Notes under the pieces: model-generated
Told to the model about the DNA's origin: nothing
The model's database searches: none
Seen by the model: only the letters and a program-made list of their open reading frames with translations
NCBI GenBank assembly: GCA_016222815.1
Contig: JACRQE010000002.1
Location: 124,001 to 188,000, forward strand
Direction: 5' to 3'
Source: Candidatus Uhrbacteria bacterium
GTDB taxonomy: Bacteria > Patescibacteriota > Patescibacteriia > 2-12-FULL-60-25
DNA: 64,000 bases
Program-made: the position numbers and the translations under genes
Part shown: one piece after another, positions 1 to 64,000 of the stretch
Layout: every line of letters starts with the position of its first letter
Numbering within the stretch: the first letter of the stretch is position 1

Positions 1-216
1 CGTCGTGAGCTTCCGCAGACTGGAGGGATCGATCCGCAGACCGACCTCCTCCTCGAGTTCACGCGCCGCGGCAGAAAGAAGATTCTCCCCTGCCTCGACG
101 TGGCCTCCGGGCAGGACCAGCTTGTCCATGAACGGAGCCTTTGTCCGTTTGATGAGCAGGATGGAACCGCGGAACGTGACCGCAATGTCGACCGTGCGGA
201 TAATTTTCCCGTTCAT
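1..216 (-). CDS. Nudix hydrolase, 3' part cut by window edge
   Basis: Reading the minus strand from the ATG at 216 gives a 72-codon fragment that runs off the window. Around residues 36-59 it carries a full Nudix box: GGHVEAGE, seven residues, then RELEEEVGL. This fits the family pattern G-x5-E-x7-REUxEExGU, whose acidic residues bind the metal and cleave nucleoside diphosphates linked to another group. The N-terminal beta strands (DIAVTFRGSILLIKR) are typical. The substrate cannot be told without the C-terminal half. The start codon overlaps the stop of the upstream gene (ATGA), so the two are probably translationally coupled. Confidence 0.9.
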   Translation of the reverse strand, partial: MNGKIIRTVDIAVTFRGSILLIKRTKAPFMDKLVLPGGHVEAGENLLSAAARELEEEVGLRIDPSSLRKLTT

Positions 217-479
217 GACTGTCCCCTTTGGTTGCGTCGCGACTTCACCACCTCGAGCGGTCCGTCGCCGATTTGCCAGCGCGGGTAGAGTTTCTGCCCG
301 CAGGACGGACAGATGACCCAGAATGACCAGTCCCCTTCGTAATCGCGGTAAGATTCGATGTCGTCCAGACCGATCTCGATCAGGGCGAAATATCCATCCA
401 CCCGGCCTCCACCGTACACAGACTGGGCACAGCGGATAACTGCTGACCACTCGCTCGGACCTTCAATAATTTTAGCCAT
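213..479 (-). CDS. Small protein with one CPSCG motif, function unknown
   Basis: This 88-residue protein is not from a family I recognise. Its middle is acidic and aromatic (residues 30-55), followed by a single CPSCG pair near residue 57 and a basic C-terminus. One Cys pair is half a zinc ribbon, so metal binding would need dimerisation or other ligands. It lies between another small Cys-containing gene and the Nudix gene. Its stop overlaps the Nudix start by four bases (ATGA), so the genes form an operon. Confidence 0.7.
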   Translation of the reverse strand: MAKIIEGPSEWSAVIRCAQSVYGGGRVDGYFALIEIGLDDIESYRDYEGDWSFWVICPSCGQKLYPRWQIGDGPLEVVKSRRNQRGQS

Positions 480-491
480 GATATCCTCCGT

Positions 492-746
492 TTAATCTTG
501 ATTCCGTGAACGCCGTTGCAAGTCGTAACCGTGGAATGGCGTACCCTCCGCATCCGTCTCCACGCCGCACACCGGACAGCAGAACGTCACAAAATAATCC
601 GTGCCACCTCCGTAGTCCGAATGGGACGTCTGATACAGGTCACCTTTTTCCACCAAAAGCTTGGAACCGCAACCCGCGCCGCCATTACCCTTACCCGTGC
701 AGACACATTCCACTGACCAACCCGGTCCCTTTTCCAAGATCCTCAT
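492..746 (-). CDS. Small Cys-rich, probably zinc-binding protein
   Basis: An 84-residue protein of unknown role. It has Cys residues in CVCTGKG, AGCGSK and a CCPVCG cluster, a likely zinc-ribbon layout, with a Gly-rich stretch between. From memory, similar short proteins occur in other CPR genomes; this was not checked. I start it at the ATG at 746 because AAGAGAGG lies just upstream. A TTG eight codons earlier would extend the frame but has no ribosome site. It is first in a three-gene minus-strand operon ending with the Nudix gene. Confidence 0.7.
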   Translation of the reverse strand: MRILEKGPGWSVECVCTGKGNGGAGCGSKLLVEKGDLYQTSHSDYGGGTDYFVTFCCPVCGVETDAEGTPFHGYDLQRRSRNQD

Positions 747-897
747 GTTCGCCTCTCTTCTTTTGTCCAAGGAACTTTGTGGGAGAGGGACATCCCCGCC
801 TCACGAGACCAGAATGCCAAACATCTATGGAAAGGCACATGAAAAATCGTCTAAATTTTCATGAAAAAGAGGATATTGGCTAAAAGATGGGACTTTG

Positions 898-927
898 TGT
901 TATATTTTAACTACGAGAATCTTCGTA
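898..927 (+). promoter_or_regulatory. Extended -10 promoter and possible operator before trmB-like gene
   Basis: TGTTATATT at 898-906 is a good extended -10 box. A TACGA-N6-TCGTA inverted repeat at 912-927 lies between it and the start codon of the regulator gene. A palindrome at the transcription start suggests autoregulation by the TrmB-like protein, which is inference only. Confidence 0.5.
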
Positions 928-928
928 A

Positions 929-1699
929 ATGAATATGACTAGCGACCAGAAACAGGAAATCACCGAGATATTGGAGCAATTCGGCTTGGGTGCGAAAGAC
1001 CGCGAGGCGTATCTCGCGCTGTTACGCCGCGGGCAAACGACCATCTCCCCGCTCGCATCGGATTTGCGCGTGCCGCCGACCACGGCCCAGTCCGTGATAC
1101 AGCGTCTGATAAAACTCGGGCTCGTGGAAGTCACGAAAAGGAAGTCGCGCAGCGTATATGCGGCGCATGACCCGATCCGCCTCAAGCGGCTGGTCGAGAA
1201 ACAGCTGCAGGAAGTGTCGCGTATCGTGCCGTGGCTCCAGGAGTTGCGAGGCGGTGCTGGCGGGACGTCCAAGATCCGCGTCTATTACCGCGAACGCATG
1301 ACCGACATCTTCCAACAGGCGCTGGCGGCAAAATCGAAACAGGTTTTCGAGATCGTGGCGGCCAAGGACTTGCAGGATATCCTGGGCGAAAAGTTCCATT
1401 TCACCAAGCGACGCGTAGTTGCCGGCGTGAGGCTCAAAAGCCTGCGCATCGAGGCACATGAGATAAAGAAATATTCGCGCTCTGCCCACGTCCGCGAACT
1501 GCGCGAAGCCAGATTCCTGCCGCGCGAGATGGATTTCCGCTGCTCCGTCATGTTCTGGGACGACACGGTCGCATTTTTCACGACAAAAACCGAAGGGCTG
1601 GCCTGGACCGTCTGGAGTCCGGAACTCCGGAAAATGCTGGAACAGATATTCGGGATGATGTGGAGTGTGAGCCGCAAGATGGAGACAGCTGGTGAATAA
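929..1699 (+). CDS. TrmB-family transcriptional regulator
   Basis: A 256-residue regulator. Residues 8-75 form a winged helix-turn-helix (FGLGAKDREAYLALL, then PTTAQSVIQRLIKLGLVEVT), the arrangement of TrmB/sugar-specific regulators. The rest resembles the effector domain seen in CPR members: a KIRVYYRERMTDIF strand-helix, then a phospholipase-D-like alpha/beta region ending in WSPELRKMLEQIFGMMW. TrmB proteins of archaea sense sugars; the ligand here is unknown. A second Met at codon 3 could be the start. An extended -10 box and a small palindrome lie directly upstream. Two further members occur at 11.4 and 51.2 kb. Confidence 0.88.
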   Translation: MNMTSDQKQEITEILEQFGLGAKDREAYLALLRRGQTTISPLASDLRVPPTTAQSVIQRLIKLGLVEVTKRKSRSVYAAHDPIRLKRLVEKQLQEVSRIVPWLQELRGGAGGTSKIRVYYRERMTDIFQQALAAKSKQVFEIVAAKDLQDILGEKFHFTKRRVVAGVRLKSLRIEAHEIKKYSRSAHVRELREARFLPREMDFRCSVMFWDDTVAFFTTKTEGLAWTVWSPELRKMLEQIFGMMWSVSRKMETAGE

Positions 1700-1709
1700 T
1701 TGTTCGCAC

Positions 1710-3407
1710 CTACCAACTGCCGCCTCCGCCGCCACCACCGCCTCCGCCGGAGCCGCCGCCGGAGAAACCGGAACCGCCGGAGCCGGCTGATGACGGCGGG
1801 GAAAAGGATGAAGAAGACGCCGTGGAGTGGAGCGAGTTCAAGCTTGAGGCGAGCATGATCGTATTCATGTGGCCGACATTACCCGTGGCCCAATCCGGCG
1901 GCGGGACGTTCATGGACGCGAACTGGGCCGCCCACTTGTTCTCGACGCCGAACACGATGGCATAGGGCAGAAGAGCCTGGAATTGTTCCGGGGTGCGTTC
2001 CGGGGCGTTGTGGAAGTCCATGCGGTCCTTTTCGGTCACGGACAAGAACCATTTGAAGCCCAGGATATCGGTATAAAGCTTGATGCCTGCGGACGTGCGG
2101 CGCGGCATGAACCAGCCGAAGACGCAGATGATGACGCCAGACACAAAGGCGGCGACTGAACCCAGGGGATTCGAGGCGAAGAAGAACAGGACGGTAGCGA
2201 TGATGACGCCGGCGACGATATACAGGGAACGCACAGAGTTGGGGTTGGCATGGAAGAGCTTCATGCCGTCTATCCGTTTGGTCACATCGCTGTTGAAAGA
2301 CTGGACCGAAGTGTAGAACTTGCCGTCAGACAGATCATCTACCGACTGTTCGTCGCCGTTCTTGAACAAGCCCTCAAAGATGTGACGTTCGTATTCGGGG
2401 ATATTTATGGGCAAGTCTTTCTGTTTGACGAAGGTGAAGGTCTGCGTCGTGCCGAACAAGCCCTTCTTCTCGCCGAATCTGATCTTGAGGAAGCCACGCC
2501 GCGCCAGGTCGATGATGGTGGCCGTGACCGTGCGCTGGGGAACCACGCCGTTGGTCATGGATGCGCCGACCAAAGCCGGGGTCAGGTCTTGGGGCGGTTC
2601 GTATTCGGGGATGACGGTGCCTGGTTTGGGGTCGCGGCCGCGCGTCCACCACAAACGCAACATGGTGATGAAGGCGAAGAACGGGATGAAGAGCACGAAA
2701 TTGTCGGCCAGCATCATCTTGAACTTTTCCCAAGCCGTGGGCGGCGGGAAGTTATCCGGACCGACAAAACCCCAGACCACGGTGAAGGCTTCGTTCGGGC
2801 CGAGTACGCGCGTGGTCGTGAACCGGGAGCCGGCCGCCGTGTTGTCCGACACGCAAGCTTGTTCGGTCGAGCCGTAATATCCGGTGAAACAATCGGTCTG
2901 GACTTTCTCGGGCTTGATGGCGTTCAGGTAGTCGAATTGTATCGAGGCTTTTTCGATGGGTACCTGCCAACCCGTGCCCACGGCGTTCCAGTAGAGTTCG
3001 CTGTGCGTGTCGAAAAAGTTGATGGCCCGGTCGGTCGAATAACGGATGGTATAGGTATGCAGTCCGGTGATGGTCTTGTCGGCATCGCCGATCTTGATAT
3101 CGACCTCACCGCCGGAACGCGAAACGGAATACGGTTCGGATTGGCCGTCGCGCTTCACTTCCAGGATATCGAGACGGTAATCATAGCTGCCGCCGTTGCG
3201 GTCGTAGACTTCGGGGATGTCGCGGTAGATTCCGTGGCGTTCAGCGTCGCCGAAATCGTAGCTGATATTCTCCTCGAAAGTCAGATTGCGGCCTTGGCCC
3301 GGCTGGACCACGACCGAGATGTCGCGGATGACCTCTTCGGCCAAGACAGCCTTAGGCAGGAACAGGCAGAAAGCGACAGCCAGGATGGCAATGAAGCGCT
3401 TATTCAT
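1710..3407 (-). CDS. DUF2207-family membrane protein
   Basis: I start this 565-residue protein at the ATG at 3407 because it opens with a signal peptide (MNKRFIAILAVAFCLFLP, cleavage near LA-EE). An outside domain with a VVQPGQGRNLTFEE start and GLHTYTIRYSTDRAINFF follows. Next come a membrane segment near residue 250 (VLFIPFFAFITMLRLWW), a cytoplasmic part with a winged-helix look, and a hairpin of two membrane segments near 400-440. It ends in a Ser/Gly tail finishing GGGGSW. This order is characteristic of DUF2207 proteins, whose function is unknown. It is transcribed divergently from the PfkB gene. Confidence 0.88.
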   Translation of the reverse strand: MNKRFIAILAVAFCLFLPKAVLAEEVIRDISVVVQPGQGRNLTFEENISYDFGDAERHGIYRDIPEVYDRNGGSYDYRLDILEVKRDGQSEPYSVSRSGGEVDIKIGDADKTITGLHTYTIRYSTDRAINFFDTHSELYWNAVGTGWQVPIEKASIQFDYLNAIKPEKVQTDCFTGYYGSTEQACVSDNTAAGSRFTTTRVLGPNEAFTVVWGFVGPDNFPPPTAWEKFKMMLADNFVLFIPFFAFITMLRLWWTRGRDPKPGTVIPEYEPPQDLTPALVGASMTNGVVPQRTVTATIIDLARRGFLKIRFGEKKGLFGTTQTFTFVKQKDLPINIPEYERHIFEGLFKNGDEQSVDDLSDGKFYTSVQSFNSDVTKRIDGMKLFHANPNSVRSLYIVAGVIIATVLFFFASNPLGSVAAFVSGVIICVFGWFMPRRTSAGIKLYTDILGFKWFLSVTEKDRMDFHNAPERTPEQFQALLPYAIVFGVENKWAAQFASMNVPPPDWATGNVGHMNTIMLASSLNSLHSTASSSSFSPPSSAGSGGSGFSGGGSGGGGGGGGGGSW

Positions 3408-3430
3408 AGGGTTTTTAATTCTTGCGGACA

Positions 3431-3439
3431 TGGTAGAAT
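3431..3439 (+). promoter_or_regulatory. Extended -10 box, leaderless start of PfkB gene
   Basis: TGGTAGAAT ends six bases before the ATG at 3446, so transcription should begin at the start codon itself. The same arrangement recurs at other genes in this window. Confidence 0.5.
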
Positions 3440-3445
3440 ATCCGC

Positions 3446-4492
3446 ATGAAACAAGCCAGGAAAGATCCTTCGACACCGGCCGGCAGACGGCCTGTGCTCA
3501 GGATGACAAAGCGGTTCGATGTCGTGACTGTCGGAGCTGCGACCCGCGACGTGTTCGTAAAAAGCAAACACTTCGAAAAACGGAAAGATGCGCACGCGCC
3601 GGATGGCTATGACGCCTGCTTCCCCATGGGCGCCAAGATTCCGGTAGATGAGATGATTTTCGAGACCGGCGGAGGAGCCACGAACGCGGCTGTGACGTTT
3701 TCACGCTTCGGCCTGAAGACGGCTTGCATCACGCGGGTCGGCGACGACGTGGGTGGACGCGAAATCAAACAACTGCTTAAAGATGCCCGGATCGACACCT
3801 TGGGCGTCCAGACCGACAAGAAGGCCAAGACCGCTTATTCGGTCATCCTGCTTTCCGGCACAGGCAGTCGGGCAATCCTGGTGGCACGCGGGGCATCGAA
3901 AGACTTGGACCAAAAAACTATTCCCTGGCAGAAATTGGACGCGGCTTGGACATATCTGACGAGCGTGGCCGGCAACCCCAAAATCCTGGACGACGTATTC
4001 AAACAAGCCAGGCTCAAACGCGGACACGTGGCGTGGAATCCGGGAAATGCCGAAATCGAGATGGGGCTGAAAAAACTCCTCCCCCACCTGATGCAGACGG
4101 ATATTTTGATATTGAACAGAGATGAAGCGGCGGCTTTGGCCCTGACCTCGCTCCGCGACCTGCAAGGAATGCTGAAGAAGCTCGGTGCGTTGCCGCGGCT
4201 TTGCCTGGTGATCACGGACGGGGCGCACGGCGCCTACGTCCATGCCCGCGGCGCGACCTGGTTTGCGGGACCATTGAAGGGTAAAGTCATCAACACGACC
4301 GGAGCGGGAGACGCTTTCGGATCGGCCTTCTGTTCGGCAGTGGCAAAAGCCTGGGATCTGGAGACGGCGCTCAAAGCCGGGACTTTAAACGCTTTCGGGG
4401 TCGTGACGCACATGGGGGCGAAGGCAGGCATCCTGAAAGCTTTCCCGACGAAAAAGGAACTGGGTAAGGTTAAGATAAGGTTGGTGCCGTAG
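3446..4492 (+). CDS. PfkB/ribokinase-family sugar or nucleoside kinase
   Basis: A 348-residue PfkB-family kinase. The N-terminal signature is DVVTVGAATRDVF, the first family motif is ETGGGATNAAVTFSRFG, and the C-terminal ATP/anion-hole motif is NTTGAGDAFGSAF, whose Asp is the catalytic base. The substrate cannot be named. Residues 1-19 are encoded by a repeat of the family called B here (3464-3507), and the family core starts at the second Met (3503). I keep 3446 because an extended -10 box sits six bases upstream, fitting a leaderless message. The 3503 ATG has only CAGG touching it. Type-A palindromes follow the stop. Confidence 0.9.
   Translation: MKQARKDPSTPAGRRPVLRMTKRFDVVTVGAATRDVFVKSKHFEKRKDAHAPDGYDACFPMGAKIPVDEMIFETGGGATNAAVTFSRFGLKTACITRVGDDVGGREIKQLLKDARIDTLGVQTDKKAKTAYSVILLSGTGSRAILVARGASKDLDQKTIPWQKLDAAWTYLTSVAGNPKILDDVFKQARLKRGHVAWNPGNAEIEMGLKKLLPHLMQTDILILNRDEAAALALTSLRDLQGMLKKLGALPRLCLVITDGAHGAYVHARGATWFAGPLKGKVINTTGAGDAFGSAFCSAVAKAWDLETALKAGTLNAFGVVTHMGAKAGILKAFPTKKELGKVKIRLVP
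3464..3507 (+). repeat. REP-like element type B inside 5' end of PfkB gene
   Basis: It begins GATCCTTCGACA and ends GCTCAGGATGAC, like copies at 5541, 17556 and 43960, with an inserted GC palindrome. It contributes codons to the downstream gene. Confidence 0.65.
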
Positions 4493-4523
4493 GTAAGATC
4501 CCCCGGTTGAACCGTGGGATGAC
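4491..4523 (+). repeat. REP-like element type A, forward
   Basis: Forward half of a palindrome family found many times here: GTAAGA, then CCCCGGTTGAACCGTGG, then ATGACAG. It begins at the PfkB stop codon. Confidence 0.75.
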
Positions 4524-4535
4524 AGTAATAACAAG

Positions 4536-5540
4536 ATGACCGCGATCGAACGATTGAAACACTTCGCATCGGACAATCAGATCATGATCGTGCTTTTGGC
4601 GATCGTGGTGGGCGTGATATTCCCGCAAAGACTGGCGCCATTGAATGCATACTCGACGCTGCTTCTGATGCTGATCTTCTTCGTCTCGAGTTTGCGGCTC
4701 GACCTGGGGGAACTGACATCATACGTCAAAGACTGGAAGATGCTCTCGGTCTCGAACCTGATAATGTTGGTGCTCATGCCGCTGGCCATGTGGCTCCCGT
4801 GCTGGGTGTTCGCGCCGGACTGGGCTTTGGCTTTTTTGATCGTGGGCGCGGCACCGACCGGGCTGACGATCGCGCTCGTGGCCGACCTGTTCGGCGGAAG
4901 GCAGTCACTGGCCATGCTCATCGCGGTCACGACTTCGCTCCTGGCTCCGCTGACCATGCCGTTCGTGCTCTGGCTCGTGGTCGGCCAGACCGTGGAATTC
5001 CCGATTTTCAGCATGTTTTCGAGCCTGCTCCTGACCATGGTCGTACCGTTCATCGCGGCCATGCTTATCAAGAGCCGGGCGCGCAAATTCATCGAACATC
5101 ACGATGTCGTTTGGCGCGAAATATCGCTTTTGATATTTGGCGTGCTGGTAGCCGGCATAACGGCCGCAAGCCTGATCGGTTCGGATTATACCTTCAACCC
5201 GCATGACTTGGGCATCGTCATCGTGATGACGGCTTTCATGGGTGGTGTGGCCTGGTTCGGCTATGCCACAACCTACTGGCGCAACCCAGCCGAACGCGTC
5301 ACTATCGCTTTATGTTTGGTGTACATGAACAACACGGTGGCGCTGTACATCGGCGACAAGTATTTCGCGGAGACCAACGTGGTGCCAAAGCTCATCATCA
5401 TCCTGGGAGCGGTGAACCTGCTTTTACCGCCGCTGAAGTGGATAGCGACCAAAGTCATCAAAAAAGAAACCAACAATAATACTAATCGTCGTCTTAAGCG
5501 GAGGCCCGTCCGACGGGCCGGAGTCGAAAGATCTTTTTAA
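4536..5540 (+). CDS. Bile acid:sodium symporter (BASS) family transporter
   Basis: A 334-residue polytopic membrane protein with about nine or ten hydrophobic segments (first IVLLAIVVGVIFP, last LIIILGAVNLLLPPLKW). The layout and motifs such as VGAAPTGLTIALVADL fit the BASS/arsenite-type superfamily of sodium-coupled organic anion carriers. The substrate is unknown. The last 17 residues or so (after about residue 317, RRLKRRPVRRAGVERSF) are translated from a type-B repeat at 5488-5567 and look like an accidental tail. No clear ribosome site is seen. It may share a transcript with the PfkB gene 43 bases upstream. Confidence 0.8.
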   Translation: MTAIERLKHFASDNQIMIVLLAIVVGVIFPQRLAPLNAYSTLLLMLIFFVSSLRLDLGELTSYVKDWKMLSVSNLIMLVLMPLAMWLPCWVFAPDWALAFLIVGAAPTGLTIALVADLFGGRQSLAMLIAVTTSLLAPLTMPFVLWLVVGQTVEFPIFSMFSSLLLTMVVPFIAAMLIKSRARKFIEHHDVVWREISLLIFGVLVAGITAASLIGSDYTFNPHDLGIVIVMTAFMGGVAWFGYATTYWRNPAERVTIALCLVYMNNTVALYIGDKYFAETNVVPKLIIILGAVNLLLPPLKWIATKVIKKETNNNTNRRLKRRPVRRAGVERSF

Positions 5541-5567
5541 AAGATCCTTCGACATGCTCAGGATGAC
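5488..5567 (+). repeat. REP-like element type B, paired halves
   Basis: One half begins GTCGTCTTAAGCGGAGG and the mate ends CTTCGACATGCTCAGGATGAC, around a GGCCCGTCCGACGGGCC palindrome. It supplies the C-terminal codons and stop region of the transporter and ends just before the next gene. Confidence 0.7.
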
Positions 5568-5580
5568 GGAGCAAACACAT

Positions 5581-6564
5581 ATGCCCAAGATTTTCGTCAC
5601 GCGCAAGTTCGCTGACAGCGGCATCAAAGCCCTGAAAGCCAAAGGCTACAAAATAGAGGTCTACGCCGAGGATAAGATCATCCCGCGCAAGACTTTGCTG
5701 GAAAAGGCGAAGGGTTGCGATGCGCTCTTGCCGCTTTTGACGGATAAGATAGACGACGGAGTGTTCGACGCGGCCGGTCCTCAGCTGAAGATAGTAGCGA
5801 ACTACGCGGTCGGTTTTGACAACGTGGACCTGGCCGCGGCCAAGAAACGCGGCATAGTCGTGACCAATACGCCGTCGGACAAGGTCAATGAAGCAGTGGC
5901 CGAACACACGTTCGCGCTAATGCTGGCGCTCGCACGGCGCATCCCCGAAGCGGACCGTTTCGCCAAGGCCAAGAAATACGCAGGCTGGTCGCCAACGCTT
6001 TTGACCGGCACGGACCTGTACGGCAAGACGCTGGGCATCGTCGGCGCAGGGCGCATCGGTTCGGCGGTCGCACAACGGGCCGTGGGCGGATTCGGGATGA
6101 AGCTCATCTATTCGGACATGCGACAGAACGTGGATCTGGAGAGGAAATTCAAGGCCGAATACATGAGCATGGAGAAGCTCCTGCAGACAGCCGATTTCGT
6201 ATCGCTCCACGTACCGCTCCTGCCTTCGACGAGACATTTGATTTCGACAGCGGAATTTTCCATGATGAAAAAGACGGCGTTCCTGGTGAACACGGCGCGC
6301 GGGCCGGTCGTGGACGAGAAAGCCCTGCTCCGGGCTTTGAGGACAAAGCGCATCGCGGGCGCGGGCATCGACGTGTTCGAATGCGAACCGGCCATCGACT
6401 GCGACATGACCGATACCTTGGAGCTCAAGACTTACGACAACGTTATCCTGACTCCGCACATCGCGAGCGCGACAATCGAGGCAAGAGAAGCCATGGGCAT
6501 GGTGGCGGCCGAGAACATCATCGCGGTATTGGAGGGCAAGGAGCCGCTGAATCCAGCGAAATAG
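5581..6564 (+). CDS. D-isomer-specific 2-hydroxyacid dehydrogenase (NAD-dependent)
   Basis: A 327-residue protein with both domains of the D-2-hydroxyacid dehydrogenase family. The catalytic domain starts MPKIFVTRKFADSGIKAL. The NAD-binding Rossmann motif is VGAGRIGSAVAQRA. The catalytic residues are visible: Arg in VNTARGPVVDE, Glu in the following acidic stretch (FECEP) and His in LTPHIASAT. It probably reduces glyoxylate, hydroxypyruvate or a related 2-oxo acid, though the substrate is not decided by sequence. I start at 5581 rather than nine codons earlier, because those codons come from the REP-like element. Confidence 0.92.
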   Translation: MPKIFVTRKFADSGIKALKAKGYKIEVYAEDKIIPRKTLLEKAKGCDALLPLLTDKIDDGVFDAAGPQLKIVANYAVGFDNVDLAAAKKRGIVVTNTPSDKVNEAVAEHTFALMLALARRIPEADRFAKAKKYAGWSPTLLTGTDLYGKTLGIVGAGRIGSAVAQRAVGGFGMKLIYSDMRQNVDLERKFKAEYMSMEKLLQTADFVSLHVPLLPSTRHLISTAEFSMMKKTAFLVNTARGPVVDEKALLRALRTKRIAGAGIDVFECEPAIDCDMTDTLELKTYDNVILTPHIASATIEAREAMGMVAAENIIAVLEGKEPLNPAK

Positions 6565-6579
6565 GGCCAGTGAGAGAAA

Positions 6580-6600
6580 CGGCCTGCGGGCTGTTTTTTT
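6580..6600 (+). terminator. Probable intrinsic terminator
   Basis: A short GC stem (CGGCC with GGGCTG, one wobble) followed by seven T residues, just after the dehydrogenase stop. Confidence 0.5.
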
Positions 6601-6683
6601 CTTGCCAAGAACGGCGCTTAACGATACGCTTCAGCCAAGAAGCTATGCCCTGCCTGACTTTTTGGCCATTATCGATAAAACCT

Positions 6684-6968
6684 ATGGATACACAAGATAT
6701 CCGAACCATCTATTATTTCCCGACCGACGCCAAAGGCAACGAGGTCGGAGAGCCGATTGAGGTGAAATTGCAGCAAGACGGGTCGGCGGATATTTCGGCC
6801 CTGCCGGAACAGCTGAGGAAAACACTGGAGGCTTTCGGGACGCCGGACGAACTCCATTTCGGGCAAGTGTTCCCGAAAGACGGAGCAAGATTCCTGAAAC
6901 TGCTCCTGAACAACGCCAACGGATACAGAAGGTTCAGGCTTGAGCGAGGTGCGAAAAACGCAGCGTGA
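6684..6968 (+). CDS. Conserved-looking small protein, function unknown
   Basis: This 94-residue acidic protein starts MDTQDIRTIYYFPTD. It has a beta-rich N-terminus and a helical C-terminus (FLKLLLNNANGYRRFRLERG). No family is recognised. It lies 12 bases before the PI3/4-kinase-like gene and almost certainly shares its transcript, so it may be a partner of that enzyme. Longer in-frame extension upstream overlaps the dehydrogenase gene and is not credible. Confidence 0.7.
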   Translation: MDTQDIRTIYYFPTDAKGNEVGEPIEVKLQQDGSADISALPEQLRKTLEAFGTPDELHFGQVFPKDGARFLKLLLNNANGYRRFRLERGAKNAA

Positions 6969-6980
6969 TCCATAAACCAT

Positions 6981-8342
6981 ATGCAAGAAAGCGCATTGAC
7001 CGGCGGAAAAAAGCCGATAGACAAAAAGGCCGTAGAGAGCCAGCTTGAACGTATCTCGAAGACCGAAAAAAAATCCCCGAACTATGACGCGGCGGAGGCG
7101 CGGAGGCGCGTGCTGAATCGCGTCCGGGCTACGCAAGCCAGCAATTTGGACTTGGATTTTGCGATGCTGCCGCAACGCGACTTGGGCGAGCTTGCGGATT
7201 TCGTTGAACGCATCGAGACGCTTGAAGCGCTTAGCACGCGCGAACCGGACCGGATCGAGAGCGTAGGCACGCCGGGCATGAACGACATCGAGCGACACGT
7301 ATTCGGCGAAAGGCCGGCTTACGTCAAAGGCCAGAACGGCGAAGCGCTGTACAAGATCAAGGATGGGACGACATCGACCGTAGTGAAACTCGAATGGGAC
7401 GGTAAACGTAAGCAGTGGGTCGAAAAAGAGGATCCGGAACTTGACCCTAAAATCCAGGATTACATCTTGGATACGGAACGGAATCGCCAACAATACATTC
7501 AGGATGTGGCTGACTACTATGGGATAGATCCAAGTGAAGTGCCAATCCTGAAAGCGCGAGGCATCCCTGTCAGAATAGGGATAGAAGCCGGCAGTGGGCC
7601 GCTAAATGAGTACGCATCCAGCCGCGTCGACCAGTTATTGAATTTCGGAGTAGTGCCTCTGACCGTCGTCCGCGAGTCGAACGACGGCACGGAACTGCGC
7701 TCGATCCAGGAAGCAGCCCCTTCGAAAAATCCTGATAATCCGACCAGGGAAATGAGTCCGGATGATTTCAGGGATTTGCTGACCCGCGGACCGAACCATC
7801 CGGCGGCCAAATCGCTGATGCACATCGCCGTGCTGCACAAGCTCCGACCAGCATCAGATGGGCATATCGGCAACGTGCTGTACGATCCGGATGCGCAGCA
7901 GTTCTACGCCATCGACAACGGCTTGAGCGGAGGGCTGTCGCGACAAACAGCCGCCGGCCAGAGGATTCCGGTGGATAATCTCGTGTCGGTCCCGTTGGAA
8001 GTGGTGATGAAGTTCCCGGATTGGAAACTGGATGATGAAGCGCTCGGGAACATGCAGAAGCTATACGATTCGCTGGTGGCTTATGCGGAATTACGGAGAC
8101 AGAAACCAGGGACCCTGGAAGAGAGCGAGAAGATGGACCTTGAGAAGGTCGAGAAAGGCAAAGAAGCGCGCGCCTTGAGCGACCTGTTCAGGATGGTATA
8201 CGGCCACGACAAAATCGCGGACGTTGAATTAGGCGCTTTCCTGACAGAACTCAAGAAAATCATCGACGATGGACGACCTTCTGTAGATCCGCGTTTCATG
8301 CGCAGGTTAGAACCACATCTTGCAGCTCCAGCGTCCCCGTAA
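6981..8342 (+). CDS. PI3/4-kinase-fold protein
   Basis: A 453-residue protein. Residues 1-100 are charged and helical. A possible ATP site follows (EALYKIKDGTTSTVVKLEW). GVVPLTVVRESNDGTELRSIQEA near residue 223 matches the bacterial PI3/4K-like pattern in which 'VP.T' is followed by a Gln strand. Near residue 291 comes the catalytic signature SDGHIGNVLYDPD followed by FYAIDNGLSGG, with catalytic Asp-x-His-x-x-Asn and metal Asp (IDNG). Bacterial members of this fold include protein, lipid and unknown-substrate kinases. What it phosphorylates is not visible. A strong terminator follows. The gene follows a 94-residue unknown gene in an apparent operon. Confidence 0.65.
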   Translation: MQESALTGGKKPIDKKAVESQLERISKTEKKSPNYDAAEARRRVLNRVRATQASNLDLDFAMLPQRDLGELADFVERIETLEALSTREPDRIESVGTPGMNDIERHVFGERPAYVKGQNGEALYKIKDGTTSTVVKLEWDGKRKQWVEKEDPELDPKIQDYILDTERNRQQYIQDVADYYGIDPSEVPILKARGIPVRIGIEAGSGPLNEYASSRVDQLLNFGVVPLTVVRESNDGTELRSIQEAAPSKNPDNPTREMSPDDFRDLLTRGPNHPAAKSLMHIAVLHKLRPASDGHIGNVLYDPDAQQFYAIDNGLSGGLSRQTAAGQRIPVDNLVSVPLEVVMKFPDWKLDDEALGNMQKLYDSLVAYAELRRQKPGTLEESEKMDLEKVEKGKEARALSDLFRMVYGHDKIADVELGAFLTELKKIIDDGRPSVDPRFMRRLEPHLAAPASP

Positions 8343-8355
8343 AATCGACGGATAG

Positions 8356-8390
8356 AAAAAACACCCCGCGTAATCGCGGGGTGTTTTGTT
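8356..8390 (+). terminator. Intrinsic terminator
   Basis: AAAACACCCCGCG pairs with CGCGGGGTGTTTT around TAAT. It is flanked by A and T runs, so it can act in both directions. Confidence 0.9.
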
Positions 8391-8400
8391 GCAAGATACG

Positions 8401-8430
8401 AAAAAGGCGCAAGCTGGAGATGCTTGCGCC
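8401..8430 (-). terminator. Intrinsic terminator of the minus-strand gene
   Basis: On the minus strand GGCGCAAGC and GCTTGCGCC form a perfect nine-base stem followed by five T residues. Confidence 0.8.
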
Positions 8431-8541
8431 GACGGGTCGAGGATACCGCCTCGAGTCGGGTCCGGTTTTCTGTCTTATATGGCCGGACAGTCCCCTTGAT
8501 TTGTCTGGCGCGGTCAGACGGGGAATCCGCGCTGGGAAGCA

Positions 8542-8742
8542 TCACGCACTCAAGTACAGAGTTAGTGCGTGTCGCGTCTCGGGCTTCCGGGCGATGAGGG
8601 CCATGATGCGGCGCTCATCCTTCTCGGTCACCTCGAGCGGCTTCCCCTCCACCACCTGGAGATCTTGGAAATCTCCGTAGCGGAGGGTGATGACCACCTC
8701 CCGCCCGCGGTAGTAGAGTCTGACATCGTTATAGAACGCCAT
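8542..8742 (-). CDS. Small basic/acidic protein, function unknown
   Basis: A 66-residue protein (MAFYNDVRLYYRGREVVITL...), not recognised. It looks like a small beta-sheet followed by a charged helix (EVTEKDERRIMALIARK). The start at 8742 is supported by GAGGAGAAGAGAAG just upstream. Longer readings go into a probable leader. A TTGACA-N17-TAGAGT promoter lies some 380 bases upstream and a nine-base-pair terminator lies downstream, so it appears to be a single-gene transcript with an unusually long 5' leader. Confidence 0.7.
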   Translation of the reverse strand: MAFYNDVRLYYRGREVVITLRYGDFQDLQVVEGKPLEVTEKDERRIMALIARKPETRHALTLYLSA

Positions 8743-9114
8743 CTTCTCTTCTCCTCGTTCGGGTTGAAGGTGCACAGCCCCTGCCGATGGGCAGAAGCGG
8801 AATCGATAGAATCGGGCTTGCGGGATCCTCGTTGAAACATACATCCCGAAGGACAAGTTCCACGATTCACCCCGCTAACATTGCCGCCCAGAGCAACGCT
8901 CAAGTTTTGGCTTGCTTGAGTGGGATCGGGATAGCGCTTCCTGGCCCTGTCCCTGTCGCGATCGGGCCGCCAGCCCTTAACTATCGCACCAGGTCTGTAC
9001 CTCTGGCCTATCCCTTGGCGAGGACCCATCAGAACCCCGTGCGAGAGCTGAAATGGATTCAGAGTTCGCATGGGATACTGATGGTTTTTGCTTCGAATGT
9101 AAGTTACAAATGGG
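8743..9114 (-). other. Long leader or structured RNA before small gene
   Basis: This 372-base stretch lies between a sigma-70-like promoter and a small gene. Open frames here lack plausible composition. It contains short stems such as CTCAAG/CTTGAG at about 8900-8920. I found no match to tmRNA, RNase P or SRP RNA signatures by eye. Confidence 0.35.
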
Positions 9115-9143
9115 ACTCTACCACAAAACTGAATATTTGTCAA
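9115..9143 (-). promoter_or_regulatory. Sigma-70-like promoter, minus strand
   Basis: TTGACA (9143-9138), 17 bases, then TAGAGT (9120-9115), in an AT-rich block. Confidence 0.7.
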
Positions 9144-9260
9144 GAGGTGGTTGACAAATATATTAATGAATTAGTTATTTTTAGCTTAAATTAGATAAGT
9201 ATATATACTCAAAATTTGATATTCATTTATACAATATAAACATCTGATATTGCTAAGAAA

Positions 9261-9289
9261 TTGACGCGATGGGGTACATAGTATATATT
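9261..9289 (+). promoter_or_regulatory. Promoter of tRNA-Ala
   Basis: TTGACG, 17 bases, TATATT, ending 14 bases before the tRNA. The surrounding 9144-9303 is AT-rich and holds no gene. Confidence 0.65.
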
Positions 9290-9303
9290 TGCGCAGCAAT
9301 TCT

Positions 9304-9379
9304 GGGCCGTTAGCTTAGTTGGTAGAGCGCCGCGTTTGCAACGCGGAGGTCGCCGGTTCGAATCCGGCACGGTCCACCA
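9304..9379 (+). tRNA. tRNA-Ala (TGC)
   Basis: A 76-base cloverleaf with acceptor GGGCCGT/ACGGTCC, D-loop TAGTTGGTAGA, anticodon loop TTTGCAA (anticodon TGC), T-arm CCGGTTCGAATCCGG and an encoded CCA end. An intrinsic terminator follows immediately. Confidence 0.96.
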
Positions 9380-9380
9380 G

Positions 9381-9418
9381 ACAAAACACCCCGCTGAACA
9401 GCGAGGTGTTTTGTTTTA
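9381..9418 (+). terminator. Terminator of tRNA-Ala
   Basis: ACAAAACACCCCGCTG pairs with AGCGAGGTGTTTTGT, followed by TTTTA. Confidence 0.85.
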
Positions 9419-9465
9419 GGTTTTGACGTGCTTATTCCGCGGCTCGTGTTATCATTTGCATGAAT

Positions 9466-10032
9466 ATGAAAATCTATCTGGTCACGACAAACAAATACAA
9501 GATCGCCACGGCGCGGAAAAACTTGGCCGGGAGCGACATCAGCGTCCAGGCGGTGAAAATGGAGACGCCGGAGATACAGGCGTTGACCGGCAAAGATATC
9601 GCGTCTTTCTCCGCACAATTCGCTGCGGAAACACTCGAGGCTCCGGCCATGTGCACGGATGCGGGCATGTACATCCGGGCACTGGGCGGATTCCCGGGAC
9701 CTTTCATCAAGTTCGTGAACCACTGGCTCACGGCCAAGGATTTGGTGCGACTCATGGATGGTAAAAAGAATCGGCGTATCGATATCGTCGAATACCTCGC
9801 CTACTGCGAACCAGGTAAAAAGCCAAAAGTCTTCAAAGCCACGGCGCCGGGGACGCTCGCCAAGGAGCCTAGCGGCAAGAGCGAGAATCCGATTGATGAG
9901 CTTTTCATCCCGACAGGCCATAAACAAACTCTCGCGACCATGCAGGAAAAGGCGAAACGCGCTTTTTTCGCCAATCACCTGACGCACTGGCAGGAACTTG
10001 CAAGATTCATCAAAAAACACCAAGCTACCTGA
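9466..10032 (+). CDS. Ham1/RdgB-like non-canonical purine NTP pyrophosphatase
   Basis: A 188-residue protein with the Ham1 fold signature. The N-terminal TTNKYKIATARKNL corresponds to the family SxNxxK motif. CTDAGMYIRALGGFPGPFIKF matches the D(D/S)(S/A)G...ALGG.PG core. IDELFIPTGHKQTLATM matches the F.P.G...T..EM end. Such enzymes hydrolyse ITP/XTP and protect the nucleotide pool. An extended -10 box (TGTTATCAT, 9447-9455) ends only four bases before an ATG at 9460. I therefore choose the second ATG at 9466, which would be leaderless or nearly so. The stop lies four bases before the MurE-like gene. Confidence 0.85.
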   Translation: MKIYLVTTNKYKIATARKNLAGSDISVQAVKMETPEIQALTGKDIASFSAQFAAETLEAPAMCTDAGMYIRALGGFPGPFIKFVNHWLTAKDLVRLMDGKKNRRIDIVEYLAYCEPGKKPKVFKATAPGTLAKEPSGKSENPIDELFIPTGHKQTLATMQEKAKRAFFANHLTHWQELARFIKKHQAT

Positions 10033-10036
10033 TGAT

Positions 10037-11362
10037 ATGAACCCAAAGAAACTACTTAAGAAGCTCACGCCTGAATGGATCCTGTCGAGCTACCATCTGG
10101 CGCTCGCCTATTTGGCGGCGGCACGGTACGGATTCCCGTCCAAAAAGATGGCGATAATCGGCATCACGGGGACAAAGGGAAAGACCACGACCGCGAACTT
10201 CGTGTGGGCGGCGCTGACCGGAGCCGGATTCAAGACCGGGCTCATCGGTACGGCCAATATCCGCATCGGCGAAACGGAAAAGATGAACGAGTACCACATG
10301 ACAATGCCTGGGCCAATGGTCATGCAAAAAATCATGGCCGAGATGGTGAAGGCCGGGTGTACGCACTGCGTGTTCGAGACGACCTCGGAAGGCATCAAGC
10401 AATGGCGACACAAGGGCATCGCATACGACATCGGGATCTTCACGAACCTGACGCCCGAGCATCTGCAATCGCATGGCGGGAGTTTTGAGAACTATAAAAC
10501 GGCCAAAGGCGAGATGTTCAAGGCACTGACACAGAGCCCGAAGAAAACCGTAGCGGATCGGGAGATCCCGAAGACGGCCATCATCAACAATGACAGTCAG
10601 CACAAGGATTACTTCTTATCTTTCCCGGCGGACAAGAAAATCACTTACGGGCTCATGCCCGGAGCTGATTTCCAGGGGCAGAATGCTTTCTCGACGCCGG
10701 CCGGCGTGGCTTTTTCGGTGAACGGCGAGAATTACACTCTGCATATCGTGGGAGAGTTCAATGTCATGAACGCACTGCCGGCCATCATCACGGCCAAGCA
10801 GTTCGGCGCCACGGCAGAAGCGATCCAGAGCGGATTCGACGCGCTGGAGATCATCGCGGGCCGGATGGAAAAAATCGACCTGGGCCAACCCTATACGCTG
10901 TACGTGGACTATGCGCATGAGAAGGAAAGCATGACCGCGGTCCTGAAGACGGCGCAAGCCATCACAAACAACACGCGCGGTCGGATTATCGTCCTGCTCG
11001 GGGCCGAAGGCGGCGGGCGCGACAAGGCCAAGCGGCCGATCATGGGCGAGCTGGCCGGAAAAATGGCGGATTACGTCATCTGCAGCAATGTGGATCCGTA
11101 CGAAGATGATCCGCTGCCGATCGCGGAGGATATTGCGTTCGCGGCGGAAAAAGAGGGCAAGGTCCGCGGCAAAAATCTGTTCGTCATTCTGGACAGGCGC
11201 GAGGGCATCAGGAAGGCGCTGGAGCTTGCCCAAGCGAATGACGTGGTGCTCATCACCGGCAAAGGCGCTGAACAATCGATCGTGATCGGAGGAAAAAGTT
11301 CGTTCTGGGATGACCGCGACGTGGTCAGGGAAGAACTTGGGAAGATGCTGGGCAAGGGTTGA
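10037..11362 (+). CDS. murE: MurE-type Mur ligase (UDP-MurNAc-tripeptide synthetase family)
   Basis: A 441-residue ATP-dependent Mur ligase. The P-loop GITGTKGKTTTANF begins near residue 42. NLTPEHLQSHGGSFENYKTAK carries the family's carbamylated-Lys region. Later come GEFNVMNALPAI (Mur ligase middle) and the C-terminal domain VDYAHEKESMTAVL with LLGAEGGGRD. It most resembles MurE, which adds the third stem-peptide residue in the cytoplasm. The usual N-terminal nucleotide-binding domain of about 90 residues is missing, replaced by a 35-residue helix. The third-position amino acid cannot be told. It follows the Ham1-like gene by four bases. Confidence 0.85.
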   Translation: MNPKKLLKKLTPEWILSSYHLALAYLAAARYGFPSKKMAIIGITGTKGKTTTANFVWAALTGAGFKTGLIGTANIRIGETEKMNEYHMTMPGPMVMQKIMAEMVKAGCTHCVFETTSEGIKQWRHKGIAYDIGIFTNLTPEHLQSHGGSFENYKTAKGEMFKALTQSPKKTVADREIPKTAIINNDSQHKDYFLSFPADKKITYGLMPGADFQGQNAFSTPAGVAFSVNGENYTLHIVGEFNVMNALPAIITAKQFGATAEAIQSGFDALEIIAGRMEKIDLGQPYTLYVDYAHEKESMTAVLKTAQAITNNTRGRIIVLLGAEGGGRDKAKRPIMGELAGKMADYVICSNVDPYEDDPLPIAEDIAFAAEKEGKVRGKNLFVILDRREGIRKALELAQANDVVLITGKGAEQSIVIGGKSSFWDDRDVVREELGKMLGKG

Positions 11363-11396
11363 TATTTACGGCCGGAAAGTATATGCTTTACACGAT

Positions 11397-12158
11397 ATGA
11401 CCCAATGGAACATATTGCTCAAATCCCTCGGTTTCACGGACAGCGAAGCGAAGATCTACCTTATCTCGCTTGAGATGGGGCCGTCTTCGGTCCAAGACAT
11501 CGCACGCAAGGCCAAAGTTTCGCGCGTGACCACGTATGCCGTGATCGAATCACTGGCCGAACGCGGCTTGATGAGCACGATACAGAAAGGCAAAAAGACC
11601 AATTACCTGGCCGAATCACCGGAGCGCCTGATTTCGTTCGTGCAGAGCCGGATGAAAGAAATGGAGAGCACGCTCAAAGAGGTGGAAGCGGGCATAACCG
11701 ATCTGCGGCTCCTGCAACGCGGCGAAAAACCGGTGGTCAAGATCTATGAGGGACCGGAGGGCATCAAAGCGATCCTGGACGATATAACCTCCAGCATCGA
11801 GGACCGGAAGAACGCCATCCTGGAAATCGGCAACGTGGATTCGATAAAAAACATCTTCCCCGGCATGGAAGCCCTCAAGCCGTGGCGCAGCGAACTTGCC
11901 CGGCGCAATATCCCCTCGCGCGGTTTGTTCATCACAAAGGACGAATATACGCCGCGTCCCGGAGCCAACGTCAAAATCCTGCCGAAAGACAAGTTCAATT
12001 TCACGGGCGACATCACGATATACAAGAACAAGGTCGCGCTCTACACCTTCAAAGGAAAACTCGTCAGCGTGCTGATCGAAAGCGAAGAAATCGCCGAGAC
12101 ACTCCGACAACTTTACGAAATGGCTTGGGACGGCCTGAATAAATCCAGCAACAAATGA
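11397..12158 (+). CDS. TrmB-family transcriptional regulator
   Basis: A 253-residue regulator starting MTQWNILLKSLGFTDSEAKI. Residues 5-70 form the winged helix (SVQDIARKAKVSRVTTYAVI). A coiled-coil-like helix follows around 80-110, then an effector domain with KIYEGPEGIKAILDDI and a C-terminal DITIYKNKVALYTFKGKLVSVLIES. TATGCT at 11382-11387 puts the transcription start next to the ATG at 11397, so this is another likely leaderless gene. Longer starts overlap the MurE-like gene. A terminator follows. Confidence 0.88.
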   Translation: MTQWNILLKSLGFTDSEAKIYLISLEMGPSSVQDIARKAKVSRVTTYAVIESLAERGLMSTIQKGKKTNYLAESPERLISFVQSRMKEMESTLKEVEAGITDLRLLQRGEKPVVKIYEGPEGIKAILDDITSSIEDRKNAILEIGNVDSIKNIFPGMEALKPWRSELARRNIPSRGLFITKDEYTPRPGANVKILPKDKFNFTGDITIYKNKVALYTFKGKLVSVLIESEEIAETLRQLYEMAWDGLNKSSNK

Positions 12159-12165
12159 CAGATGA

Positions 12166-12192
12166 CCCCGGCAGAACATCGCCGGGGTTTTT
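12166..12192 (+). terminator. Intrinsic terminator
   Basis: CCCCGGC and GCCGGGG stem followed by five T residues after the regulator gene. Confidence 0.85.
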
Positions 12193-12200
12193 AATTAGAT

Positions 12201-12225
12201 GAGCCCCTACCGACGGTAGGGGCTC
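12201..12225. repeat. Perfect palindrome
   Basis: GAGCCCCTACC-GAC-GGTAGGGGCTC, an 11-base-pair hairpin. The CCCCTAC end resembles the type-C element near the RAYT gene. It marks the likely end of the minus-strand transcript below. Confidence 0.7.
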
Positions 12226-12656
12226 ACAAGATGTGCAGGGTCCAAGACGGACTCCATGGTGTTAGTTGTGCATCTCCAGCACCTTCCTTTTTTTTGAGTC
12301 AGGAGGTGGAGCGGAAACCGGAGAGCAGCCGGCAGGCTGAAAGGTACGTTTGGCGCGGACCGAGTAGGGAGACCTGCTCCCACGGTGCAGGCGCCGAGCC
12401 GTCGAGCTTACTCGACGATAGGTAATCCCGTCCCGTTCAACCAGCGCTACCAAGCACCCCAAGCCGGATCGTTTTATGTGCGTGCGGCCCCAAGCGTTGC
12501 CGTGCCGCAGAAACTTTTTGATCCGCCTGTGATGTCTGGACGGCCACTATCCTGACTTCCGATACCCAGTCCTCCTTCCTCCGACCGCGGTCGTGGATTT
12601 GTAAATCCTCATCTTCCCGCTCCTATGTCTCAATCCTCGCGGACCCTTCCCGAGGA
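12226..12656 (-). ncRNA. Candidate structured RNA, no good reading frame
   Basis: A 430-base GC-rich stretch downstream of a well-formed minus-strand promoter (12664-12692) and before a perfect palindrome. The longest frames begin with TTG and have improbable composition. By eye it folds well: GTCGAG-TAAG-CTCGAC, GCGGC/GCCGC and GGCGC/GCGCC stems. I looked for tmRNA, RNase P and SRP core motifs and saw none. It could be a long leader of an unseen small gene. Confidence 0.35.
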
Positions 12657-12663
12657 TGCCAAC

Positions 12664-12692
12664 AAAATACCTCGGTCTAATCCCATTGTCAA
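12664..12692 (-). promoter_or_regulatory. Sigma-70-like promoter, minus strand
   Basis: TTGACA (12692-12687), 17 bases, TATTTT (12669-12664). Confidence 0.65.
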
Positions 12693-12822
12693 TGGATGAA
12701 CTGACGTGATCATGGAGAAGCCACAAGAAAATGTTCATAAGATTGTTACTTTTTAGTAAGCAAGAAAATATAGTCAAATAAGCTAAATATTAGCTCAAAC
12801 GACTTTTTTGTATACTCCATTC

Positions 12823-12851
12823 TTGACAAAAATAGAAAAATTTAGTAGATT
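12823..12851 (+). promoter_or_regulatory. Sigma-70-like promoter, plus strand
   Basis: TTGACA, 17 bases, TAGATT. It points toward the small-gene run that begins at 13081, leaving a leader of about 220 bases. Confidence 0.7.
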
Positions 12852-12963
12852 AGTTTGTTCCAGACCCATGAACTTAAATGCCTAGCCGGGTCGAGAACAC
12901 GCTTCGGTTACGTGTGACGTGCTTGTCTACAAGTAGCCAAAGCATAGGTCTACAGCCATTAGA

Positions 12964-13019
12964 CCTTCCCGAGATTTACTTCTGCATGAGCTGTGGAAAG
13001 AGAAGTGACTTCGGGAAGG
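12964..13019 (+). other. Strong hairpin in leader of small-gene run
   Basis: CCTTCCCGA (12964-12972) pairs with TTCGGGAAGG (13010-13019), with an inner ACTTCT/AGAAGT stem. It lies 60 bases before the first start codon. Confidence 0.55.
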
Positions 13020-13080
13020 GACGATGGCGGCGGAAAGGGTTCCGCAGCCGGGCAGCCCGTTGTTCTTTCAAGAGGTGTGC

Positions 13081-13302
13081 ATGCAACAGATCCCGCAGAT
13101 GACCAAGGCCGAGGCAACGAGGGTGGTCACGGACGCATTCGAGGGCAAGCGCCGCGACGACGCGGTCCTGAATAGGGCACTCGAGCTGTGCGGCATGTCG
13201 CGCGCAGTGTTCGTGACGCTCCGAAGTGCGGCACAGGGTGTGGAGCGCGGGATGGCAGGCTGCTGCATCCTGACGCCCACGGGCGGCCAGCGGCGACGTT
13301 GA
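13081..13302 (+). CDS. Small helical protein, function unknown
   Basis: A 73-residue protein (MQQIPQMTKAEATRVV...), mostly helical, with a short Cys pair near the end (GCCIL). No family is recognised. AAGAGGTGTGC before the ATG at 13081 is a good ribosome site and decides against an in-frame ATG 19 codons earlier that lies in the leader. It is the first gene after a clear promoter and a strong leader hairpin. Confidence 0.65.
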   Translation: MQQIPQMTKAEATRVVTDAFEGKRRDDAVLNRALELCGMSRAVFVTLRSAAQGVERGMAGCCILTPTGGQRRR

Positions 13303-13507
13303 TTGCACGGCCCTTTCTGTCAGGCCGATAATCTGGACAGGACGCTTAGGCGGAATCCTAAGGGCTCGGGCAAGAATCTTTGCCCTGTTTCCCGAAGCAG
13401 TGACGCAAGTCGCGGCTTCAGGAGACTTTCCTGCGAGGGAGGGTCAAAAGGAGACAGACGACGTACTTTAAATGAACAAGCGGCTGTCTCCGCGCGATTG
13501 CGTAGAG
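13303..13507 (+). other. Structured stretch without a gene
   Basis: It holds several short stems: CTTAGG/CCTAAG near 13346-13363, GGGC/GCCC near 13370, and GGAGACAG/CTGTCTCC near 13451-13490. It continues into a REP-like element. No reading frame here is convincing. Confidence 0.4.
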
Positions 13508-13553
13508 ATTCCCCGGCTGTGCCACGTTCTACGTGGTTGAACCGTGGAACGAC
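13508..13553. repeat. REP-like element type A, long form
   Basis: GATTCCCCGG and CCGTGGAACGAC ends with an inner CCACGTTCTACGTGG palindrome, as at 17977 and 22381. Confidence 0.65.
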
Positions 13554-13606
13554 ATGCGTGCGATAGCGTGGAGACGGCTGAAGTTAACCAAGAGAAGGAG
13601 TTAGCC

Positions 13607-13850
13607 ATGCGCAACGAAAGCCAGCAGGTGCTCGTGGACGCGGTAACCGACACTATCCTGGAGGGTGGCGAGAGGATCGTCGAGGCCACAGACAGAGGTC
13701 TCACTGCAACGGTTGAGGCCATCGACGAGTTCATCATCGAACTTATCAATCGGCGCAATGCCCTCGTCATCGCCGCGCAGCTGCCCTGCAATGACCCGGA
13801 TTGTCCGGTGCACGGAACAGCGGCTCGTGAGGCGAACAACCCCAACCTGA
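13607..13850 (+). CDS. Small protein with CNDPDCPVHG motif; frame probably disrupted
   Basis: It starts at 13607 after GAGAAGGAGTTAGCC. About 80 residues are protein-like: a long helix (VLVDAVTDTILEGGERIVEATD) followed by INRRNALVIAAQLPCNDPDCPVHG. As sequenced, the frame stays open to 14173, but beyond about 13845 it is the Ser/Arg/Trp-rich shadow of the membrane-protein gene at 13864. One C fewer in CCCC at 13840-13843 would bring TGA at 13848-13850 into frame, just before the next ribosome site. I therefore end it there. A sequencing error or a real frameshift is likely. Function unknown. Confidence 0.5.
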
Positions 13851-13863
13851 ATCAGGAGGCTCA

Positions 13864-14100
13864 ATGGACGACGTCAGAGTCTGGGTCCGTTTCTTCATCG
13901 GGACGCCCCGCCGGTTCCTGGCGACCGCGAGCGTGTTCGCGCTTGCGTTCGTCCTGCTGTTTCCCGGTCTGCTCAAGACCGCGGCCTTCCGGCTGGTGGA
14001 GGAGCTCGGTCCGGTGCTGGGACTGGCGATCCAAGTCGCCATCGTCCTGGTCGGGCTCCGTTTGCTCCTCTCCCCTTTCCTCTCGCGAGGGAAAAAATGA
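13864..14100 (+). CDS. Small membrane protein, two hydrophobic segments
   Basis: A 78-residue protein with a short N-terminal amphipathic part and two membrane helices (FLATASVFALAFVLLFPGLL and VLGLAIQVAIVLVGLRLLLS), ending SRGKK. CAGGAGGCTCA before the ATG is a strong ribosome site. The function is unknown. It is downstream of the Cys-motif gene and is followed by the first twin-hairpin element. Confidence 0.7.
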   Translation: MDDVRVWVRFFIGTPRRFLATASVFALAFVLLFPGLLKTAAFRLVEELGPVLGLAIQVAIVLVGLRLLLSPFLSRGKK

Positions 14101-14105
14101 CCTTA

Positions 14106-14180
14106 CCCGTCAGGTCTCTCAAGACGGGCATCCATCCGAATCGATGATGAGAATCGTCGGTTCAGATGGGTAGTCGAACC
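14106..14180 (+). other. Intercistronic twin-hairpin element, copy 1
   Basis: A first hairpin CCCGTC/GACGGG (14106-14128) has a sequence unlike the other copies. A conserved second hairpin follows: CCATCCGAATCGATGATGA, then AATCGTCGGTTCAGATGG, then GTAGTCGAACC. The same layout occurs at 14462 and 52575, each time in the gap between two small genes. Confidence 0.75.
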
Positions 14181-14224
14181 ATGCTCCTCTGCGCAAAGAC
14201 GATAGTCCGAACCAGGAGGAAACC

Positions 14225-14446
14225 ATGGAACGCTACATCGTGAAGAGCTTCACCTGCCGCACTACCCAGAAGTACCACGAGGAGTGGTATGGAGACCAGG
14301 ACGTCACTGCGGAAATCACAGTCGACCTCGTTTTCTCGGAAGACGAACACGGAGCCAGCCTCACGCTTGAGTTCCACGAGTCAGACTGCGACCTCGAAGT
14401 GACGGACGAAAGCGGAAACAAACTCTGGCTCTATGAAGTCCCTTAG
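14225..14446 (+). CDS. Small acidic beta-rich protein, function unknown
   Basis: A 73-residue protein (MERYIVKSFTCRTTQKYHEE...) with alternating beta-strand patterns and many acidic residues. No family is recognised. CAGGAGGAAACC directly before the ATG fixes the start. It sits between two copies of the twin-hairpin element. Confidence 0.7.
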   Translation: MERYIVKSFTCRTTQKYHEEWYGDQDVTAEITVDLVFSEDEHGASLTLEFHESDCDLEVTDESGNKLWLYEVP

Positions 14447-14461
14447 TCGACCCGCCCTCTT

Positions 14462-14532
14462 GCCTGACATCTTCGTCAGGCTCCCATCCGAATCGATGAT
14501 GAAAATCGTCGGTTCAGATGGGTAGTCGAACC
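14462..14532 (+). other. Intercistronic twin-hairpin element, copy 2
   Basis: First hairpin GCCTGAC/GTCAGGC (14462-14481). The second, at 14483-14532, matches copy 1 at nearly every base and includes GTAGTCGAACC. Confidence 0.75.
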
Positions 14533-14547
14533 TTCAATGAGGTCTAC

Positions 14548-15123
14548 ATGATGATGGACGAAACCGTCCGCACCCAGGCGTCTGAGACCCGCAACCCCTA
14601 CCGCACCGTGGAGCGCATCCGCGGACTCGAGCGTGACAAGCGCCGGCGGCTGATCAAGCTCGCCAAGCGCAACCAGCGCGACCCGCGCGAGAAACTGGCA
14701 CCGGCAGAGCTGCAGGCCTACTGGGACCCGTACGCCAGTGAGTTCAAGCGGGACCTCGTCGAACGGTTCCTGGGAGGTCCGTGCCTCCAGCGTGAAGAGC
14801 TGTGCGAGCGCGCCAACCGCGGGCCCGAACCCGGCGACATCTACGTCGGGTATGAGGAAGACGAGGATCAGTACGCTGCGTGGCTCCTGCTACATCAGGA
14901 TGCCACCGGGTGCTGGCTCGGGTTGCGGCTCGTCCAGGTCTTTCTGGGCCTGGGCGAGAGCAACGAGACCTTCCGTCTGCCGAATGACGAGCCCTGCGGA
15001 CCGATTTGCCTCAAGCGGCGGTCCGAAGGCGTCTGGCCGCGACTGCAGTGGCGCATCGGCTTCATCTCTGAGCGCCAGCTCGAGCTGATGCGGAGTCGGA
15101 TGCTCAGGCGGCAGCCCCGCTAA
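14548..15123 (+). CDS. Hypothetical protein, 191 residues
   Basis: Starts at one of three consecutive ATG codons (14548 chosen, preceded by AATGAGGTCTAC). The N-terminal half is strongly basic and helical (GLERDKRRRLIKLAKRNQ). The middle has an acidic segment (GYEEDEDQYAAWLLL), and the C-terminal half looks alpha/beta (LGLRLVQVFLGLGESNETF). The unusually high Arg content could suit nucleic-acid binding, but this is weak. It is the last gene of the small-gene run and is followed by a strong terminator. Confidence 0.7.
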   Translation: MMMDETVRTQASETRNPYRTVERIRGLERDKRRRLIKLAKRNQRDPREKLAPAELQAYWDPYASEFKRDLVERFLGGPCLQREELCERANRGPEPGDIYVGYEEDEDQYAAWLLLHQDATGCWLGLRLVQVFLGLGESNETFRLPNDEPCGPICLKRRSEGVWPRLQWRIGFISERQLELMRSRMLRRQPR

Positions 15124-15130
15124 CCCTTTC

Positions 15131-15167
15131 CCCCCGTCAGCAACATGCTGGCGGGGGCTCGTTTTTT
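15131..15167 (+). terminator. Intrinsic terminator
   Basis: CCCCGTCAGC pairs with GCTGGCGGGG (one wobble) and is followed by six T residues. Confidence 0.9.
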
Positions 15168-15196
15168 ATCCGGGATTTCGTATCTGCACCAACCTT

Positions 15197-15205
15197 TGGT
15201 ATGCT
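15197..15205 (+). promoter_or_regulatory. Extended -10 box of cca
   Basis: TGGTATGCT ends ten bases before the ATG of the CCA-adding enzyme gene. Confidence 0.5.
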
Positions 15206-15215
15206 GTAGCCGGAT

Positions 15216-16778
15216 ATGGAAAATCAAGAAAATCCGTTTAAAAATACGCTTCCGGAACGGACCGGACCCTACAAAACAGCCGAACTGCGCGAGCGTCTTT
15301 TTGCGCAGGACGAGAGACTGATTGATGCGGCGAACAAATTGGCCATGACCATACGCGCCTTGCCGCGCGATCCTGACTATCCGGATATCGAACCGCGGGC
15401 TTTGGTCGTGGGAGGCTTTGCGCGGGATACGGTTTTGGGCAAACATCCTAAAGACATAGACTTGGAGATTTATGGCGTGTCGCCGGACCGTCTCGAGAGC
15501 ATCCTGAACCAACTTTTTCCGGAACGGGTGAACACGGTTGGGCGCGCTTTCGGCATCCTGAAAGTGAGTTTGGGCGACGGGGTGGAGTTCGATGTCTCGA
15601 TCCCGCGACGCGAATCAAAGACAGGCAGCGGGCATACGGGATTCGCGGTGAGCGGTGATCCGGGCATGAAAGTCGAGGAGGCGGCCGAGCGGCGCGACTT
15701 CACCATGAATTCAATCTGTGCCGACCCTTTGACCGGTGAATTCATCGACCCGTTCAACGGCTTGCAGGATATCCATGACCGGGTACTGCGCGTTACCAAT
15801 GCGGAGAGGTTCCAAGACGATCCGCTGCGCGTGTATCGTGCCGTGCAATTCGCGGCGCGCATGGAGCTCACGGTCGAGGACAAAAGCCTGGAACTGATGC
15901 GAGAGATGGTGGAGCGCGGCGACATGGAAGAGCTGTCCAAGGAACGCGTGCTCGAGGAAATCAAGAAATTGCTGCTCAAGGCAGAGAAACCCTCGATAGG
16001 CCTGGAATTGATGCGGGAATTGGGGTTGCTTGGGAAATACTTCCCGGAATTGGATGCCCTGGTCGGTTTGCCGCAGGATAAAGAGTGGCATCCGGAGGGC
16101 GATGCCTGGAAGCATACACTCCAAGTCGTGGATTGGGCGGCGAAGATCATCCGCGATCCGAGGTATGCTTTTTCGGCAGACGAAAAATTTTCGGTCATGC
16201 TCGGCGCGCTGTGCCATGACCTGGGAAAACCGGCGGTGACCAAGGAAATTGACGGGCGCATACGTTCGATTGGACATGAAGAAGCCGGGTTGGAACCGAC
16301 GAAGGCGCTGTGCGAACGCTGGGGATTCCCGCACGACATCCAACGGTCTGCGGAACTCATCACGACCCAACACATGAAACCCAGTTCGTTCATCCGGGCT
16401 TTCGAAAACGGAGAGATGGAAGAATCAGGTCTGGCAAACGCCTTACGTAAACTGCTCAAAAAGCTCCACCCGATGGGCTGGAAGGAGCTCCTTGCAGTCT
16501 GCGAAGCAGATTGGCGGGGCAGCGCGTTGCCTGGGACGGAACGCGGCGCCCATCCGACGACTGAAAAATTCGCGGAAATCGTGGAAAAATACAAACTCGA
16601 TGCCGAACCCACGAAACCCCTGGTCCAGGGCAGAGACTTGATCGATTTGGGCATCAAGCAGGGAAAAGCGATCGGAAATATCGTCCGACGCATCGAGGAC
16701 ATGCGGGACGCGGGAGAGATCACGACGCGCGAGCAGGCTCTGGAGAAAATGCGCGAGTTGGTTGCTGGACTCGGCTAG
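15216..16778 (+). CDS. cca: CCA tRNA nucleotidyltransferase with HD domain
   Basis: A 520-residue class II CCA-adding enzyme or poly(A)-polymerase-like protein. The nucleotidyltransferase head has LVVGGFARDTVLG and the metal-binding KDIDLEIYG (about residues 68-90). RRDFTMNSI and DDPLRVYRAVQFAARM are diagnostic of the family. The HD phosphohydrolase motif LCHDLGK is near residue 331. It would add or repair the CCA end of tRNAs. The single tRNA here already encodes CCA, so repair is likely an important role. The C-terminus carries an extra helical region after the HD domain. Promoter and start are nearly fused. Confidence 0.9.
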   Translation: MENQENPFKNTLPERTGPYKTAELRERLFAQDERLIDAANKLAMTIRALPRDPDYPDIEPRALVVGGFARDTVLGKHPKDIDLEIYGVSPDRLESILNQLFPERVNTVGRAFGILKVSLGDGVEFDVSIPRRESKTGSGHTGFAVSGDPGMKVEEAAERRDFTMNSICADPLTGEFIDPFNGLQDIHDRVLRVTNAERFQDDPLRVYRAVQFAARMELTVEDKSLELMREMVERGDMEELSKERVLEEIKKLLLKAEKPSIGLELMRELGLLGKYFPELDALVGLPQDKEWHPEGDAWKHTLQVVDWAAKIIRDPRYAFSADEKFSVMLGALCHDLGKPAVTKEIDGRIRSIGHEEAGLEPTKALCERWGFPHDIQRSAELITTQHMKPSSFIRAFENGEMEESGLANALRKLLKKLHPMGWKELLAVCEADWRGSALPGTERGAHPTTEKFAEIVEKYKLDAEPTKPLVQGRDLIDLGIKQGKAIGNIVRRIEDMRDAGEITTREQALEKMRELVAGLG

Positions 16779-16823
16779 GCATGACACTTCCGCATGTGCC
16801 AATCTTAGGCTAAACTGCCAAAC

Positions 16824-17543
16824 ATGAAACGTATCGCGACCGTCATCTTCTCCATCCTGCTCGGAGCCATAGCCGTGGGAATAGGCATGGGGATTTACCT
16901 GAACAAGGCTAACCAGGACAGGCTGCGCCTTGAACAGATCGCGAACCAAGCACAGGAACAGACGCGCACGGCCATAGACCAAAGCCAAAAAGCCATCCAG
17001 GATGCGAACGACAAGCTGAAAGCCGCGAACGACGAGGTCATGAAAGCGCAGGAAGCGCTGAAGACCGTGGAAAGCGAACGCGAACTTTTATCCAAAGCGG
17101 ATAATTTGCCGACGATAGACCCGAAAACGCTAAGAGGCTGGTCGGAAGCCGTGAATTTGGAGCAAGGACTGACGCTGAAATATCCGCCTTCGAGCGTCGT
17201 GGAAACAAACGACGCGAAAGCTTTGACGTTGGCACTTAAACCGAAAGCCACCGATACCGCCACATACGATACGCGCTGGCTATCCATCACGCCTTACGAT
17301 ATTCGGTTGGAAAACGAGCTTTTGGCCACAATAACCTCCTCGACCCAGGTCTCTTACGCATTGAAAGGAAAACTGCTCTACGGAGTCGAGGGATACAGCC
17401 AGGATCTGAAGTCAAAACTTTTTATCTTGAGGCTTCAATCCATGGGACAGTTGTCCCATCTTGTCTGGGGCAGGGAGACGGCTGAGAAGAAAAGCCCGGT
17501 GATGGTCCTGGAGTCGCTGTCTACACTGACGTTCCAGAAATGA
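16824..17543 (+). CDS. Membrane-anchored coiled-coil protein, function unknown
   Basis: A 239-residue protein. One N-terminal membrane helix (TVIFSILLGAIAVGIGMGIYL) is followed by a long heptad-like coiled coil (about residues 30-90, AIDQSQKAIQDANDKLKAAN). A beta-rich domain then runs to the end (LTLKYPPSSVVETND...). It is probably anchored in the membrane with its C-terminal domain outside. No family is recognised. TAAACT seven bases before the ATG suggests a leaderless message. Confidence 0.7.
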   Translation: MKRIATVIFSILLGAIAVGIGMGIYLNKANQDRLRLEQIANQAQEQTRTAIDQSQKAIQDANDKLKAANDEVMKAQEALKTVESERELLSKADNLPTIDPKTLRGWSEAVNLEQGLTLKYPPSSVVETNDAKALTLALKPKATDTATYDTRWLSITPYDIRLENELLATITSSTQVSYALKGKLLYGVEGYSQDLKSKLFILRLQSMGQLSHLVWGRETAEKKSPVMVLESLSTLTFQK

Positions 17544-17555
17544 GTCAGGACTATA

Positions 17556-17582
17556 AAGGTCCTTCGGCAAGCTCAGGATGAC
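17556..17582 (+). repeat. REP-like element type B, single half
   Basis: GGTCCTTCGGCAAGCTCAGG followed by ATGAC; it directly precedes a bidirectional terminator. Confidence 0.7.
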
Positions 17583-17596
17583 GACCGAGAAAAAAC

Positions 17597-17628
17597 AAAA
17601 CTCCCCCGGTTAAACCGAGGGAGTTTTT
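17597..17628. terminator. Bidirectional intrinsic terminator
   Basis: AAAACTCCCCCGGTT pairs with AACCGAGGGAGTTTT. It separates converging genes. Confidence 0.85.
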
Positions 17629-17640
17629 GATTTTTTTAAA

Positions 17641-17919
17641 TCAATAGCGGGACGGACGCGGAGGGCGTTCTTCCATGGGACGGGCCAGGCTGACTTTGAT
17701 TTGGCGGCCGCCGACGTCTTTTCCGTCTAACATGGAGATGGCCTTTTCCGCCGCACCGTCATCCGCCATCTCGACGAAGGCGAAACCGCGCGGACGCTGG
17801 GTCTCCCGGTCCATGGGGATGAAGACCGAGACGACTTCGCCGGCTTCCGAGAAGAGGTTTTTGAGCTCTTCGTCGGTCATGCGGTAAGGGATGCCTCCGA
17901 CAAATAACTTGGTGGGCAT
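17641..17919 (-). CDS. RRM-type RNA-binding protein
   Basis: A 92-residue single RRM. RNP2 is KLFVGGIPY near residue 4 and RNP1 is PRGFAFVEMA near residue 43, followed by a short basic, Pro-rich tail (EERPPRPSRY). It is the size of the glycine-rich/cyanobacterial-type RNA-binding proteins, which bind single-stranded RNA and often help in cold. I start at 17919 (MPTKLF), where the fold begins. The in-frame extension to 17994 is translated from a REP-like region. No ribosome site is evident. Confidence 0.92.
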   Translation of the reverse strand: MPTKLFVGGIPYRMTDEELKNLFSEAGEVVSVFIPMDRETQRPRGFAFVEMADDGAAEKAISMLDGKDVGGRQIKVSLARPMEERPPRPSRY

Positions 17920-17976
17920 GCGAAATGATTTACTTTGAATAAACGCGGAATCCGTTTGCGCTTGCCCTGTCTCGAC

Positions 17977-18020
17977 CTCCCCGGTGGACACCACGTAGGA
18001 CGTGGCGCGGTCGGGGAATG
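17977..18020. repeat. REP-like element type A, long form
   Basis: CTCCCCGG and CGGGGAATG ends around a CCACGTAGGACGTGG palindrome, in the leader of the RRM gene. Confidence 0.6.
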
Positions 18021-18135
18021 TTCCGCATTCGCGGGACTAATGACGGACTGACGCTGCGTGATATCCGCCATTACCATAGCGTTTTTTTGCTGTTGCGTAA
18101 AGACTCGGACGCCTCTTTGAATGTGGATATGACGT

Positions 18136-19254
18136 TCAACGATAAGCGGATGAGGGTAATCGCGCGTTATCGGAAAGAAGCTTGAGGGTTTGTTTGCGTC
18201 GGTTGCCGCGGCTGTCGGTCAGGCCGTAGCTGGAACGCAGATCGGGCGTTTCATAAATCCAATATTGCCAACCTATGCGGGCTTGTTTGGCTGATGACAG
18301 GACGTCCTGGATCCAAAAATACTGTCCATCAAGAGTATCGTGGAAGATAGTGCCGAATTCGCCGATGACCGCGGGGACGCCGCGGGTGTTCGCGGCCTCT
18401 AAACCTGCATCGAGGAGTTCGGTTCGAATCCTGGTAGCGTCCCATACGCCGTCGGAAGTCGTGGTCGCCGGATAGCGGTCGATGACGCGTCCGTCATTGA
18501 TGCCCCAGGGGACATTCTTCACCGTAAAACCGTAGGGACGATAAAAGTGGATCGAGTAAGCCAAACGATCGTCATGGATCGGCGGGTAGAAAAATGATTC
18601 GCGATATTCCTGGTCGTAGAGCTGGATAGGCTGAAGTAAAATGATGTGACGCATATCTTTGGAACGGATGGCGTCGCGCACGTGTTGCATGAGAGACGAA
18701 ACACGGTTGATGTCGCGAGAGGCGGGCTCGTTGAAGATGTCGTAGGCCCAGATGACATCCGACGAAGCGTAACGAGCGGCAATGGACTCCCAAGTACGGA
18801 TGAAACGGGATTGAAGATCGGATGATGACCAGAAAACAAAATTATCCGTGTTAGGCTGGTAATCCTGTTGGATGCCGCCGGTCGGGATATGCATGTCGAG
18901 CGCGATCTTCAAATTATATTTTTTGGCGTCGCGCACCCGGCGGTCGAGCCAGGCAAAACCCTGCGGAGAATCGAAATAATCCGCCTTGACGCTCAACCTG
19001 ACGGAATTGAAGCCCTGGGCCTTAAAAGCCCTGAAATGGGCGGTGAAACCACCTTCTTTCGGCACGGTCCGGGCCCTGTCCCAAAGGCTCGACGCATCAT
19101 GGTCGTTGACGCCGCGCGGGATGAATTCGTGCCCATCCAAAACGAATGACGTGCCGCTCACGTCGACGAAACCGGAAGATGAAGTAGCACGAGCCGGAGA
19201 TGCGGCGATGAATAGCGCGCAACAGACGATAAAAAAATAAATCACACGATGCAT
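18136..19254 (-). CDS. Secreted glycoside hydrolase family 5 (cellulase-like)
   Basis: A 372-residue protein with a signal peptide (MHRVIYFFIVCCALFIAASP, cleavage after ARA). A GH5 TIM barrel follows. GVNDHDASSLW and FKAQGFNSVRLSVK form the first strands. AYDIFNEPAS carries the acid/base Glu near residue 173, and AVIGEFGTIF carries the nucleophile Glu near residue 296. It should cleave beta-linked glucans or mannans outside the cell. It has no dockerin, so it is not an evident client of the cohesin proteins 12 kb away. The start at 19254 is chosen for the signal peptide; an earlier ATG adds 19 poorly fitting residues. Confidence 0.88.
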   Translation of the reverse strand: MHRVIYFFIVCCALFIAASPARATSSSGFVDVSGTSFVLDGHEFIPRGVNDHDASSLWDRARTVPKEGGFTAHFRAFKAQGFNSVRLSVKADYFDSPQGFAWLDRRVRDAKKYNLKIALDMHIPTGGIQQDYQPNTDNFVFWSSSDLQSRFIRTWESIAARYASSDVIWAYDIFNEPASRDINRVSSLMQHVRDAIRSKDMRHIILLQPIQLYDQEYRESFFYPPIHDDRLAYSIHFYRPYGFTVKNVPWGINDGRVIDRYPATTTSDGVWDATRIRTELLDAGLEAANTRGVPAVIGEFGTIFHDTLDGQYFWIQDVLSSAKQARIGWQYWIYETPDLRSSYGLTDSRGNRRKQTLKLLSDNARLPSSAYR

Positions 19255-19325
19255 AACACCCACTATCCTACCGCATGCGTGACTTGGCGCAAGCGCTCGA
19301 CCCCTTGACATGTTAATAATACTAC

Positions 19326-19351
19326 TTGACGCAAAAAAAATGTGTTATACT
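19326..19351 (+). promoter_or_regulatory. Promoter of Lys-rich small gene
   Basis: TTGACG at 19326 and extended -10 TGTTATACT at 19343-19351; the 14-base spacing is short. The leader of about 90 bases holds GCGTGTCG/CGCGACA-type stems. Confidence 0.6.
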
Positions 19352-19445
19352 AATCTTATGTTCGTCGGTTGCGTGTCGTAGCGCAATGCGCGACATCGAT
19401 CCCGAGATTATCGGGGCGAACCTAAAATGAAAGGAGGATGATATT

Positions 19446-19520
19446 ATGGCAAAGAAGAAAGCCGCCAAGAAGGCAGTAAAGAAGACGACCAAGAAGAAGG
19501 CAACCAAGAAGAAGAAATAA
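19446..19520 (+). CDS. 24-residue Lys/Ala-rich protein (histone-H1-tail-like)
   Basis: An ATG at 19446 opens a 24-residue protein with 14 Lys, 5 Ala, 3 Thr and one Val (MAKKKAAKKAVKK...). AAAGGAGGATGATATT gives it the best Shine-Dalgarno site in the window. It has its own promoter and a terminator 24 bases after the stop, so it is a dedicated gene. The composition matches the C-terminal tails of bacterial H1-like proteins, which bind DNA or RNA by charge. A four-codon frame (ATG AAA GGA GGA TGA) overlaps the ribosome site. Nucleoid or ribosome binding is inference. Confidence 0.75.
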   Translation: MAKKKAAKKAVKKTTKKKATKKKK

Positions 19521-19543
19521 CCATCTTCAACTTGATTAGGAGG

Positions 19544-19574
19544 AAACACCCTGCGACGATCGTCGGGGTGTTTT
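19544..19574 (+). terminator. Intrinsic terminator
   Basis: AAACACCC-TGCGACGATCGTCG-GGGTGTTTT hairpin with T-run. Confidence 0.85.
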
Positions 19575-19580
19575 CATTTG

Positions 19581-19699
19581 TGGCTTTCATGTTTGGCGAA
19601 CTGCTTCGTTGCCGTCTGCGGTACTCATGACAGCGTATGCGCCATACGCTTTATTCCGTTCCTCGACGGCGCCTCGCATTTCGCCAAACCTGAAAGCCA
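19581..19699. repeat. 119-base nested inverted-repeat element
   Basis: The outer arms TGGCTTTC-AT-GTTTGGCGAA and TTCGCCAAAC-CT-GAAAGCCA enclose GCCGTC/GACGGC, which encloses GCGTATG/CATACGC. The three concentric stems look like a folded mobile or regulatory element rather than a plain terminator. No gene inside. Confidence 0.7.
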
Positions 19700-19712
19700 C
19701 GCTAAATATTTT

Positions 19713-20957
19713 TCAGAGCAAGCTCCCCTGTTTTTTCTTTATTATGCCGCTGACTTTTACATGGCCGAATTCACCGTCGTAGCCTGGGCGGATTTCTACG
19801 AGGCCGGCGCGCATGTTTTGGATGGCGGAAGCGATTTCCGGGGTGCTTACCTGGGCGATTCGTTCAGGCGGCATGTCCAGCAGGATATGGAATTCATTGC
19901 CTCCGGCCTTCAAAAGCCCGTCCAAGGCGGTTTTTACGCGTTTAGAGACCTTTCCAACGCCCAGGGCATCGCCGACAAGCTCGGCCAGGGGAACGATTGA
20001 GCGGTAAGGCGGAGATCCGGTCGGACGGAAGGGATTTTCCGGCCGATCAGCCAGTTCATCCACCCGGTTCAGGACTCCGACGGTCAATGGTTTGCCGCAC
20101 TTGGGGCACAATCCTTTGAGACGCTTGGTCTCGAACGGGCCGCACCAAAAACCGCAATCGCGATGTCCATCGGCATGGTACTTCCCCTCCTCGGGGAAGA
20201 ATTCGTACGTCTCCAGGAATTTGTCCGTATCATGTTCGACCAAAATGCGGCGCAATTCGAAGTATGACGGTTCTGCCATCTCGAACACGTTGGCTTCACG
20301 ACCCAGATTGTCGAGAGAATGCGCATCCGAATTGGAGACCAGGAAAATTTTGTCGAGCGCCGAGAGCCGCCAGTTCATGGCCGGATCGGAGGACAAGCCC
20401 GTTTCGACGGCCGGGATGAGCGGGGCCAGGTCCCCAAAACATTCCTGAATGGAATCGAAGCCGGATTTGGAACCGAAAATGGAAAACCACGGCGTCCAGG
20501 CGTGGGCCGGGATGAGCAGGCATTTTTCATCAGCCTCGATGACAAGCTTGAGCAGTTCTTCAGAATCGAGCCCGATGATGGGACGGCCATCGCTCTTGAG
20601 GTTGCAGTCGCGGGCCGTGAGGGAAGCGATGAGGCGATCCAGGGCGGCCAAAGACGGAAACAGGACGATATGGTGCAGGCGCCTGACTTTGCCGCCGCGT
20701 TTGTAGATGCAAGATATCTCGGTACTCAAGATAAAACGGGTAGGCGACGAACCGGCGCGCAAAGCGAAGACGCCCTCCCCTGCTTCGGTTAATTCATCGC
20801 CAATCGAAGCTCTCCAGGCTGGATGAAGGGCGTCGGCCGTTCCGACAAGCTGGATGCCCTTGCGCCCGCAAGCTGCGGCGATATTCGGCAAAGTCAGATC
20901 TTTGGAGCAAGATCGCGACCAGCGCGAATGGATATGGAGATCGGTCACGAGGCGCAT
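19713..20957 (-). CDS. Endonuclease Q-like PHP-domain protein
   Basis: A 414-residue protein with an N-terminal PHP phosphoesterase domain: TDLHIHSRWSRSC, LVGTADALHPAW, STEISCIY, IPAHAWTPWFSIFGS and SNSDAHS supply the metal-binding His/Asp/Glu residues. A zinc ribbon follows (CGFWCGP ... CPKCGKPLTVGVLNRVDELAD), then a helical C-terminus. This order and length match EndoQ, a repair nuclease cutting 5' of hypoxanthine, uracil and abasic sites, known from archaea and some bacteria. TGTAAT six bases before the ATG suggests a leaderless gene. Confidence 0.88.
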   Translation of the reverse strand: MRLVTDLHIHSRWSRSCSKDLTLPNIAAACGRKGIQLVGTADALHPAWRASIGDELTEAGEGVFALRAGSSPTRFILSTEISCIYKRGGKVRRLHHIVLFPSLAALDRLIASLTARDCNLKSDGRPIIGLDSEELLKLVIEADEKCLLIPAHAWTPWFSIFGSKSGFDSIQECFGDLAPLIPAVETGLSSDPAMNWRLSALDKIFLVSNSDAHSLDNLGREANVFEMAEPSYFELRRILVEHDTDKFLETYEFFPEEGKYHADGHRDCGFWCGPFETKRLKGLCPKCGKPLTVGVLNRVDELADRPENPFRPTGSPPYRSIVPLAELVGDALGVGKVSKRVKTALDGLLKAGGNEFHILLDMPPERIAQVSTPEIASAIQNMRAGLVEIRPGYDGEFGHVKVSGIIKKKQGSLL

Positions 20958-20977
20958 ACTTCAATTACAGCATGTAG

Positions 20978-21052
20978 CATATAGCATGTAATAGGAAAAC
21001 AAAAACACCGGTCGCCGGCCGGTGTCCCAGACTACATGTTACATGCTATATG
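20978..21052. repeat. Inverted repeat flanking a terminator
   Basis: CATATAGCATGTAA (20978-20991) and TTACATGCTATATG (21039-21052) are perfect inverted copies. Between them lies the terminator ACACCGG-TCGC-CCGGTGT at about 21005-21025. Confidence 0.75.
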
Positions 21053-21056
21053 GCCT

Positions 21057-21464
21057 TTATTTCTTGTAATTCTGGATGGCTTGCATCACCTTGCCGTCGG
21101 ACTTGAGCTTCTCCAGGAACATTACCTGGTTTTTGTTTATCTCCATCATGTCTTCGGGGCCGTGCAATTCGTTGCCCAACTTGAGCAAGGTCATGTCGTT
21201 CTGCGTTTCGCCTTCGGGGTTCTTCTGGATGTAGTAGATGTTGTTCAAGACCAGACGCTTGTCGTCTTCATCACCGACCGTGCCGAAATATGCCTGTCCG
21301 TTGCTCAAGAAAACCGCGTAATAACCGCTGCGTACCGGTTTTTGGGCCCAGTGCAAAATGGCGCTGGCCGATAAAGCGGAGCCGAGCAGGATTGCGAACA
21401 GCAGGACGAAGAAAGAGGCCGCGGCCAGGAACGATTTCTTCTTGAGGTTTTCGAATTTCAACAT
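21057..21464 (-). CDS. Small membrane-anchored protein, function unknown
   Basis: A 135-residue protein with one N-terminal membrane helix (SFFVLLFAILLGSALSAS). An outside domain follows with SGYYAVFLSNGQAYFGTVGD and NDMTLLKLGNELHGPEDMMEINKNQV. The 'Y.AVFL.NG..YFG' pattern recurs in CPR membrane proteins I know of, but no function is established. It starts seven bases after the LytR_C gene's stop and surely shares its transcript, suggesting a joint role at the envelope. Confidence 0.75.
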   Translation of the reverse strand: MLKFENLKKKSFLAAASFFVLLFAILLGSALSASAILHWAQKPVRSGYYAVFLSNGQAYFGTVGDEDDKRLVLNNIYYIQKNPEGETQNDMTLLKLGNELHGPEDMMEINKNQVMFLEKLKSDGKVMQAIQNYKK

Positions 21465-21471
21465 ATATTTG

Positions 21472-22263
21472 TCATTTAACCATGTCCGCACCGACGATGA
21501 TGAGGAAGTCGGCCTTGCTTGGTTTTTCGCCTTCGGGCAAAGCGACGACGCTCGCGTTGTCAGTCACCAGCTCAAGGGCTTGGAGCGTCTGGGGGAGTTC
21601 CTTATCAGTGATCTTCACGATGACGGTCTTGGCGTAAGTCGTGGAGGCGTCGGCGGGCTTCAACACGGTCATGCCGGGCGATGTCAATTTCTTGCTCAAG
21701 GTGGTGGCCAAACCGACCGTGCCTGAACCGTTCCTGACCTCGATGGTCGCGGTTTCGGATGTTGAAGTAGCGGCCCCTGCAGGCTGATTCAGGGCGGACG
21801 GCGGCAGACTGATGGGCAAAACCGACAGGATGATGTCGCGGGTCGGCGAATAGAGCACGGCCTTGTCTGTCCAAACCAGCAAGCGGTCGCCGTTCTGCGC
21901 ATCCTTATAGAACGTCGGGTTCTGCTGTTTGAGGATTCCGATATCCTGGATGGTAGCCACAGTGGGGTCCTCGCCCGGGTTGACGGCGATATGCTTGGAG
22001 ACTTTTTCGATGAGTTCGCGGATGCCTTCCGGAGCAGAGGTTGAAGCGGTCGGTGAAGCGGCTTTTTCAGACCCTTTCGAGGTTCTGGACAGAGTCTGTT
22101 GTATGCCCAAAACGACGGCGGTCACAAGAACGATGACGATGACGGCGATGGTCAACGGCGAAATCCTGGCAGACCCTTTCGGTTTCCTGGATGGAGTTGG
22201 TGAGGATTCTTCTGGAGCTATATCTGGTACGGCGATTTTTGTTGTTGATCTTTTGATGGGCAT
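21472..22263 (-). CDS. Membrane protein with LytR_C domain
   Basis: A 263-residue protein. A basic cytoplasmic start precedes a membrane helix near residue 40 (ISPLTIAVIVIVLVTAVVLG). A Ser/Thr/Pro linker is followed by an unknown middle domain. The C-terminal LytR_C domain (about residues 168-260) has TATIEVRNGSGTVGLATTLS, a TTYAKTVIVKI strand and VVALPEGEKPSKADFLIIVG. LytR_C often accompanies enzymes that attach polymers to the cell wall but also occurs alone, as here. The catalytic LytR_CpsA_Psr domain is absent. First gene of a two-gene operon. Confidence 0.85.
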   Translation of the reverse strand: MPIKRSTTKIAVPDIAPEESSPTPSRKPKGSARISPLTIAVIVIVLVTAVVLGIQQTLSRTSKGSEKAASPTASTSAPEGIRELIEKVSKHIAVNPGEDPTVATIQDIGILKQQNPTFYKDAQNGDRLLVWTDKAVLYSPTRDIILSVLPISLPPSALNQPAGAATSTSETATIEVRNGSGTVGLATTLSKKLTSPGMTVLKPADASTTYAKTVIVKITDKELPQTLQALELVTDNASVVALPEGEKPSKADFLIIVGADMVK

Positions 22264-22320
22264 AATGCGTTAATAAGTATACACAAAAGACACTGAACCA
22301 ACCAATACAAAGAACATTCA

Positions 22321-22430
22321 AGGTAAGATTCCCCGGTTAAACCGGGGAATGACAGATTATTTTATGGTTAGCTTATCGCTTGTCGTCCCACGGCTTGACC
22401 ACGTAGGACGTGGCACGGCCGAGGGACCTG
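22321..22430. repeat. REP-like elements type A, forward and long reverse copies
   Basis: A forward copy at 22321-22354 (GGTAAGATTCCCCGG ... GGGGAATGACAG) faces a long reverse copy at 22381-22430 (TGTCGTCCCACGG with inner CCACGTAGGACGTGG). Confidence 0.75.
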
Positions 22431-22472
22431 GTCTTGATGCATTGAATTCAAAGTTCCCCGATTATGCAGAAT

Positions 22473-22504
22473 AAAAACACCCCGGTGGACATCGGGGTGT
22501 TTTT
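22473..22504. terminator. Terminator of giant gene A
   Basis: AAAAACACCCCGGT/ATCGGGGTGTTTTT hairpin overlapping the stop codon of the giant gene on the minus strand. Confidence 0.9.
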
Positions 22505-25500
22505 ATTCAGTCGCGGGAGGCGGGGCAGGGGTTTCGGCTGGAGGCGGATCAGCCGGAGGAGCCACGGGTTCGACCGGTGGAGGTTCTGACACGGGAGCTT
22601 CAGCTGGCGGCGTCACGGTTTCTGTGGGCGGAGGCTCGGTGACAACGGTCTCGGGTTGGGTTTCCGCTGGGGGGACGTCGACAGTTGGCGTTGGCGTCTC
22701 GGAGGCCGGAGTTTCGTCAGTCGGTATTGCGGGTTCTTCGGTAGTCGTCGGAGCTATATCCGTGACCGGTTGTTCTTCCGGGGTGGATGGATTGGCGACT
22801 GGCACTTCCTCGGTTGAGGTGGGCACCACTGCTTCCGGTTCCGGTTCGGTGACAGGCGTTTCAGCCGTGGACGTGGCGCTCACTTGGGTACCGAGAGCCA
22901 ACCAATTGAAGCGCAGAGTGCGGCCGCAGTTGGAAGGATCAGTGCAGGCGCCCTCCTCTACCTCGATACGGAAACCGTCGACCGTCTTTTTGGCGATACG
23001 GAACTTGCCGAGCCATGGGGTGAAATATTCCTGGGCATCGGATTCCGGGGTGACGACCACGACCGGCACGGACTCGTATGGTTTGGAGAATTTGACCTCG
23101 ACGAAGGATTCGCCGACAGGCATGTCGATGACGCCGGCGGTGTCGTCCGAGACGATGACATGGCCGGTCAGGCGGACCGTGCCGCCGACGGTCAGGTCGC
23201 CGGCGACCAATGCAGCACTGCGTACGACCACGATGTCAGCCAGAAGCAGGCGGATGTCCATGAGCGAGTCCCCGGCTGCGACTTGCGGGTTGATGGTACC
23301 GGCCGCAACCTCCAACAGAGCGCCGATATCGCCCGAAGCCGCTTTGGCGATTATGGTCGTGCTTGTGGAGTCCTCGAGGAAGCCGGCTAATTGTCCGACC
23401 GAAGAATCGCCTTCGTTTGAGCCGAAGTAGTATCCGGGTTGGACGATCATCTCGACTGTCCCGGTCGCGACGGTGGATGAAGCGGTATCAGCCGATACGG
23501 AGAAATCCTGCATGGACCGTCCGACGATCGAACCGGCGCGGGAGGCTTTCATGGCATAGCCAGGCACGGAAGCCGCGGCCAAAGGATCGCCGACTTTGAT
23601 CGGGCCGTTTTCGGTCGTGATTTTTACCGGGACGCGGCCGGCCAGGGCGACAGGCTTCATGCCTTCCCTTTGTGCCGCAGACAGGGTGAAGCCTGGTTTG
23701 GTCGAGATGACGCCAAAGGCCTGGGGATCGTAAGCGGAACTGGATTTGCGGACCGAACCGGCCAGATTTTCATCCAAAGCAACGACGTCACCGGAGGACA
23801 GAGACGCATCAGAAACGGGGTACATTTCAGCCAGGTCGTAAGCTCCGGCTTCGGTGGTCAGGCCGTGCGAGAACTTGAAGGTTCCGACATAAGTATCCGG
23901 ATCGCGACCACCGAAAGGCTGGTCGGCAGAATCTTCGGAATACCAGATAGAAGCGCTGGATGACGGCGATTCGAAAGTCAGTTGATTGGAATTGTGGTGG
24001 TCGCGGCTGTAGTAGAACACCTGGCCATTCCCCGCAGCATTACCGCGGCCGGCGTAGAGGAAACCGTTGTATTCGGCGAAAGCATAAGTCGCTTCGAAAC
24101 TAGCGGTATCGTCAGTCGTCGAGGCATAGGTCTCACGGAACTCGTCGATATCGCCGTCACCGGACGCACCTTCGTAACCGACCATCATCATTCCCTGGAA
24201 AGGCATCAAGGCAGTGACTCTGTTTCCGGAAGCTCGCTGGATGACTGGCGTGAAAGAGTTGAAGTCACCGGCATTATCGCAGAGCGACAGGTCGCCGGCG
24301 TATTTCGGGTCGCATCTGACCAAATCTCCCTCGCCCGCGCCATTGCCCATGCCGAGGTAGACCAGGTCGTCCAAGACAGAAAATTTCTCGATGGCGTTGT
24401 AGGTGACTGACGGCGCATTGTAGATACGCGACCAGTCAGCCGTAGCGTCGCAAGCTTCGGTATTTCCGCCCAAGGTCGGGTTACAGATGAACAAATCATT
24501 GTCGCCAGCCGAATTACCGACGCCGGCATACAGCCTGGCGCGATAGACGACCAGCGAAGTCAGTTCCTCGTAACCCGCCAGGACAGATGACAGGTTGACC
24601 CGCGACCAGTCAGCCGTATTGTCGCACTCGTTGGTGTTGCCGCCGAGAGCCGGATTACAGACGAAGAAGGCACCCGTGTCAACCGAATTATTGTCACCCA
24701 CGGCGTACAAATAACCGTTGTAGTTCGCAAACTGACGAATGCGATTCAAACCGGTGGAGGTGGCCACAGCCCAATCGCCGCTGTCGCACTTGGCCGCCGT
24801 ACCGGTCAATCCAGGATTGCAGTAACGGATGATGCCTAAACCAGCGCCATCACCTTGGCCGATGTACAAACGGTTCAGATACACCGTCATGGAGGATACC
24901 TGCGATGCCGTGGCGCTGTCGTCTGATGACGACCAGTCGCCTGAAACATCGCACAACTGTGAATCCCCGCCCGAGGAAGGATCGCAAATCATGACATCGC
25001 CGTCGGCAGCGCCATCGCCGCGGCCCGCGTATAGATAGCCGTTGAACGGCTGCATGGAACGGATGGAGTTGATGCCGGTCGCACTTAAGTTAGAATTCTT
25101 CCAGCCGCGCGTCGAGGTACCGGCCGTGCTGGCGCCGATGGTGAGCGAACCGGAGACGACGCTGTTGCCCGACGTGGTCAAGTTGGAAATGGTGGCGTTG
25201 GTGGCGAAGAGATTGGTGGTCGTGACCGAGGTGCCGGTGGCGTTGGTCCAGGTGAGATTCGCGATATTGCCGGTCGTGCCCGTGAAATTGGTCACCATGG
25301 CGTTGGTGGCGAAGAGGTTGGTGGTCGTGACCGAGGTGCCGGTGGCGTTGGTCCAGGTGAGATTGACGGTAGAGGCTGTTCCGGTGACATTCAGGTTGGT
25401 CACGCCGATATTTGCGCCGGTCGCAGAGCCGAACCAGAGGTCCCAACGCAGAGCCGATGAACCGAGAGACAACGCGGAGTTCAGCGAAGGTACGAGACTG

Positions 25501-28500
25501 GATCCGACATAGCCGAGGACAGACAGATTGGTGGTTGTGGCGCTGGTGATTTGGGCCAAAGCGGCATAGAAATTTGTCGTGGTGACCGAAGTACCGGTCG
25601 CGACCGTGAAGGTAAGGCCTTGGATGGCGGTTGTACCGGTCACGGTCAAGTTGGCGCCGACCAGGAAGGCTCCGGTCGATGTGCCGCCGTTAAATTGGAT
25701 CGCATTAGTCGTGGAACTGCCCGAGTTGGTCACGGTCTGGAAGCTGGGTGAGGCGCCGCTGGGGCAGTTAGTGCCGTCCAAGAGACAGACAGCCGTGCTG
25801 TTGATTTGGGTGTCAGCCGGCAGGCGGGCATAAGTCAGGACCGCCAGATTGGTCGAGGTGGTGTTGGTGCCGGTGGCGTTGGTCCAGGTGAGATTCGCGA
25901 AATTGGAAGGTGTGGCACCCGTGACAGTCAGATTTTGGATGGTCGCGTTCGTGGCGAAAAGGTTAGTCGTGGTGGCGCTGGTCGAAGTCACGTCAGTGAA
26001 GACACCGGTCGACGGGATGATGGCGCCGATGGTCATGCCGTTGATCGATCCACCGGAGAGCGTGGCGTTGCTGGAGATGAGCGTCGGGGCAGTCAATGAG
26101 GCGATGTAGCCGGAGAGGGCGTTAATCGTAGTGCCGCTCGCGGTGGCGAAACCTAACCAGGAAGTGGATGTGCCGTTGGTGAAGGTGAGATTCGAGATCG
26201 TGCCGTTCGTGATCGTACCATTTGTGATTGCGCCATAGGTGGCGAAGAGGCTGGTCGCGGTTGCGTTGGTCGATGTCGTTTCACCGAAGTAACCGTTCCA
26301 GCGGTGCGTGGCGATGCCAAGGCTGTAGGCGAGGTCGGTACCGGGATTGAAGTTGGCCGTGCTGGTTCCACCGGCGAACTGGAGCGCGTTAGTCGTTGTG
26401 TTGCCCGTGTTGGTCACGGTCTGGAAGTTGGGCGTGGTGCCGGAAGGACAGTTGGTGCCGTCGAGGAGACAGACAGCTGTGTTGTTTATCTTGGTGTCAC
26501 CAGGCAAACGAGCCAAGTCGTTAACGTAGAGGCTCGAGCCGGTTGATGAGCCGAAGAACAGGATCGATGAGGAGGCGGTCGTGACAGTCAGCGAGCCGTC
26601 CATGGTCGAGGTGCCGACGATGTGGAGGGTGGAAGATGGGGCTGTCGTACCGATGCCGACGTAATGGTCGGAAGTGATGCGCATGACTTCATTGGCGGCG
26701 AGCGTACCGCCGGCGGCGAATTTGATGACCGAACTCGAAGTCGCAGCCACGACTATAAGATCGGAGGAATTGCCCATCAGATAACTGTCGAGAGGACTGG
26801 CAATAGTGAAAAGCGGCGAGCTAAAGCCTGAATTGGCGATGCCGATGGCCGTGTTGTAGTTATTCCCGGGCGTCGCGACATCGGCTGAAGTCACGAAATT
26901 CGAGGTCGCGAATGTGCCCGTCGAATGGTTCATGGCATCAATGACCAGATAATTGTTGAACGAGCCGCCGAATTGGGCGATGGATACGCCGAGCACCGGA
27001 TTTTCGCCAGGTCCGACCTTAAGGGTCTCGATGACCATGTTGGTGGCCGTGGTGTTTTCGAGGATGGCGTTGCCGGCTTCGAGATTATTGGCGCGCAGGG
27101 ATCCGCTCAAATAAAGCGCATTGCCCGTGGAATTGACGAAGCTGAAATCCTGCAAGGTGCTGGAGCCGTAAACCAATAATCCACCCTGGATCGTGAAATC
27201 TCCGGTGCTCGTCCCCCCATTGAACTGGATGTCGCGGGTCGTGGTGTTGCCCGTGTTGGTCACGGTCTGGAAGTTGGGCGAGGTGCCGGAAGGACAGTTC
27301 GTGCCGTCGAGGAGACAGACAGCTGTGTTGTTTATCTTGGTGTCACCAGGCAAACGAGCCAAGTCGTTAACGTAGAGGCTCGAGCCGGTTGATGAGCCGA
27401 AGAATAAGATCGATGAGGAGGCGGTCGTGACCGTGAGCAGGCCATCCATGGTGGAGGTGCCGACGACGTGGAGAGTCGAGGATGGCGCAGTCGTGCCGAT
27501 GCCGACGTAGTGGTCGGAAGTGATGCGCATGACTTCGTCGGTGGTCATGGTTCCACCGGCGTGGAAAATCACGGCGGTAGAGGCGGAAGCAGTTCCGATG
27601 GTCAGGTTGTTGCCCTGGGTGTAGAGATAGCCGTCGTTGGCACCGCCGATATCGAAGCTCGGGCTTGAGTATCCAGAGCTGTTGATGCCCATGTCGATGT
27701 AGTAATTGGAGTCGTCGCCGATGTCGTTGGTGGCCACGAAGTCTGATGAGGCGGAGGTTCCTGAAGATTGGTTCTGGATATTGATCTGGAGATATGTGTC
27801 GGTCGTGCCGCCGAATTGGGCCACGGAGTTGCCGACCACAGAGAAGTTTCCGGCACCGACGCGCAGAGTTTCGTCGATGACCATGCTGTGCGCCGTTGTG
27901 TTATTCAGAATCGTATCACCGGCCTGGATGAAGGTGGATGAGACTATGCCGTACGTCACGAGGTTGCCGCCAGTGGCGTTGGTGAAGGTGAGGTTGGTGA
28001 CGTCCGTCTGCTGCATCACTACGGCATTGGTGAAAGTGGCTGACGTGGCTGTCAGCTCTCCGAAACGGCCGACAGAGGCATAAAGATAGGTCGAAGTCGT
28101 GTAAGTGCCAGTGGCGTTGGTCCAGATGAGGTTGTCGAATAAAGAAGGCGCCAGGCCGCTGACCGTCAGATTGGTGAAAGCCGCATTGGTGGCGAAAAGG
28201 TTGGTCGAGGTGACGGAGGTTGCCGTACCGTTAGTGAAGGTCAAAGTCGCCAGAGAAGTCGTGCCGGTGGCCGTGAGGTTTGAGATGCCGGAGATGCTAC
28301 CGCCGGTTAGATCCAAACCGGTCAAATAAGCGTAACCGGCGTTGGTGATGCGGGTCGTGCTGGCCAACTGAAGGTCACCTTCGCGGATATCCAGGCTGGC
28401 TGTGCCGGCATAAGCGTTGTTGATCACGATTTTGGTGTCGGTCGTGGCATTGGCGCTCAAGGTGAACAGACCGCCAGCATTGGAGCTGAATGCGAGACCG

Positions 28501-30920
28501 TCTTCTGATGCGAAACCTGAAGCCGTCAAATGGTAATACTGACCAGCAGAGCCGCCCTGGAGGCCGGTGAGGCTGTTGTGGTCAGACGTGCCGCCGCCGG
28601 AACCGGAGATTGAACCATAAGTGATCAACAGAGGTCTCCGGTCCACGAATTGCGTCTCTACAGCCGAACCTTGCAGGAAAACAATCGCTCCTATCAAGAA
28701 AGTATGTTCCCCGTCGAGAAACTCCAGCGGTAAATCGGTCGGCGGGCTCGCACTAGCCGCGTCCGTCAAAAGGGTGTATGAGGAACGTCCGTAAACTATA
28801 TGCGCTTTCGACTCCCCACCGACTTCATGAACATAAATCCAATGGACGCCGTACTCGCCGACACCGATAGGCGCTAAAACTCCGGTGCCATCATCATAAT
28901 TCAAGTTATCCCATTGCGTTTGGGCATCGATGACGGTGAAGCCTCCGGAGCCATCACGGTAAAATGCAGGGATACCGCTTGAAGTATCGAGTGATGCCAT
29001 CGTCTGCTTATTCACGCCAGTCCAGCTGACACAAGCACTCACCACGAACTGACGAGTGCCCGTGCTCGACAATTCGCAACCACTACTCACGACATGCTGC
29101 GCATTGGCATCCAGATATCTGCTTATGCGAGCGCGAAAGTTATTATGCAGGATTCGCCTATCGCCAATCTCCACTTCACCGTCTCCGACATTAAATGCCT
29201 CTCCGAGTTTGATATATTGTAGATTTTCGGACAAATCCGTGGAGGTGACGACGGTCGACGGTGAACCGTCATTATAGAAAACATAAATATTCCGCCATTC
29301 GTTGGCCGGAAGCACGATACCAGTAGTGCTCGCCCACGAGACATACACGGAGGTCGAACTGTCATCCGTAGCGCTGACATGGACGAAACCACGGCCGTTG
29401 CCGACATCTACGGTTCCGCTTGCCGACTGGATTATCAACCCACCAGTGACTACATCGTTAGAGTTATAAAAATCAAATGCTTGCTGGGCAGTAAACAATT
29501 GCGAAAGGGTGGTAGTCGCGGTGACTTGGTCGGCCGATATTGTCCCGGTCACGCTCCCGAAACCGGAAAGGTTGAGTGTGACGCCGGCGTTTCCGAGAAC
29601 ACCAGAGTTGATTGAGGTAGCCGATACGTTGCCGGTTTGGTCGATGGTCAGGCCGTTGACCACCATGGCGTCGGTGACGGAATTGCCGGGAAGTGAGAGG
29701 CCGGACAGGACCGCCAAATTGGTGGTTGTGGTGTAAGTCCCGGTCGCGCTGACCCAGATCAGGTTCGAGAAAGATGACGGGGCGACTCCGGTGATGGTCA
29801 GGTTTTGGATGGTGGCATTCGTGGCGAAGAGGTTGGTCGAAGTCGAATTGGTGGAGGTGGTGTTGGTGAATACGCCGGTGGACGGGGTCGTCGCGCCGAT
29901 GGACGTGCCGTTGATGGTGCCGCCCGTGATGGTGACGTTAGAGGAGATGAGCGTCGGGGCGGTGAGCGATGCGATGAAGCTGTTCGAGGCGTTAAGCGTG
30001 GTGCCCGAAGCGGTAGCGAAGCCCAGCCAGGAGGTCGATGTGCCGTCAGTGAATGTGAGGTTTGAGACGGTGCCGTTGGTGATGACGCCGTTCGTGATGG
30101 TTCCGTTGGTGGCGAAGAGGTTAGTCGAGGTCGTGTTGGTTCCCGTGGCGTTGGTCCAGGTGAGGCTGGCGAAGCTGGAGGGCGAGGAGCCGGTGATGGT
30201 CAAACCCGTGAACGTCGCGTTGCCGGCTGTGATGTTTTGGAACGAGGAACTGCCCGTGACCGTGAAGTCGTTCGATACCGAGAAATTGCCGGTCGAAGTG
30301 CCACCCGCGAACTGGATGGCGTTGGTCGTGACGTTACCGGAGTTGGTGATGGTCTGAAGCGTACCGGTCGCCGTGCCAATCTGCTGCCAAGCCGTAGCCA
30401 AACCATCGTAGTAGTAGAGGGAACCGTTGGAGTTGTCGTAATACATGCGGCCGCCGGTGGCTGAAACAGGCGCAACGTCGAATGAGTTTATACCGCCTGC
30501 AGTGAAGGCATAGGCGACGCTATTGATGGCGACGCGCGGCGACATCTCGCCGTCAGACCCGACCTCGGTCGTGATGAACATCGGCAAATTGAAATCCAGG
30601 CTCGTGGGGAAAGCCGTGGACGAACCGAGTTGGACCGCAAAGAATCCCGTATCAACGCTGACGCTCTGGGTTTCCGACCAAAGCGCTACGCCTCCGGTCG
30701 AGGTGGAGTAAAGCCTGAAGGTAAAATTATAGGTACCGCTCAAAGCCGTGCCGGCTGAATTCCGCAGACGGCCTTGGTAACCCAGAGTTGTCGGTGTGGC
30801 GGCGTTGGCTTGGTTGACGGAAAAACCATTCAGGAGAAACCCAAATAGGCTCGCTAAGGCAACGAGAAAAATTAGGACACTTGCGTGCCAATTTAAACTT
30901 AGTTTCTTATCTCCGATCAT
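22503..30920 (-). CDS. Giant secreted surface protein A (about 2805 residues)
   Basis: A signal peptide is followed by a head domain starting TPTTLGYQGRLRNSAGTALS. Many Thr/Ser/Asn beta repeats then vary on ATGTNTTSTNLFATNATI. A globular domain occupies about residues 480-800, ending in tail-fibre-like NSLTGLQGGSAGQYYHL. Tail-fibre motifs (VGIGTTAPSSTLHVVG) and Cys loops (VCLLDGTNCPSG, three copies) follow. Residues about 1950-2305 form seven propeller-like repeats (NGYLYAGRGDGAADGD...C...C). A domain with DLAEMYPVSDASLSSGDVVALD follows, and the Pro/Thr/Glu tail ends PPPATE. There is no LPXTG or membrane anchor. I start at 30920; a TTG at 30950 is possible. It is a paralogue of the protein at 34487. 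Confidence 0.85.
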   Translation of the reverse strand: MIGDKKLSLNWHASVLIFLVALASLFGFLLNGFSVNQANAATPTTLGYQGRLRNSAGTALSGTYNFTFRLYSTSTGGVALWSETQSVSVDTGFFAVQLGSSTAFPTSLDFNLPMFITTEVGSDGEMSPRVAINSVAYAFTAGGINSFDVAPVSATGGRMYYDNSNGSLYYYDGLATAWQQIGTATGTLQTITNSGNVTTNAIQFAGGTSTGNFSVSNDFTVTGSSSFQNITAGNATFTGLTITGSSPSSFASLTWTNATGTNTTSTNLFATNGTITNGVITNGTVSNLTFTDGTSTSWLGFATASGTTLNASNSFIASLTAPTLISSNVTITGGTINGTSIGATTPSTGVFTNTTSTNSTSTNLFATNATIQNLTITGVAPSSFSNLIWVSATGTYTTTTNLAVLSGLSLPGNSVTDAMVVNGLTIDQTGNVSATSINSGVLGNAGVTLNLSGFGSVTGTISADQVTATTTLSQLFTAQQAFDFYNSNDVVTGGLIIQSASGTVDVGNGRGFVHVSATDDSSTSVYVSWASTTGIVLPANEWRNIYVFYNDGSPSTVVTSTDLSENLQYIKLGEAFNVGDGEVEIGDRRILHNNFRARISRYLDANAQHVVSSGCELSSTGTRQFVVSACVSWTGVNKQTMASLDTSSGIPAFYRDGSGGFTVIDAQTQWDNLNYDDGTGVLAPIGVGEYGVHWIYVHEVGGESKAHIVYGRSSYTLLTDAASASPPTDLPLEFLDGEHTFLIGAIVFLQGSAVETQFVDRRPLLITYGSISGSGGGTSDHNSLTGLQGGSAGQYYHLTASGFASEDGLAFSSNAGGLFTLSANATTDTKIVINNAYAGTASLDIREGDLQLASTTRITNAGYAYLTGLDLTGGSISGISNLTATGTTSLATLTFTNGTATSVTSTNLFATNAAFTNLTVSGLAPSLFDNLIWTNATGTYTTSTYLYASVGRFGELTATSATFTNAVVMQQTDVTNLTFTNATGGNLVTYGIVSSTFIQAGDTILNNTTAHSMVIDETLRVGAGNFSVVGNSVAQFGGTTDTYLQINIQNQSSGTSASSDFVATNDIGDDSNYYIDMGINSSGYSSPSFDIGGANDGYLYTQGNNLTIGTASASTAVIFHAGGTMTTDEVMRITSDHYVGIGTTAPSSTLHVVGTSTMDGLLTVTTASSSILFFGSSTGSSLYVNDLARLPGDTKINNTAVCLLDGTNCPSGTSPNFQTVTNTGNTTTRDIQFNGGTSTGDFTIQGGLLVYGSSTLQDFSFVNSTGNALYLSGSLRANNLEAGNAILENTTATNMVIETLKVGPGENPVLGVSIAQFGGSFNNYLVIDAMNHSTGTFATSNFVTSADVATPGNNYNTAIGIANSGFSSPLFTIASPLDSYLMGNSSDLIVVAATSSSVIKFAAGGTLAANEVMRITSDHYVGIGTTAPSSTLHIVGTSTMDGSLTVTTASSSILFFGSSTGSSLYVNDLARLPGDTKINNTAVCLLDGTNCPSGTTPNFQTVTNTGNTTTNALQFAGGTSTANFNPGTDLAYSLGIATHRWNGYFGETTSTNATATSLFATYGAITNGTITNGTISNLTFTNGTSTSWLGFATASGTTINALSGYIASLTAPTLISSNATLSGGSINGMTIGAIIPSTGVFTDVTSTSATTTNLFATNATIQNLTVTGATPSNFANLTWTNATGTNTTSTNLAVLTYARLPADTQINSTAVCLLDGTNCPSGASPSFQTVTNSGSSTTNAIQFNGGTSTGAFLVGANLTVTGTTAIQGLTFTVATGTSVTTTNFYAALAQITSATTTNLSVLGYVGSSLVPSLNSALSLGSSALRWDLWFGSATGANIGVTNLNVTGTASTVNLTWTNATGTSVTTTNLFATNAMVTNFTGTTGNIANLTWTNATGTSVTTTNLFATNATISNLTTSGNSVVSGSLTIGASTAGTSTRGWKNSNLSATGINSIRSMQPFNGYLYAGRGDGAADGDVMICDPSSGGDSQLCDVSGDWSSSDDSATASQVSSMTVYLNRLYIGQGDGAGLGIIRYCNPGLTGTAAKCDSGDWAVATSTGLNRIRQFANYNGYLYAVGDNNSVDTGAFFVCNPALGGNTNECDNTADWSRVNLSSVLAGYEELTSLVVYRARLYAGVGNSAGDNDLFICNPTLGGNTEACDATADWSRIYNAPSVTYNAIEKFSVLDDLVYLGMGNGAGEGDLVRCDPKYAGDLSLCDNAGDFNSFTPVIQRASGNRVTALMPFQGMMMVGYEGASGDGDIDEFRETYASTTDDTASFEATYAFAEYNGFLYAGRGNAAGNGQVFYYSRDHHNSNQLTFESPSSSASIWYSEDSADQPFGGRDPDTYVGTFKFSHGLTTEAGAYDLAEMYPVSDASLSSGDVVALDENLAGSVRKSSSAYDPQAFGVISTKPGFTLSAAQREGMKPVALAGRVPVKITTENGPIKVGDPLAAASVPGYAMKASRAGSIVGRSMQDFSVSADTASSTVATGTVEMIVQPGYYFGSNEGDSSVGQLAGFLEDSTSTTIIAKAASGDIGALLEVAAGTINPQVAAGDSLMDIRLLLADIVVVRSAALVAGDLTVGGTVRLTGHVIVSDDTAGVIDMPVGESFVEVKFSKPYESVPVVVVTPESDAQEYFTPWLGKFRIAKKTVDGFRIEVEEGACTDPSNCGRTLRFNWLALGTQVSATSTAETPVTEPEPEAVVPTSTEEVPVANPSTPEEQPVTDIAPTTTEEPAIPTDETPASETPTPTVDVPPAETQPETVVTEPPPTETVTPPAEAPVSEPPPVEPVAPPADPPPAETPAPPPATE

Positions 30921-30935
30921 ACGACCGGTTCTTGG

Positions 30936-31007
30936 TTCCTCCTGGTTCAAGGAGGAGTAGGAAGTCGCGAACTTACGGTTATCTGTACTCGCGATCTTAT
31001 ACTCCTC
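30936..31007 (-). promoter_or_regulatory. Leader of giant gene A with competing hairpins around the ribosome site
   Basis: On the RNA, GAGGAGTA (31007-31000) can pair with TACTCCTC (30959-30952), with an inner TCGCGA/TCGCGA stem. The overlapping CCTCCT (30955-30950) can instead pair with AGGAGG (30943-30938). The two folds exclude each other, the layout of a translational switch. The AGGAGG lies 17 bases before the ATG, which is long. Confidence 0.5.
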
Positions 31008-31042
31008 TTCGAATTTTTCATCACAATCAGCCTTCAGAAATG

Positions 31043-31048
31043 ATTATA
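31043..31048 (-). promoter_or_regulatory. -10 box of giant gene A
   Basis: A perfect TATAAT on the minus strand about 85 bases before the leader switch. No good -35 box. The surrounding 31049-31175 is AT-rich with no gene. Confidence 0.5.
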
Positions 31049-31175
31049 GCTTAAAAACACGTCAGGCGCACCCGTACAGCGCAAAAACCAAAACAAAATC
31101 ATCAATTTCTGATAAATATGAGTCAAGACATTAAAAAACGCCTGAATCAAGCAAAATTCAAAATATATTTACTTC

Positions 31176-31210
31176 AAAAAAATAAAAGCCTGGCCTCGCG
31201 GCCAAGCTTG
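31176..31210 (-). terminator. Terminator after cohesin gene A
   Basis: On the minus strand AAGCTTGGCC-GCGA-GGCCAGGCTT is followed by a T-rich tract. It makes the giant gene a separate transcript. Confidence 0.8.
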
Positions 31211-31231
31211 TTTTGCATAAACTGTGGATAA

Positions 31232-32455
31232 TTATTTGCGCCTTAAGCGGAATCTCGGCTTCTTTTGTTCGTCGCGACGGCGCTTGTCCCAGAGAAGGAA
31301 GAAGATGATGAGCAGTACCGCGAACAGGGTGAAGAGCAGGACTTTGAGCTGATCCCAGATGTCGGGACCGGCCGGAGGGACGACAACCGGTTTCTCTTCG
31401 GCGACCAGACGAAAGCTGGTACTGCCTTCGACGAAGTTGCCGGCCTGGTCATAGGCTCTGACCGTAGCTTGATGCGTACCGGGTTTGAGGTCGTCGAGAT
31501 TCCAGGCTAAAAGCTGGGTCGAGGTGACGAGTTGACCATCAAGGTAGATATCGTACCTGGAGATGCCGGAGACGGCATCCAGCGTCCCATACCTCAAGAA
31601 ATTAGGTATCCCCGGTTTGACGCCGGTCTGGTCCGCGACCGGCGAGATGGGGAGCGGCTTGGATTTATCGATCTGAACGCGCAGATCAGTCCGCTGGAAG
31701 GTCTTATCCTTGAATTGTACGCCGAGATGGACATACCAGACGCCGTCATTTGCGGCCGTGAACTTGGCCAGACTATCGACCGGAATCTGTTCTGCAGGGC
31801 CTTGGGGATCCTGGTCAAAACCCACGAAGTACTTGTTGACCTCTTTGCCTTCGACTTTCCATCCGGCAAGGACGATATCATTCGGATACCAAACATTCGG
31901 GTCAGGATGGGAGGTGCTGAAGAGCGAGATAACCGTTTTACCTTCGGGGACCGGGGTCGGAATCGGTTGCGGCTGTTCAGGCTGGACCACGGCCGCTTCC
32001 ACGACTTTGATGTTCAAGCGCCCGACTGAGCCGATTTGCTCTACTCCGGCCGACAGGATGTGGGAACTGGTGCCTAATTGGACGAAAGCGGCGCCGGCTT
32101 TCTTAGCCCTAAAGGTCAGGACGGCCAAACTTGTATTGCCGTTGGCTTTGGAGCTTAAAGTGAAAGCGCCGAAGGAGAAGATGCCTTTGACCTGGTCGAT
32201 GAATGTGCCGGGAGAGACGTTTTGAAACACCCCGGCCGGACGCGAGCCTTTGAGCTCGAGCAAATCCATGGAATAGTTGCCGTTGGCGCGGATGGTATCC
32301 ACGTCTACGGCGCCGCTGACCGAAATGGTCACATTGAAAGTCTGGCCGACGTTGACCTCCTTGGGGCCTGATGGCCAGATATTGGCGGCGGCCAATACCG
32401 TTTGGGCCCAAAACATGGACAGGGCCAGGGTGATGAGGATTCCGCTTTTACGCAT
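31232..32455 (-). CDS. Cohesin-like surface protein with C-terminal membrane anchor (set A)
   Basis: A 407-residue protein. The signal peptide (MRKSGILITLALSMFWAQTV) precedes a cohesin-like domain (about residues 25-155: EVNVGQTFNVTISVSGAVDV, MDLLELKGSRPAGVF, LAVLTFRAKKAGAAFVQL). A Pro linker leads to an Ig-like domain opening HPDPNVWYPNDIVLAGW, then a second Ig-like domain (GISRYDIYLDGQL). A C-terminal membrane helix (LKVLLFTLFAVLLIIFFLLW) is followed by a basic stop-transfer tail. Cohesins bind dockerins, and the gene five bases upstream encodes a dockerin protein. I infer a membrane-held receptor. Confidence 0.82.
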   Translation of the reverse strand: MRKSGILITLALSMFWAQTVLAAANIWPSGPKEVNVGQTFNVTISVSGAVDVDTIRANGNYSMDLLELKGSRPAGVFQNVSPGTFIDQVKGIFSFGAFTLSSKANGNTSLAVLTFRAKKAGAAFVQLGTSSHILSAGVEQIGSVGRLNIKVVEAAVVQPEQPQPIPTPVPEGKTVISLFSTSHPDPNVWYPNDIVLAGWKVEGKEVNKYFVGFDQDPQGPAEQIPVDSLAKFTAANDGVWYVHLGVQFKDKTFQRTDLRVQIDKSKPLPISPVADQTGVKPGIPNFLRYGTLDAVSGISRYDIYLDGQLVTSTQLLAWNLDDLKPGTHQATVRAYDQAGNFVEGSTSFRLVAEEKPVVVPPAGPDIWDQLKVLLFTLFAVLLIIFFLLWDKRRRDEQKKPRFRLRRK

Positions 32456-32460
32456 ATATT

Positions 32461-33285
32461 TCAATAGTTTACGGTCATGTTCCAATGGCTGACCATGAGC
32501 GAAAGGTCAAAGTCGTCTATCTTGCCATCTTCATTAAAATCTGAGTAAAAATCGAATTTTTTCCAGGCACGCGTGAAAAGCGAGATATCCACGTCATCCA
32601 CGGTGTGGACGTTTCCTTTATCCGTGAGACGACTGCCGTTGCCGACGAGCATGCGTTCGACCGTACCGGCGATGACGTCTGAATATTGGCCAATGGAGTT
32701 TTTGACCTGGATGCGGATCTCGTTGTAGCCGACGAAAAGCGGCATATCCAATTGCCAGCCGAGATCAGCGAGGTATTTGACGCCGTTCTGGCTGCCATTG
32801 ACGATCAGGACATCGCCAGCAGTACCCAGCTTTCCATAAATCAAGGTGTGGGACAGATATGTTTGGGAGTGGTAGAGAAGCGTCGGAGACTTTGCGGTAC
32901 CGCTTGGAGTCACGACTGGCGGAGTCGTCGTGACGACCGGTGGCGTCGTCGTGGCCGGCGGAGGCGTGTATCCTCCCCCGCCGCCCCCGCCACCTCCCCC
33001 GCCGGGACCAGGAGGAGTGGGTGGCGTTGGCGGTGTCGGCGCCGGGAGGTCCTTGACCGGGACGCCGAAACGCAGGTTGAAGTTCGTGCTGTTCGATATG
33101 CCGACAACAGATTCGACCGAACCATTGATGATGTAACTGGCGGAATTGACGTTGAACGAGGCTGGGACAAACGAATTTTCCTTGATCTCGTAATTGGTGC
33201 TCGACTGATCCGCGGCAAACGCCACAAGACAACTCCCCATCAAAGAAGTGACCGCCAATAAAATACTGCCGAACAGCCGACGCAT
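32461..33285 (-). CDS. Secreted dockerin-bearing protein (set A)
   Basis: A 274-residue protein. The signal peptide (MRRLFGSILLAVTSLMGSC) precedes an N-terminal domain (SSTNYEIKENSF ... GISNSTNFNLRFGVP). A Pro-rich segment, an 11-Gly stretch and a Thr/Pro linker follow, then an Ig-like domain (about residues 135-225). The C-terminal dockerin has a first repeat that is degenerate (VHTVDDVDISLFTRAW). The second has the full calcium-loop pattern DFNEDGKIDDFDLSLMVSHW. The gene ends five bases before the cohesin-like gene. The Gly run suggests a flexible spacer between the N-terminal part and the dockerin. Confidence 0.82.
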   Translation of the reverse strand: MRRLFGSILLAVTSLMGSCLVAFAADQSSTNYEIKENSFVPASFNVNSASYIINGSVESVVGISNSTNFNLRFGVPVKDLPAPTPPTPPTPPGPGGGGGGGGGGGYTPPPATTTPPVVTTTPPVVTPSGTAKSPTLLYHSQTYLSHTLIYGKLGTAGDVLIVNGSQNGVKYLADLGWQLDMPLFVGYNEIRIQVKNSIGQYSDVIAGTVERMLVGNGSRLTDKGNVHTVDDVDISLFTRAWKKFDFYSDFNEDGKIDDFDLSLMVSHWNMTVNY

Positions 33286-33337
33286 GCAACAATGTTATCA
33301 CAGATGGAAATGTGATGTTATATGATCTTGAATTCTA

Positions 33338-33583
33338 CTGTCGTCCCACGGCATGACCGGGGGAGCTTACAAATCGGGCTCTTGCTGTAAGATTCCCCGG
33401 TTGAACCGTGGAATGACAGTTATATTTAAGTTCTTAACTCTTCTGTCGTCCCACGGCATGACCGGGGGAACTTACCAACCACGCTGATTGTAAGGTTCCC
33501 CGGTTGAACCGGGGAATGACAAGCTTTTATATTTTAGTCCTGAACTCTCAATGTCGTCCCACGGTTCAACCGGGGGAACTTAC
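33338..33583. repeat. Type-A REP array, five copies
   Basis: Reverse copies (CTGTCGTCCCACGG ... CTTAC) at 33338, 33443 and 33552; forward copies (GTAAG ... GAATGAC) at 33387 and 33490. The first four form two inverted pairs with spacers of about 15 bases. The fifth lacks its mate on this side and overlaps the GIY-YIG stop codon. Confidence 0.85.
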
Positions 33584-33855
33584 ATTATCTTGATTTCTTC
33601 CCAATTTGGATTAGTTTTGCCAATCAGCTCTTTTTTCCAACTTCGATTCCATTTCTTGAGCCTCTTTTCCCTCTGGATAGCGGAACGAACATCTTCTACG
33701 ACTTCATAATAAACCAGTTTAGTGGCTCTGTATCTTTGGGTGAAGCTATCGGTACTGCATGTTTTGTGTTGCCATAGGCGTCTCGCGAGATCATTCGTTA
33801 TCCCAATATACAAAACAGTGTTGTTTTTGTTGGTTAGAATATATACGAAATACAT
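33580..33855 (-). CDS. GIY-YIG nuclease-domain protein between REP halves
   Basis: A 91-residue single GIY-YIG domain. VYILTNKNNTVLYIGITNDL carries the two name motifs, RRLWQHK the conserved Arg/His region and YYEVVEDVRSAIQREKRLKKW the Glu-containing helix. It resembles the small stand-alone UPF0213/YhbQ-type proteins, which are probable DNA nucleases. The gene lies exactly between an unpaired reverse REP half (33552-33583) and an unpaired forward half (33896-33930). Its TAA stop is part of the REP sequence GTAAG. This suggests gene and palindrome moved or evolved as one unit, which is inference. Confidence 0.88.
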   Translation of the reverse strand: MYFVYILTNKNNTVLYIGITNDLARRLWQHKTCSTDSFTQRYRATKLVYYEVVEDVRSAIQREKRLKKWNRSWKKELIGKTNPNWEEIKIM

Positions 33856-33895
33856 ACCCTATCTTCACCGCTGCCATACATCCTAAAATCGCGCA

Positions 33896-34035
33896 AGGTA
33901 AGCTTCCCCGGTTGAACCGGGGAATGACAGTTTTTTCATAATCGATATATATTCTTTCTGTCGTCCCACGGCTTGACCGGGGGATCTTACCATCGCACTG
34001 GTTGTAAGGTTCCCCGGTTGAACCGGGGAATGACA
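33896..34035. repeat. Type-A REP array, three copies
   Basis: Forward at 33896-33930, reverse at 33958-33990, forward at 34004-34035. The first is the likely mate of the reverse half at 33552, across the GIY-YIG gene. Confidence 0.85.
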
Positions 34036-34049
34036 AAAAGCAAACCAAC

Positions 34050-34089
34050 TAAAACCACCGTCCGATGGATTTACCGGGCGGTGGTTTTA
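34050..34089. terminator. Bidirectional terminator-like hairpin
   Basis: AAAACCACCGTCCG pairs with CGGGCGGTGGTTTT (one wobble) around an AT-rich loop. Confidence 0.75.
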
Positions 34090-34251
34090 GCGGTCTGGGA
34101 CCTTTTGTTTTTGTTTTTCCCGTTGCCGGGATTTTTTGCTGTCGCGGTCCGCCGTTATGGGTTGGGTGGGAATGAAAGAGCGAAGGCGGACTTTGCTATT
34201 CCATTGTATACGAGTTTGTTCCAATAACTGAAATCAGGCTCAACACAAACG
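34090..34251. other. No gene seen
   Basis: T-rich stretch with a CCCGTTGCCGGG stem near 34120 and GTCCGCC/GGCGGAC inverted copies. Nothing codes convincingly on either strand. Confidence 0.5.
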
Positions 34252-34272
34252 AAAAATAGGCTTTGGCCTATT
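34252..34272 (-). terminator. Terminator of giant gene B operon
   Basis: On the minus strand ATAGGC-CAAA-GCCTAT followed by TTTTC. Confidence 0.75.
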
Positions 34273-34301
34273 GTGGATAAAATCCGATAAATTGTGGATA
34301 A
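34271..34301 (-). other. Two perfect DnaA-box sequences
   Basis: TTATCCACA occurs twice on the minus strand (34280-34272 and 34301-34293), 21 bases apart. A third is at 31221-31213. There is no dnaA or dnaN gene nearby. Confidence 0.4.
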
Positions 34302-34307
34302 CGTTTA

Positions 34308-34490
34308 CTACCAATTTCCGAAGCCGGTGTAGCCCATGTACAGGATTGTGACCACCGCTAAGAGCAGGGCGTGCCAATGGAGGGCGTGCAATGCCCAAAA
34401 TTTCCAATCCGTCTGGACCGGAGCATGGTCATTGTCGAATTGGGTCAGGCGGCGGCTTCGGCCGACCTGGCGGGAACGGGAAGATTTCAT
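34308..34490 (-). CDS. 60-residue membrane protein coupled to giant gene B
   Basis: Starts on the ATG that overlaps the stop of giant gene B (ATGA), so translation is probably coupled. The N-terminal half is basic (MKSSRSRQVGRSRRL), then TDWKFWALHALHWHALLLAV forms most of a single His/Trp-rich membrane helix, ending YMGYTGFGNW. No family is recognised. A terminator follows directly. The parallel giant gene A has no such partner: its terminator overlaps its stop codon. Confidence 0.6.
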   Translation of the reverse strand: MKSSRSRQVGRSRRLTQFDNDHAPVQTDWKFWALHALHWHALLLAVVTILYMGYTGFGNW

Positions 34491-37400
34491 GACGCTGGGG
34501 TTTCAGGAGGAACTGGAGCCGGAACCGGTTCTGCCGGGACCTCGACAGGAGGCGCTGGAGCGGGTGCCGGCTCAACCGTAACAGGCACTTCTGCAGGAGG
34601 AGTTGGGGTGGGCACTGGTTCGACGGTCGGCTCAACTGTGGGCTGGGTCGTCTCTTCGGCTACTGGCGCTGGAGCCGGTTCTTCGGTTGGCGTTACTGGA
34701 ACATCCGTGGTTCCAGTGGACTCAACAGGTGCGGGATCGGTGGTTGGGGTAGTTTCGGGGACAACGGTCTCGGTTCCGGAGTCAGTGGTGGTGGCCACTT
34801 CCTCGACAGGCGCGGTGGTCGTGGGAGTTTCGGGCAACGAGGACGTGGGTGTGGCTGATTCGAAGCCGACGACGAACCAGTTGAACGAGAGGCTGATCGG
34901 GCAAGGCGTCAGGCCAACGGTCGGGCAATAGCCGCCGCCGGGCAAGCGGATCTCAAAGCCCGTGGATGTGACATCGGTAAGGTAGTAGCCGCCATCCCAT
35001 ATCGAGTGGTCGTAACCTGTACCGCCGGAGATATCCTCGATTTCAGGCGACACGAAGACACGTGGCGCATATGCATAAGGCTCTTCGAACAGCACCGGGA
35101 TTCGGTATTGGCCGGGTTCGACCTTGATGCGACCGGAGTTGGTGGCGCCGAAGATCACCGGGCCGCGAAGCGTCGTGGTGCCCAGGACTATGACTTTGCC
35201 GGTGAAGGTGGCGTCGCGGACAACCAACGTACCGACTCCCAAGCCCTGCGAGATTTGGCTGCCGGCCGGGAGTTGGATTTCAGGTGTGGAGTCGGTCTCC
35301 TGCAGGCCATCAGATGTGCCGGTGGCGTCACCCAGTGAGAGAGACCCGAAATCTTCGGTCCCTGGCAGGTAGTAACCGTTCTGCACGAACATGAGAACAG
35401 TGCCTGTGGCGACCGTCGTGGAGGCTGCGTCTTGCGGCAAACTGAAGTCCTGCAAAGCGCGGCCGATCATGACGCCTTGGCGCGTGGCTTTCATGGCATA
35501 ACCGGTGGTCGAGGCGGCAGTCAGGGCGTCGCCGATTTTGATGGTGCCGTTCTCGGTTGAGAATTTTACCGGGACGCGTCCGGCCAGAGCCACAGGCAGC
35601 ATCCCCTCTTTCTGTTCGGCTGACAGGGTGAAACCAGGCTTGGTCGAAATGACGCCTAATGCTTTAGGATCGTAGGCCTTGGTACTGCGCGAGATACTGC
35701 CTTTTACAACGGAATCAAGCGCCACGACATCTCCGGCCTGGAGATCGGCTTCGGTCGCAGGATACATTTCAGCCAAGTCGTAAGAACCGGCTTCGGTCAC
35801 GATGCCGTGAGAGAACTTGAAGGCGCCCTGGAGTGCTTGCGGATCTGCGCCCTGACCCATGGAATCGTAGGATTCTTGCGAGAACCAGATGTCTCCGGTC
35901 GAAGAACCAGCGTCAAATGAGAGTTTATTCGAGGCTGTGCGCGCTTCCTGCATGTAGAACACCTGGCCGTTACCGGCTGCATTACCGCGGCCGGCGTACA
36001 TGACGCCATTGTATTCGGCCAAGGCGTAGGTGGCCTGGAAAGTCCCGCCCGCCAAGGACGTACTAGCATAGGTGTCGCGCCACTCCACGACTGAACCGTC
36101 GCCGGCCGAGGTGCCTTCTGCGCCGACCCACAGGCTGCCGTTGTAGGTCAGGAGCGAAGGGATGCGCGTAATTGTACCGGCATTGTTTATTTCGTTATTC
36201 AAGGTTGTACCGTCGCAGAGATGGAAATCCGTGCCTGCGTCATTCGCCGGATCGCAACGCAGGAGGTCGCCCAAACCGGTCGAGGCACCGCCGCCGAGAT
36301 AGAGAGACTGGTTGTAGACAGCCATGGTTTCATAAGAAGCAGGGGCGCCCGAGGTGCCATTATTGACGGTCAAGGCCCAGTCAGCGGTGCTGTCGCAAAT
36401 CTCGGTATTTCCGCCGAGCGTCGGGTTGCAGATATCCAAATCACGGTCAGCATTGCTGTTGCCCAGACCGGCATAGAGACGATTCAGGAAGACGACAAGA
36501 CTTGGGGCAATTTCGTAGGTGCCACCCGGCTGGAGCGGGACATGGGTCCAGTCAGCGGCGTTATCGCAATCGTTCACATTTCCGCCGGACGCCGGATTAC
36601 AGGCGATGACGGCGGCACTGCCGGCCAAGCCTGTATCCTCGGAAGCATAGAAGTATCCGTTGTAATTAACCATGCTCTTGACGCTGTTGCTGGCGAGCGT
36701 GGAGGTCGCGATAGACCAATCACCAGAATCGCATTGGTTGATATTGCCTGACGTGGACGGCGAACACATGACGACCAGACCGTTGCTTGTTCCGGCGTAC
36801 ATCTTGCCGTTGTACATGCTCATGGAGAGGACTTGGGTGGCTCCGGTTGAGGTGGAGAGCGACCAATCGGCCGAGTTGTCGCATAACGTCGAGCTTCCGC
36901 CTAAGGTTGGATTGCAGATGTAGATTCGGCCATCCGTTCCGGTGTCGCCCATGCCGGCATATAAGTAACCGTTGTAGGAACGCAGCGAACGGACTGACTC
37001 AAAGTTGGTCGGATCGTTGTTGGCGTTTGACCAGCCGACCTGGGCCGATGTCGCGGCTCCGGCCAAGAGTACGTTGCCGTCGAAGCGGATACGGCCGTCG
37101 ACTTCTAAATCGCCTTTGATATAGGCATCGTTCCCATCCAATGACTGGGTGGCTGAGGAGGTCGAATTACCGACAATCAGGTTGCCGGTCGCAACCTGGA
37201 GGTAAGCCGTGCTTGTCGCCAAGGTGAAGATTGCGGACTTGGTGCCCGTGGCGTTCCAGGCCAAACCCGACGCTGAACCGACGGCGAACTCGGTCTGGCC
37301 GCCGTTGCGGATGAGGAAGGCTGAACCGGAAGTGAGGTTGGTTGAGGTGTAGTCAATGACCAGGCCGTTGCCGGACGTGATGCTGTCGGCCGCGACTGAC

Positions 37401-40400
37401 AGGGTGTTGCCGGTGACGTCGGTCGAGGAAACGGCGAGCAGGTTGAAGCGGCCGTTGGTGGAGAAGAAGTTGGTGGTCGTGGCCGATGTGCCGGTGCCAT
37501 TCGTGAAGGTCAGGGTCTGCAGACCGGTCGTGCCGGTGACGGTCAGGTTGGTGATCAAGGCTAAGTTCGACACGCCGAGATTCGTGGACGTGGTGTTGGT
37601 GCCCGTGGCTGAAGTCCAGGTGACACCGGCAAGTGACGTAACACCGCTGACCGACAATGAGGCGATAGTGGCCAGGCCGGTGACACCTAAATTGGTCGAA
37701 GTCGTGTTGGTGCCCGTGGCGTTGACCCAGACCAAACCGGTGAGGTTGGAATTCAATGCGTTGATGGTCGTGCCCGAAGCTGTGGCGAAGCCGAGCCAGG
37801 AGGTCGAAGTGCCGTTCGTGTAGGTGAGACTGGCGATGGTGCCGTTGGTTATGACGCCGTTCGTGAATGTGCCGTAAGTCGAGAACAGGTTGGTGGTCGT
37901 GGCCGCCGTGCCGGTGGCGAGGGTAAAGGTCGTGCCCTGGAGGGAAATCGTGCCGGTTGCCGTCAGGTTGGAGGTCGTGATGCCGCCGTAGACGATGATG
38001 GAGTTGGTGGTCGTGTTGCCAGAGTTCGTGACGACCTGGAGGTTGGAGCTGACGCCCGAGGGACAATTCGTGCCATCCAGAAGACAGATGGAGGTGTTGT
38101 TTACTTTGGTATCGCTCGGCAAGCGGGCGTACGTCAGGACCTCGAAGTTGGTGGTCGTGGCGTTCGTGGAGCTTACGTTCGAGAAAAGGGCTAAGGACGG
38201 CGTGGTTAGGCCGATGGACGCGCCATTGATGGTGCCGCCGGTTATCAAAGCGTTGCCGGTGATGAAATTCGTGACCGTGCCGTTGGTGGTGAACAGGTTG
38301 GTGGAGGTGACTGAAGTACTCGTGCCTTCAGTGAATATCAGGGTCTGGAGTGTGGTCGAACCAACGACATGGAGCGTGGAGGATGGCGAGTCGGTGCCGA
38401 CACCTAATCTCTTGGTGACATCATCCCAGGACAAATAGGCCTGGTCCGACGTGACTTCACCGTTGATATTCCCGAAGGCGACTCCTTTATCCTCCATCTG
38501 ACCGGCTCTGACGACGCCGATCAATACCAGGATATGACCGTTTACAGAGTGGGATTTGGATACTACGCCGATGCTTATGGTCAGATTGGGCGACATCGGT
38601 TTGGTCGTGGTCAACTCTCCAGGAGTAGCGGCAGATAGATACAATACTGAACTGGTAGCGAAGGCTGAAGTATCGATATCATGGACCAAGCCGAATGAGG
38701 TGACGTAGCCGGTCGATCCGGCTGGGATGTTCTGGGTCGCGATGGCGACGACCCGAGCGGTCGTGGTCGAGTCGGCTTGGGCCAATTCAACAGACGGGAC
38801 ACCGGCTGTATCAGAACCGGATATATACACGGCCTTGCCGTTAGGTATAGTCGAACCGGTCATATTCCTGACTCGGATGAAGTTCTCTTGGCCGATGTTC
38901 AGCGTGACATCAGAGGAATCGTTATAATAGGACAAAGCTTTTTCAGTGTTGTCGTAAAATAGCCGACCTTCCAGATATGCCGGATTGGCGGTGGTGGTCG
39001 CGAAATCGATGTACAAGCCGGTCGCGTTATTGAAGGTCAGACCTTGGAGTGCGGTTGTGCCGGTCACGGTCAGGTTGGCGCCGACAACGAAAGCACCGGT
39101 GGATGTACCGCCGTTGTAGACGATGGCGTTGGTCGTGGTGTTGCCCGAGTTGGTGACGGTCTGGAGATTGGCGCTGGTGCTGGAGGGGCAGTTGGTGCCG
39201 TCGAGGAGACAAACGGCTGTGTTGTTTATCTTGGTATCTGACGGGAGGCGAGCCATGGTCAGGACTGCGAGATTGGTGGTCGTGGCGTTGGTCGAGGTGA
39301 CGTCGGAGAAGACGGCCAGGGACGGAGTCGTGAGGCCGATGGATGTGCCGTTGATGGTGCCGCCTGTGATGGTGACGTTGGTGGAGACGAAGTTGGTGGC
39401 TGTGCCGTTGGTCGTGAACAGGTTAGTCGTGGTGACCGAGGTGCCGGTGCCGTTAGTGAAGGTCAGGGTTTGGAGCTGGGTCGAGCCAACGACGTGCAGG
39501 GTGGAGGACGGGGCGTTGGTGCCGATACCGAGACGGGTGTTTGTGGCGTCGAAGAAAAAGACGGAAGCGGCATCTGTGATGAAGTTATTGGTGTCGCCGA
39601 AAGTCACGCCACCGGTGGTGATGGCGCCAAATTTTGGCGTGATGAAATGCAAGATAATCGAACCCGTCAGCGCATCGGATTTGCTCACTGCGCCGACTTC
39701 GAGCGTGATGTTCGGAGTCAGCGGCCTGACGTTGGTCAGCGCGCCGGACGTCGCAGCCGAGAGATACAGCCTGTCGCCTGCCGAGAAGGCCGAGGTATCC
39801 AGATCATCCACAGTACCCTCGGTGATGACCGTTCCAGCTGCGCCATTGGCAATATCTTCGTCAGCTGCGCCGGTTGCATTGGATGTATTCTGATCGTTAG
39901 CCCGAGCCAAGGCGATGGTCGGCAATCCGGCGCCGTCATTCCCAACCACACGGACGAGACTGCCGCGGGTTATCGGGGTGCCGGTAAGGTTCCGCACCCG
40001 AAGCGCAACTTCTTGTCCGATATGTCTCGGCGCATTCAAGTTGTCGTTGTAATAGGCCAGAGCTTTTTGGGTCTTATCATAGAACAAACGTCCTTCCACG
40101 GCGGCAGGGTTAGCCGTAGTGGTCGAATAATCCACATAATAACCGGAGGCGTTGATGAAAGTCAGCCCTTGGAGCGCGGTGGTTCCGGTCACGGTCAGAT
40201 TTGAGCCGACCACGAACGCACCGGTGCTCGTCCCCCCATTGAACTGGATATCGCGGGTCGTGGTGTTGCCCGTGTTGGTCACGGTCTGGAAGTTGGGCGA
40301 GGTGCCGGATGGACAGTTCGTGCCATCCAGGAGACAGACAGCCGTGTTATTTATCTTAGTATCGGAGGGGAGGCGGGCCAAAGTCAGGATCGAGAGGCTG

Positions 40401-43400
40401 GTGCCGGTCGAAGAACCGAAGAACAGGATGGAGGATGAAGCGGTAGTGACAGTCAGCAAACCGTCCATGGTGGATGTGCCGACGACGTGGAAGGTGGAGG
40501 ATGGCGCAGTCGTTCCGATGCCGACGAAGTGGTCGGAAGTGATGCGCATGACTTCGTCTGATGCCGTAGTGCCGCCGGCGTGGAAGATGACGGCAGTGGA
40601 GGCGGAAGCGGTGCCGATGGTCAGGTTGTGGCCGTTGGTGTAGAGGTAGCCGTCGTTCGCGCCGCCGATATTGAATTCGGGCACGCTGTAATTAGATCCG
40701 TTGATGCCCATGTCGATGTAGTAGCTTGCATCGTCACCGATATCGTTGGTGGCCACGAAGTCAGACGAGGCGTTGGTGCCAGAAGAGTGGTTCTGGATGT
40801 TTACTTGCAAGAAGGTATCGGTCGTACCGCCGAACTGGGCCACGGAGTTGCCGATGACCGGGAAGTTGCCGACGCCGACACGCAATATCGTATCCACCAC
40901 CATAGTATGGGCCGTGGTGTTGTTCAATACCGTGTCGCCTGCTTGGATAAAGGTGGATGAGACGGTGCCGTAAGTCACGAGATTGCCGCCTGTCGCGTTA
41001 TCGAAAGAGATATTATGGAAATCAGCCGTTCCAGTGACAGCGAGGTAAGTTCCGGTAGCTTGTAAAAAGCCCAAACTCGGGATATTCCCGCTCAAAGCAT
41101 ACAAATATGTTGAGGTCGTGTAGGTGCCGGTGGCACTGATCCAGATGAGTTCGTTCGGTGAAAAAGGATTGGTCACCGTCAGGTTGGTGAAGACTGCGTT
41201 CGTGGAAAACAGGTTGGTAGAAGTGACTGACGTTGCGGTGCCATTGGTGAAGGTCAGGGTCGCGAGCGAAGTCGTACCTGTGGCCGTGAGGTTGGAGATG
41301 CCGGACAATGCACCAGCATTGGTTATTCCACCACCGGCCAGATCAGCGCCGGTCAAGAAAGCGAAACCGGCGTTGGTGATGCGCGTCGTGCTGGCCAAAA
41401 GGAGGTCGCCGTCGATAAGATCCAAGCTGGCCGTGCCGCCGCCGAGGTTGTTTATGGTTATCTTGGTGTTTGTGGTGGCGTTGTTCAGGAGGGTGAACAA
41501 GCCTCCGGAATTTGCGGTGAAGTGAAGGGAACTATTGGCATCAAAACCGGTAGATGTCAGATGGTAAAACTGGCCGGATGAACCGCCCTGTAATCCGGAA
41601 AGATCATTGTGGTTAGTGACACCGCCGCCATTCCCGCTGGTGGCACCTCTGGAAACCAGATGGGGACGAAGATCGCGAATTTCTGTTATGGAGTTAGAGC
41701 CTTGGACGAAAATGATCGCGGCCACCAGAGTGACATGCTGTTCGTCCAAGAAATATGCGGGCGGGCTTGTCGGTTCGGGAGCGGCCAAAGCATCGGCCAA
41801 GGTCGTGTATGAGCTCCTGCCGTACACCACATCCATCTTGTTGGACGAAGGCTCGTGACGGTAGATCCAGTGGACTCCGTACTCACCCGCTCCCAGGGGC
41901 TGGAGCGTACCGCTGCCGTCGTCATAATTCAGGTTGTCCCATTGGGTCGTGGTGACGCCTTTCCAGCCTCCGTTTCCGTTACGATAATCAGCCGTAAAAT
42001 AATCCGATGCGGCGGAATCAAATACGACTTGGGCTTTTTTGCTGACCCCGTACCAGTCATCGCAGGCGGTGCTGTACAGGTTGCGCGTTCCGGTCGAAGA
42101 AATCTCACAGCCATTAGCCAGAATATGCTTCATGTTCTCGCGCAACATGGAGCTTAAATTCTTTCGGATTTGGGTGGCGTAAATCCGATCATCGTGAAGC
42201 ATCAAATTACCATTGCCTTCGTTAAAAACCTTACCGATCGGCAGGTATTGGAAGTCATCGTCATACGAGGTCGTGGTCGCGACCATCGAGGGTACGCCGG
42301 AATTGTAGTAGATGTAGATATTGGTCCAGACCAACGGGGTCAGGAGGCTGGTCGAAGTAGCCCATTCGGTCAAAACCTCATCCGCGAAGTTGTCGGTGCT
42401 GTGGTTGCGAATGAAACCCGTACCACCGGAAACCTGTACCGTGCCGCTGGCGAATGTACTCAAATCACCGCCAGTCAACACGGTGTTGGACTGCCAGATA
42501 TTGTAGAGCTTCTGCGCATCCAGGGTTTGGGTCGTGTTGACCGTAGCCATGGAAACGTGTGTCGCGGCCAGCGAGCCAGTCACACTGCCGAAACCGGAGA
42601 GGTTGAGCGTGACGCCTGCATTGCCGAGAACGCCGGAGTTGATGGAAGTGGCCGAGACATTGCCGGTCTGGTCGATGGTCAGACCGTTCACGACCATGGC
42701 GTCGGTGACGGAATTGGTGGGCAAAGATAGACCGGTCAAGACCGCCAGGTTGGTGGTGGTGACTGATGTGCCGGTGCCGTTCGAGAAAGTCATGCCCAGG
42801 AGCGATGTCGTGCCTGTGGCCGTGAAGTTGGAGGTCGTGATGCCGCCGTAGACGATGATGGCGTTAGTCGTGGTGTTGCCGGCGTTGGTGACGGACTGGA
42901 GACTGCCGCTGACCCCGGAAGGACAATTCGTGCCATCGGACAGACAAACGGTCGTGCTGTTGATGCGCGTGTCGGACGGCAAACGGGCGGATGTCAGGAC
43001 CGCGAGATTGGTCGTGGTCGTGTAAGTGCCCGTGGCGTTGGTCCAGGTGAGGTTTGAGAGATTGGTCGGGGTCGTGCCGGTGATAACCAAACTAGTCAGG
43101 GTCGCATTGGTGGCGGTCAGGTTTTGGAGATTGGTGGAGCCGGAAACAGTCAGGGCGCTGTTGAAGACGAATGCGCCGGTCGAAGTTCCGCCCGCGAACT
43201 GGATGGCGTTGGTCGTGACATTGCCGGCGTTGGTGATGCTCTGGAGGGTCCCGGTGGCAGTGCCGACCTGTTGCCAAGATGCGGCGATTCCGTCGTAATA
43301 ATTCAGCGTGCCGAGCAGTGTGTCGTAATACATGCGGCCGCCGGTGGCGGATACTGGAGCCGCACTGAAAGCATTGATGCCTCCGGTAGTGTAGGAAAAT

Positions 43401-43813
43401 GGGACTGAATTCAAGGAAATGCGCGGCGACATCTCGCCATCAGAGTTGACCTCAAGCGTGAGGAACAGCGGCTGGTTGAAGTCTAGCGAGGCCGGGAAGG
43501 CGGTTGCGGATCCCAGTTGGACGGCGAAGGCGCCAGTGTCGACCGAAACTGCGGGCTGGGTCTCTGACCAAACTGCAACGCCGCCGGTGGACGAGGTGTA
43601 AATACGGAAGACAAAAGAAAAAGTCCCGGTCTGGGCAGTACCAGCCGCGTTCTTGAGGCGGCCTTGGTAACCCAGAGTGGTCGGGATGCTGGCTTGGACA
43701 GCAGACGGTTTCAAGATTCCAAAGGCGAAAAATGCGACTTGGAGTACAACAAGCAACCCGACACCCAAGTGCCGCGAGAGCAACCGCGTTGATAAGTGGG
43801 TTTTTGCCTCCAT
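34487..43813 (-). CDS. Giant secreted surface protein B (3108 residues)
   Basis: A paralogue of protein A with the same order: signal peptide, head domain (IPTTLGYQGRLKNAAGTAQT), Thr/Ser beta repeats, a middle globular domain ending LSGLQGGSSGQFYHL, and IGTTAPSSTFHVVG tail-fibre motifs. Cys loops of the VCLLDGTNCPSG type occur four times. Seven propeller-like repeats lie at about residues 2260-2625, then DLAEMYPATEADLQAGDVVALD and a Pro/Thr/Val/Glu tail ending PPETPAS. It differs in two copies of an inserted domain (VRVVGNDGAGLPTIALARAN and VYISGSDTAGVPSVELAQAD). AGGGGGTT before the ATG is the ribosome site. No anchor motif is visible. Confidence 0.87.
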   Translation of the reverse strand: MEAKTHLSTRLLSRHLGVGLLVVLQVAFFAFGILKPSAVQASIPTTLGYQGRLKNAAGTAQTGTFSFVFRIYTSSTGGVAVWSETQPAVSVDTGAFAVQLGSATAFPASLDFNQPLFLTLEVNSDGEMSPRISLNSVPFSYTTGGINAFSAAPVSATGGRMYYDTLLGTLNYYDGIAASWQQVGTATGTLQSITNAGNVTTNAIQFAGGTSTGAFVFNSALTVSGSTNLQNLTATNATLTSLVITGTTPTNLSNLTWTNATGTYTTTTNLAVLTSARLPSDTRINSTTVCLSDGTNCPSGVSGSLQSVTNAGNTTTNAIIVYGGITTSNFTATGTTSLLGMTFSNGTGTSVTTTNLAVLTGLSLPTNSVTDAMVVNGLTIDQTGNVSATSINSGVLGNAGVTLNLSGFGSVTGSLAATHVSMATVNTTQTLDAQKLYNIWQSNTVLTGGDLSTFASGTVQVSGGTGFIRNHSTDNFADEVLTEWATSTSLLTPLVWTNIYIYYNSGVPSMVATTTSYDDDFQYLPIGKVFNEGNGNLMLHDDRIYATQIRKNLSSMLRENMKHILANGCEISSTGTRNLYSTACDDWYGVSKKAQVVFDSAASDYFTADYRNGNGGWKGVTTTQWDNLNYDDGSGTLQPLGAGEYGVHWIYRHEPSSNKMDVVYGRSSYTTLADALAAPEPTSPPAYFLDEQHVTLVAAIIFVQGSNSITEIRDLRPHLVSRGATSGNGGGVTNHNDLSGLQGGSSGQFYHLTSTGFDANSSLHFTANSGGLFTLLNNATTNTKITINNLGGGTASLDLIDGDLLLASTTRITNAGFAFLTGADLAGGGITNAGALSGISNLTATGTTSLATLTFTNGTATSVTSTNLFSTNAVFTNLTVTNPFSPNELIWISATGTYTTSTYLYALSGNIPSLGFLQATGTYLAVTGTADFHNISFDNATGGNLVTYGTVSSTFIQAGDTVLNNTTAHTMVVDTILRVGVGNFPVIGNSVAQFGGTTDTFLQVNIQNHSSGTNASSDFVATNDIGDDASYYIDMGINGSNYSVPEFNIGGANDGYLYTNGHNLTIGTASASTAVIFHAGGTTASDEVMRITSDHFVGIGTTAPSSTFHVVGTSTMDGLLTVTTASSSILFFGSSTGTSLSILTLARLPSDTKINNTAVCLLDGTNCPSGTSPNFQTVTNTGNTTTRDIQFNGGTSTGAFVVGSNLTVTGTTALQGLTFINASGYYVDYSTTTANPAAVEGRLFYDKTQKALAYYNDNLNAPRHIGQEVALRVRNLTGTPITRGSLVRVVGNDGAGLPTIALARANDQNTSNATGAADEDIANGAAGTVITEGTVDDLDTSAFSAGDRLYLSAATSGALTNVRPLTPNITLEVGAVSKSDALTGSIILHFITPKFGAITTGGVTFGDTNNFITDAASVFFFDATNTRLGIGTNAPSSTLHVVGSTQLQTLTFTNGTGTSVTTTNLFTTNGTATNFVSTNVTITGGTINGTSIGLTTPSLAVFSDVTSTNATTTNLAVLTMARLPSDTKINNTAVCLLDGTNCPSSTSANLQTVTNSGNTTTNAIVYNGGTSTGAFVVGANLTVTGTTALQGLTFNNATGLYIDFATTTANPAYLEGRLFYDNTEKALSYYNDSSDVTLNIGQENFIRVRNMTGSTIPNGKAVYISGSDTAGVPSVELAQADSTTTARVVAIATQNIPAGSTGYVTSFGLVHDIDTSAFATSSVLYLSAATPGELTTTKPMSPNLTISIGVVSKSHSVNGHILVLIGVVRAGQMEDKGVAFGNINGEVTSDQAYLSWDDVTKRLGVGTDSPSSTLHVVGSTTLQTLIFTEGTSTSVTSTNLFTTNGTVTNFITGNALITGGTINGASIGLTTPSLALFSNVSSTNATTTNFEVLTYARLPSDTKVNNTSICLLDGTNCPSGVSSNLQVVTNSGNTTTNSIIVYGGITTSNLTATGTISLQGTTFTLATGTAATTTNLFSTYGTFTNGVITNGTIASLTYTNGTSTSWLGFATASGTTINALNSNLTGLVWVNATGTNTTSTNLGVTGLATIASLSVSGVTSLAGVTWTSATGTNTTSTNLGVSNLALITNLTVTGTTGLQTLTFTNGTGTSATTTNFFSTNGRFNLLAVSSTDVTGNTLSVAADSITSGNGLVIDYTSTNLTSGSAFLIRNGGQTEFAVGSASGLAWNATGTKSAIFTLATSTAYLQVATGNLIVGNSTSSATQSLDGNDAYIKGDLEVDGRIRFDGNVLLAGAATSAQVGWSNANNDPTNFESVRSLRSYNGYLYAGMGDTGTDGRIYICNPTLGGSSTLCDNSADWSLSTSTGATQVLSMSMYNGKMYAGTSNGLVVMCSPSTSGNINQCDSGDWSIATSTLASNSVKSMVNYNGYFYASEDTGLAGSAAVIACNPASGGNVNDCDNAADWTHVPLQPGGTYEIAPSLVVFLNRLYAGLGNSNADRDLDICNPTLGGNTEICDSTADWALTVNNGTSGAPASYETMAVYNQSLYLGGGASTGLGDLLRCDPANDAGTDFHLCDGTTLNNEINNAGTITRIPSLLTYNGSLWVGAEGTSAGDGSVVEWRDTYASTSLAGGTFQATYALAEYNGVMYAGRGNAAGNGQVFYMQEARTASNKLSFDAGSSTGDIWFSQESYDSMGQGADPQALQGAFKFSHGIVTEAGSYDLAEMYPATEADLQAGDVVALDSVVKGSISRSTKAYDPKALGVISTKPGFTLSAEQKEGMLPVALAGRVPVKFSTENGTIKIGDALTAASTTGYAMKATRQGVMIGRALQDFSLPQDAASTTVATGTVLMFVQNGYYLPGTEDFGSLSLGDATGTSDGLQETDSTPEIQLPAGSQISQGLGVGTLVVRDATFTGKVIVLGTTTLRGPVIFGATNSGRIKVEPGQYRIPVLFEEPYAYAPRVFVSPEIEDISGGTGYDHSIWDGGYYLTDVTSTGFEIRLPGGGYCPTVGLTPCPISLSFNWFVVGFESATPTSSLPETPTTTAPVEEVATTTDSGTETVVPETTPTTDPAPVESTGTTDVPVTPTEEPAPAPVAEETTQPTVEPTVEPVPTPTPPAEVPVTVEPAPAPAPPVEVPAEPVPAPVPPETPAS

Positions 43814-43822
43814 AACCCCCTA

Positions 43823-43844
43823 CCCGCATCAAATTGCATGCGGG
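43823..43844 (-). other. Leader hairpin of giant gene B
   Basis: CCCGCAT/ATGCGGG stem immediately upstream of the ribosome site, which stays single-stranded in this fold. Confidence 0.55.
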
Positions 43845-43886
43845 CGACTGATAACGAAAATTTCCGGAACGGAATCAGCCGCTGTT

Positions 43887-43910
43887 AGTATACAACATTT
43901 TTTATGTCAA
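43887..43910 (-). promoter_or_regulatory. Promoter of giant gene B
   Basis: TTGACA (43910-43905) and TATACT (43892-43887) on the minus strand, only 12 bases apart. Either the -10 box acts alone or the spacing is unusual. Confidence 0.45.
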
Positions 43911-43959
43911 AACCATGCAAGGTGTTGATGGTTATCATAAAAATGTTTCTTGACCAGAA

Positions 43960-44070
43960 AGGTCCTTCGACATGCTCAGGATGACGGAGGGTGACACGGG
44001 TCGCCAGTAGTACTATTCGGTCGTCCTGAACGGAGCCCGCCTCAGGCGGACGGAGTTGAAGGATTTTTAA
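43960..44070. repeat. REP-like elements type B, facing halves
   Basis: GGTCCTTCGACATGCTCAGG followed by ATGAC at 43960-43987; the mate GTCGTCCTGAACGGAGCCCG to GAAGGATTTTTA ends near 44070. They lie between cohesin gene B and giant gene B. Confidence 0.7.
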
Positions 44071-44081
44071 CAGAGTGACCT

Positions 44082-45380
44082 TCAGCGTTTCTTTTTCCTG
44101 CTCCTGGTCAAGAAGAAAATTGCCCAATACAGCGTAATTGCGATGATTATGCCTAAGGCTACGGCCGGGTAACGCAAGAGAGAGAGTATTCGGTTGTAGA
44201 GCGAAAACATCTGACCGTACAACGAAGTGGCAGTCGGTGTGGCGGCGGGTCTGGCTTTGCTGGGCGTCAGGAGATTAAAGCTCGTATCCCCTTGCGACCG
44301 GTTGCCGGCACGATCCACGGCTATGATCTCTATCTTATTCGGACCCTCTGGCAGGTCGGTCAAGGTATAGGAGGTTTTTTGGGTCGAAGCTACGAGATTG
44401 CCGTTGACCCAGATTTCGTAGTGGTCAATGCCGGAAGATTTATCGATGGTGCCGTAACTCACGCTGTTCGGGAAATCGGACGGGACTTCGGTCTGGCGGA
44501 CTGCCGGATTCGGGGCGAGAGGCGATGTGGTGTCGATACGGACCAGAAAATCCTCTCGGGAAAAGGTCCCGTCTTTGAAGATCACGATCAGGTGCACGTA
44601 CCACAAACCATCTTGCGTGGCGTAAAACGTGGCGCTTGAGCCGGAAAGAGGAGCATAGGTGCTCGCTTCAGGATTTTGGTCAAAACTCCCCAGGACTTGC
44701 CTTATCGGTTCGGTGGTCGTCCAATTTATGACGACTTTATTGCTGTTGTACCACAGGTTCGGGTCAGGCTGGGTCGGGCTGGAAATCTGGAAGGTGGACG
44801 TTGCCGCCGGCTTTGTCGGTTCGTACGGCTTCAACACCTCGGTCACGACAGGTGGTACGACCGGAGGCACAGAAGGCGTCACGGTCGGAGCGGAAATTGT
44901 GATCTTGATGGCTGCACCGGGCAGATCTCCGCCTTCGCCGCCTGAATATGCCGCGGAACCGGAAAGAAGACGTAATTCACCGACTCCTGGTTTCAGGGCT
45001 TTTAGGGTGATGAGCGCGACTTTTGAGTTTCCGTTGACCGCGTCGCCGGTCGTGAACACGCCGAATGAGAATGTGCCCGCAGACGAATCAACACCGTTGC
45101 CAGGAGAGACGTTCTGGAGGGCGCCGGACGGGACCATGCCGTGCAATTCGAATAGGTCGGAGGGATAAGATCCTTCGAGCCTGACCGTATCAATATCCAC
45201 GGCCGAATTCAGCTGGACCGTGACTTGGAATACCTGTCCCACGGACACGTTCTTTGGTCCGGCGAAGGTATAACTCATGCCGGCAGCTGACGACGGGAGC
45301 GGGAACAACAGGAAAAACGCGACAAGCAGTGCCGCCAGCTTGCGCCAAACGATGGAAAACAGTTTTTCGATAGTCCGCAT
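44082..45380 (-). CDS. Cohesin-like surface protein with C-terminal membrane anchor (set B)
   Basis: A 432-residue paralogue of the set-A protein. The signal peptide (about residues 12-30) precedes a cohesin-like domain (NVSVGQVFQVTVQLNSAVDI, SDLFELHGMVPSGAL, VALITLKALKPGVGELRLLS). A Thr/Pro/Val linker leads to an Ig-like domain (QPDPNLWYNSNKVVINW), then a second one (IDHYEIWVNGNLV). A C-terminal membrane helix (PAVALGIIIAITLYWAIFFL) ends in RSRKKKR. The start at 45380 is one base after the dockerin gene's stop (TGATATG), so translation is coupled. Earlier in-frame codons lie antisense to conserved dockerin sequence. Confidence 0.82.
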   Translation of the reverse strand: MRTIEKLFSIVWRKLAALLVAFFLLFPLPSSAAGMSYTFAGPKNVSVGQVFQVTVQLNSAVDIDTVRLEGSYPSDLFELHGMVPSGALQNVSPGNGVDSSAGTFSFGVFTTGDAVNGNSKVALITLKALKPGVGELRLLSGSAAYSGGEGGDLPGAAIKITISAPTVTPSVPPVVPPVVTEVLKPYEPTKPAATSTFQISSPTQPDPNLWYNSNKVVINWTTTEPIRQVLGSFDQNPEASTYAPLSGSSATFYATQDGLWYVHLIVIFKDGTFSREDFLVRIDTTSPLAPNPAVRQTEVPSDFPNSVSYGTIDKSSGIDHYEIWVNGNLVASTQKTSYTLTDLPEGPNKIEIIAVDRAGNRSQGDTSFNLLTPSKARPAATPTATSLYGQMFSLYNRILSLLRYPAVALGIIIAITLYWAIFFLTRSRKKKR

Positions 45381-45381
45381 A

Positions 45382-46101
45382 TCAATAGCTTTGCTTCCAA
45401 TGGCTAGCCAGGAGCGAGAGGTCAAAGTCATCCACCCTTCCGTCCTCGTTGAAGTCGGCGAATGGATTGTACGTCCGGAAAGCACGCGACAGGATGGAAA
45501 GGTCGCGGTCATTGACCACGCGGTCGCGGTTGCAGTCGCCGATGAGAAGACGTTCGATGGTCCCGGTGACAACCGGGGTCACATACCCGGAAGGCAGGCG
45601 GGCTTTGACTTGGATGACGTTCAAGCCCAGGAAAAGCGGCAAATCGCGCGACCAGGTGCTGGCAGTCGGATAATTGACGCCGACCTCGGAACCGTTGACC
45701 GAGATGAACGCGGACTGGGCTCCGCGAGTGCCGTTGATAAGTTGATGCGATTGGAAAGTCGGGGTCTTATAGGTAAACGTCGGCGGGACCACATAATCGA
45801 CGGAACCTGTTCCGCCGCCACCACCGCCGGGTCCGGGCGGGACAGGCGGGGTAGGTGCGGACGGATCCGGGAACGGAACGCCGCTTTGGACCGAGAATCC
45901 GGCGCTGTCAGATTTGCCTACCGCGTAATCGACAGAGCCGCTGACTTGGTAGTTGGCGGACGAAACGTTGCCGGCAGCTGGCGCAAAAGTCGGGGCCGTG
46001 TCCTTATAATTCGCGCTGGATGTATCAATGGCCGATACAGAAAAAGGGACTGCGGATAAAACCACAGCCGCGAATATCAAAACTATCCGAACCTGCCGCA
46101 T
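45382..46101 (-). CDS. Secreted dockerin-bearing protein (set B)
   Basis: A 239-residue paralogue of the set-A dockerin protein. The signal peptide (MRQVRIVLIFAAVVLSAVP) precedes an N-terminal domain (SSANYKDTAPTF ... SVDYAVGKSDSAGFSVQSGVP). A Pro/Gly hinge and an Ig-like domain (about 105-185) follow. The dockerin is intact, with both calcium loops: DCNRDRVVNDRDLSILSRAF and DFNEDGRVDDFDLSLLASHW. TGCTATACT ends six bases before the ATG, so the message should be leaderless. The next gene begins one base after the stop. Confidence 0.87.
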   Translation of the reverse strand: MRQVRIVLIFAAVVLSAVPFSVSAIDTSSANYKDTAPTFAPAAGNVSSANYQVSGSVDYAVGKSDSAGFSVQSGVPFPDPSAPTPPVPPGPGGGGGGTGSVDYVVPPTFTYKTPTFQSHQLINGTRGAQSAFISVNGSEVGVNYPTASTWSRDLPLFLGLNVIQVKARLPSGYVTPVVTGTIERLLIGDCNRDRVVNDRDLSILSRAFRTYNPFADFNEDGRVDDFDLSLLASHWKQSY

Positions 46102-46107
46102 AACAGA

Positions 46108-46116
46108 AGTATAGCA
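46108..46116 (-). promoter_or_regulatory. Extended -10 box of dockerin-cohesin operon B
   Basis: TGCTATACT on the minus strand, six bases before the start codon. Confidence 0.6.
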
Positions 46117-46150
46117 TTAAAATCCGAATCAAGTCGCGTATAAAACAATA

Positions 46151-46198
46151 CCCTGAACAGGCAAGACCCGGAGAGCATCCGGGTCTTTAGGTTCAGGG
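46151..46198 (-). terminator. Terminator-like nested hairpin
   Basis: CCCTGAAC/GTTCAGGG outer stem with AGACCCGG/CCGGGTCT inside. It overlaps the stop codon of the next gene; the following minus-strand sequence is T-rich. Confidence 0.55.
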
Positions 46199-46783
46199 CT
46201 GACGCGACTTTGTCAGAACGTTGTTCGCGATGTCGCACAGGCGTTCGCGGGCGAACTTCCATTTAGGACCGGCAGACTCCCAAGAGAGGAGCAGGACATC
46301 GAGCAGGTCGGATGACCCGACGGATTGCCAGACCGTGTCCTGGCCGCGCGAACCATCGGGCGCGATTTTCGGACCGAGGCGGCAAGCATCGACCGGCCGA
46401 TTGCGGTCCATGACGAGCAGGAAGTCGGCGTCGAAGAGGAGGCAGCGACAGGCGTCCGTACGTTCGAGCACGAAGCGCATGCCATGGTCGAAGTCTTTCC
46501 AATGCTTGAGAAGCGTCGGATCAGTCACCGGATCGGCGCACTGCAGGATGTTCGTCGAGACTTTGCCGAGGAGCATGAACGCCAGCTCCCGACAAAAGAA
46601 CGGCGCCTGCCTGTCCCAGAAAAGCCGCCAATTCGGACGGTCCGGTCTCGAAGCCAGAAGCTGGTCATGGATCCACTGCAGGATGCCAGCCTCTTCGCTG
46701 ACCGTCAGCGGCGAGACCATGGAAGCATGCGCGAGCCCGCCCTGACTTTTCCGCGTATTCAGGATGTCTTCGAAAAGGCCCAT
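46193..46783 (-). CDS. Hypothetical protein, 196 residues
   Basis: A mostly helical cytoplasmic protein (MGLFEDILNTRKSQGGLAHA...) with aromatic patches (PNWRLFWDRQAPFFCRELAF) and a central ERTDACRCLLFDADFLLVMD segment. No family is recognised. GGAGGTGAAA just before the ATG at 46783 is a strong ribosome site and decides the start. It is divergent from the RAYT gene and, by its SD-led style, belongs with the other small accessory genes of this region. Confidence 0.7.
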   Translation of the reverse strand: MGLFEDILNTRKSQGGLAHASMVSPLTVSEEAGILQWIHDQLLASRPDRPNWRLFWDRQAPFFCRELAFMLLGKVSTNILQCADPVTDPTLLKHWKDFDHGMRFVLERTDACRCLLFDADFLLVMDRNRPVDACRLGPKIAPDGSRGQDTVWQSVGSSDLLDVLLLSWESAGPKWKFARERLCDIANNVLTKSRQP

Positions 46784-46895
46784 TTTCACCTCCAAAAGAA
46801 CCGGCCATGAGCTTGCGACAGAAGTGGGACGATGTCAACCCAGCATAGACCCCGTCTTGGTTGACCCGAAAGGATAATTATGGCAGCGGTGGAAT

Positions 46896-47396
46896 ATGAG
46901 GAATTTGCGCGTTCGAAAAGCGACAAGACTCCAAGGATACAACTACACCGAATCAGGAGCGTATTTCGTGACGATATGCGCGAAGAATCGGGAGCATTTG
47001 TTTGGTGAAACAAGGAATGGGAGCATGGAACCCGATGATTGCGGCCGAACTGCCGAAAAATGGTGGAAAGATATTCCGAATCATTTTATCGGAACCGAAA
47101 TCGACGAATATATCGTAATGCCAAATCATTTTCACGGTATTGTCTGGTTGGTAGGGGCGGGGTTTCCCCGCCCGGGCGCGGCAACCGCGCCCCTACCGAA
47201 ATTGGGTAAAATAATCGCATATTTCAAATATCAATCCACAAAAAATATTAATATCATCAGACAAACATCAGGTTTGCCGGTTTGGCAACGTAATTACCAC
47301 GAACGTATCATCCGCAACGACGCGGAATTATTCGCAATCCGTGGGTACATCATTGAAAACCCTTTGAAATGGGATGTGGATCCAGAACGCTGGTAG
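46896..47396 (+). CDS. REP-associated tyrosine transposase (RAYT, Y1_Tnp)
   Basis: A 166-residue IS200-like HUH nuclease. It has the family start YNYTESGAYFVTICAKNREH, the HUH pair in VMPNHFHGIVW, and a YFKYQSTKNI helix supplying the likely catalytic Tyr. It ends RGYIIENPLKWDVD. RAYTs cut and join single-stranded REP palindromes. A 46-base palindrome (47151-47196) lies in frame inside the gene and encodes GAGFPRPGAATAPLP between the HUH motif and the Tyr helix. A second copy begins at the stop, and its GGTAG supplies the TAG. The insert sits where a loop is expected, so the enzyme may still work. Confidence 0.93.
   Translation: MRNLRVRKATRLQGYNYTESGAYFVTICAKNREHLFGETRNGSMEPDDCGRTAEKWWKDIPNHFIGTEIDEYIVMPNHFHGIVWLVGAGFPRPGAATAPLPKLGKIIAYFKYQSTKNINIIRQTSGLPVWQRNYHERIIRNDAELFAIRGYIIENPLKWDVDPERW
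47151..47196. repeat. Type-C palindrome inside the RAYT gene
   Basis: GTAGGGGCGGGG-TTT-CCCCGCCC then GGGCGCGG-CAA-CCGCGCCCCTAC: two adjacent hairpins with GTAGGGGC/CCCCTAC ends. Confidence 0.9.
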
Positions 47397-47452
47397 GGGC
47401 GGGGTTTCCCCGCCCGGGCATGGGGGCAAGGGCGCGGCAACCGCGCCCCTAC
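47393..47452. repeat. Type-C palindrome at the RAYT stop codon
   Basis: Same ends and hairpins as the copy at 47151 with 14 extra bases in the middle. The first bases form the stop codon of the transposase gene. Confidence 0.9.
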
Positions 47453-47606
47453 AACTGAAGACCGCGGTGGTTTGACCCTTTCAAAGGGAAATGTTTAACT
47501 ATCCGCATCGCTCCGGTATGGCCCGGAATGATCCACCGACCGTCAACGGATGGGACAAACCCTACGGGGATCCCGACGCAGACGGCGATAGGAAGGAGAA
47601 CCAGCC

Positions 47607-48251
47607 ATGTCATTGTTCATTTTTTTGGACGGGAAGGCGTACGAGGAATCCACCAAGACCCTGGTAGGCGAGCGTGCGAACCGCATGGCGCGTTTCCGGG
47701 GGCTGATAGTCCGGCTCGACACCGACGGCAGGCTGTACTACGAGGTGAAAAACGAGCATGGACCGGTGGCGAGTCTCGTGCCCATACCCCTGCGCGACCG
47801 CATCGAGGCCATCAGCTGGCAGACATTCATGCCGCCGGATAGCCCGACGCAAAAGGTAGGCCGCTACGTCCACCAGACAGCCGAAGCCATCGTGGACCAT
47901 CGCAACGACCGACAGGGTTGGAAAACGATGCGCATCAGCGGACCGAGGATCGAGCACGTGTATGCTCTGTACCATCAGCTGCGGGCCGGCAAGGCCGAGC
48001 TGACCGAAGAGTGGCAGGCGCCGAAGACCCAAGAAGCGCCGACTGAGACCAAGGCGATCGCCAAGGTCCCGACCGGAGTGCCGCTCAAGATGACGTGCAC
48101 TAAGTGCAAAAGCAAGATGGTCATGCCGGGCGACAAGGTTTTCGCCGGCGTGACATACAGGGTCAAGTGCCGCCGCTGCGGAAACATCGTCGAAGCGAGC
48201 AGCGACGGGACCGTCAAGCAGGACGCCAAGAATCCGTGCAAGCCGAACTGA
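47607..48251 (+). CDS. Protein with C-terminal zinc ribbon, function unknown
   Basis: A 214-residue protein. Residues 1-125 form an unknown alpha/beta domain (MSLFIFLDGKAYEESTKTLV ...). A charged linker (TEEWQAPKTQEAPTETKAIA) leads to a two-pair zinc ribbon: MTCTKCKSKMVM and VKCRRCGNIVEA near residues 170-200. The ribbon resembles those that bind nucleic acid or ribosomes. AGGAAGGAGAACCAGCC before the ATG is a good ribosome site. TTGACC-N17-TTAACT near 47473-47501 is a weak candidate promoter. A strong terminator follows. Confidence 0.75.
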   Translation: MSLFIFLDGKAYEESTKTLVGERANRMARFRGLIVRLDTDGRLYYEVKNEHGPVASLVPIPLRDRIEAISWQTFMPPDSPTQKVGRYVHQTAEAIVDHRNDRQGWKTMRISGPRIEHVYALYHQLRAGKAELTEEWQAPKTQEAPTETKAIAKVPTGVPLKMTCTKCKSKMVMPGDKVFAGVTYRVKCRRCGNIVEASSDGTVKQDAKNPCKPN

Positions 48252-48291
48252 CGGCAGGCAGCCCCAGACAACACTAGATAGACACCTCCTT

Positions 48292-48337
48292 CAGGGCAGT
48301 CGCGAACTCCATCCGCGGCTGCCCTGATTCTTTTTTT
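48292..48337 (+). terminator. Intrinsic terminator
   Basis: CAGGGCAG/CTGCCCTG stem with an inner GCG/CGC, followed by seven T residues. Confidence 0.9.
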
Positions 48338-48434
48338 AGCTGGATTCCTTGACATTTGCCTTTAAAAATGCCAAGTTTCATATCTACGCAATGGGGCGTG
48401 GAATCTGTCGGGGGAATTTGAGGGGAATCGTACC

Positions 48435-49001
48435 TTGAGAAATATTCTGTCGGTCATGGCGGGAATTCTGTTCTTGATTGGCTTCATCCCCTACATCCTG
48501 GCTATCGTGAAGCGGAAGACCCGACCGTCAAAGGCTTCGTGGATCGTGTGGACCGCTCTCGACGCCGTGACCCTCGCCGGGATGCTGGCAAAGAACAGCG
48601 TAAACGGACAAATCATCGGCGCATTCGCCGGTTCGTGCCTCACGGTCGGACTGGCGCTCAAGTACGGCAAGCCGGGTTGGACCTGGCTCGACAAACTATG
48701 CCTTGTGGGCGGCGCGCTGGGAATCCTACTTTGGAAAGTTTTCGGCGACGCGAACTTCGGAATCGTGGCCGGCATGACCGTAGTGACGCTCGGCTCATTC
48801 CCGACGTTCGTCAACGCCTGGAAGAATCCAGCGGACGAAAACAAGACGGCCTGGACCATCTTCGGGGCCTCGTGCGTCTTCGCCGTCATCGCCATCCCGG
48901 CCTGGACCCTGGCAGACGCGCTGCAACCAGTCGTGTATATCGCGATAGAGAGCGTGATGATATTCATCTTGTATGCGAGGCCGCGGATGCTGGCCAAGTG
49001 A
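48435..49001 (+). CDS. Polytopic membrane protein, six or seven helices
   Basis: A 188-residue protein of evenly spaced hydrophobic helices (ILSVMAGILFLIGFIPYIL, WIVWTALDAVTLAGML, ... VVYIAIESVMIFILYA). PRPSKASWIVWT and NPADENKTAWTIFGAS look like two related halves, as in PQ-loop/SWEET-like carriers, but the PQ motif itself is not present. No substrate can be proposed. I use the TTG at 48435, preceded by GAGGGGAATCGTACC; the ATG seven codons later has no ribosome site. TTGACA at 48349 may be part of its promoter. Confidence 0.65.
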   Translation: MRNILSVMAGILFLIGFIPYILAIVKRKTRPSKASWIVWTALDAVTLAGMLAKNSVNGQIIGAFAGSCLTVGLALKYGKPGWTWLDKLCLVGGALGILLWKVFGDANFGIVAGMTVVTLGSFPTFVNAWKNPADENKTAWTIFGASCVFAVIAIPAWTLADALQPVVYIAIESVMIFILYARPRMLAK

Positions 49002-49046
49002 TAAATCACGGTGTAAGGCGTTCCAATTTTTCCCAGGAGAACACAG

Positions 49047-49313
49047 ATGGGATACAAGTTCGTCAGCCCCAACAGTCAGTTCCGAGGATATGGTGCCGAA
49101 GCCTGCCTCAGGTTCGACGACAGGAAAGACCTTGAACCGGAGGAGCTTGACGGAATCTTATCATCAGCCCACGAGAACGGAGCCATCATCTGGGATGATG
49201 CGGTAGGAAACGAAACGGCGTATGTCGTCGAACTCCCCGGTCGCCCGCAAGAGACATACACCAAGGACGCCCTCGTCCGCAGCCTGAAGCAGTACCTTCT
49301 CGCGACCGGCTGA
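49047..49313 (+). CDS. Small acidic protein, function unknown
   Basis: An 88-residue protein (MGYKFVSPNSQFRGYGAEAC...). A strand-rich start is followed by an acidic helix (KDLEPEELDGILSSAHENG) and a final helix (TKDALVRSLKQYLLATG). No family is recognised. CCAGGAGAACACAG before the ATG fixes the start. A terminator follows. Confidence 0.7.
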   Translation: MGYKFVSPNSQFRGYGAEACLRFDDRKDLEPEELDGILSSAHENGAIIWDDAVGNETAYVVELPGRPQETYTKDALVRSLKQYLLATG

Positions 49314-49323
49314 AGATCCCCAC

Positions 49324-49358
49324 AACCGCACTCGGCACACAGCCCGGGTGCGGTTTTT
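49324..49358 (+). terminator. Intrinsic terminator
   Basis: AACCGCAC/GTGCGGTT stem followed by a T-run. Confidence 0.85.
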
Positions 49359-49373
49359 CGATATGTAGAAACC

Positions 49374-49402
49374 TTGACATTGAGACGGAAAAATGTTATG
49401 AA
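49374..49402 (+). promoter_or_regulatory. Sigma-70-like promoter
   Basis: TTGACA, 17 bases, TATGAA; the start codon of the gene at 49447 is 44 bases downstream. Confidence 0.75.
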
Positions 49403-49446
49403 TTCCAATCGCTGAGGCGAATTACCCGAACAAAGGAGTACCTTTC

Positions 49447-49821
49447 ATGGCTAAGCTGACCCAAGCAGGGAATGAGTTGTTGGTTGCGCTCAAGGCCCGA
49501 AAAGCTGAAAGCAAAGCGAAGAAGGCTTCCGAGATTGAAGCGGATGCGTCCAGGTGGGCTAAGGAACGTGTCGTGACGCTGAAGAAGGAGCTCGAAACGG
49601 CGGGCCTGGGTGACGCTCTGCGCGTCCACTCACTCGCGGACAAGCAACCCAGCAAGGAAGACTGGCTCAAAATCAGGGCTCTGGATGCGGCGCTTGGTAT
49701 CGACATCATGACCAAGGCGGAGATCAGGAACTTCGCCTACGCCGGCGAGCCGACCGACTGGATCGTCGAAATCATCGTCGAGGACCTCCTGGAGCTTCTC
49801 GAGTCCGCCAGCAAGTCTTGA
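49447..49821 (+). CDS. Helical, charged protein, function unknown
   Basis: A 124-residue protein. The first 60 residues form a long Lys/Glu/Ala helix, probably a coiled coil (LLVALKARKAESKAKKASEI). A compact acidic helical domain follows (PTDWIVEIIVEDLLELLESA). No family is recognised. AAAGGAGTACCTTTC before the ATG is a strong ribosome site. It has its own TTGACA promoter and terminator, so it is a single-gene unit. Confidence 0.72.
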   Translation: MAKLTQAGNELLVALKARKAESKAKKASEIEADASRWAKERVVTLKKELETAGLGDALRVHSLADKQPSKEDWLKIRALDAALGIDIMTKAEIRNFAYAGEPTDWIVEIIVEDLLELLESASKS

Positions 49822-49849
49822 CCGAACAAGCACCACTCTCCGACCTCTT

Positions 49850-49889
49850 TACCGCATTTCGTGGCATCGGCCACGGGGTGCGGTTTTCT
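49850..49889 (+). terminator. Intrinsic terminator
   Basis: ACCGCATTTCGTGG pairs with CCACGGGGTGCGGT, then TTTCT. Confidence 0.85.
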
Positions 49890-49939
49890 GTTACCGCAGA
49901 TTACATGATTCAACACAGAGGCTGACGCCGCCAAAGTGG

Positions 49940-49948
49940 TGTTATACT
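49940..49948 (+). promoter_or_regulatory. Extended -10 box
   Basis: TGTTATACT, 26 bases before the start codon at 49975. Confidence 0.5.
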
Positions 49949-49974
49949 TCCGGCATATCCTGACTAAAAAACAT

Positions 49975-50517
49975 ATGAGCAAAAATACTTCTTTAATATT
50001 GGGCGTCGGTTTGGCCGTGGTAATCGTGGCGGGCGTCGGAGGATATTTTTTAATGACAAAGAAGGCAGGACCGGAGACGCAATCATCTCAAGAAGCGTCC
50101 GCACCGGCGACAACCACTGAGGAAGCCAAAAAGGAACCGAGCAATGCGTTTTTGGGAGGCGCATTCAAAGGCGTGTCCAGCGCTGGAGCGTGCCAATTCG
50201 ATTTCGATGTCAACGCGACAATCACCACATTTAGCGGCCAGGCTTCGGGAGAGAGTGAAGGAGTCACGTGCAAAGTCACGTTCGACGGCAAGCTGGATAT
50301 GATCGGCAACATGACAGGAAAAGCAGTGGCGACCTACACGGTCATAGCCAAAGGCAAACAGTTAGATTGGCATCTGGAGGGACCGGTCGAAGGAAGGCTG
50401 AACAGGGACGGCGGAAGCCTGTCGATCAGTTTGGAAGGAATAGACAACACCTGCCCGGCGAATATCCCGTGCGACAATCCGAAGGATGAGATTACAGCGA
50501 CGCTGGAGAGAAAATGA
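49975..50517 (+). CDS. Membrane-anchored extracytoplasmic protein, function unknown
   Basis: A 180-residue protein. One N-terminal membrane helix (SLILGVGLAVVIVAGVGGYF) is followed by a Thr/Glu/Ala linker and a beta-rich domain with four Cys (GACQFDF, GVTCKVTF, NTCPANIPCDN) that could form disulfides outside the cell. Repeated hydrophobic beta strands (TFDGKLDMIGNMTGKAVATY) suggest a small barrel or sandwich. No family is recognised. It starts at 49975; an earlier in-frame ATG would lie upstream of the expected transcription start. It converges with the next gene. Confidence 0.75.
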   Translation: MSKNTSLILGVGLAVVIVAGVGGYFLMTKKAGPETQSSQEASAPATTTEEAKKEPSNAFLGGAFKGVSSAGACQFDFDVNATITTFSGQASGESEGVTCKVTFDGKLDMIGNMTGKAVATYTVIAKGKQLDWHLEGPVEGRLNRDGGSLSISLEGIDNTCPANIPCDNPKDEITATLERK

Positions 50518-50540
50518 GCAAAATCACTACCTTTTATCGA

Positions 50541-51140
50541 TCAAAACAACATCCGCAACGTATCATCGGATTCGCCTTCGCCGAGTAATCCAATTGCAAT
50601 AAAGCGCAGGCCTGAGAACAGAAACGCGAAAACGATCAACAGCCAAAACACTATCCCAGCAAGACGACCGACAATGTTTTTTCGTTTGGACAAATGACGC
50701 AGCGCCAACGCGATGCCGAGCCAAAGAGGCAGACTCAACAGGACGAAGAATTCGTGGATGAAGAATGCTTTAGACAAAACGCGCTTATCTTTCTGCAACC
50801 ATGATTCTGGCGTCGAAAATTTTTCGTCCTTTGAATCCAAGGTAAAGTAATAAGGCCGGCTGTATACTTCGAATTCGAACGAAGGGTTGTCCTTGAAATA
50901 GAGATATGAAAGCCCGGCACTCGGCGCAACGTACGGGATGGAGTGTGCCGAAAATATATTGTCGTCCAGCCTGTCATCGGTGAAAGATTGGTTCAAAGTC
51001 GAACACGGGGAACTGGCGCAGACACCGCCCTTAATCGCCGCCGAATCAGCAACGATAAACATCGCCAAACAGAAGACGGCGATGGATATCCAATCACGGC
51101 GCGTCAAGGTTTTCAGCATGTCCATATAGCCATGATACAT
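50541..51140 (-). CDS. Membrane protein with four probable helices, function unknown
   Basis: A 199-residue protein. There is an N-terminal helix (WISIAVFCLAMFIVADSAA). A long outside loop has a Cys pair (GGVCASSPCSTL). Two or three C-terminal helices follow (FFVLLSLPLWLGIALAL, LAGIVFWLLIVFAFLFSGL). No family is recognised. The start is uncertain: ATG codons at 51140, 51125 and 51119 are all in frame, and the last (MLKTLTRRDW) sits closest to the first helix. It is followed by no clear terminator. Confidence 0.65.
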   Translation of the reverse strand: MYHGYMDMLKTLTRRDWISIAVFCLAMFIVADSAAIKGGVCASSPCSTLNQSFTDDRLDDNIFSAHSIPYVAPSAGLSYLYFKDNPSFEFEVYSRPYYFTLDSKDEKFSTPESWLQKDKRVLSKAFFIHEFFVLLSLPLWLGIALALRHLSKRKNIVGRLAGIVFWLLIVFAFLFSGLRFIAIGLLGEGESDDTLRMLF

Positions 51141-51170
51141 CTAAGGCTCACGAAACGTTAACAAATCAGC

Positions 51171-51968
51171 TTAGGTACGCGGCAAGAAATGCCAAACGAG
51201 CTCGAACGTCAGTTTCTGCAGATCCGCGAGTTCCTTTGATTCGATGATGATGGCCATCTTCTCCTTCCATGAAGCGATGAGCATCTTGTTGTTGTAGATG
51301 TTGACTTCAGGCGAAAACGTCAATTCGGCGTTCGGAAGGAACCTGATCTCGCGCAGCTCTTCCTGGTCGTGCTTATATCGCTCTTGAGTCAATTCGTTGC
51401 GTGGGCAGATGGCGCGAATGAAAATCTTTTTGGCGGCGCGACGTTTGTAGTATTGTGGGAAAAAATTCGGCAAGCCCTCATGCATGGTCGCGACATTGGC
51501 GTAGGCCAGGATCGGACCACGCGAAGTCAGTGTGTCCTCGTATGCTTCCAAAATCCCCTTTTCACCTTCGAAGAACTGGACCTTGGGACGGTTAGGCGAA
51601 ATGTCCTGCAGGGAGATGAATTGCGGCAGGAGAGCTTCGAGCCGGAGCTTGTTGGCCTCGATGCTCGCGACCTTGTCGGCTTTTTCCTGCTCCAGATACG
51701 ACAGCAATCGGTGCGGATCCGTGGCGCTGAAGTAGGTTTGCGAACCTTTGCGATAGCTGGAGATGATTCCTTTGCGACCCAGGGATTCAAGAATGTCGTA
51801 GACCGATGTCCGGTTCAATTCGGTTTTTTTGGCTAAACCACCGGCTTTCCCAGTGCCGATTTTAAGCAATTCCAGGTAGACTTTTTGCTCTTTCGCAGAC
51901 AATCCGACGTCTTCCAAGGCGCTTTCCAATAGTTGTTGTGGATTTTGTTTCGACATTTTTTTATTCAT
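51171..51968 (-). CDS. TrmB-family transcriptional regulator
   Basis: A 265-residue regulator. The winged helix lies at residues 13-80 (VGLSAKEQKVYLELLKIGTG, NRTSVYDILESLGRKGIIS). A helical spacer and an effector domain follow (PKVQFFEGEKGILEAYED), ending NIYNNKMLIASWKEKMAIII. It is closest in layout to the other two TrmB-like proteins here. The ATG at 51968 follows a well-formed promoter by 33 bases; a TTG three codons upstream is less likely. It is divergent from the SD-led genes at 52.1 kb. Effector unknown. Confidence 0.88.
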   Translation of the reverse strand: MNKKMSKQNPQQLLESALEDVGLSAKEQKVYLELLKIGTGKAGGLAKKTELNRTSVYDILESLGRKGIISSYRKGSQTYFSATDPHRLLSYLEQEKADKVASIEANKLRLEALLPQFISLQDISPNRPKVQFFEGEKGILEAYEDTLTSRGPILAYANVATMHEGLPNFFPQYYKRRAAKKIFIRAICPRNELTQERYKHDQEELREIRFLPNAELTFSPEVNIYNNKMLIASWKEKMAIIIESKELADLQKLTFELVWHFLPRT

Positions 51969-52001
51969 TTTAAGCAAAAATATAGGCTAAATTGTGTCAT
52001 T

Positions 52002-52030
52002 ATCATAGCACTAAAAAACACTTTTGTCAA
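52002..52030 (-). promoter_or_regulatory. Sigma-70-like promoter of trmB-like gene
   Basis: TTGACA (52030-52025), 17 bases, TATGAT (52007-52002). Confidence 0.75.
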
Positions 52031-52112
52031 TTTGGGTTATGCTGGTTTCAGAAAGTAACGAACCTTCAAACCAAACCCATCCGGAGGTTAATCCGGCAAA
52101 GAGGAGACTCAA

Positions 52113-52550
52113 ATGACACAGTTCGTGACGTTCGAGAACCAGGCGACCGAAAATCCCCAGGAAGTGGTCAGCTATTCACGACACGTAATAAACGATTCAA
52201 CCGGGATGGGAACTGATGCGCTCCTGGAAGCCGTCAGTAAGCACATCCCATACGTCGAAGGTAAGGATACGACCACGGTCAAAAAGATCGTGTTCGTCAC
52301 CCGGTACGAGTGCCCATGCTGCCCCACCGACATCACCGCCCTGGTCGAAGTCCATTGCGAGGGTGTCTACACGCCGGAATCAGAGAACATCGCGGGCTTG
52401 TACGAGGTGAAGTTCTACCAGAACAGCAGCGATTCGCCTTGTACCCTGACCGTGAAGAAGCTCATCGGCCAACCGGTGTTCAGCGGCAAGGTCGCCCCGT
52501 TGCCCAAAAAGGACTACGTCGCTTTCAAGAACGGAACCTACCGTGGCTGA
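52113..52550 (+). CDS. Hypothetical protein with CPCCP motif
   Basis: A 145-residue protein with an acidic N-terminus, a helix near residues 37-50 (DALLEAVSKHIPYVE) and a CPCCPTD motif near residue 68 between beta strands. SPCTLTVKKL follows near residue 112, so four or more Cys could bind zinc. No family is recognised. CCGGCAAAGAGGAGACTCAA before the ATG contains a good ribosome site. A third copy of the twin-hairpin element follows its stop. Confidence 0.72.
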   Translation: MTQFVTFENQATENPQEVVSYSRHVINDSTGMGTDALLEAVSKHIPYVEGKDTTTVKKIVFVTRYECPCCPTDITALVEVHCEGVYTPESENIAGLYEVKFYQNSSDSPCTLTVKKLIGQPVFSGKVAPLPKKDYVAFKNGTYRG

Positions 52551-52574
52551 TCCAAGTCCCACCAGACCTATATC

Positions 52575-52636
52575 GGCTGCTTCACTCTCGAAGCGGCCTC
52601 CCATCCGAGATGATGACAGGGGTCGTCGGCTCAGAC
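52575..52636 (+). other. Intercistronic twin-hairpin element, copy 3
   Basis: First hairpin GGCTGCTTC/GAAGCGGCC (52575-52598). Second hairpin CTCCCATCCGA-GATGATGA-...-TCGTCGGCTCAGACGGG, then CGAA. It matches copies 1 and 2 some 38 kb away, with several substitutions, and again separates two small genes. Confidence 0.7.
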
Positions 52637-52666
52637 GGGACGAAAACTTACACAAGGAGAACAGCA

Positions 52667-52849
52667 ATGAGTAAGTACGAATTTCCATTCTATCCCGACG
52701 AGCGGGCGACATGCATGAGTGAGCACGGCGTGTACGCGTGCATGATCCCGCCTCCAAGGGAAGGGGAATCAGTAAAAGTTCGCGAGCTGCGAGAACAGCT
52801 CCGCAAATTCCAAGAGAAGATTCGGCGGGAAGAGCAATCCAAACGCTAG
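52667..52849 (+). CDS. 60-residue charged protein, function unknown
   Basis: A small protein (MSKYEFPFYPDERATCMSEH...) with a Pro/Cys-containing front and a strongly charged C-terminal helix (VRELREQLRKFQEKIRREEQ). No family is recognised. ACAAGGAGAACAGCA before the ATG at 52667 gives a strong ribosome site. It follows the twin-hairpin element and ends at a terminator, completing a two-gene unit with the gene at 52113. Confidence 0.7.
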   Translation: MSKYEFPFYPDERATCMSEHGVYACMIPPPREGESVKVRELREQLRKFQEKIRREEQSKR

Positions 52850-52869
52850 ATCCCGCCACCACTACCCCT

Positions 52870-52897
52870 CCCCATCGGGTTCATAGATGGGATTTTT
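52870..52897 (+). terminator. Intrinsic terminator
   Basis: TCCCCATC/GATGGGA stem followed by TTTTTC; it reaches into the 3' end of the converging doc gene. Confidence 0.75.
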
Positions 52898-53285
52898 CTT
52901 TAGCAATATTTCTCGAATTTTTCTTTAACCAGGCGACTATCTTCGGCATATCCATTTTCTTTTGAGCTACGGCCAGGATGAAGCGGTGCGTGGAATCCAG
53001 CGGGGCGGTCACGTCGTATCCGTTTAGCCCCAGGAAGACCATGCAGGCGATGAATGCCGTCCTTTTGTTGCCGTCGGTGAAAACGTGATAGGTCGCCAAA
53101 CCTTCCAGGATAACCGCAGCTTTCGAAAAGATATCGGGATAAAATTCCTGCCCCATCATCGCCATCTTGGGACGCTCGGTGAGGGAATACAACAAACCAA
53201 CATCGCGAATGCCGAGGATGCCGTCTTCTTTCTCTATGGTCTCGTCGTGGATGACGAGGATTTCTTCGGCCGAAAGATAGCGCAC
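52881..53285 (-). CDS. doc: Doc-type Fic-fold toxin
   Basis: A 134-residue Doc-family protein with the catalytic motif HVFTDGNKRTAF, matching Doc HxFx(D/N)(A/G)NKR, and the N-terminal LSAEEILVIHDETIEKEDGI. Doc toxins phosphorylate elongation factor Tu and stop translation. The start is GTG at 53285, one base after the antitoxin stop (TGATGTG), so the pair is translationally coupled. The antitoxin is AbrB/MazE-like rather than the classic Phd. Composition is AT-richer than most neighbours. Confidence 0.92.
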   Translation of the reverse strand: MRYLSAEEILVIHDETIEKEDGILGIRDVGLLYSLTERPKMAMMGQEFYPDIFSKAAVILEGLATYHVFTDGNKRTAFIACMVFLGLNGYDVTAPLDSTHRFILAVAQKKMDMPKIVAWLKKNSRNIAKEKSHL

Positions 53286-53286
53286 A

Positions 53287-53508
53287 TCAGGAGTGGGCTA
53301 ATTTCTTGAGTAACGGCGCATAACGCGAGCGGATCTTTTTGGTCCATTCCAAAACCTCTGAATCGATCGCGCTTTTCGCCGCCGTCGAAGCTTTCTTCGA
53401 GACCTCAATGTGAACCGTATCGCCGATCTTCATCTTCTGCTCATCCATGAGCGCCTTGGGAATCAAAACCGCCGCTGAAGTCCCGACTTTGATGAGTTTG
53501 CGTTGCAT
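53287..53508 (-). CDS. SpoVT/AbrB-type antitoxin
   Basis: A 73-residue protein starting MQRKLIKVGTSAAVLIPKAL, a swapped-hairpin AbrB/MazE-type DNA-binding domain (GDTVHIEVSK). A C-terminal helix (SEVLEWTKKIRSRYAPLLKK) probably covers the toxin. It directly precedes doc and would repress its own operon. I start at 53508, where the fold begins; upstream in-frame sequence is hydrophobic and unlike the family. No clear ribosome site is seen. Confidence 0.88.
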   Translation of the reverse strand: MQRKLIKVGTSAAVLIPKALMDEQKMKIGDTVHIEVSKKASTAAKSAIDSEVLEWTKKIRSRYAPLLKKLAHS

Positions 53509-53707
53509 AATAATGGCATTATAATGAAAGCCGAACACAAAAACAAGCCCGCCTTTTAGATAAACAAAAAACCCGATTTCTCGAGTTATTTTTGTTTTAT
53601 GACAGAGGATCAATTGTTTCAAGTAATGCGGCATTTTGAGCACAAGCGACACAATAATGGCTCAACCCAGAGCCGTGTTTTTTGGCTAAATTTAGCGCAT
53701 TAATCCC

Positions 53708-53736
53708 TTGACAAAATCACCAAAATGTGATAGAGT
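53708..53736 (+). promoter_or_regulatory. Sigma-70-like promoter of protease gene
   Basis: TTGACA, 17 bases, TAGAGT; the start codon is 59 bases downstream. The stretch 53509-53707 is AT-rich and holds no other gene. Confidence 0.75.
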
Positions 53737-53795
53737 TGTTAGTTGATATTAACTATTTCTGAAAGAATCATCTAACCAACAATTCGACTCAAATT

Positions 53796-55031
53796 ATGAA
53801 ACGCATATTCTCAATCATTGTTATTGTCTTGATCCTAATCGCAATCGTCAGTCCAAATACAGCTTCAGCAAAGACGAAGACTCAAGCCAAGAAGGCAATC
53901 ACAAAGACTCAACAACAGGTAAAGGTGAAAACTACTCCTGTCCCCAAGCAAGAAGAACTAACCATCAATTCTCAACCAGAGCCGGATCCGAATATTCGGA
54001 TTGTGAACGGTCAACGTATCGAGACTTTTGGAGATGGCTCTCAGTTGAATCTGGATACTAATCAGATAGTTATTAAAACCGTAGGGAATCCGAATCCTGT
54101 AACAATTAAAAGTGAGCAGACCTTACAAAAAGACATCGATGCAAAAACAGCAGCTCCGTATTATGACGCTGTTGGATTGGTATTCTGCCAAGTTTCTGGC
54201 GGATATTCATGGGGAAGTGGTTGGTTAACCAAAAACAAAGACACAAAACAAGATCTCGTATTCACGAATCTACACGTTATAGATGGAGGAAGTGACTGCA
54301 CCTTCCAGGTGAAATCAGAAACGCACACCGTGGTCTCTTCTGCATCAACTTTACCAACATCCGATATCTCGATATTTACGTCTACTAAAAGAACCATGGA
54401 AATGCCGAGCGCTGTTTACGCTGGTAACAATACTTGGTATAGCACCGATACACCGAAGGGTTTAGCGGTTTGGTTAGAACTCTCGAAACCTAAAAAACAA
54501 AATTACCAGGCAGAAATTGTCAGCGACAGCAAAACCGCACAATATGCTGTTTTCGAACTAAACACAGCAATACCTATCCAATGGAATCAATCGGATTTTG
54601 TCGCACTGACAATTGGAAAACAATTACGAGGGACCATGCCGACCAGTTTTCTGAACTTCAACCTTAGCAACACCCGCCATTGTTCACCACTTATGTCGGT
54701 AGGCACTAAGGTCGTTGTAATCGGATATCCTTCGTATTCAACAAATGATGTAGCCGATGGGGATGGCAACGCATTGGGAATTCAGGCGCAAAGACAAGTA
54801 ACCGAAGGAAGTATCACGGGTTACGACTTGACGATATTCAAAAATAGCGGCAAGCCTAGTCCGAACTATTTCGTATCGGCAAAAATTGATAGTGGAAATT
54901 CTGGTGGCTTAGCACTATCGAATGATGATCAGGGAATTTGTATTCTTGGTATCCCAACTTGGAGCAACCCGGGTAAATTCGAAAGACAGGGCGTCGTTCA
55001 AAATATTGCTAATATTGACTACAAACCCTAA
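53796..55031 (+). CDS. Secreted trypsin-like serine protease
   Basis: A 411-residue protein. The signal peptide (FSIIVIVLILIAIVSPNTA) precedes a basic linker, then a chymotrypsin-fold domain. The catalytic residues are visible: His in VFTNLHVID (near residue 155), Asp in PTSDISIF (near 190) and Ser in KIDSGNSGGLA (near 370). Cys residues near the His and in the C-terminal half may form disulfides. No PDZ domain is present, unlike DegP/HtrA. It probably acts outside the cell. GC content is clearly below that of the surface-protein region, in line with recent acquisition. Confidence 0.9.
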   Translation: MKRIFSIIVIVLILIAIVSPNTASAKTKTQAKKAITKTQQQVKVKTTPVPKQEELTINSQPEPDPNIRIVNGQRIETFGDGSQLNLDTNQIVIKTVGNPNPVTIKSEQTLQKDIDAKTAAPYYDAVGLVFCQVSGGYSWGSGWLTKNKDTKQDLVFTNLHVIDGGSDCTFQVKSETHTVVSSASTLPTSDISIFTSTKRTMEMPSAVYAGNNTWYSTDTPKGLAVWLELSKPKKQNYQAEIVSDSKTAQYAVFELNTAIPIQWNQSDFVALTIGKQLRGTMPTSFLNFNLSNTRHCSPLMSVGTKVVVIGYPSYSTNDVADGDGNALGIQAQRQVTEGSITGYDLTIFKNSGKPSPNYFVSAKIDSGNSGGLALSNDDQGICILGIPTWSNPGKFERQGVVQNIANIDYKP

Positions 55032-55044
55032 ACGACTACAAGGT

Positions 55045-55080
55045 AAACAATAAATCAGCATTTCTGCGGATTTATTGTTT
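55045..55080. terminator. Bidirectional terminator
   Basis: AAACAATAAATC/GATTTATTGTTT hairpin between converging genes. Confidence 0.85.
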
Positions 55081-55099
55081 GAATCGAGGCTAAACTTCC

Positions 55100-55579
55100 C
55101 TATTTCAGGCATCCCATTGAATCATCCAGAGACCCCATCCTCTGTAGGTCTACGGTTGTATTGGAAGGGTCATTCTTCGTGCCACTCGTTAAATCAACTA
55201 ATGTAAATGTATCCATTGTCAGTAAATCAATGGCGAGATATTGCACTTTTCTATTCGTTTCTGAATTTGAATTCATATTACGCTGAATAAAAGCGATGCA
55301 TGTGTTGTATTTTTTTGAATAACATCCATACCAAAAAAATTCCATCAACATGTTGTCCGGAGATTCAGCCTCAATTTCTTTTTTATATTTATCGATCAAT
55401 GGTTGACATTTTAGTTTAAAATCAAAATTTTTAGCTGTTATCGAATTAACACTTTCAGCTCCCGCTGTTGCGTTCAAATTTGGTGGGTTGGTTACAGCCT
55501 GTTGCACTTTGGAAGTAGTGGGTGAACAACCAGCTCCAAGTGTTGAAAAGATGACTAATGCAAAAATGATTCGTTTCAT
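55100..55579 (-). CDS. Lipoprotein, function unknown
   Basis: A 159-residue protein with a short signal peptide and a lipobox-like end (LVIFSTLGAGC, Cys at residue 18), so it is probably lipid-anchored outside. The rest contains four further Cys (LKCQPL, WYGCYS, NTCIAF, MGCLK) and predicted helices. No family is recognised. It is AT-rich like the protease gene it converges with. Confidence 0.72.
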   Translation of the reverse strand: MKRIIFALVIFSTLGAGCSPTTSKVQQAVTNPPNLNATAGAESVNSITAKNFDFKLKCQPLIDKYKKEIEAESPDNMLMEFFWYGCYSKKYNTCIAFIQRNMNSNSETNRKVQYLAIDLLTMDTFTLVDLTSGTKNDPSNTTVDLQRMGSLDDSMGCLK

Positions 55580-55624
55580 GGGAATAATATATAAAAATTT
55601 CTTGTTATTACCAATTATTCAAAC

Positions 55625-55652
55625 AAAAAACCTCGATTGCTCGAGGTTTTTT
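55625..55652 (-). terminator. Terminator of the rRNA transcript
   Basis: AAAAAACCTCGA/TCGAGGTTTTTT hairpin after 5S on the minus strand. Confidence 0.9.
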
Positions 55653-55659
55653 GTTTAGT

Positions 55660-55776
55660 CCGGCAGTGGGCTACTCTTCCAGGACCGGGTTGGGTCCAAG
55701 TACCATCGCTGCTGAGGGGCTTAACTTCCGTGTTCGGAAAGGGAACGGGTGTGACCCCCTCGCTTTAACCACCGGC
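55660..55776 (-). rRNA. rrf: 5S ribosomal RNA
   Basis: Minus strand. Typical internal sequence CCGAACACGGAAGTTAAG and GATGGTACTTGG. Ends are placed by the terminal CCGG pairing and are good to a few bases. Confidence 0.9.
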
Positions 55777-55834
55777 TAGGGCCATCGATTCTTCGATGAG
55801 CTTAGCCGAAGGGCGACTCCTGATCGGAAGTCGT

Positions 55835-55847
55835 ACGTGCAAGGCAA
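55835..55847 (-). other. 23S processing stem, 3' arm
   Basis: Minus-strand TTGCCTTGCACGT pairs perfectly (13 bases) with the arm at 59039-59051, on the other side of 23S. Such stems are RNase III substrates. Confidence 0.75.
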
Positions 55848-55905
55848 ATTTTTTATAGTAACGCAATTTTCATTGTATACACCTCACCATGCCGGACTTA
55901 ACCGG

Positions 55906-58952
<3,047 letters not shown>

Positions 58953-59377
58953 ACCCGGGTACGCGACCCTACTAGAGTCGTGCCGGATAGCGCTTTGGTG
59001 TATATCTACGAATAATTGCTTACACGCTTATTATTTTATTGCCTTGCACGTATGACATCCCATCACCCGTACCTGGTACCTAGTACTTGAGTACGTTTGC
59101 GGATCCATCGTGCTGTTTGGTTGTCGAGGTCCGGGCTGTCCACATGCCCGTGCCTTATGCTACCTTGGGGCGAGGCAGACAGTGATGAAAGGATGTTATC
59201 CGCTCATCACCAGCCGTCTCGTTGTCTTGTCTTGGGTCAAAAAATCGCCTGGGGCAGCCAAGCGACATCATCCTCAACGGAGGGTAAGTGCTTAGCCTGG
59301 GAACGATTGGTTCGTAATCATGCTTGAGTCACTTGTCTCCATTGCTCCCCCTTGGGAGGTGGTATCAAAGTGCGCCT
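58953..59377 (-). other. 23S leader, no gene
   Basis: The 420-base 5' leader of the 23S-5S transcript, where 16S and spacer tRNAs would sit in a classical operon. I find neither. It contains the RNase III arm below and, near 59249-59275, a GGCGATTTTTT stretch that could be an attenuator. Confidence 0.6.
59039..59051 (-). other. 23S processing stem, 5' arm
   Basis: Minus-strand ACGTGCAAGGCAA, perfect complement of the arm at 55835-55847. Confidence 0.75.
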
Positions 59378-59406
59378 ATAATAATGAATTCCGAGAATCC
59401 TGTCAA
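59378..59406 (-). promoter_or_regulatory. rRNA promoter
   Basis: TTGACA (59406-59401), 17 bases, TATTAT (59383-59378) on the minus strand, between 23S and rlmH. Confidence 0.8.
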
Positions 59407-59432
59407 GTAGCCTAAATAAGCCAAAAACAACC

Positions 59433-59909
59433 ATGTTATCCCTGACTATCCGAGCAATCGGCAAATTGCCTGAAGACTGGATGCGCCAAGGTGTGGATAT
59501 GTATGTGGACAGATTGAAACCGCTGGCTAAAATCGGGCTGATTGAGTTGCCAGAGGGACACAAGGGCGCCAGCAAGCCCGACGTCAACAAAACCAAGAAG
59601 ACGGAAGGAGAAAGTCTGCTTAAGGGTTTGCCGCCGGATGCTTTGGTCGTCGCATTGGATGAAACAGGCAGGAGCCTCTCGACCCAGGAATTCACGGCTA
59701 AGCTGGATGAATGGAGCCCTGACGGAAGCCGCGCACTCTTTTTCTTGATCGGCGGTTCGTGGGGTTTAGATAAAGATGTGTTGAAGCGGGCCGACGCCGT
59801 GATATCCTTGGGCAAAATGACCCTGCCTCACGGGCTAGCCAGACTGGTGCTGTTGGAACAGCTCTACCGCGCGAACATGATCAAGGCGGGAAGGACATAC
59901 CACAAATAA
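59433..59909 (+). CDS. rlmH: 23S rRNA (pseudouridine-1915-N3)-methyltransferase RlmH
   Basis: A 158-residue SPOUT methyltransferase of normal length. It starts MLSLTIRAIGKLPEDW. ALDETGRSLSTQEFT and FLIGGSWGLDKDVLKRAD form the SAM-binding knot. The C-terminal signature ISLGKMTLPHGLARLVLLEQ with LYRANMIKAGRTYHK is diagnostic. It methylates pseudouridine 1915 in helix 69 of 23S rRNA. The gene is divergent from the 23S gene itself, a neat but possibly accidental link between enzyme and substrate. Confidence 0.95.
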   Translation: MLSLTIRAIGKLPEDWMRQGVDMYVDRLKPLAKIGLIELPEGHKGASKPDVNKTKKTEGESLLKGLPPDALVVALDETGRSLSTQEFTAKLDEWSPDGSRALFFLIGGSWGLDKDVLKRADAVISLGKMTLPHGLARLVLLEQLYRANMIKAGRTYHK

Positions 59910-59917
59910 AACCCCAT

Positions 59918-61114
59918 ATGCCGATTAATCCAAACAAACCTCCAAACACCCCAGGCATCGCAACCCAAAACGTGATTCCGGTACGCGAGCCAGGAATATT
60001 CCAGGAAAGAGGCGTGGTGCCAGCGCAGGAGGTCACGGGTTTCACGGGTTGCCGCGTGTATCTGACCATGGAGAGGAAACCGCCTGAAGACCCGAAATCC
60101 GACCAGCGCAACGAGGACAATGTCCTGGCTGACCCGAGGACCGGGCTCATGGGCGTCATGGACGGGCTTGGAGGAGTCAGCCACGGCGATTTAGCCAGTA
60201 AAGCCGTCGAACGGCTTTTGCCTAAAGCGTTTACGGAGGCACTGACCGCGGTTTCGGCGGAGACCGCAGGAGTCTTGGCTAATCGACTGGCCAAATCCCA
60301 GAAACAAAAACTGACAGGACTCGGGGATCCGGACGCCATTGCCGAGAAGCTGGAAGAGATGAAAACCAAGCTGACCAAGGCTGACCCGGCAATCGTCCGG
60401 AAAGCGTGGGCGCTGATAAAAGCCTTGAGGGATATCAACGAACAGGTGAGAGGCTCCGGAGGCATGACCACGGCTTGCATCGGCATGGTGCATGAGACGC
60501 CGAAAGGCAGCCGCTATGCCATCGTGGCTAACGTAGGAGACAGCGGGGCTTTCATCAGACGAAAAGACGGAACCGTGGAGCGGCTGACGACTGAAGATTC
60601 GCAATTGGACGAATTGATGCGCTGCGGCATCCAGATAGGCGACCAGACACTAAAGGATCATTTGAATTCCTTACGGGACAGGCGAACCGGCAAAATCAAC
60701 ATGAAAACCGTCATCAAAATACCGATCACGCCAGAAAGCTGCCGCGTTTTCGGGTATTCGGAAAAAGGCTGTGAGCTGTTGATGAAAAGCAACCAAAAGA
60801 CATTCGACCAGGAATACGGCAACCTGAAAGTCGCAGTCAACCGCGCGCTGGGCGACAAGACGCCACCGGTCCCGTCATTGGAGATCGTCAAACTGGAATC
60901 CGGCGATGAGATCCTGTTCTGCACCGACGGCGTGATAGACAAATACGAGAACGAACAAACTGGAGATACGGATTTGTCAGAACTTTCAATGGACTTGGAA
61001 TTGGCGGACGATGCATTGGACCAACTGGACACGCTTCGGGTCATCTCCGCCCAAAGGAGAGTCCACTTCAAATACATAGATGACATCGCCATCGTGATGG
61101 CGGCCATCAAATAA
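59918..61114 (+). CDS. PP2C-type protein phosphatase
   Basis: A 398-residue PPM/PP2C phosphatase with the family motifs in order: RNEDNVLAD, GVMDGLGGVSHGDLAS, GGMTTACIGMV, IVANVGDSGAFI, EILFCTDGVIDKYE and IDDIAIVMAAI. The Asp residues bind the two metals. An inserted helical segment (about residues 105-175) after the first metal motif makes it longer than usual. It would remove Ser/Thr phosphates in the cytoplasm. Its target is unknown. A kinase-fold protein lies at 7 kb, but no link is shown. It starts eight bases after rlmH. Confidence 0.9.
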   Translation: MPINPNKPPNTPGIATQNVIPVREPGIFQERGVVPAQEVTGFTGCRVYLTMERKPPEDPKSDQRNEDNVLADPRTGLMGVMDGLGGVSHGDLASKAVERLLPKAFTEALTAVSAETAGVLANRLAKSQKQKLTGLGDPDAIAEKLEEMKTKLTKADPAIVRKAWALIKALRDINEQVRGSGGMTTACIGMVHETPKGSRYAIVANVGDSGAFIRRKDGTVERLTTEDSQLDELMRCGIQIGDQTLKDHLNSLRDRRTGKINMKTVIKIPITPESCRVFGYSEKGCELLMKSNQKTFDQEYGNLKVAVNRALGDKTPPVPSLEIVKLESGDEILFCTDGVIDKYENEQTGDTDLSELSMDLELADDALDQLDTLRVISAQRRVHFKYIDDIAIVMAAIK

Positions 61115-61120
61115 ACGACG

Positions 61121-61149
61121 ACTCCCCCGGCAACAACCGGGGGAGTTTT
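61121..61149. terminator. Bidirectional terminator
   Basis: ACTCCCCCGG/CCGGGGGAGT stem with T-run, between converging genes. Confidence 0.85.
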
Positions 61150-61152
61150 GAG

Positions 61153-61551
61153 TCAGACGGCGATGGCGGGCGGCGCGCGGAAAAAAGGATTCTCGGCCGC
61201 AAATGAACCGCTGGGCGTTGCGATTGAGACCTTCTTGACGTTGGTCCAAAGGCTGTCCCAGTCAAGGATCCAAAAGATTTCGTAGTCCTTGTCGGGCACG
61301 AAACGGTAGCGGTACCAGACTCCGCGCGGACCGGATACAGGCTCGGACCGGAGCTGTCCGTGAAGCTGTTTGAGTCCCTGGTCGGTCACGACTTCCAGGG
61401 CTACGGAACCGCCTTCGAAAGCCGCAGGACAGAAGCCCTGGAAGCCTTTGAAGCTGATGAACAGATCGGAGCTGGCCAAACGGACATCCAAGTCATCGAT
61501 GGACCTGGACGATTGCGGGAAGGCTTGATCCATGAAATCTTTTGTCGTCAT
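61153..61551 (-). CDS. Hypothetical beta-rich protein, 132 residues
   Basis: Begins MTTKDFMDQAFPQSSRSIDD, then alternating strands and aromatic residues (VWYRYRFVPDKDYEIFWILD) suggest a small all-beta fold. It ends in a Pro/Ala-rich tail. No family is recognised. It is alone on its strand between two plus-strand groups, with a shared terminator on its 3' side. Confidence 0.65.
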   Translation of the reverse strand: MTTKDFMDQAFPQSSRSIDDLDVRLASSDLFISFKGFQGFCPAAFEGGSVALEVVTDQGLKQLHGQLRSEPVSGPRGVWYRYRFVPDKDYEIFWILDWDSLWTNVKKVSIATPSGSFAAENPFFRAPPAIAV

Positions 61552-61641
61552 GTTCGCCTGCCGTGTAAAAGGTCTGAATCAAGCATTGACCGAAACCGGC
61601 TAAATGTCAAGGTCGGGATAGGGCAAATACCGATTGGGCGG

Positions 61642-61647
61642 TATAAT
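61642..61647 (+). promoter_or_regulatory. -10 box of the 61.7-kb gene group
   Basis: A perfect TATAAT ending ten bases before the ATG at 61658, so the message is almost leaderless. Confidence 0.55.
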
Positions 61648-61657
61648 CCAGTCGGAT

Positions 61658-61795
61658 ATGCCTAAGGACCATAAACTCATCCAAAATCCATTCGCCGAAG
61701 ACGTCTACCAGACGCTGGAGGCTGTTTGGGATGATTTCCAAAAAGACATGGAGCAGATAAGGGCTTACTTGGCCGGATTGGCCGAGAAAAAATAA
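61658..61795 (+). CDS. 45-residue acidic helical protein
   Basis: Reads MPKDHKLIQNPFAEDVYQTL and on to LAEKK. It is helical and acidic with a possible short coiled coil (DDFQKDMEQIRAYLAGL). It is too small for family assignment. The well-placed -10 box and the tight spacing to the next genes (5 and 12 bases) support it as the first gene of an operon of small proteins and one large unknown. Confidence 0.6.
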   Translation: MPKDHKLIQNPFAEDVYQTLEAVWDDFQKDMEQIRAYLAGLAEKK

Positions 61796-61800
61796 AATAT

Positions 61801-61992
61801 ATGAGCGACGAAGCTAAACAGCCGACAAAAACGGACAGCCGCACCCAAGCCATCAAGCAGGCCTGGACCGAGTTCAGCCGCAACTTAGGGCAAATCAAAG
61901 GCCGGATTTCGAACCTGAAAGAAACCAAGGAGGAAAATGAAAGGACCAAGAAACTCAAGTCCATCCAACAGGCGATCAAAAGCCATAAATAA
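61801..61992 (+). CDS. 63-residue charged helical protein
   Basis: Mostly one charged helix with heptad spacing (FSRNLGQIKGRISNLKETKE), basic at the C-terminus. It could be a coiled coil or nucleic-acid binder. No family is recognised. Second gene of the operon beginning at 61658. Confidence 0.65.
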   Translation: MSDEAKQPTKTDSRTQAIKQAWTEFSRNLGQIKGRISNLKETKEENERTKKLKSIQQAIKSHK

Positions 61993-62002
61993 ACCAAGAG
62001 GC

Positions 62003-62121
62003 ATATGCAGGAGAACCCCCAAGCCAAAGCCGGCCAAGAACGCCTGAAGCAGGCGTTCGAGTCCAAAAGCGAAAAGCCGGAGGCACTCGTCAGTGAGATG
62101 CTGCGTCAGGGCGACGTCCAG
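62003..62121 (+). repeat. 119-base direct repeat, left copy
   Basis: Identical to 63882-64000, which ends at the window edge. The bases before the two copies differ (C versus A), so the left boundary is real. Confidence 0.95.
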
Positions 62122-62163
62122 GTGACGGATATCTTGAGTTGGAAAGCGAGGGCCGAGAACTGA
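62005..62163 (+). CDS. 52-residue protein, first copy of a duplicated start
   Basis: Starts MQENPQAKAGQERLKQAFES and ends SWKARAEN. Charged and helical, not recognised. The first 39 codons recur exactly at 63884. Its 3' end overlaps the next gene by 25 bases. Function unknown. Confidence 0.6.
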   Translation: MQENPQAKAGQERLKQAFESKSEKPEALVSEMLRQGDVQVTDILSWKARAEN

Positions 62164-63539
62164 CCGCCGAGGAATTCAGCGAAAAGACGAATGAGCTTTT
62201 CGGGAGCCAAGACTTCGACTTCGCCGCTTTCGATACGCTTTTGGCCGCCGCTGAACCATCGGCTGAATACCGCGAAACCCTGGATGAGGGACTCAAGAAG
62301 AAGGTCGGGGTGAAGTTCTCGCGACTCCTGATGGAGAACAGGGAATACCGCGCAGGCCTGGCGGAGCTCAAAGGATCACTGACCGGCAAGCTGGAGGAAG
62401 ACGGGCCGGAGATCCTGGCGGAGAAATCGCTCGAAAACCTGGTTTCCCTTCAGGAGATGCTCGGACCGGATGCCCGGAAGATGGTCGAGACCATCAACCT
62501 CAGGTCGTATACCGACAAGCTCAAGCATCGCGAAACGACGAGCGCCCTGACCGTGAGATATCCGACATTCCACGAAGAGACCGGGGAGCTTATCGACGCC
62601 GGCATCGACGTCAACATGTATTACGAGACGGAAGACGGCGCCGAGGCGATAATCAAGAGGCAGTTCCTGATAAGAGGAGACGCTTTTGCCCAGCCGGACG
62701 AAAAACCTAAGAAAGTCGTGCACCACGAACTCATCAAACTGCCGGATTCGCTCAAACAATACGGCATTGCCGCGAATCTCACGAGCGAATCGCTCAAGCA
62801 GTACGACGAAGCCGGTTGCGACGAGATAGTCCTGCATGCCGACATCGACATGGGCGGCTACACTTGGGCGACGTACGGATACGGCTGGGACGAAGCGGCC
62901 GTCGGCCAGATGCACCTGGAGGACCAAGAGAAGAAAAAGGCGCTGAGCCAGTTCGACGAAAATAAGTTCAAAGAAAACCTCCTCAACAAGGAACCGAAAC
63001 TGACACCCCAAAAAATCAAGGAAAGGGTGTCGGCCGAACAGAGACGCTTGGTCGACAAGGCCGGCTATGAAGCCAGAAAACGGTTCGCGAAGATGTCCCC
63101 GCAGGAAAAACTCAAGACCCATCACGAACGCGTCAAGGAATTGGCGGCCAAAGGCTTGGAGAAATTCTCCAAAGCCTTGGCCGAAGCCGGGTTACCTGAA
63201 AGCGATCCCCAAGCCCAAGCGGCCATCCGGGAGTTCCAAGACGCCCTCGCCAATCCGGAAAGCATCACTCCGCAGACGCTGGCGGCCGTCGGCCGTGGCG
63301 GCCCCTTTCTCTACCAGGGGAAATCGAAGAAATGGTACACCAAAGAAAATTTCGAGGCGGCCGTGGCGGCCGGTACAGACAGCGAAAATCCGTCGCTCAA
63401 AGGCCCGACCCATGCCGGCAAAATATCCCTGACCAACGAGCATTGGTTCGGTCGCATCGAACTTAAGGCGAGCGGAGCGCAACAAGGCAAGAATCGGACC
63501 ATCCTGGAGAGGAAAATCAGCCGTTCAACCGAACAATAA
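62139..63539 (+). CDS. 466-residue protein, function unknown
   Basis: Opens with TTG at 62139 inside the preceding gene; the first ATG is 64 codons further and would remove clearly protein-like sequence. The N-terminal 130 residues are helical and acidic. A mixed central domain (about 130-270) holds the unusual IVLHADIDMGGYTWATYGYG. A long Lys/Glu-rich helical region (about 280-400) follows, then a compact end (KISLTNEHWFGRIELKASG). The central 'GGY.WA.YG' motif is probably the functional core, but I cannot name the family. The gene may be part of a tandem unit. Confidence 0.65.
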   Translation: MESEGRELTAEEFSEKTNELFGSQDFDFAAFDTLLAAAEPSAEYRETLDEGLKKKVGVKFSRLLMENREYRAGLAELKGSLTGKLEEDGPEILAEKSLENLVSLQEMLGPDARKMVETINLRSYTDKLKHRETTSALTVRYPTFHEETGELIDAGIDVNMYYETEDGAEAIIKRQFLIRGDAFAQPDEKPKKVVHHELIKLPDSLKQYGIAANLTSESLKQYDEAGCDEIVLHADIDMGGYTWATYGYGWDEAAVGQMHLEDQEKKKALSQFDENKFKENLLNKEPKLTPQKIKERVSAEQRRLVDKAGYEARKRFAKMSPQEKLKTHHERVKELAAKGLEKFSKALAEAGLPESDPQAQAAIREFQDALANPESITPQTLAAVGRGGPFLYQGKSKKWYTKENFEAAVAAGTDSENPSLKGPTHAGKISLTNEHWFGRIELKASGAQQGKNRTILERKISRSTEQ

Positions 63540-63547
63540 ATAAAAAT

Positions 63548-63862
63548 ATGGAACCTAAAGAAACCTACCCGTCAGGACAAGCCATGGAAGGAAGGAATAC
63601 GGACGACACAGGCAACGAAACGGACGCCGGATTCCACGAAATCGCCTGGAATACCTCGCCGGAGGCCAGCCGCAAAGATCTAGGAGCAATGGCGGAACAC
63701 ATCGTCGACCTGGCCGAAAGCCAGCTGGAAAGGGTCGCCGCAATCGATCCCCAGACCGCAATCAAAGGTTACGAACATTTGGTCGCCTCAAAGCAAGCGG
63801 ACGAGAACGTCACGCGCTGGATCAATCGCATCGCTGAGCTGAAGGACCAAAACAACGGCTAA
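63548..63862 (+). CDS. Hypothetical acidic protein, 104 residues
   Basis: A disordered acidic start (residues 1-30) is followed by a helical part (DLGAMAEHIVDLAESQLERV ... AIKGYEHLVASK). No family is recognised. It begins eight bases after the large unknown gene and precedes the second copy of the 52-residue gene start. Confidence 0.65.
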   Translation: MEPKETYPSGQAMEGRNTDDTGNETDAGFHEIAWNTSPEASRKDLGAMAEHIVDLAESQLERVAAIDPQTAIKGYEHLVASKQADENVTRWINRIAELKDQNNG

Positions 63863-63881
63863 GCCGGACCGAACCGAAACA

Positions 63882-64000
63882 ATATGCAGGAGAACCCCCA
63901 AGCCAAAGCCGGCCAAGAACGCCTGAAGCAGGCGTTCGAGTCCAAAAGCGAAAAGCCGGAGGCACTCGTCAGTGAGATGCTGCGTCAGGGCGACGTCCAG
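63882..64000 (+). repeat. 119-base direct repeat, right copy
   Basis: Exact copy of 62003-62121, cut by the window end; the true repeat may be longer. Confidence 0.95.
63884..64000 (+). CDS. Second copy of the MQENPQ small gene, cut by window edge
   Basis: The first 39 codons are identical to the gene at 62005, and the frame is open at the edge. It could begin a tandem copy of the unknown-protein unit or be an assembly overlap. Confidence 0.6.
   Translation, partial: MQENPQAKAGQERLKQAFESKSEKPEALVSEMLRQGDVQ

Follow-up and report, generated by a model that had tools for sequence, protein, structure and literature searches.

Does the small GIY-YIG nuclease gene that lies between two copies of a repeated palindrome encode the enzyme that moves this palindrome? 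The question is raised by positions 33339-34035 of a 64,000-nucleotide stretch of the Candidatus Uhrbacteria bacterium genome (contig JACRQE010000002.1; hereafter the window), where eight arms of a 32-base palindrome, termed type A, follow the consensus TGTCRTYCC-CGG-TT-S-AA-CCG-GGGA-N-CTTAC. The TGTC tag is at the left in the arms starting at 33339, 33444, 33552 and 33959, and at the right in those starting at 33387, 33490, 33898 and 34004. Six of the eight arms form three tight head-to-head (HH) dimers with gaps of 11-16 bases, namely dimer 1 (33339..33418; arms 33339-33370 and 33387-33418), dimer 2 (33444..33521; arms 33444-33475 and 33490-33521) and dimer 3 (33959..34035; arms 33959-33990 and 34004-34035). 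In these unstranded features, the TGTC tags are outermost and the CTTAC/GTAAG tails point inward toward each other. The two remaining arms, tag left at the 3' end of the gene (33552-33583, plus strand) and tag right at its 5' end (33898-33929, minus strand), are partnered only with each other across the GIY-YIG gene (33580..33855, minus strand; 91 aa; Pfam PF01541, 2e-19), which belongs to the lineage termed clade R below. The proposed mobile cassette, REP - GIY-YIG - REP, thus spans 378 bases from tag TGTC to tag GACA (33552..33929, minus strand), and the stop codon TAA of the gene (33580-33582, minus strand) is part of the GTAAG of the arm. A sequence-only reading had described the eight copies in about 700 bases, the tight inverted pairing of most of them, the lone reverse and forward halves around the gene and the stop codon within the repeat, all of which were recovered.

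The same reading expected at least a dozen further copies in the window. We found only two good arms, at 4493-4524 (minus strand) and at 22323-22354, the latter with a partner head at 22381 (22323..22393, unstranded), and degenerate ones at 13534, 17607 and 22381; dozens of copies occur only elsewhere in the genome. The arms are not due to chance, as 10 were observed compared to none in mononucleotide-shuffled windows. Throughout the 1.3 Mb assembly of 8 contigs, the core CGGTTSAACCG has 40 matches against 4 for the reversed pattern, and CGGTTSAACCGKGGRAYGACA (21-base core, up to two mismatches) has 58 against none. Beyond the window, the copies are arranged as HH dimers, with some in TT orientation and some single. 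A type-A arm is predicted to fold into a 9-bp stem with a 3-nt loop and the tail CTTAC, whereas one HH dimer (dimer 2), as single-stranded DNA, is predicted to adopt a branched structure of three hairpins, closed at its base by pairing of the tags (z = -4.2). An Rfam search with the hairpins yielded sub-threshold chance matches to microRNA precursors and nothing above threshold, and the HH-dimer spacers showed by eye no similarity to the GIY-YIG gene. At the ends of contigs C1, C3, C7 and C8 of the same assembly (L022-L025) lie fragments of Y1_Tnp (IS200-like), which suggests that the assembly was broken by a multicopy element; type-A palindromes are absent beside these pieces.

Comparison with described repeats indicated that the window palindromes fit the CGTC/TGTC-tagged REP superfamily, named in 2013, rather than being a private class. 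This superfamily, which includes the Rickettsia RPE, is characterized by a terminal CGTC or TGTC, A/T pairs opening the stem and an arrangement mainly in HH dimers (Di Nocera et al., PMC3733652). Regarding the tag outside the stem (CGTC or TGTC/CCTC), all eight window arms (8/8) start with TGTC, and CGTC is present in many arms of clade R genes elsewhere; the three HH dimers agree as well. The superfamily has a stem of 8-9 bp, a loop of 4-5 and a CCA tail, compared to the 9-bp stem, 3-nt loop and CTTAC of type A; the CCA tail is found in 49/87 downstream arms of clade R genes elsewhere. For CGTC REPs, the 2013 survey reported no dedicated transposase, never found them beside tyrosine transposases and left the mover open, whereas GTAG REPs are mobilized by RAYTs, whose genes are described as incapable of self-propagation (PMC3733652). 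Three of the species named in that survey, Azospirillum lipoferum, Novosphingobium aromaticivorans and Sinorhizobium meliloti (PMC3733652), possess clade R genes. In later literature, covered mainly as open full text of published papers and including the 2025 RepRanger paper, we found no link between CGTC REPs and GIY-YIG proteins.

The 91-residue protein has a GIY-YIG domain with the catalytic Y, Y, R, H/Y, E and N of the superfamily. In the clade R alignment, Tyr4, Tyr15, Arg25, His29 and Glu62 are invariant and Asn81 is nearly so, at positions that we take to correspond to the GIY-YIG catalytic residues; this conservation is consistent with an active nuclease. The predicted structure (pLDDT 84) is nearest in fold to UPF0213 (PDB 1zg2), UvrC-N and Slx1, with I-TevI also among the matches. 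PADLOC and NCBIfam gave nothing over the cut-off, leaving a defence role unsupported. A TGGCAGC-like motif is present about 20-30 bases before the start codon of five clade R genes (L001, L055, L059, L061 and L065), possibly a conserved leader or binding site.

GIY-YIG domains are present in 57/57 relatives, and the tree of 69 small GIY-YIG proteins from these genomes has three groups: clade R, clade T and the remainder. Every gene with REPs on both sides is contained in clade R, which makes up 26 rows of the tree. Under a strict label (a tag pointing outward at either side, no more than 250 bases away), 16/16 flagged genes are in clade R, together with three rows added by eye (support 98/99; 0/500 shuffles), whereas none of the 43 genes outside this clade has both tags. 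Clade R members score at least 77 bits against the clade R profile, compared to at most 61 bits for the other clades. Over all small GIY-YIG genes in the relatives, 12/71 are REP-flanked versus 0/329 controls. The expectation that GIY-YIG homologues are flanked by palindromes therefore holds for clade R and fails for the other two clades. Type-A palindromes are multicopy in 3/57 relatives (58, 9 and 5 matches), all three of which (3/3) have a type-A-flanked clade R gene, and the REP - GIY-YIG - REP layout of the window is repeated in genomes G003 and G024. A tree of 111 clade R proteins did not resolve the type-A-flanked genes of G003, G024 and the host (G000) as one clade.

Clade T contains most of the small GIY-YIG genes that neighbour tRNA genes; in the 57 relatives, about 20 genes are found at most 250 bases from a tRNA gene, usually directly on its 3' side. 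At two host loci, L003 (G000:C6:71924-75142) and L005 (G000:C6:247086-250295), an intact tRNA gene is located on one side of the GIY-YIG gene and a damaged tRNA copy on the other, and L004 is a further locus of this group. The pseudo-tRNA copies (L003, ~1230-1360; L005, ~1310-1470) hold short GC-rich hairpins, such as GCCCGGTCATCCGACCGGGC, at the positions of the D, anticodon and T loops. Possibly, clade T is a further mobile GIY-YIG family with tRNA genes as its targets.

We scanned named genomes with a four-sequence clade R sub-alignment and obtained 80 clade R loci in about 20 phyla, including classes of Proteobacteria, Chloroflexi, Bacteroidota, Planctomycetota, Spirochaetes, Nitrospirae and Omnitrophota, in addition to one archaeal MAG. 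By the criterion of outward tags at either side, at most 250 bases away, 51/87 clade R genes are flanked, compared to 8/474 other ORFs of the same loci, and an inverted repeat with a score of at least 16 spans 47/87 clade R genes versus 10/474 controls. The proportions of flanked clade R genes in two other samples were 23/30 and 41/60, and the repeated flanking that had been set as a test is thus confirmed for this lineage. The tag-to-tag unit has a median length of 381 bases (41 flanked loci). In 20/41 loci the stop codon is no more than about 37 nt away from the tag, and the borrowed stop codon is therefore a recurrent trait of a packed cassette. Roughly one in three clade R genes is without recognisable paired tags within 200-250 bases. 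Ten records of a plasmid collection, inspected by eye, have matching inverted palindromes around the gene in most cases, including Azospirillum lipoferum, Rhizobium sp. CIAT894, Shinella and Sphingobium. In phages, clade R gave only weak matches (35-37% identity), namely to Rhizobium phages and to a single phage record without annotation, which does not point to phages as the vehicle. In an Anaerolineae MAG (L191), two clade R genes (5586-6675 and 9548-10400) each lie within long tandem arrays of ~80-base REP units.

The association extends to the level of genomes. Using the generic REP pattern GTCATNCCNGN{3,9}CNGGNATCC, the reversed control of which gave zero everywhere in 287 genomes of the phylum, at least three REPs per genome were found in 48/84 genomes with clade R versus 14/203 without (OR 18, p=2e-19), and at least ten in 29/84 versus 8/203. 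At the family level, the proportions are 34/47 with clade R and 8 of roughly 79 without. REP families thus also occur in 14/203 genomes where a clade R gene was undetected. The presence of Y1 alone is weakly correlated with REPs (OR 3), and given clade R no effect of HUH/Y1 transposases on REPs was found in these genomes (p 0.81), whereas clade R predicts REPs at either Y1 status (OR 11 in Y1-positive and 27 in Y1-negative genomes). Palindromes are therefore commoner where clade R is present, and HUH/Y1 transposases are not the cause. Moreover, the similarity among the nucleases parallels that among their REPs (Mantel r 0.45, with 0/999 permutations as high), and the tree requires 5 changes of the first tag base (C or T) compared to 14.1 after shuffling (0/500). 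Such covariation would be expected both from shared descent and from shared horizontal transfer of the unit.

Evidence that the cassette moves as a unit comes from a duplication and from empty sites. Genome G218 has two cassette copies 4.4 kb apart that are identical at 409/410 bases (99.76%) within unrelated flanking sequences; it is the one near-identical pair among 60 loci. At its right edge the identical stretch ends precisely with GACA, whereas at the left it begins with four bases (TCTC) preceding TGTC, where TCTC is either a chance match or part of the element. In G336, compared with G218, the cassette is absent, and the intergenic stretch is too diverged for a readable junction. On Sphingobium plasmids, the cassette lies between fnrL and a response-regulator gene in seven records; at this site, TYG64 and TYG74 have the solo palindrome CGTCACCCCGGGTCAAGCCCGGGGTGACG, TYG72 has another repeat, TYG65 is without a palindrome of that type, and S. 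herbicidovorans has no palindrome altogether. In Azospirillum lipoferum, a clade R gene between two HH dimers lies within sufB-sufC, which is intact in the other Azospirillum records compared, and on Shinella plasmids the site is occupied in three and empty in others. Empty sites in relatives, which the sequence-only reading had proposed to look for, were thus found in three genera, alongside the duplicate bounded by REP tags to within four bases at one edge. Neither the G218 copies nor the empty sites show a target-site duplication, and we found no consensus for the insertion sites. The 274-aa gene next to the window cluster is absent from the three remaining genomes of the genus, and the empty-site evidence therefore comes from other genomes rather than from the window locus; a 45% identical paralogue of this gene with one in-frame TGA is located at 45382-46068 of the window. 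Altogether, movement of the cassette as a unit is well supported, and as in insertion sequences the mobile unit is bounded by terminal inverted repeats, as seen in the G218 duplication and in the spanning repeats of clade R genes (47/87 versus 10/474).

Who performs this movement could be explained in several ways. The GIY-YIG gene might be a selfish homing endonuclease that cuts existing REPs and is copied in by break repair, the REPs being landing sites amplified otherwise. This is a classic homing-nuclease fold, with I-TevI among the fold matches; insertion into a palindrome would give flanking REPs, and the solo palindrome CGTCACCCCGGGTCAAGCCCGGGGTGACG in two Sphingobium plasmids, where relatives hold REP-gene-REP, fits homing. 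However, a solo palindrome is equally expected as a scar of excision or deletion, the S. herbicidovorans site is without any palindrome and that of TYG65 without one of this type, and the G218 copies carry a complete REP at each end. Moreover, homing leaves the amplifier of the REPs unexplained, and Y1 transposases do not explain them. Homing is the main rival reading, which we regard as unlikely.

Alternatively, an HUH/Y1 transposase of the RAYT kind could move dimers and cassettes alike, with the GIY-YIG gene as a passenger. GTAG REPs are moved by RAYTs (PMC3733652), Y1_Tnp pieces lie at four contig ends of the host genome, and Y1 alone has an OR of 3; however, this effect is nil once clade R is given, clade R has an OR of 27 in genomes negative for Y1, type-A palindromes are absent near the Y1 genes of the host, and the 2013 survey did not find CGTC REPs by tyrosine transposases (PMC3733652). 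The vanishing of the Y1 effect makes an HUH enzyme as the mover very unlikely. A passive association, in which REPs gather in the intergenic gaps around small recently acquired genes and the protein is a repair enzyme, would agree with the intergenic position of REPs and the fold near UvrC-N. For Caulobacter, a UvrC/Cho-like back-up role was proposed in 2007, and one paralogue there has an SOS box (PMC1839093). Against this, the controls from the same loci are at 8/474 compared to 51/87, flanking REPs are absent from the other two small GIY-YIG clades, the tags always point outward, and neither nuclease-REP covariation nor tag-to-tag duplication would be expected. Size-matched, recently acquired genes flanked by REPs to the same extent were not seen in these genomes. 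Clade specificity, the excess over controls and the G218 copies together render chance or a plain repair role very unlikely.

The cassette is instead probably a minimal mobile element, in which a clade R structure-type GIY-YIG gene is bounded by inverted, outward-tagged CGTC/TGTC REPs and its nuclease acts on REP hairpins, thereby mobilizing REPs. The broader proposal, that clade R nucleases are dedicated CGTC/TGTC REP enzymes acting as transposases in an element of ~380 bases found in many phyla, is one we lean towards with some reserve. No GIY-YIG protein is known to us to drive DNA transposition by itself. Clade R is the best candidate yet for the missing REP enzyme. Of the initial idea that a GIY-YIG nuclease mobilizes type-A palindromes, the flanking by one clade, the co-occurrence and the movement as a unit are borne out, and from these we infer mobilization of REPs by GIY-YIG catalysis. 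We propose that REP arms would extrude or fold when single-stranded, for example at a fork, and that the nuclease might recognize the hairpin or the branched dimer. In fold, GIY-YIG proteins as small as this one are close to UPF0213, UvrC-N and Slx1, the last of which cuts branched DNA. A nick at or near the tag could then free or copy the unit that two outward tags enclose. When this unit includes the gene, the cassette would move in cis; when it does not, REP dimers would move in trans, and gene-less dimers may thus be non-autonomous derivatives, by analogy with REPINs and RAYTs.

Few bacterial repeats are as widespread as the CGTC REPs, the mover of which the 2013 survey left open, and the link between clade R and REPs across phyla allows the proposal to be tested using a single small protein and a single oligonucleotide. 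Should clade R be able to cut REPs, this would amount to a second way of REP mobilization, unrelated to the first, and possibly to the smallest autonomous mobile DNA element of this type; many genes now annotated as "GIY-YIG nuclease family protein" or as "excinuclease ABC subunit C" would then need a new annotation.

Among known systems, the window repeats share with CGTC REPs the tag, the outward-tagged HH dimers and the start of the stem, and the canonical CGTCATTCCCGCGAAAGCGGGAATCCA flanks many clade R genes, but type A differs in its CTTAC tail instead of CCA and in its short loop. The cassette resembles RAYT-REPIN systems in that a small single gene for a DNA-cutting enzyme is flanked by tagged REPs, accompanied by many gene-less dimers and by covariation of enzyme and REP. 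However, the flanked gene encodes a GIY-YIG nuclease rather than the Y1 HUH enzyme of REPtrons, the tag is TGTC/CGTC rather than GTAG, and the cassette was copied from tag to tag (one edge within 4 bases), whereas RAYT genes are described as not self-propagating (PMC3733652). With the free-standing and intron-encoded GIY-YIG homing endonucleases (I-TevI, Seg/Mob), clade R has in common the catalytic fold and a selfish, patchy occurrence; by contrast, it is without an intron or a large DNA-binding domain (~90 aa), and is REP-bounded and multicopy with gene-less derivatives. UPF0213 (YhbQ, COG2827; 1zg2), UvrC-N and Slx1 provide the solved structures nearest to the clade R model, yet the clade R profile separates its members from the other clades, and cassettes are found only in clade R. 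Similar to insertion sequences with their MITEs, the system has inverted-repeat ends and autonomous as well as non-autonomous forms, but the cassette possesses neither a DDE, HUH, serine or tyrosine transposase nor a visible target-site duplication, its single gene encoding a GIY-YIG nuclease.
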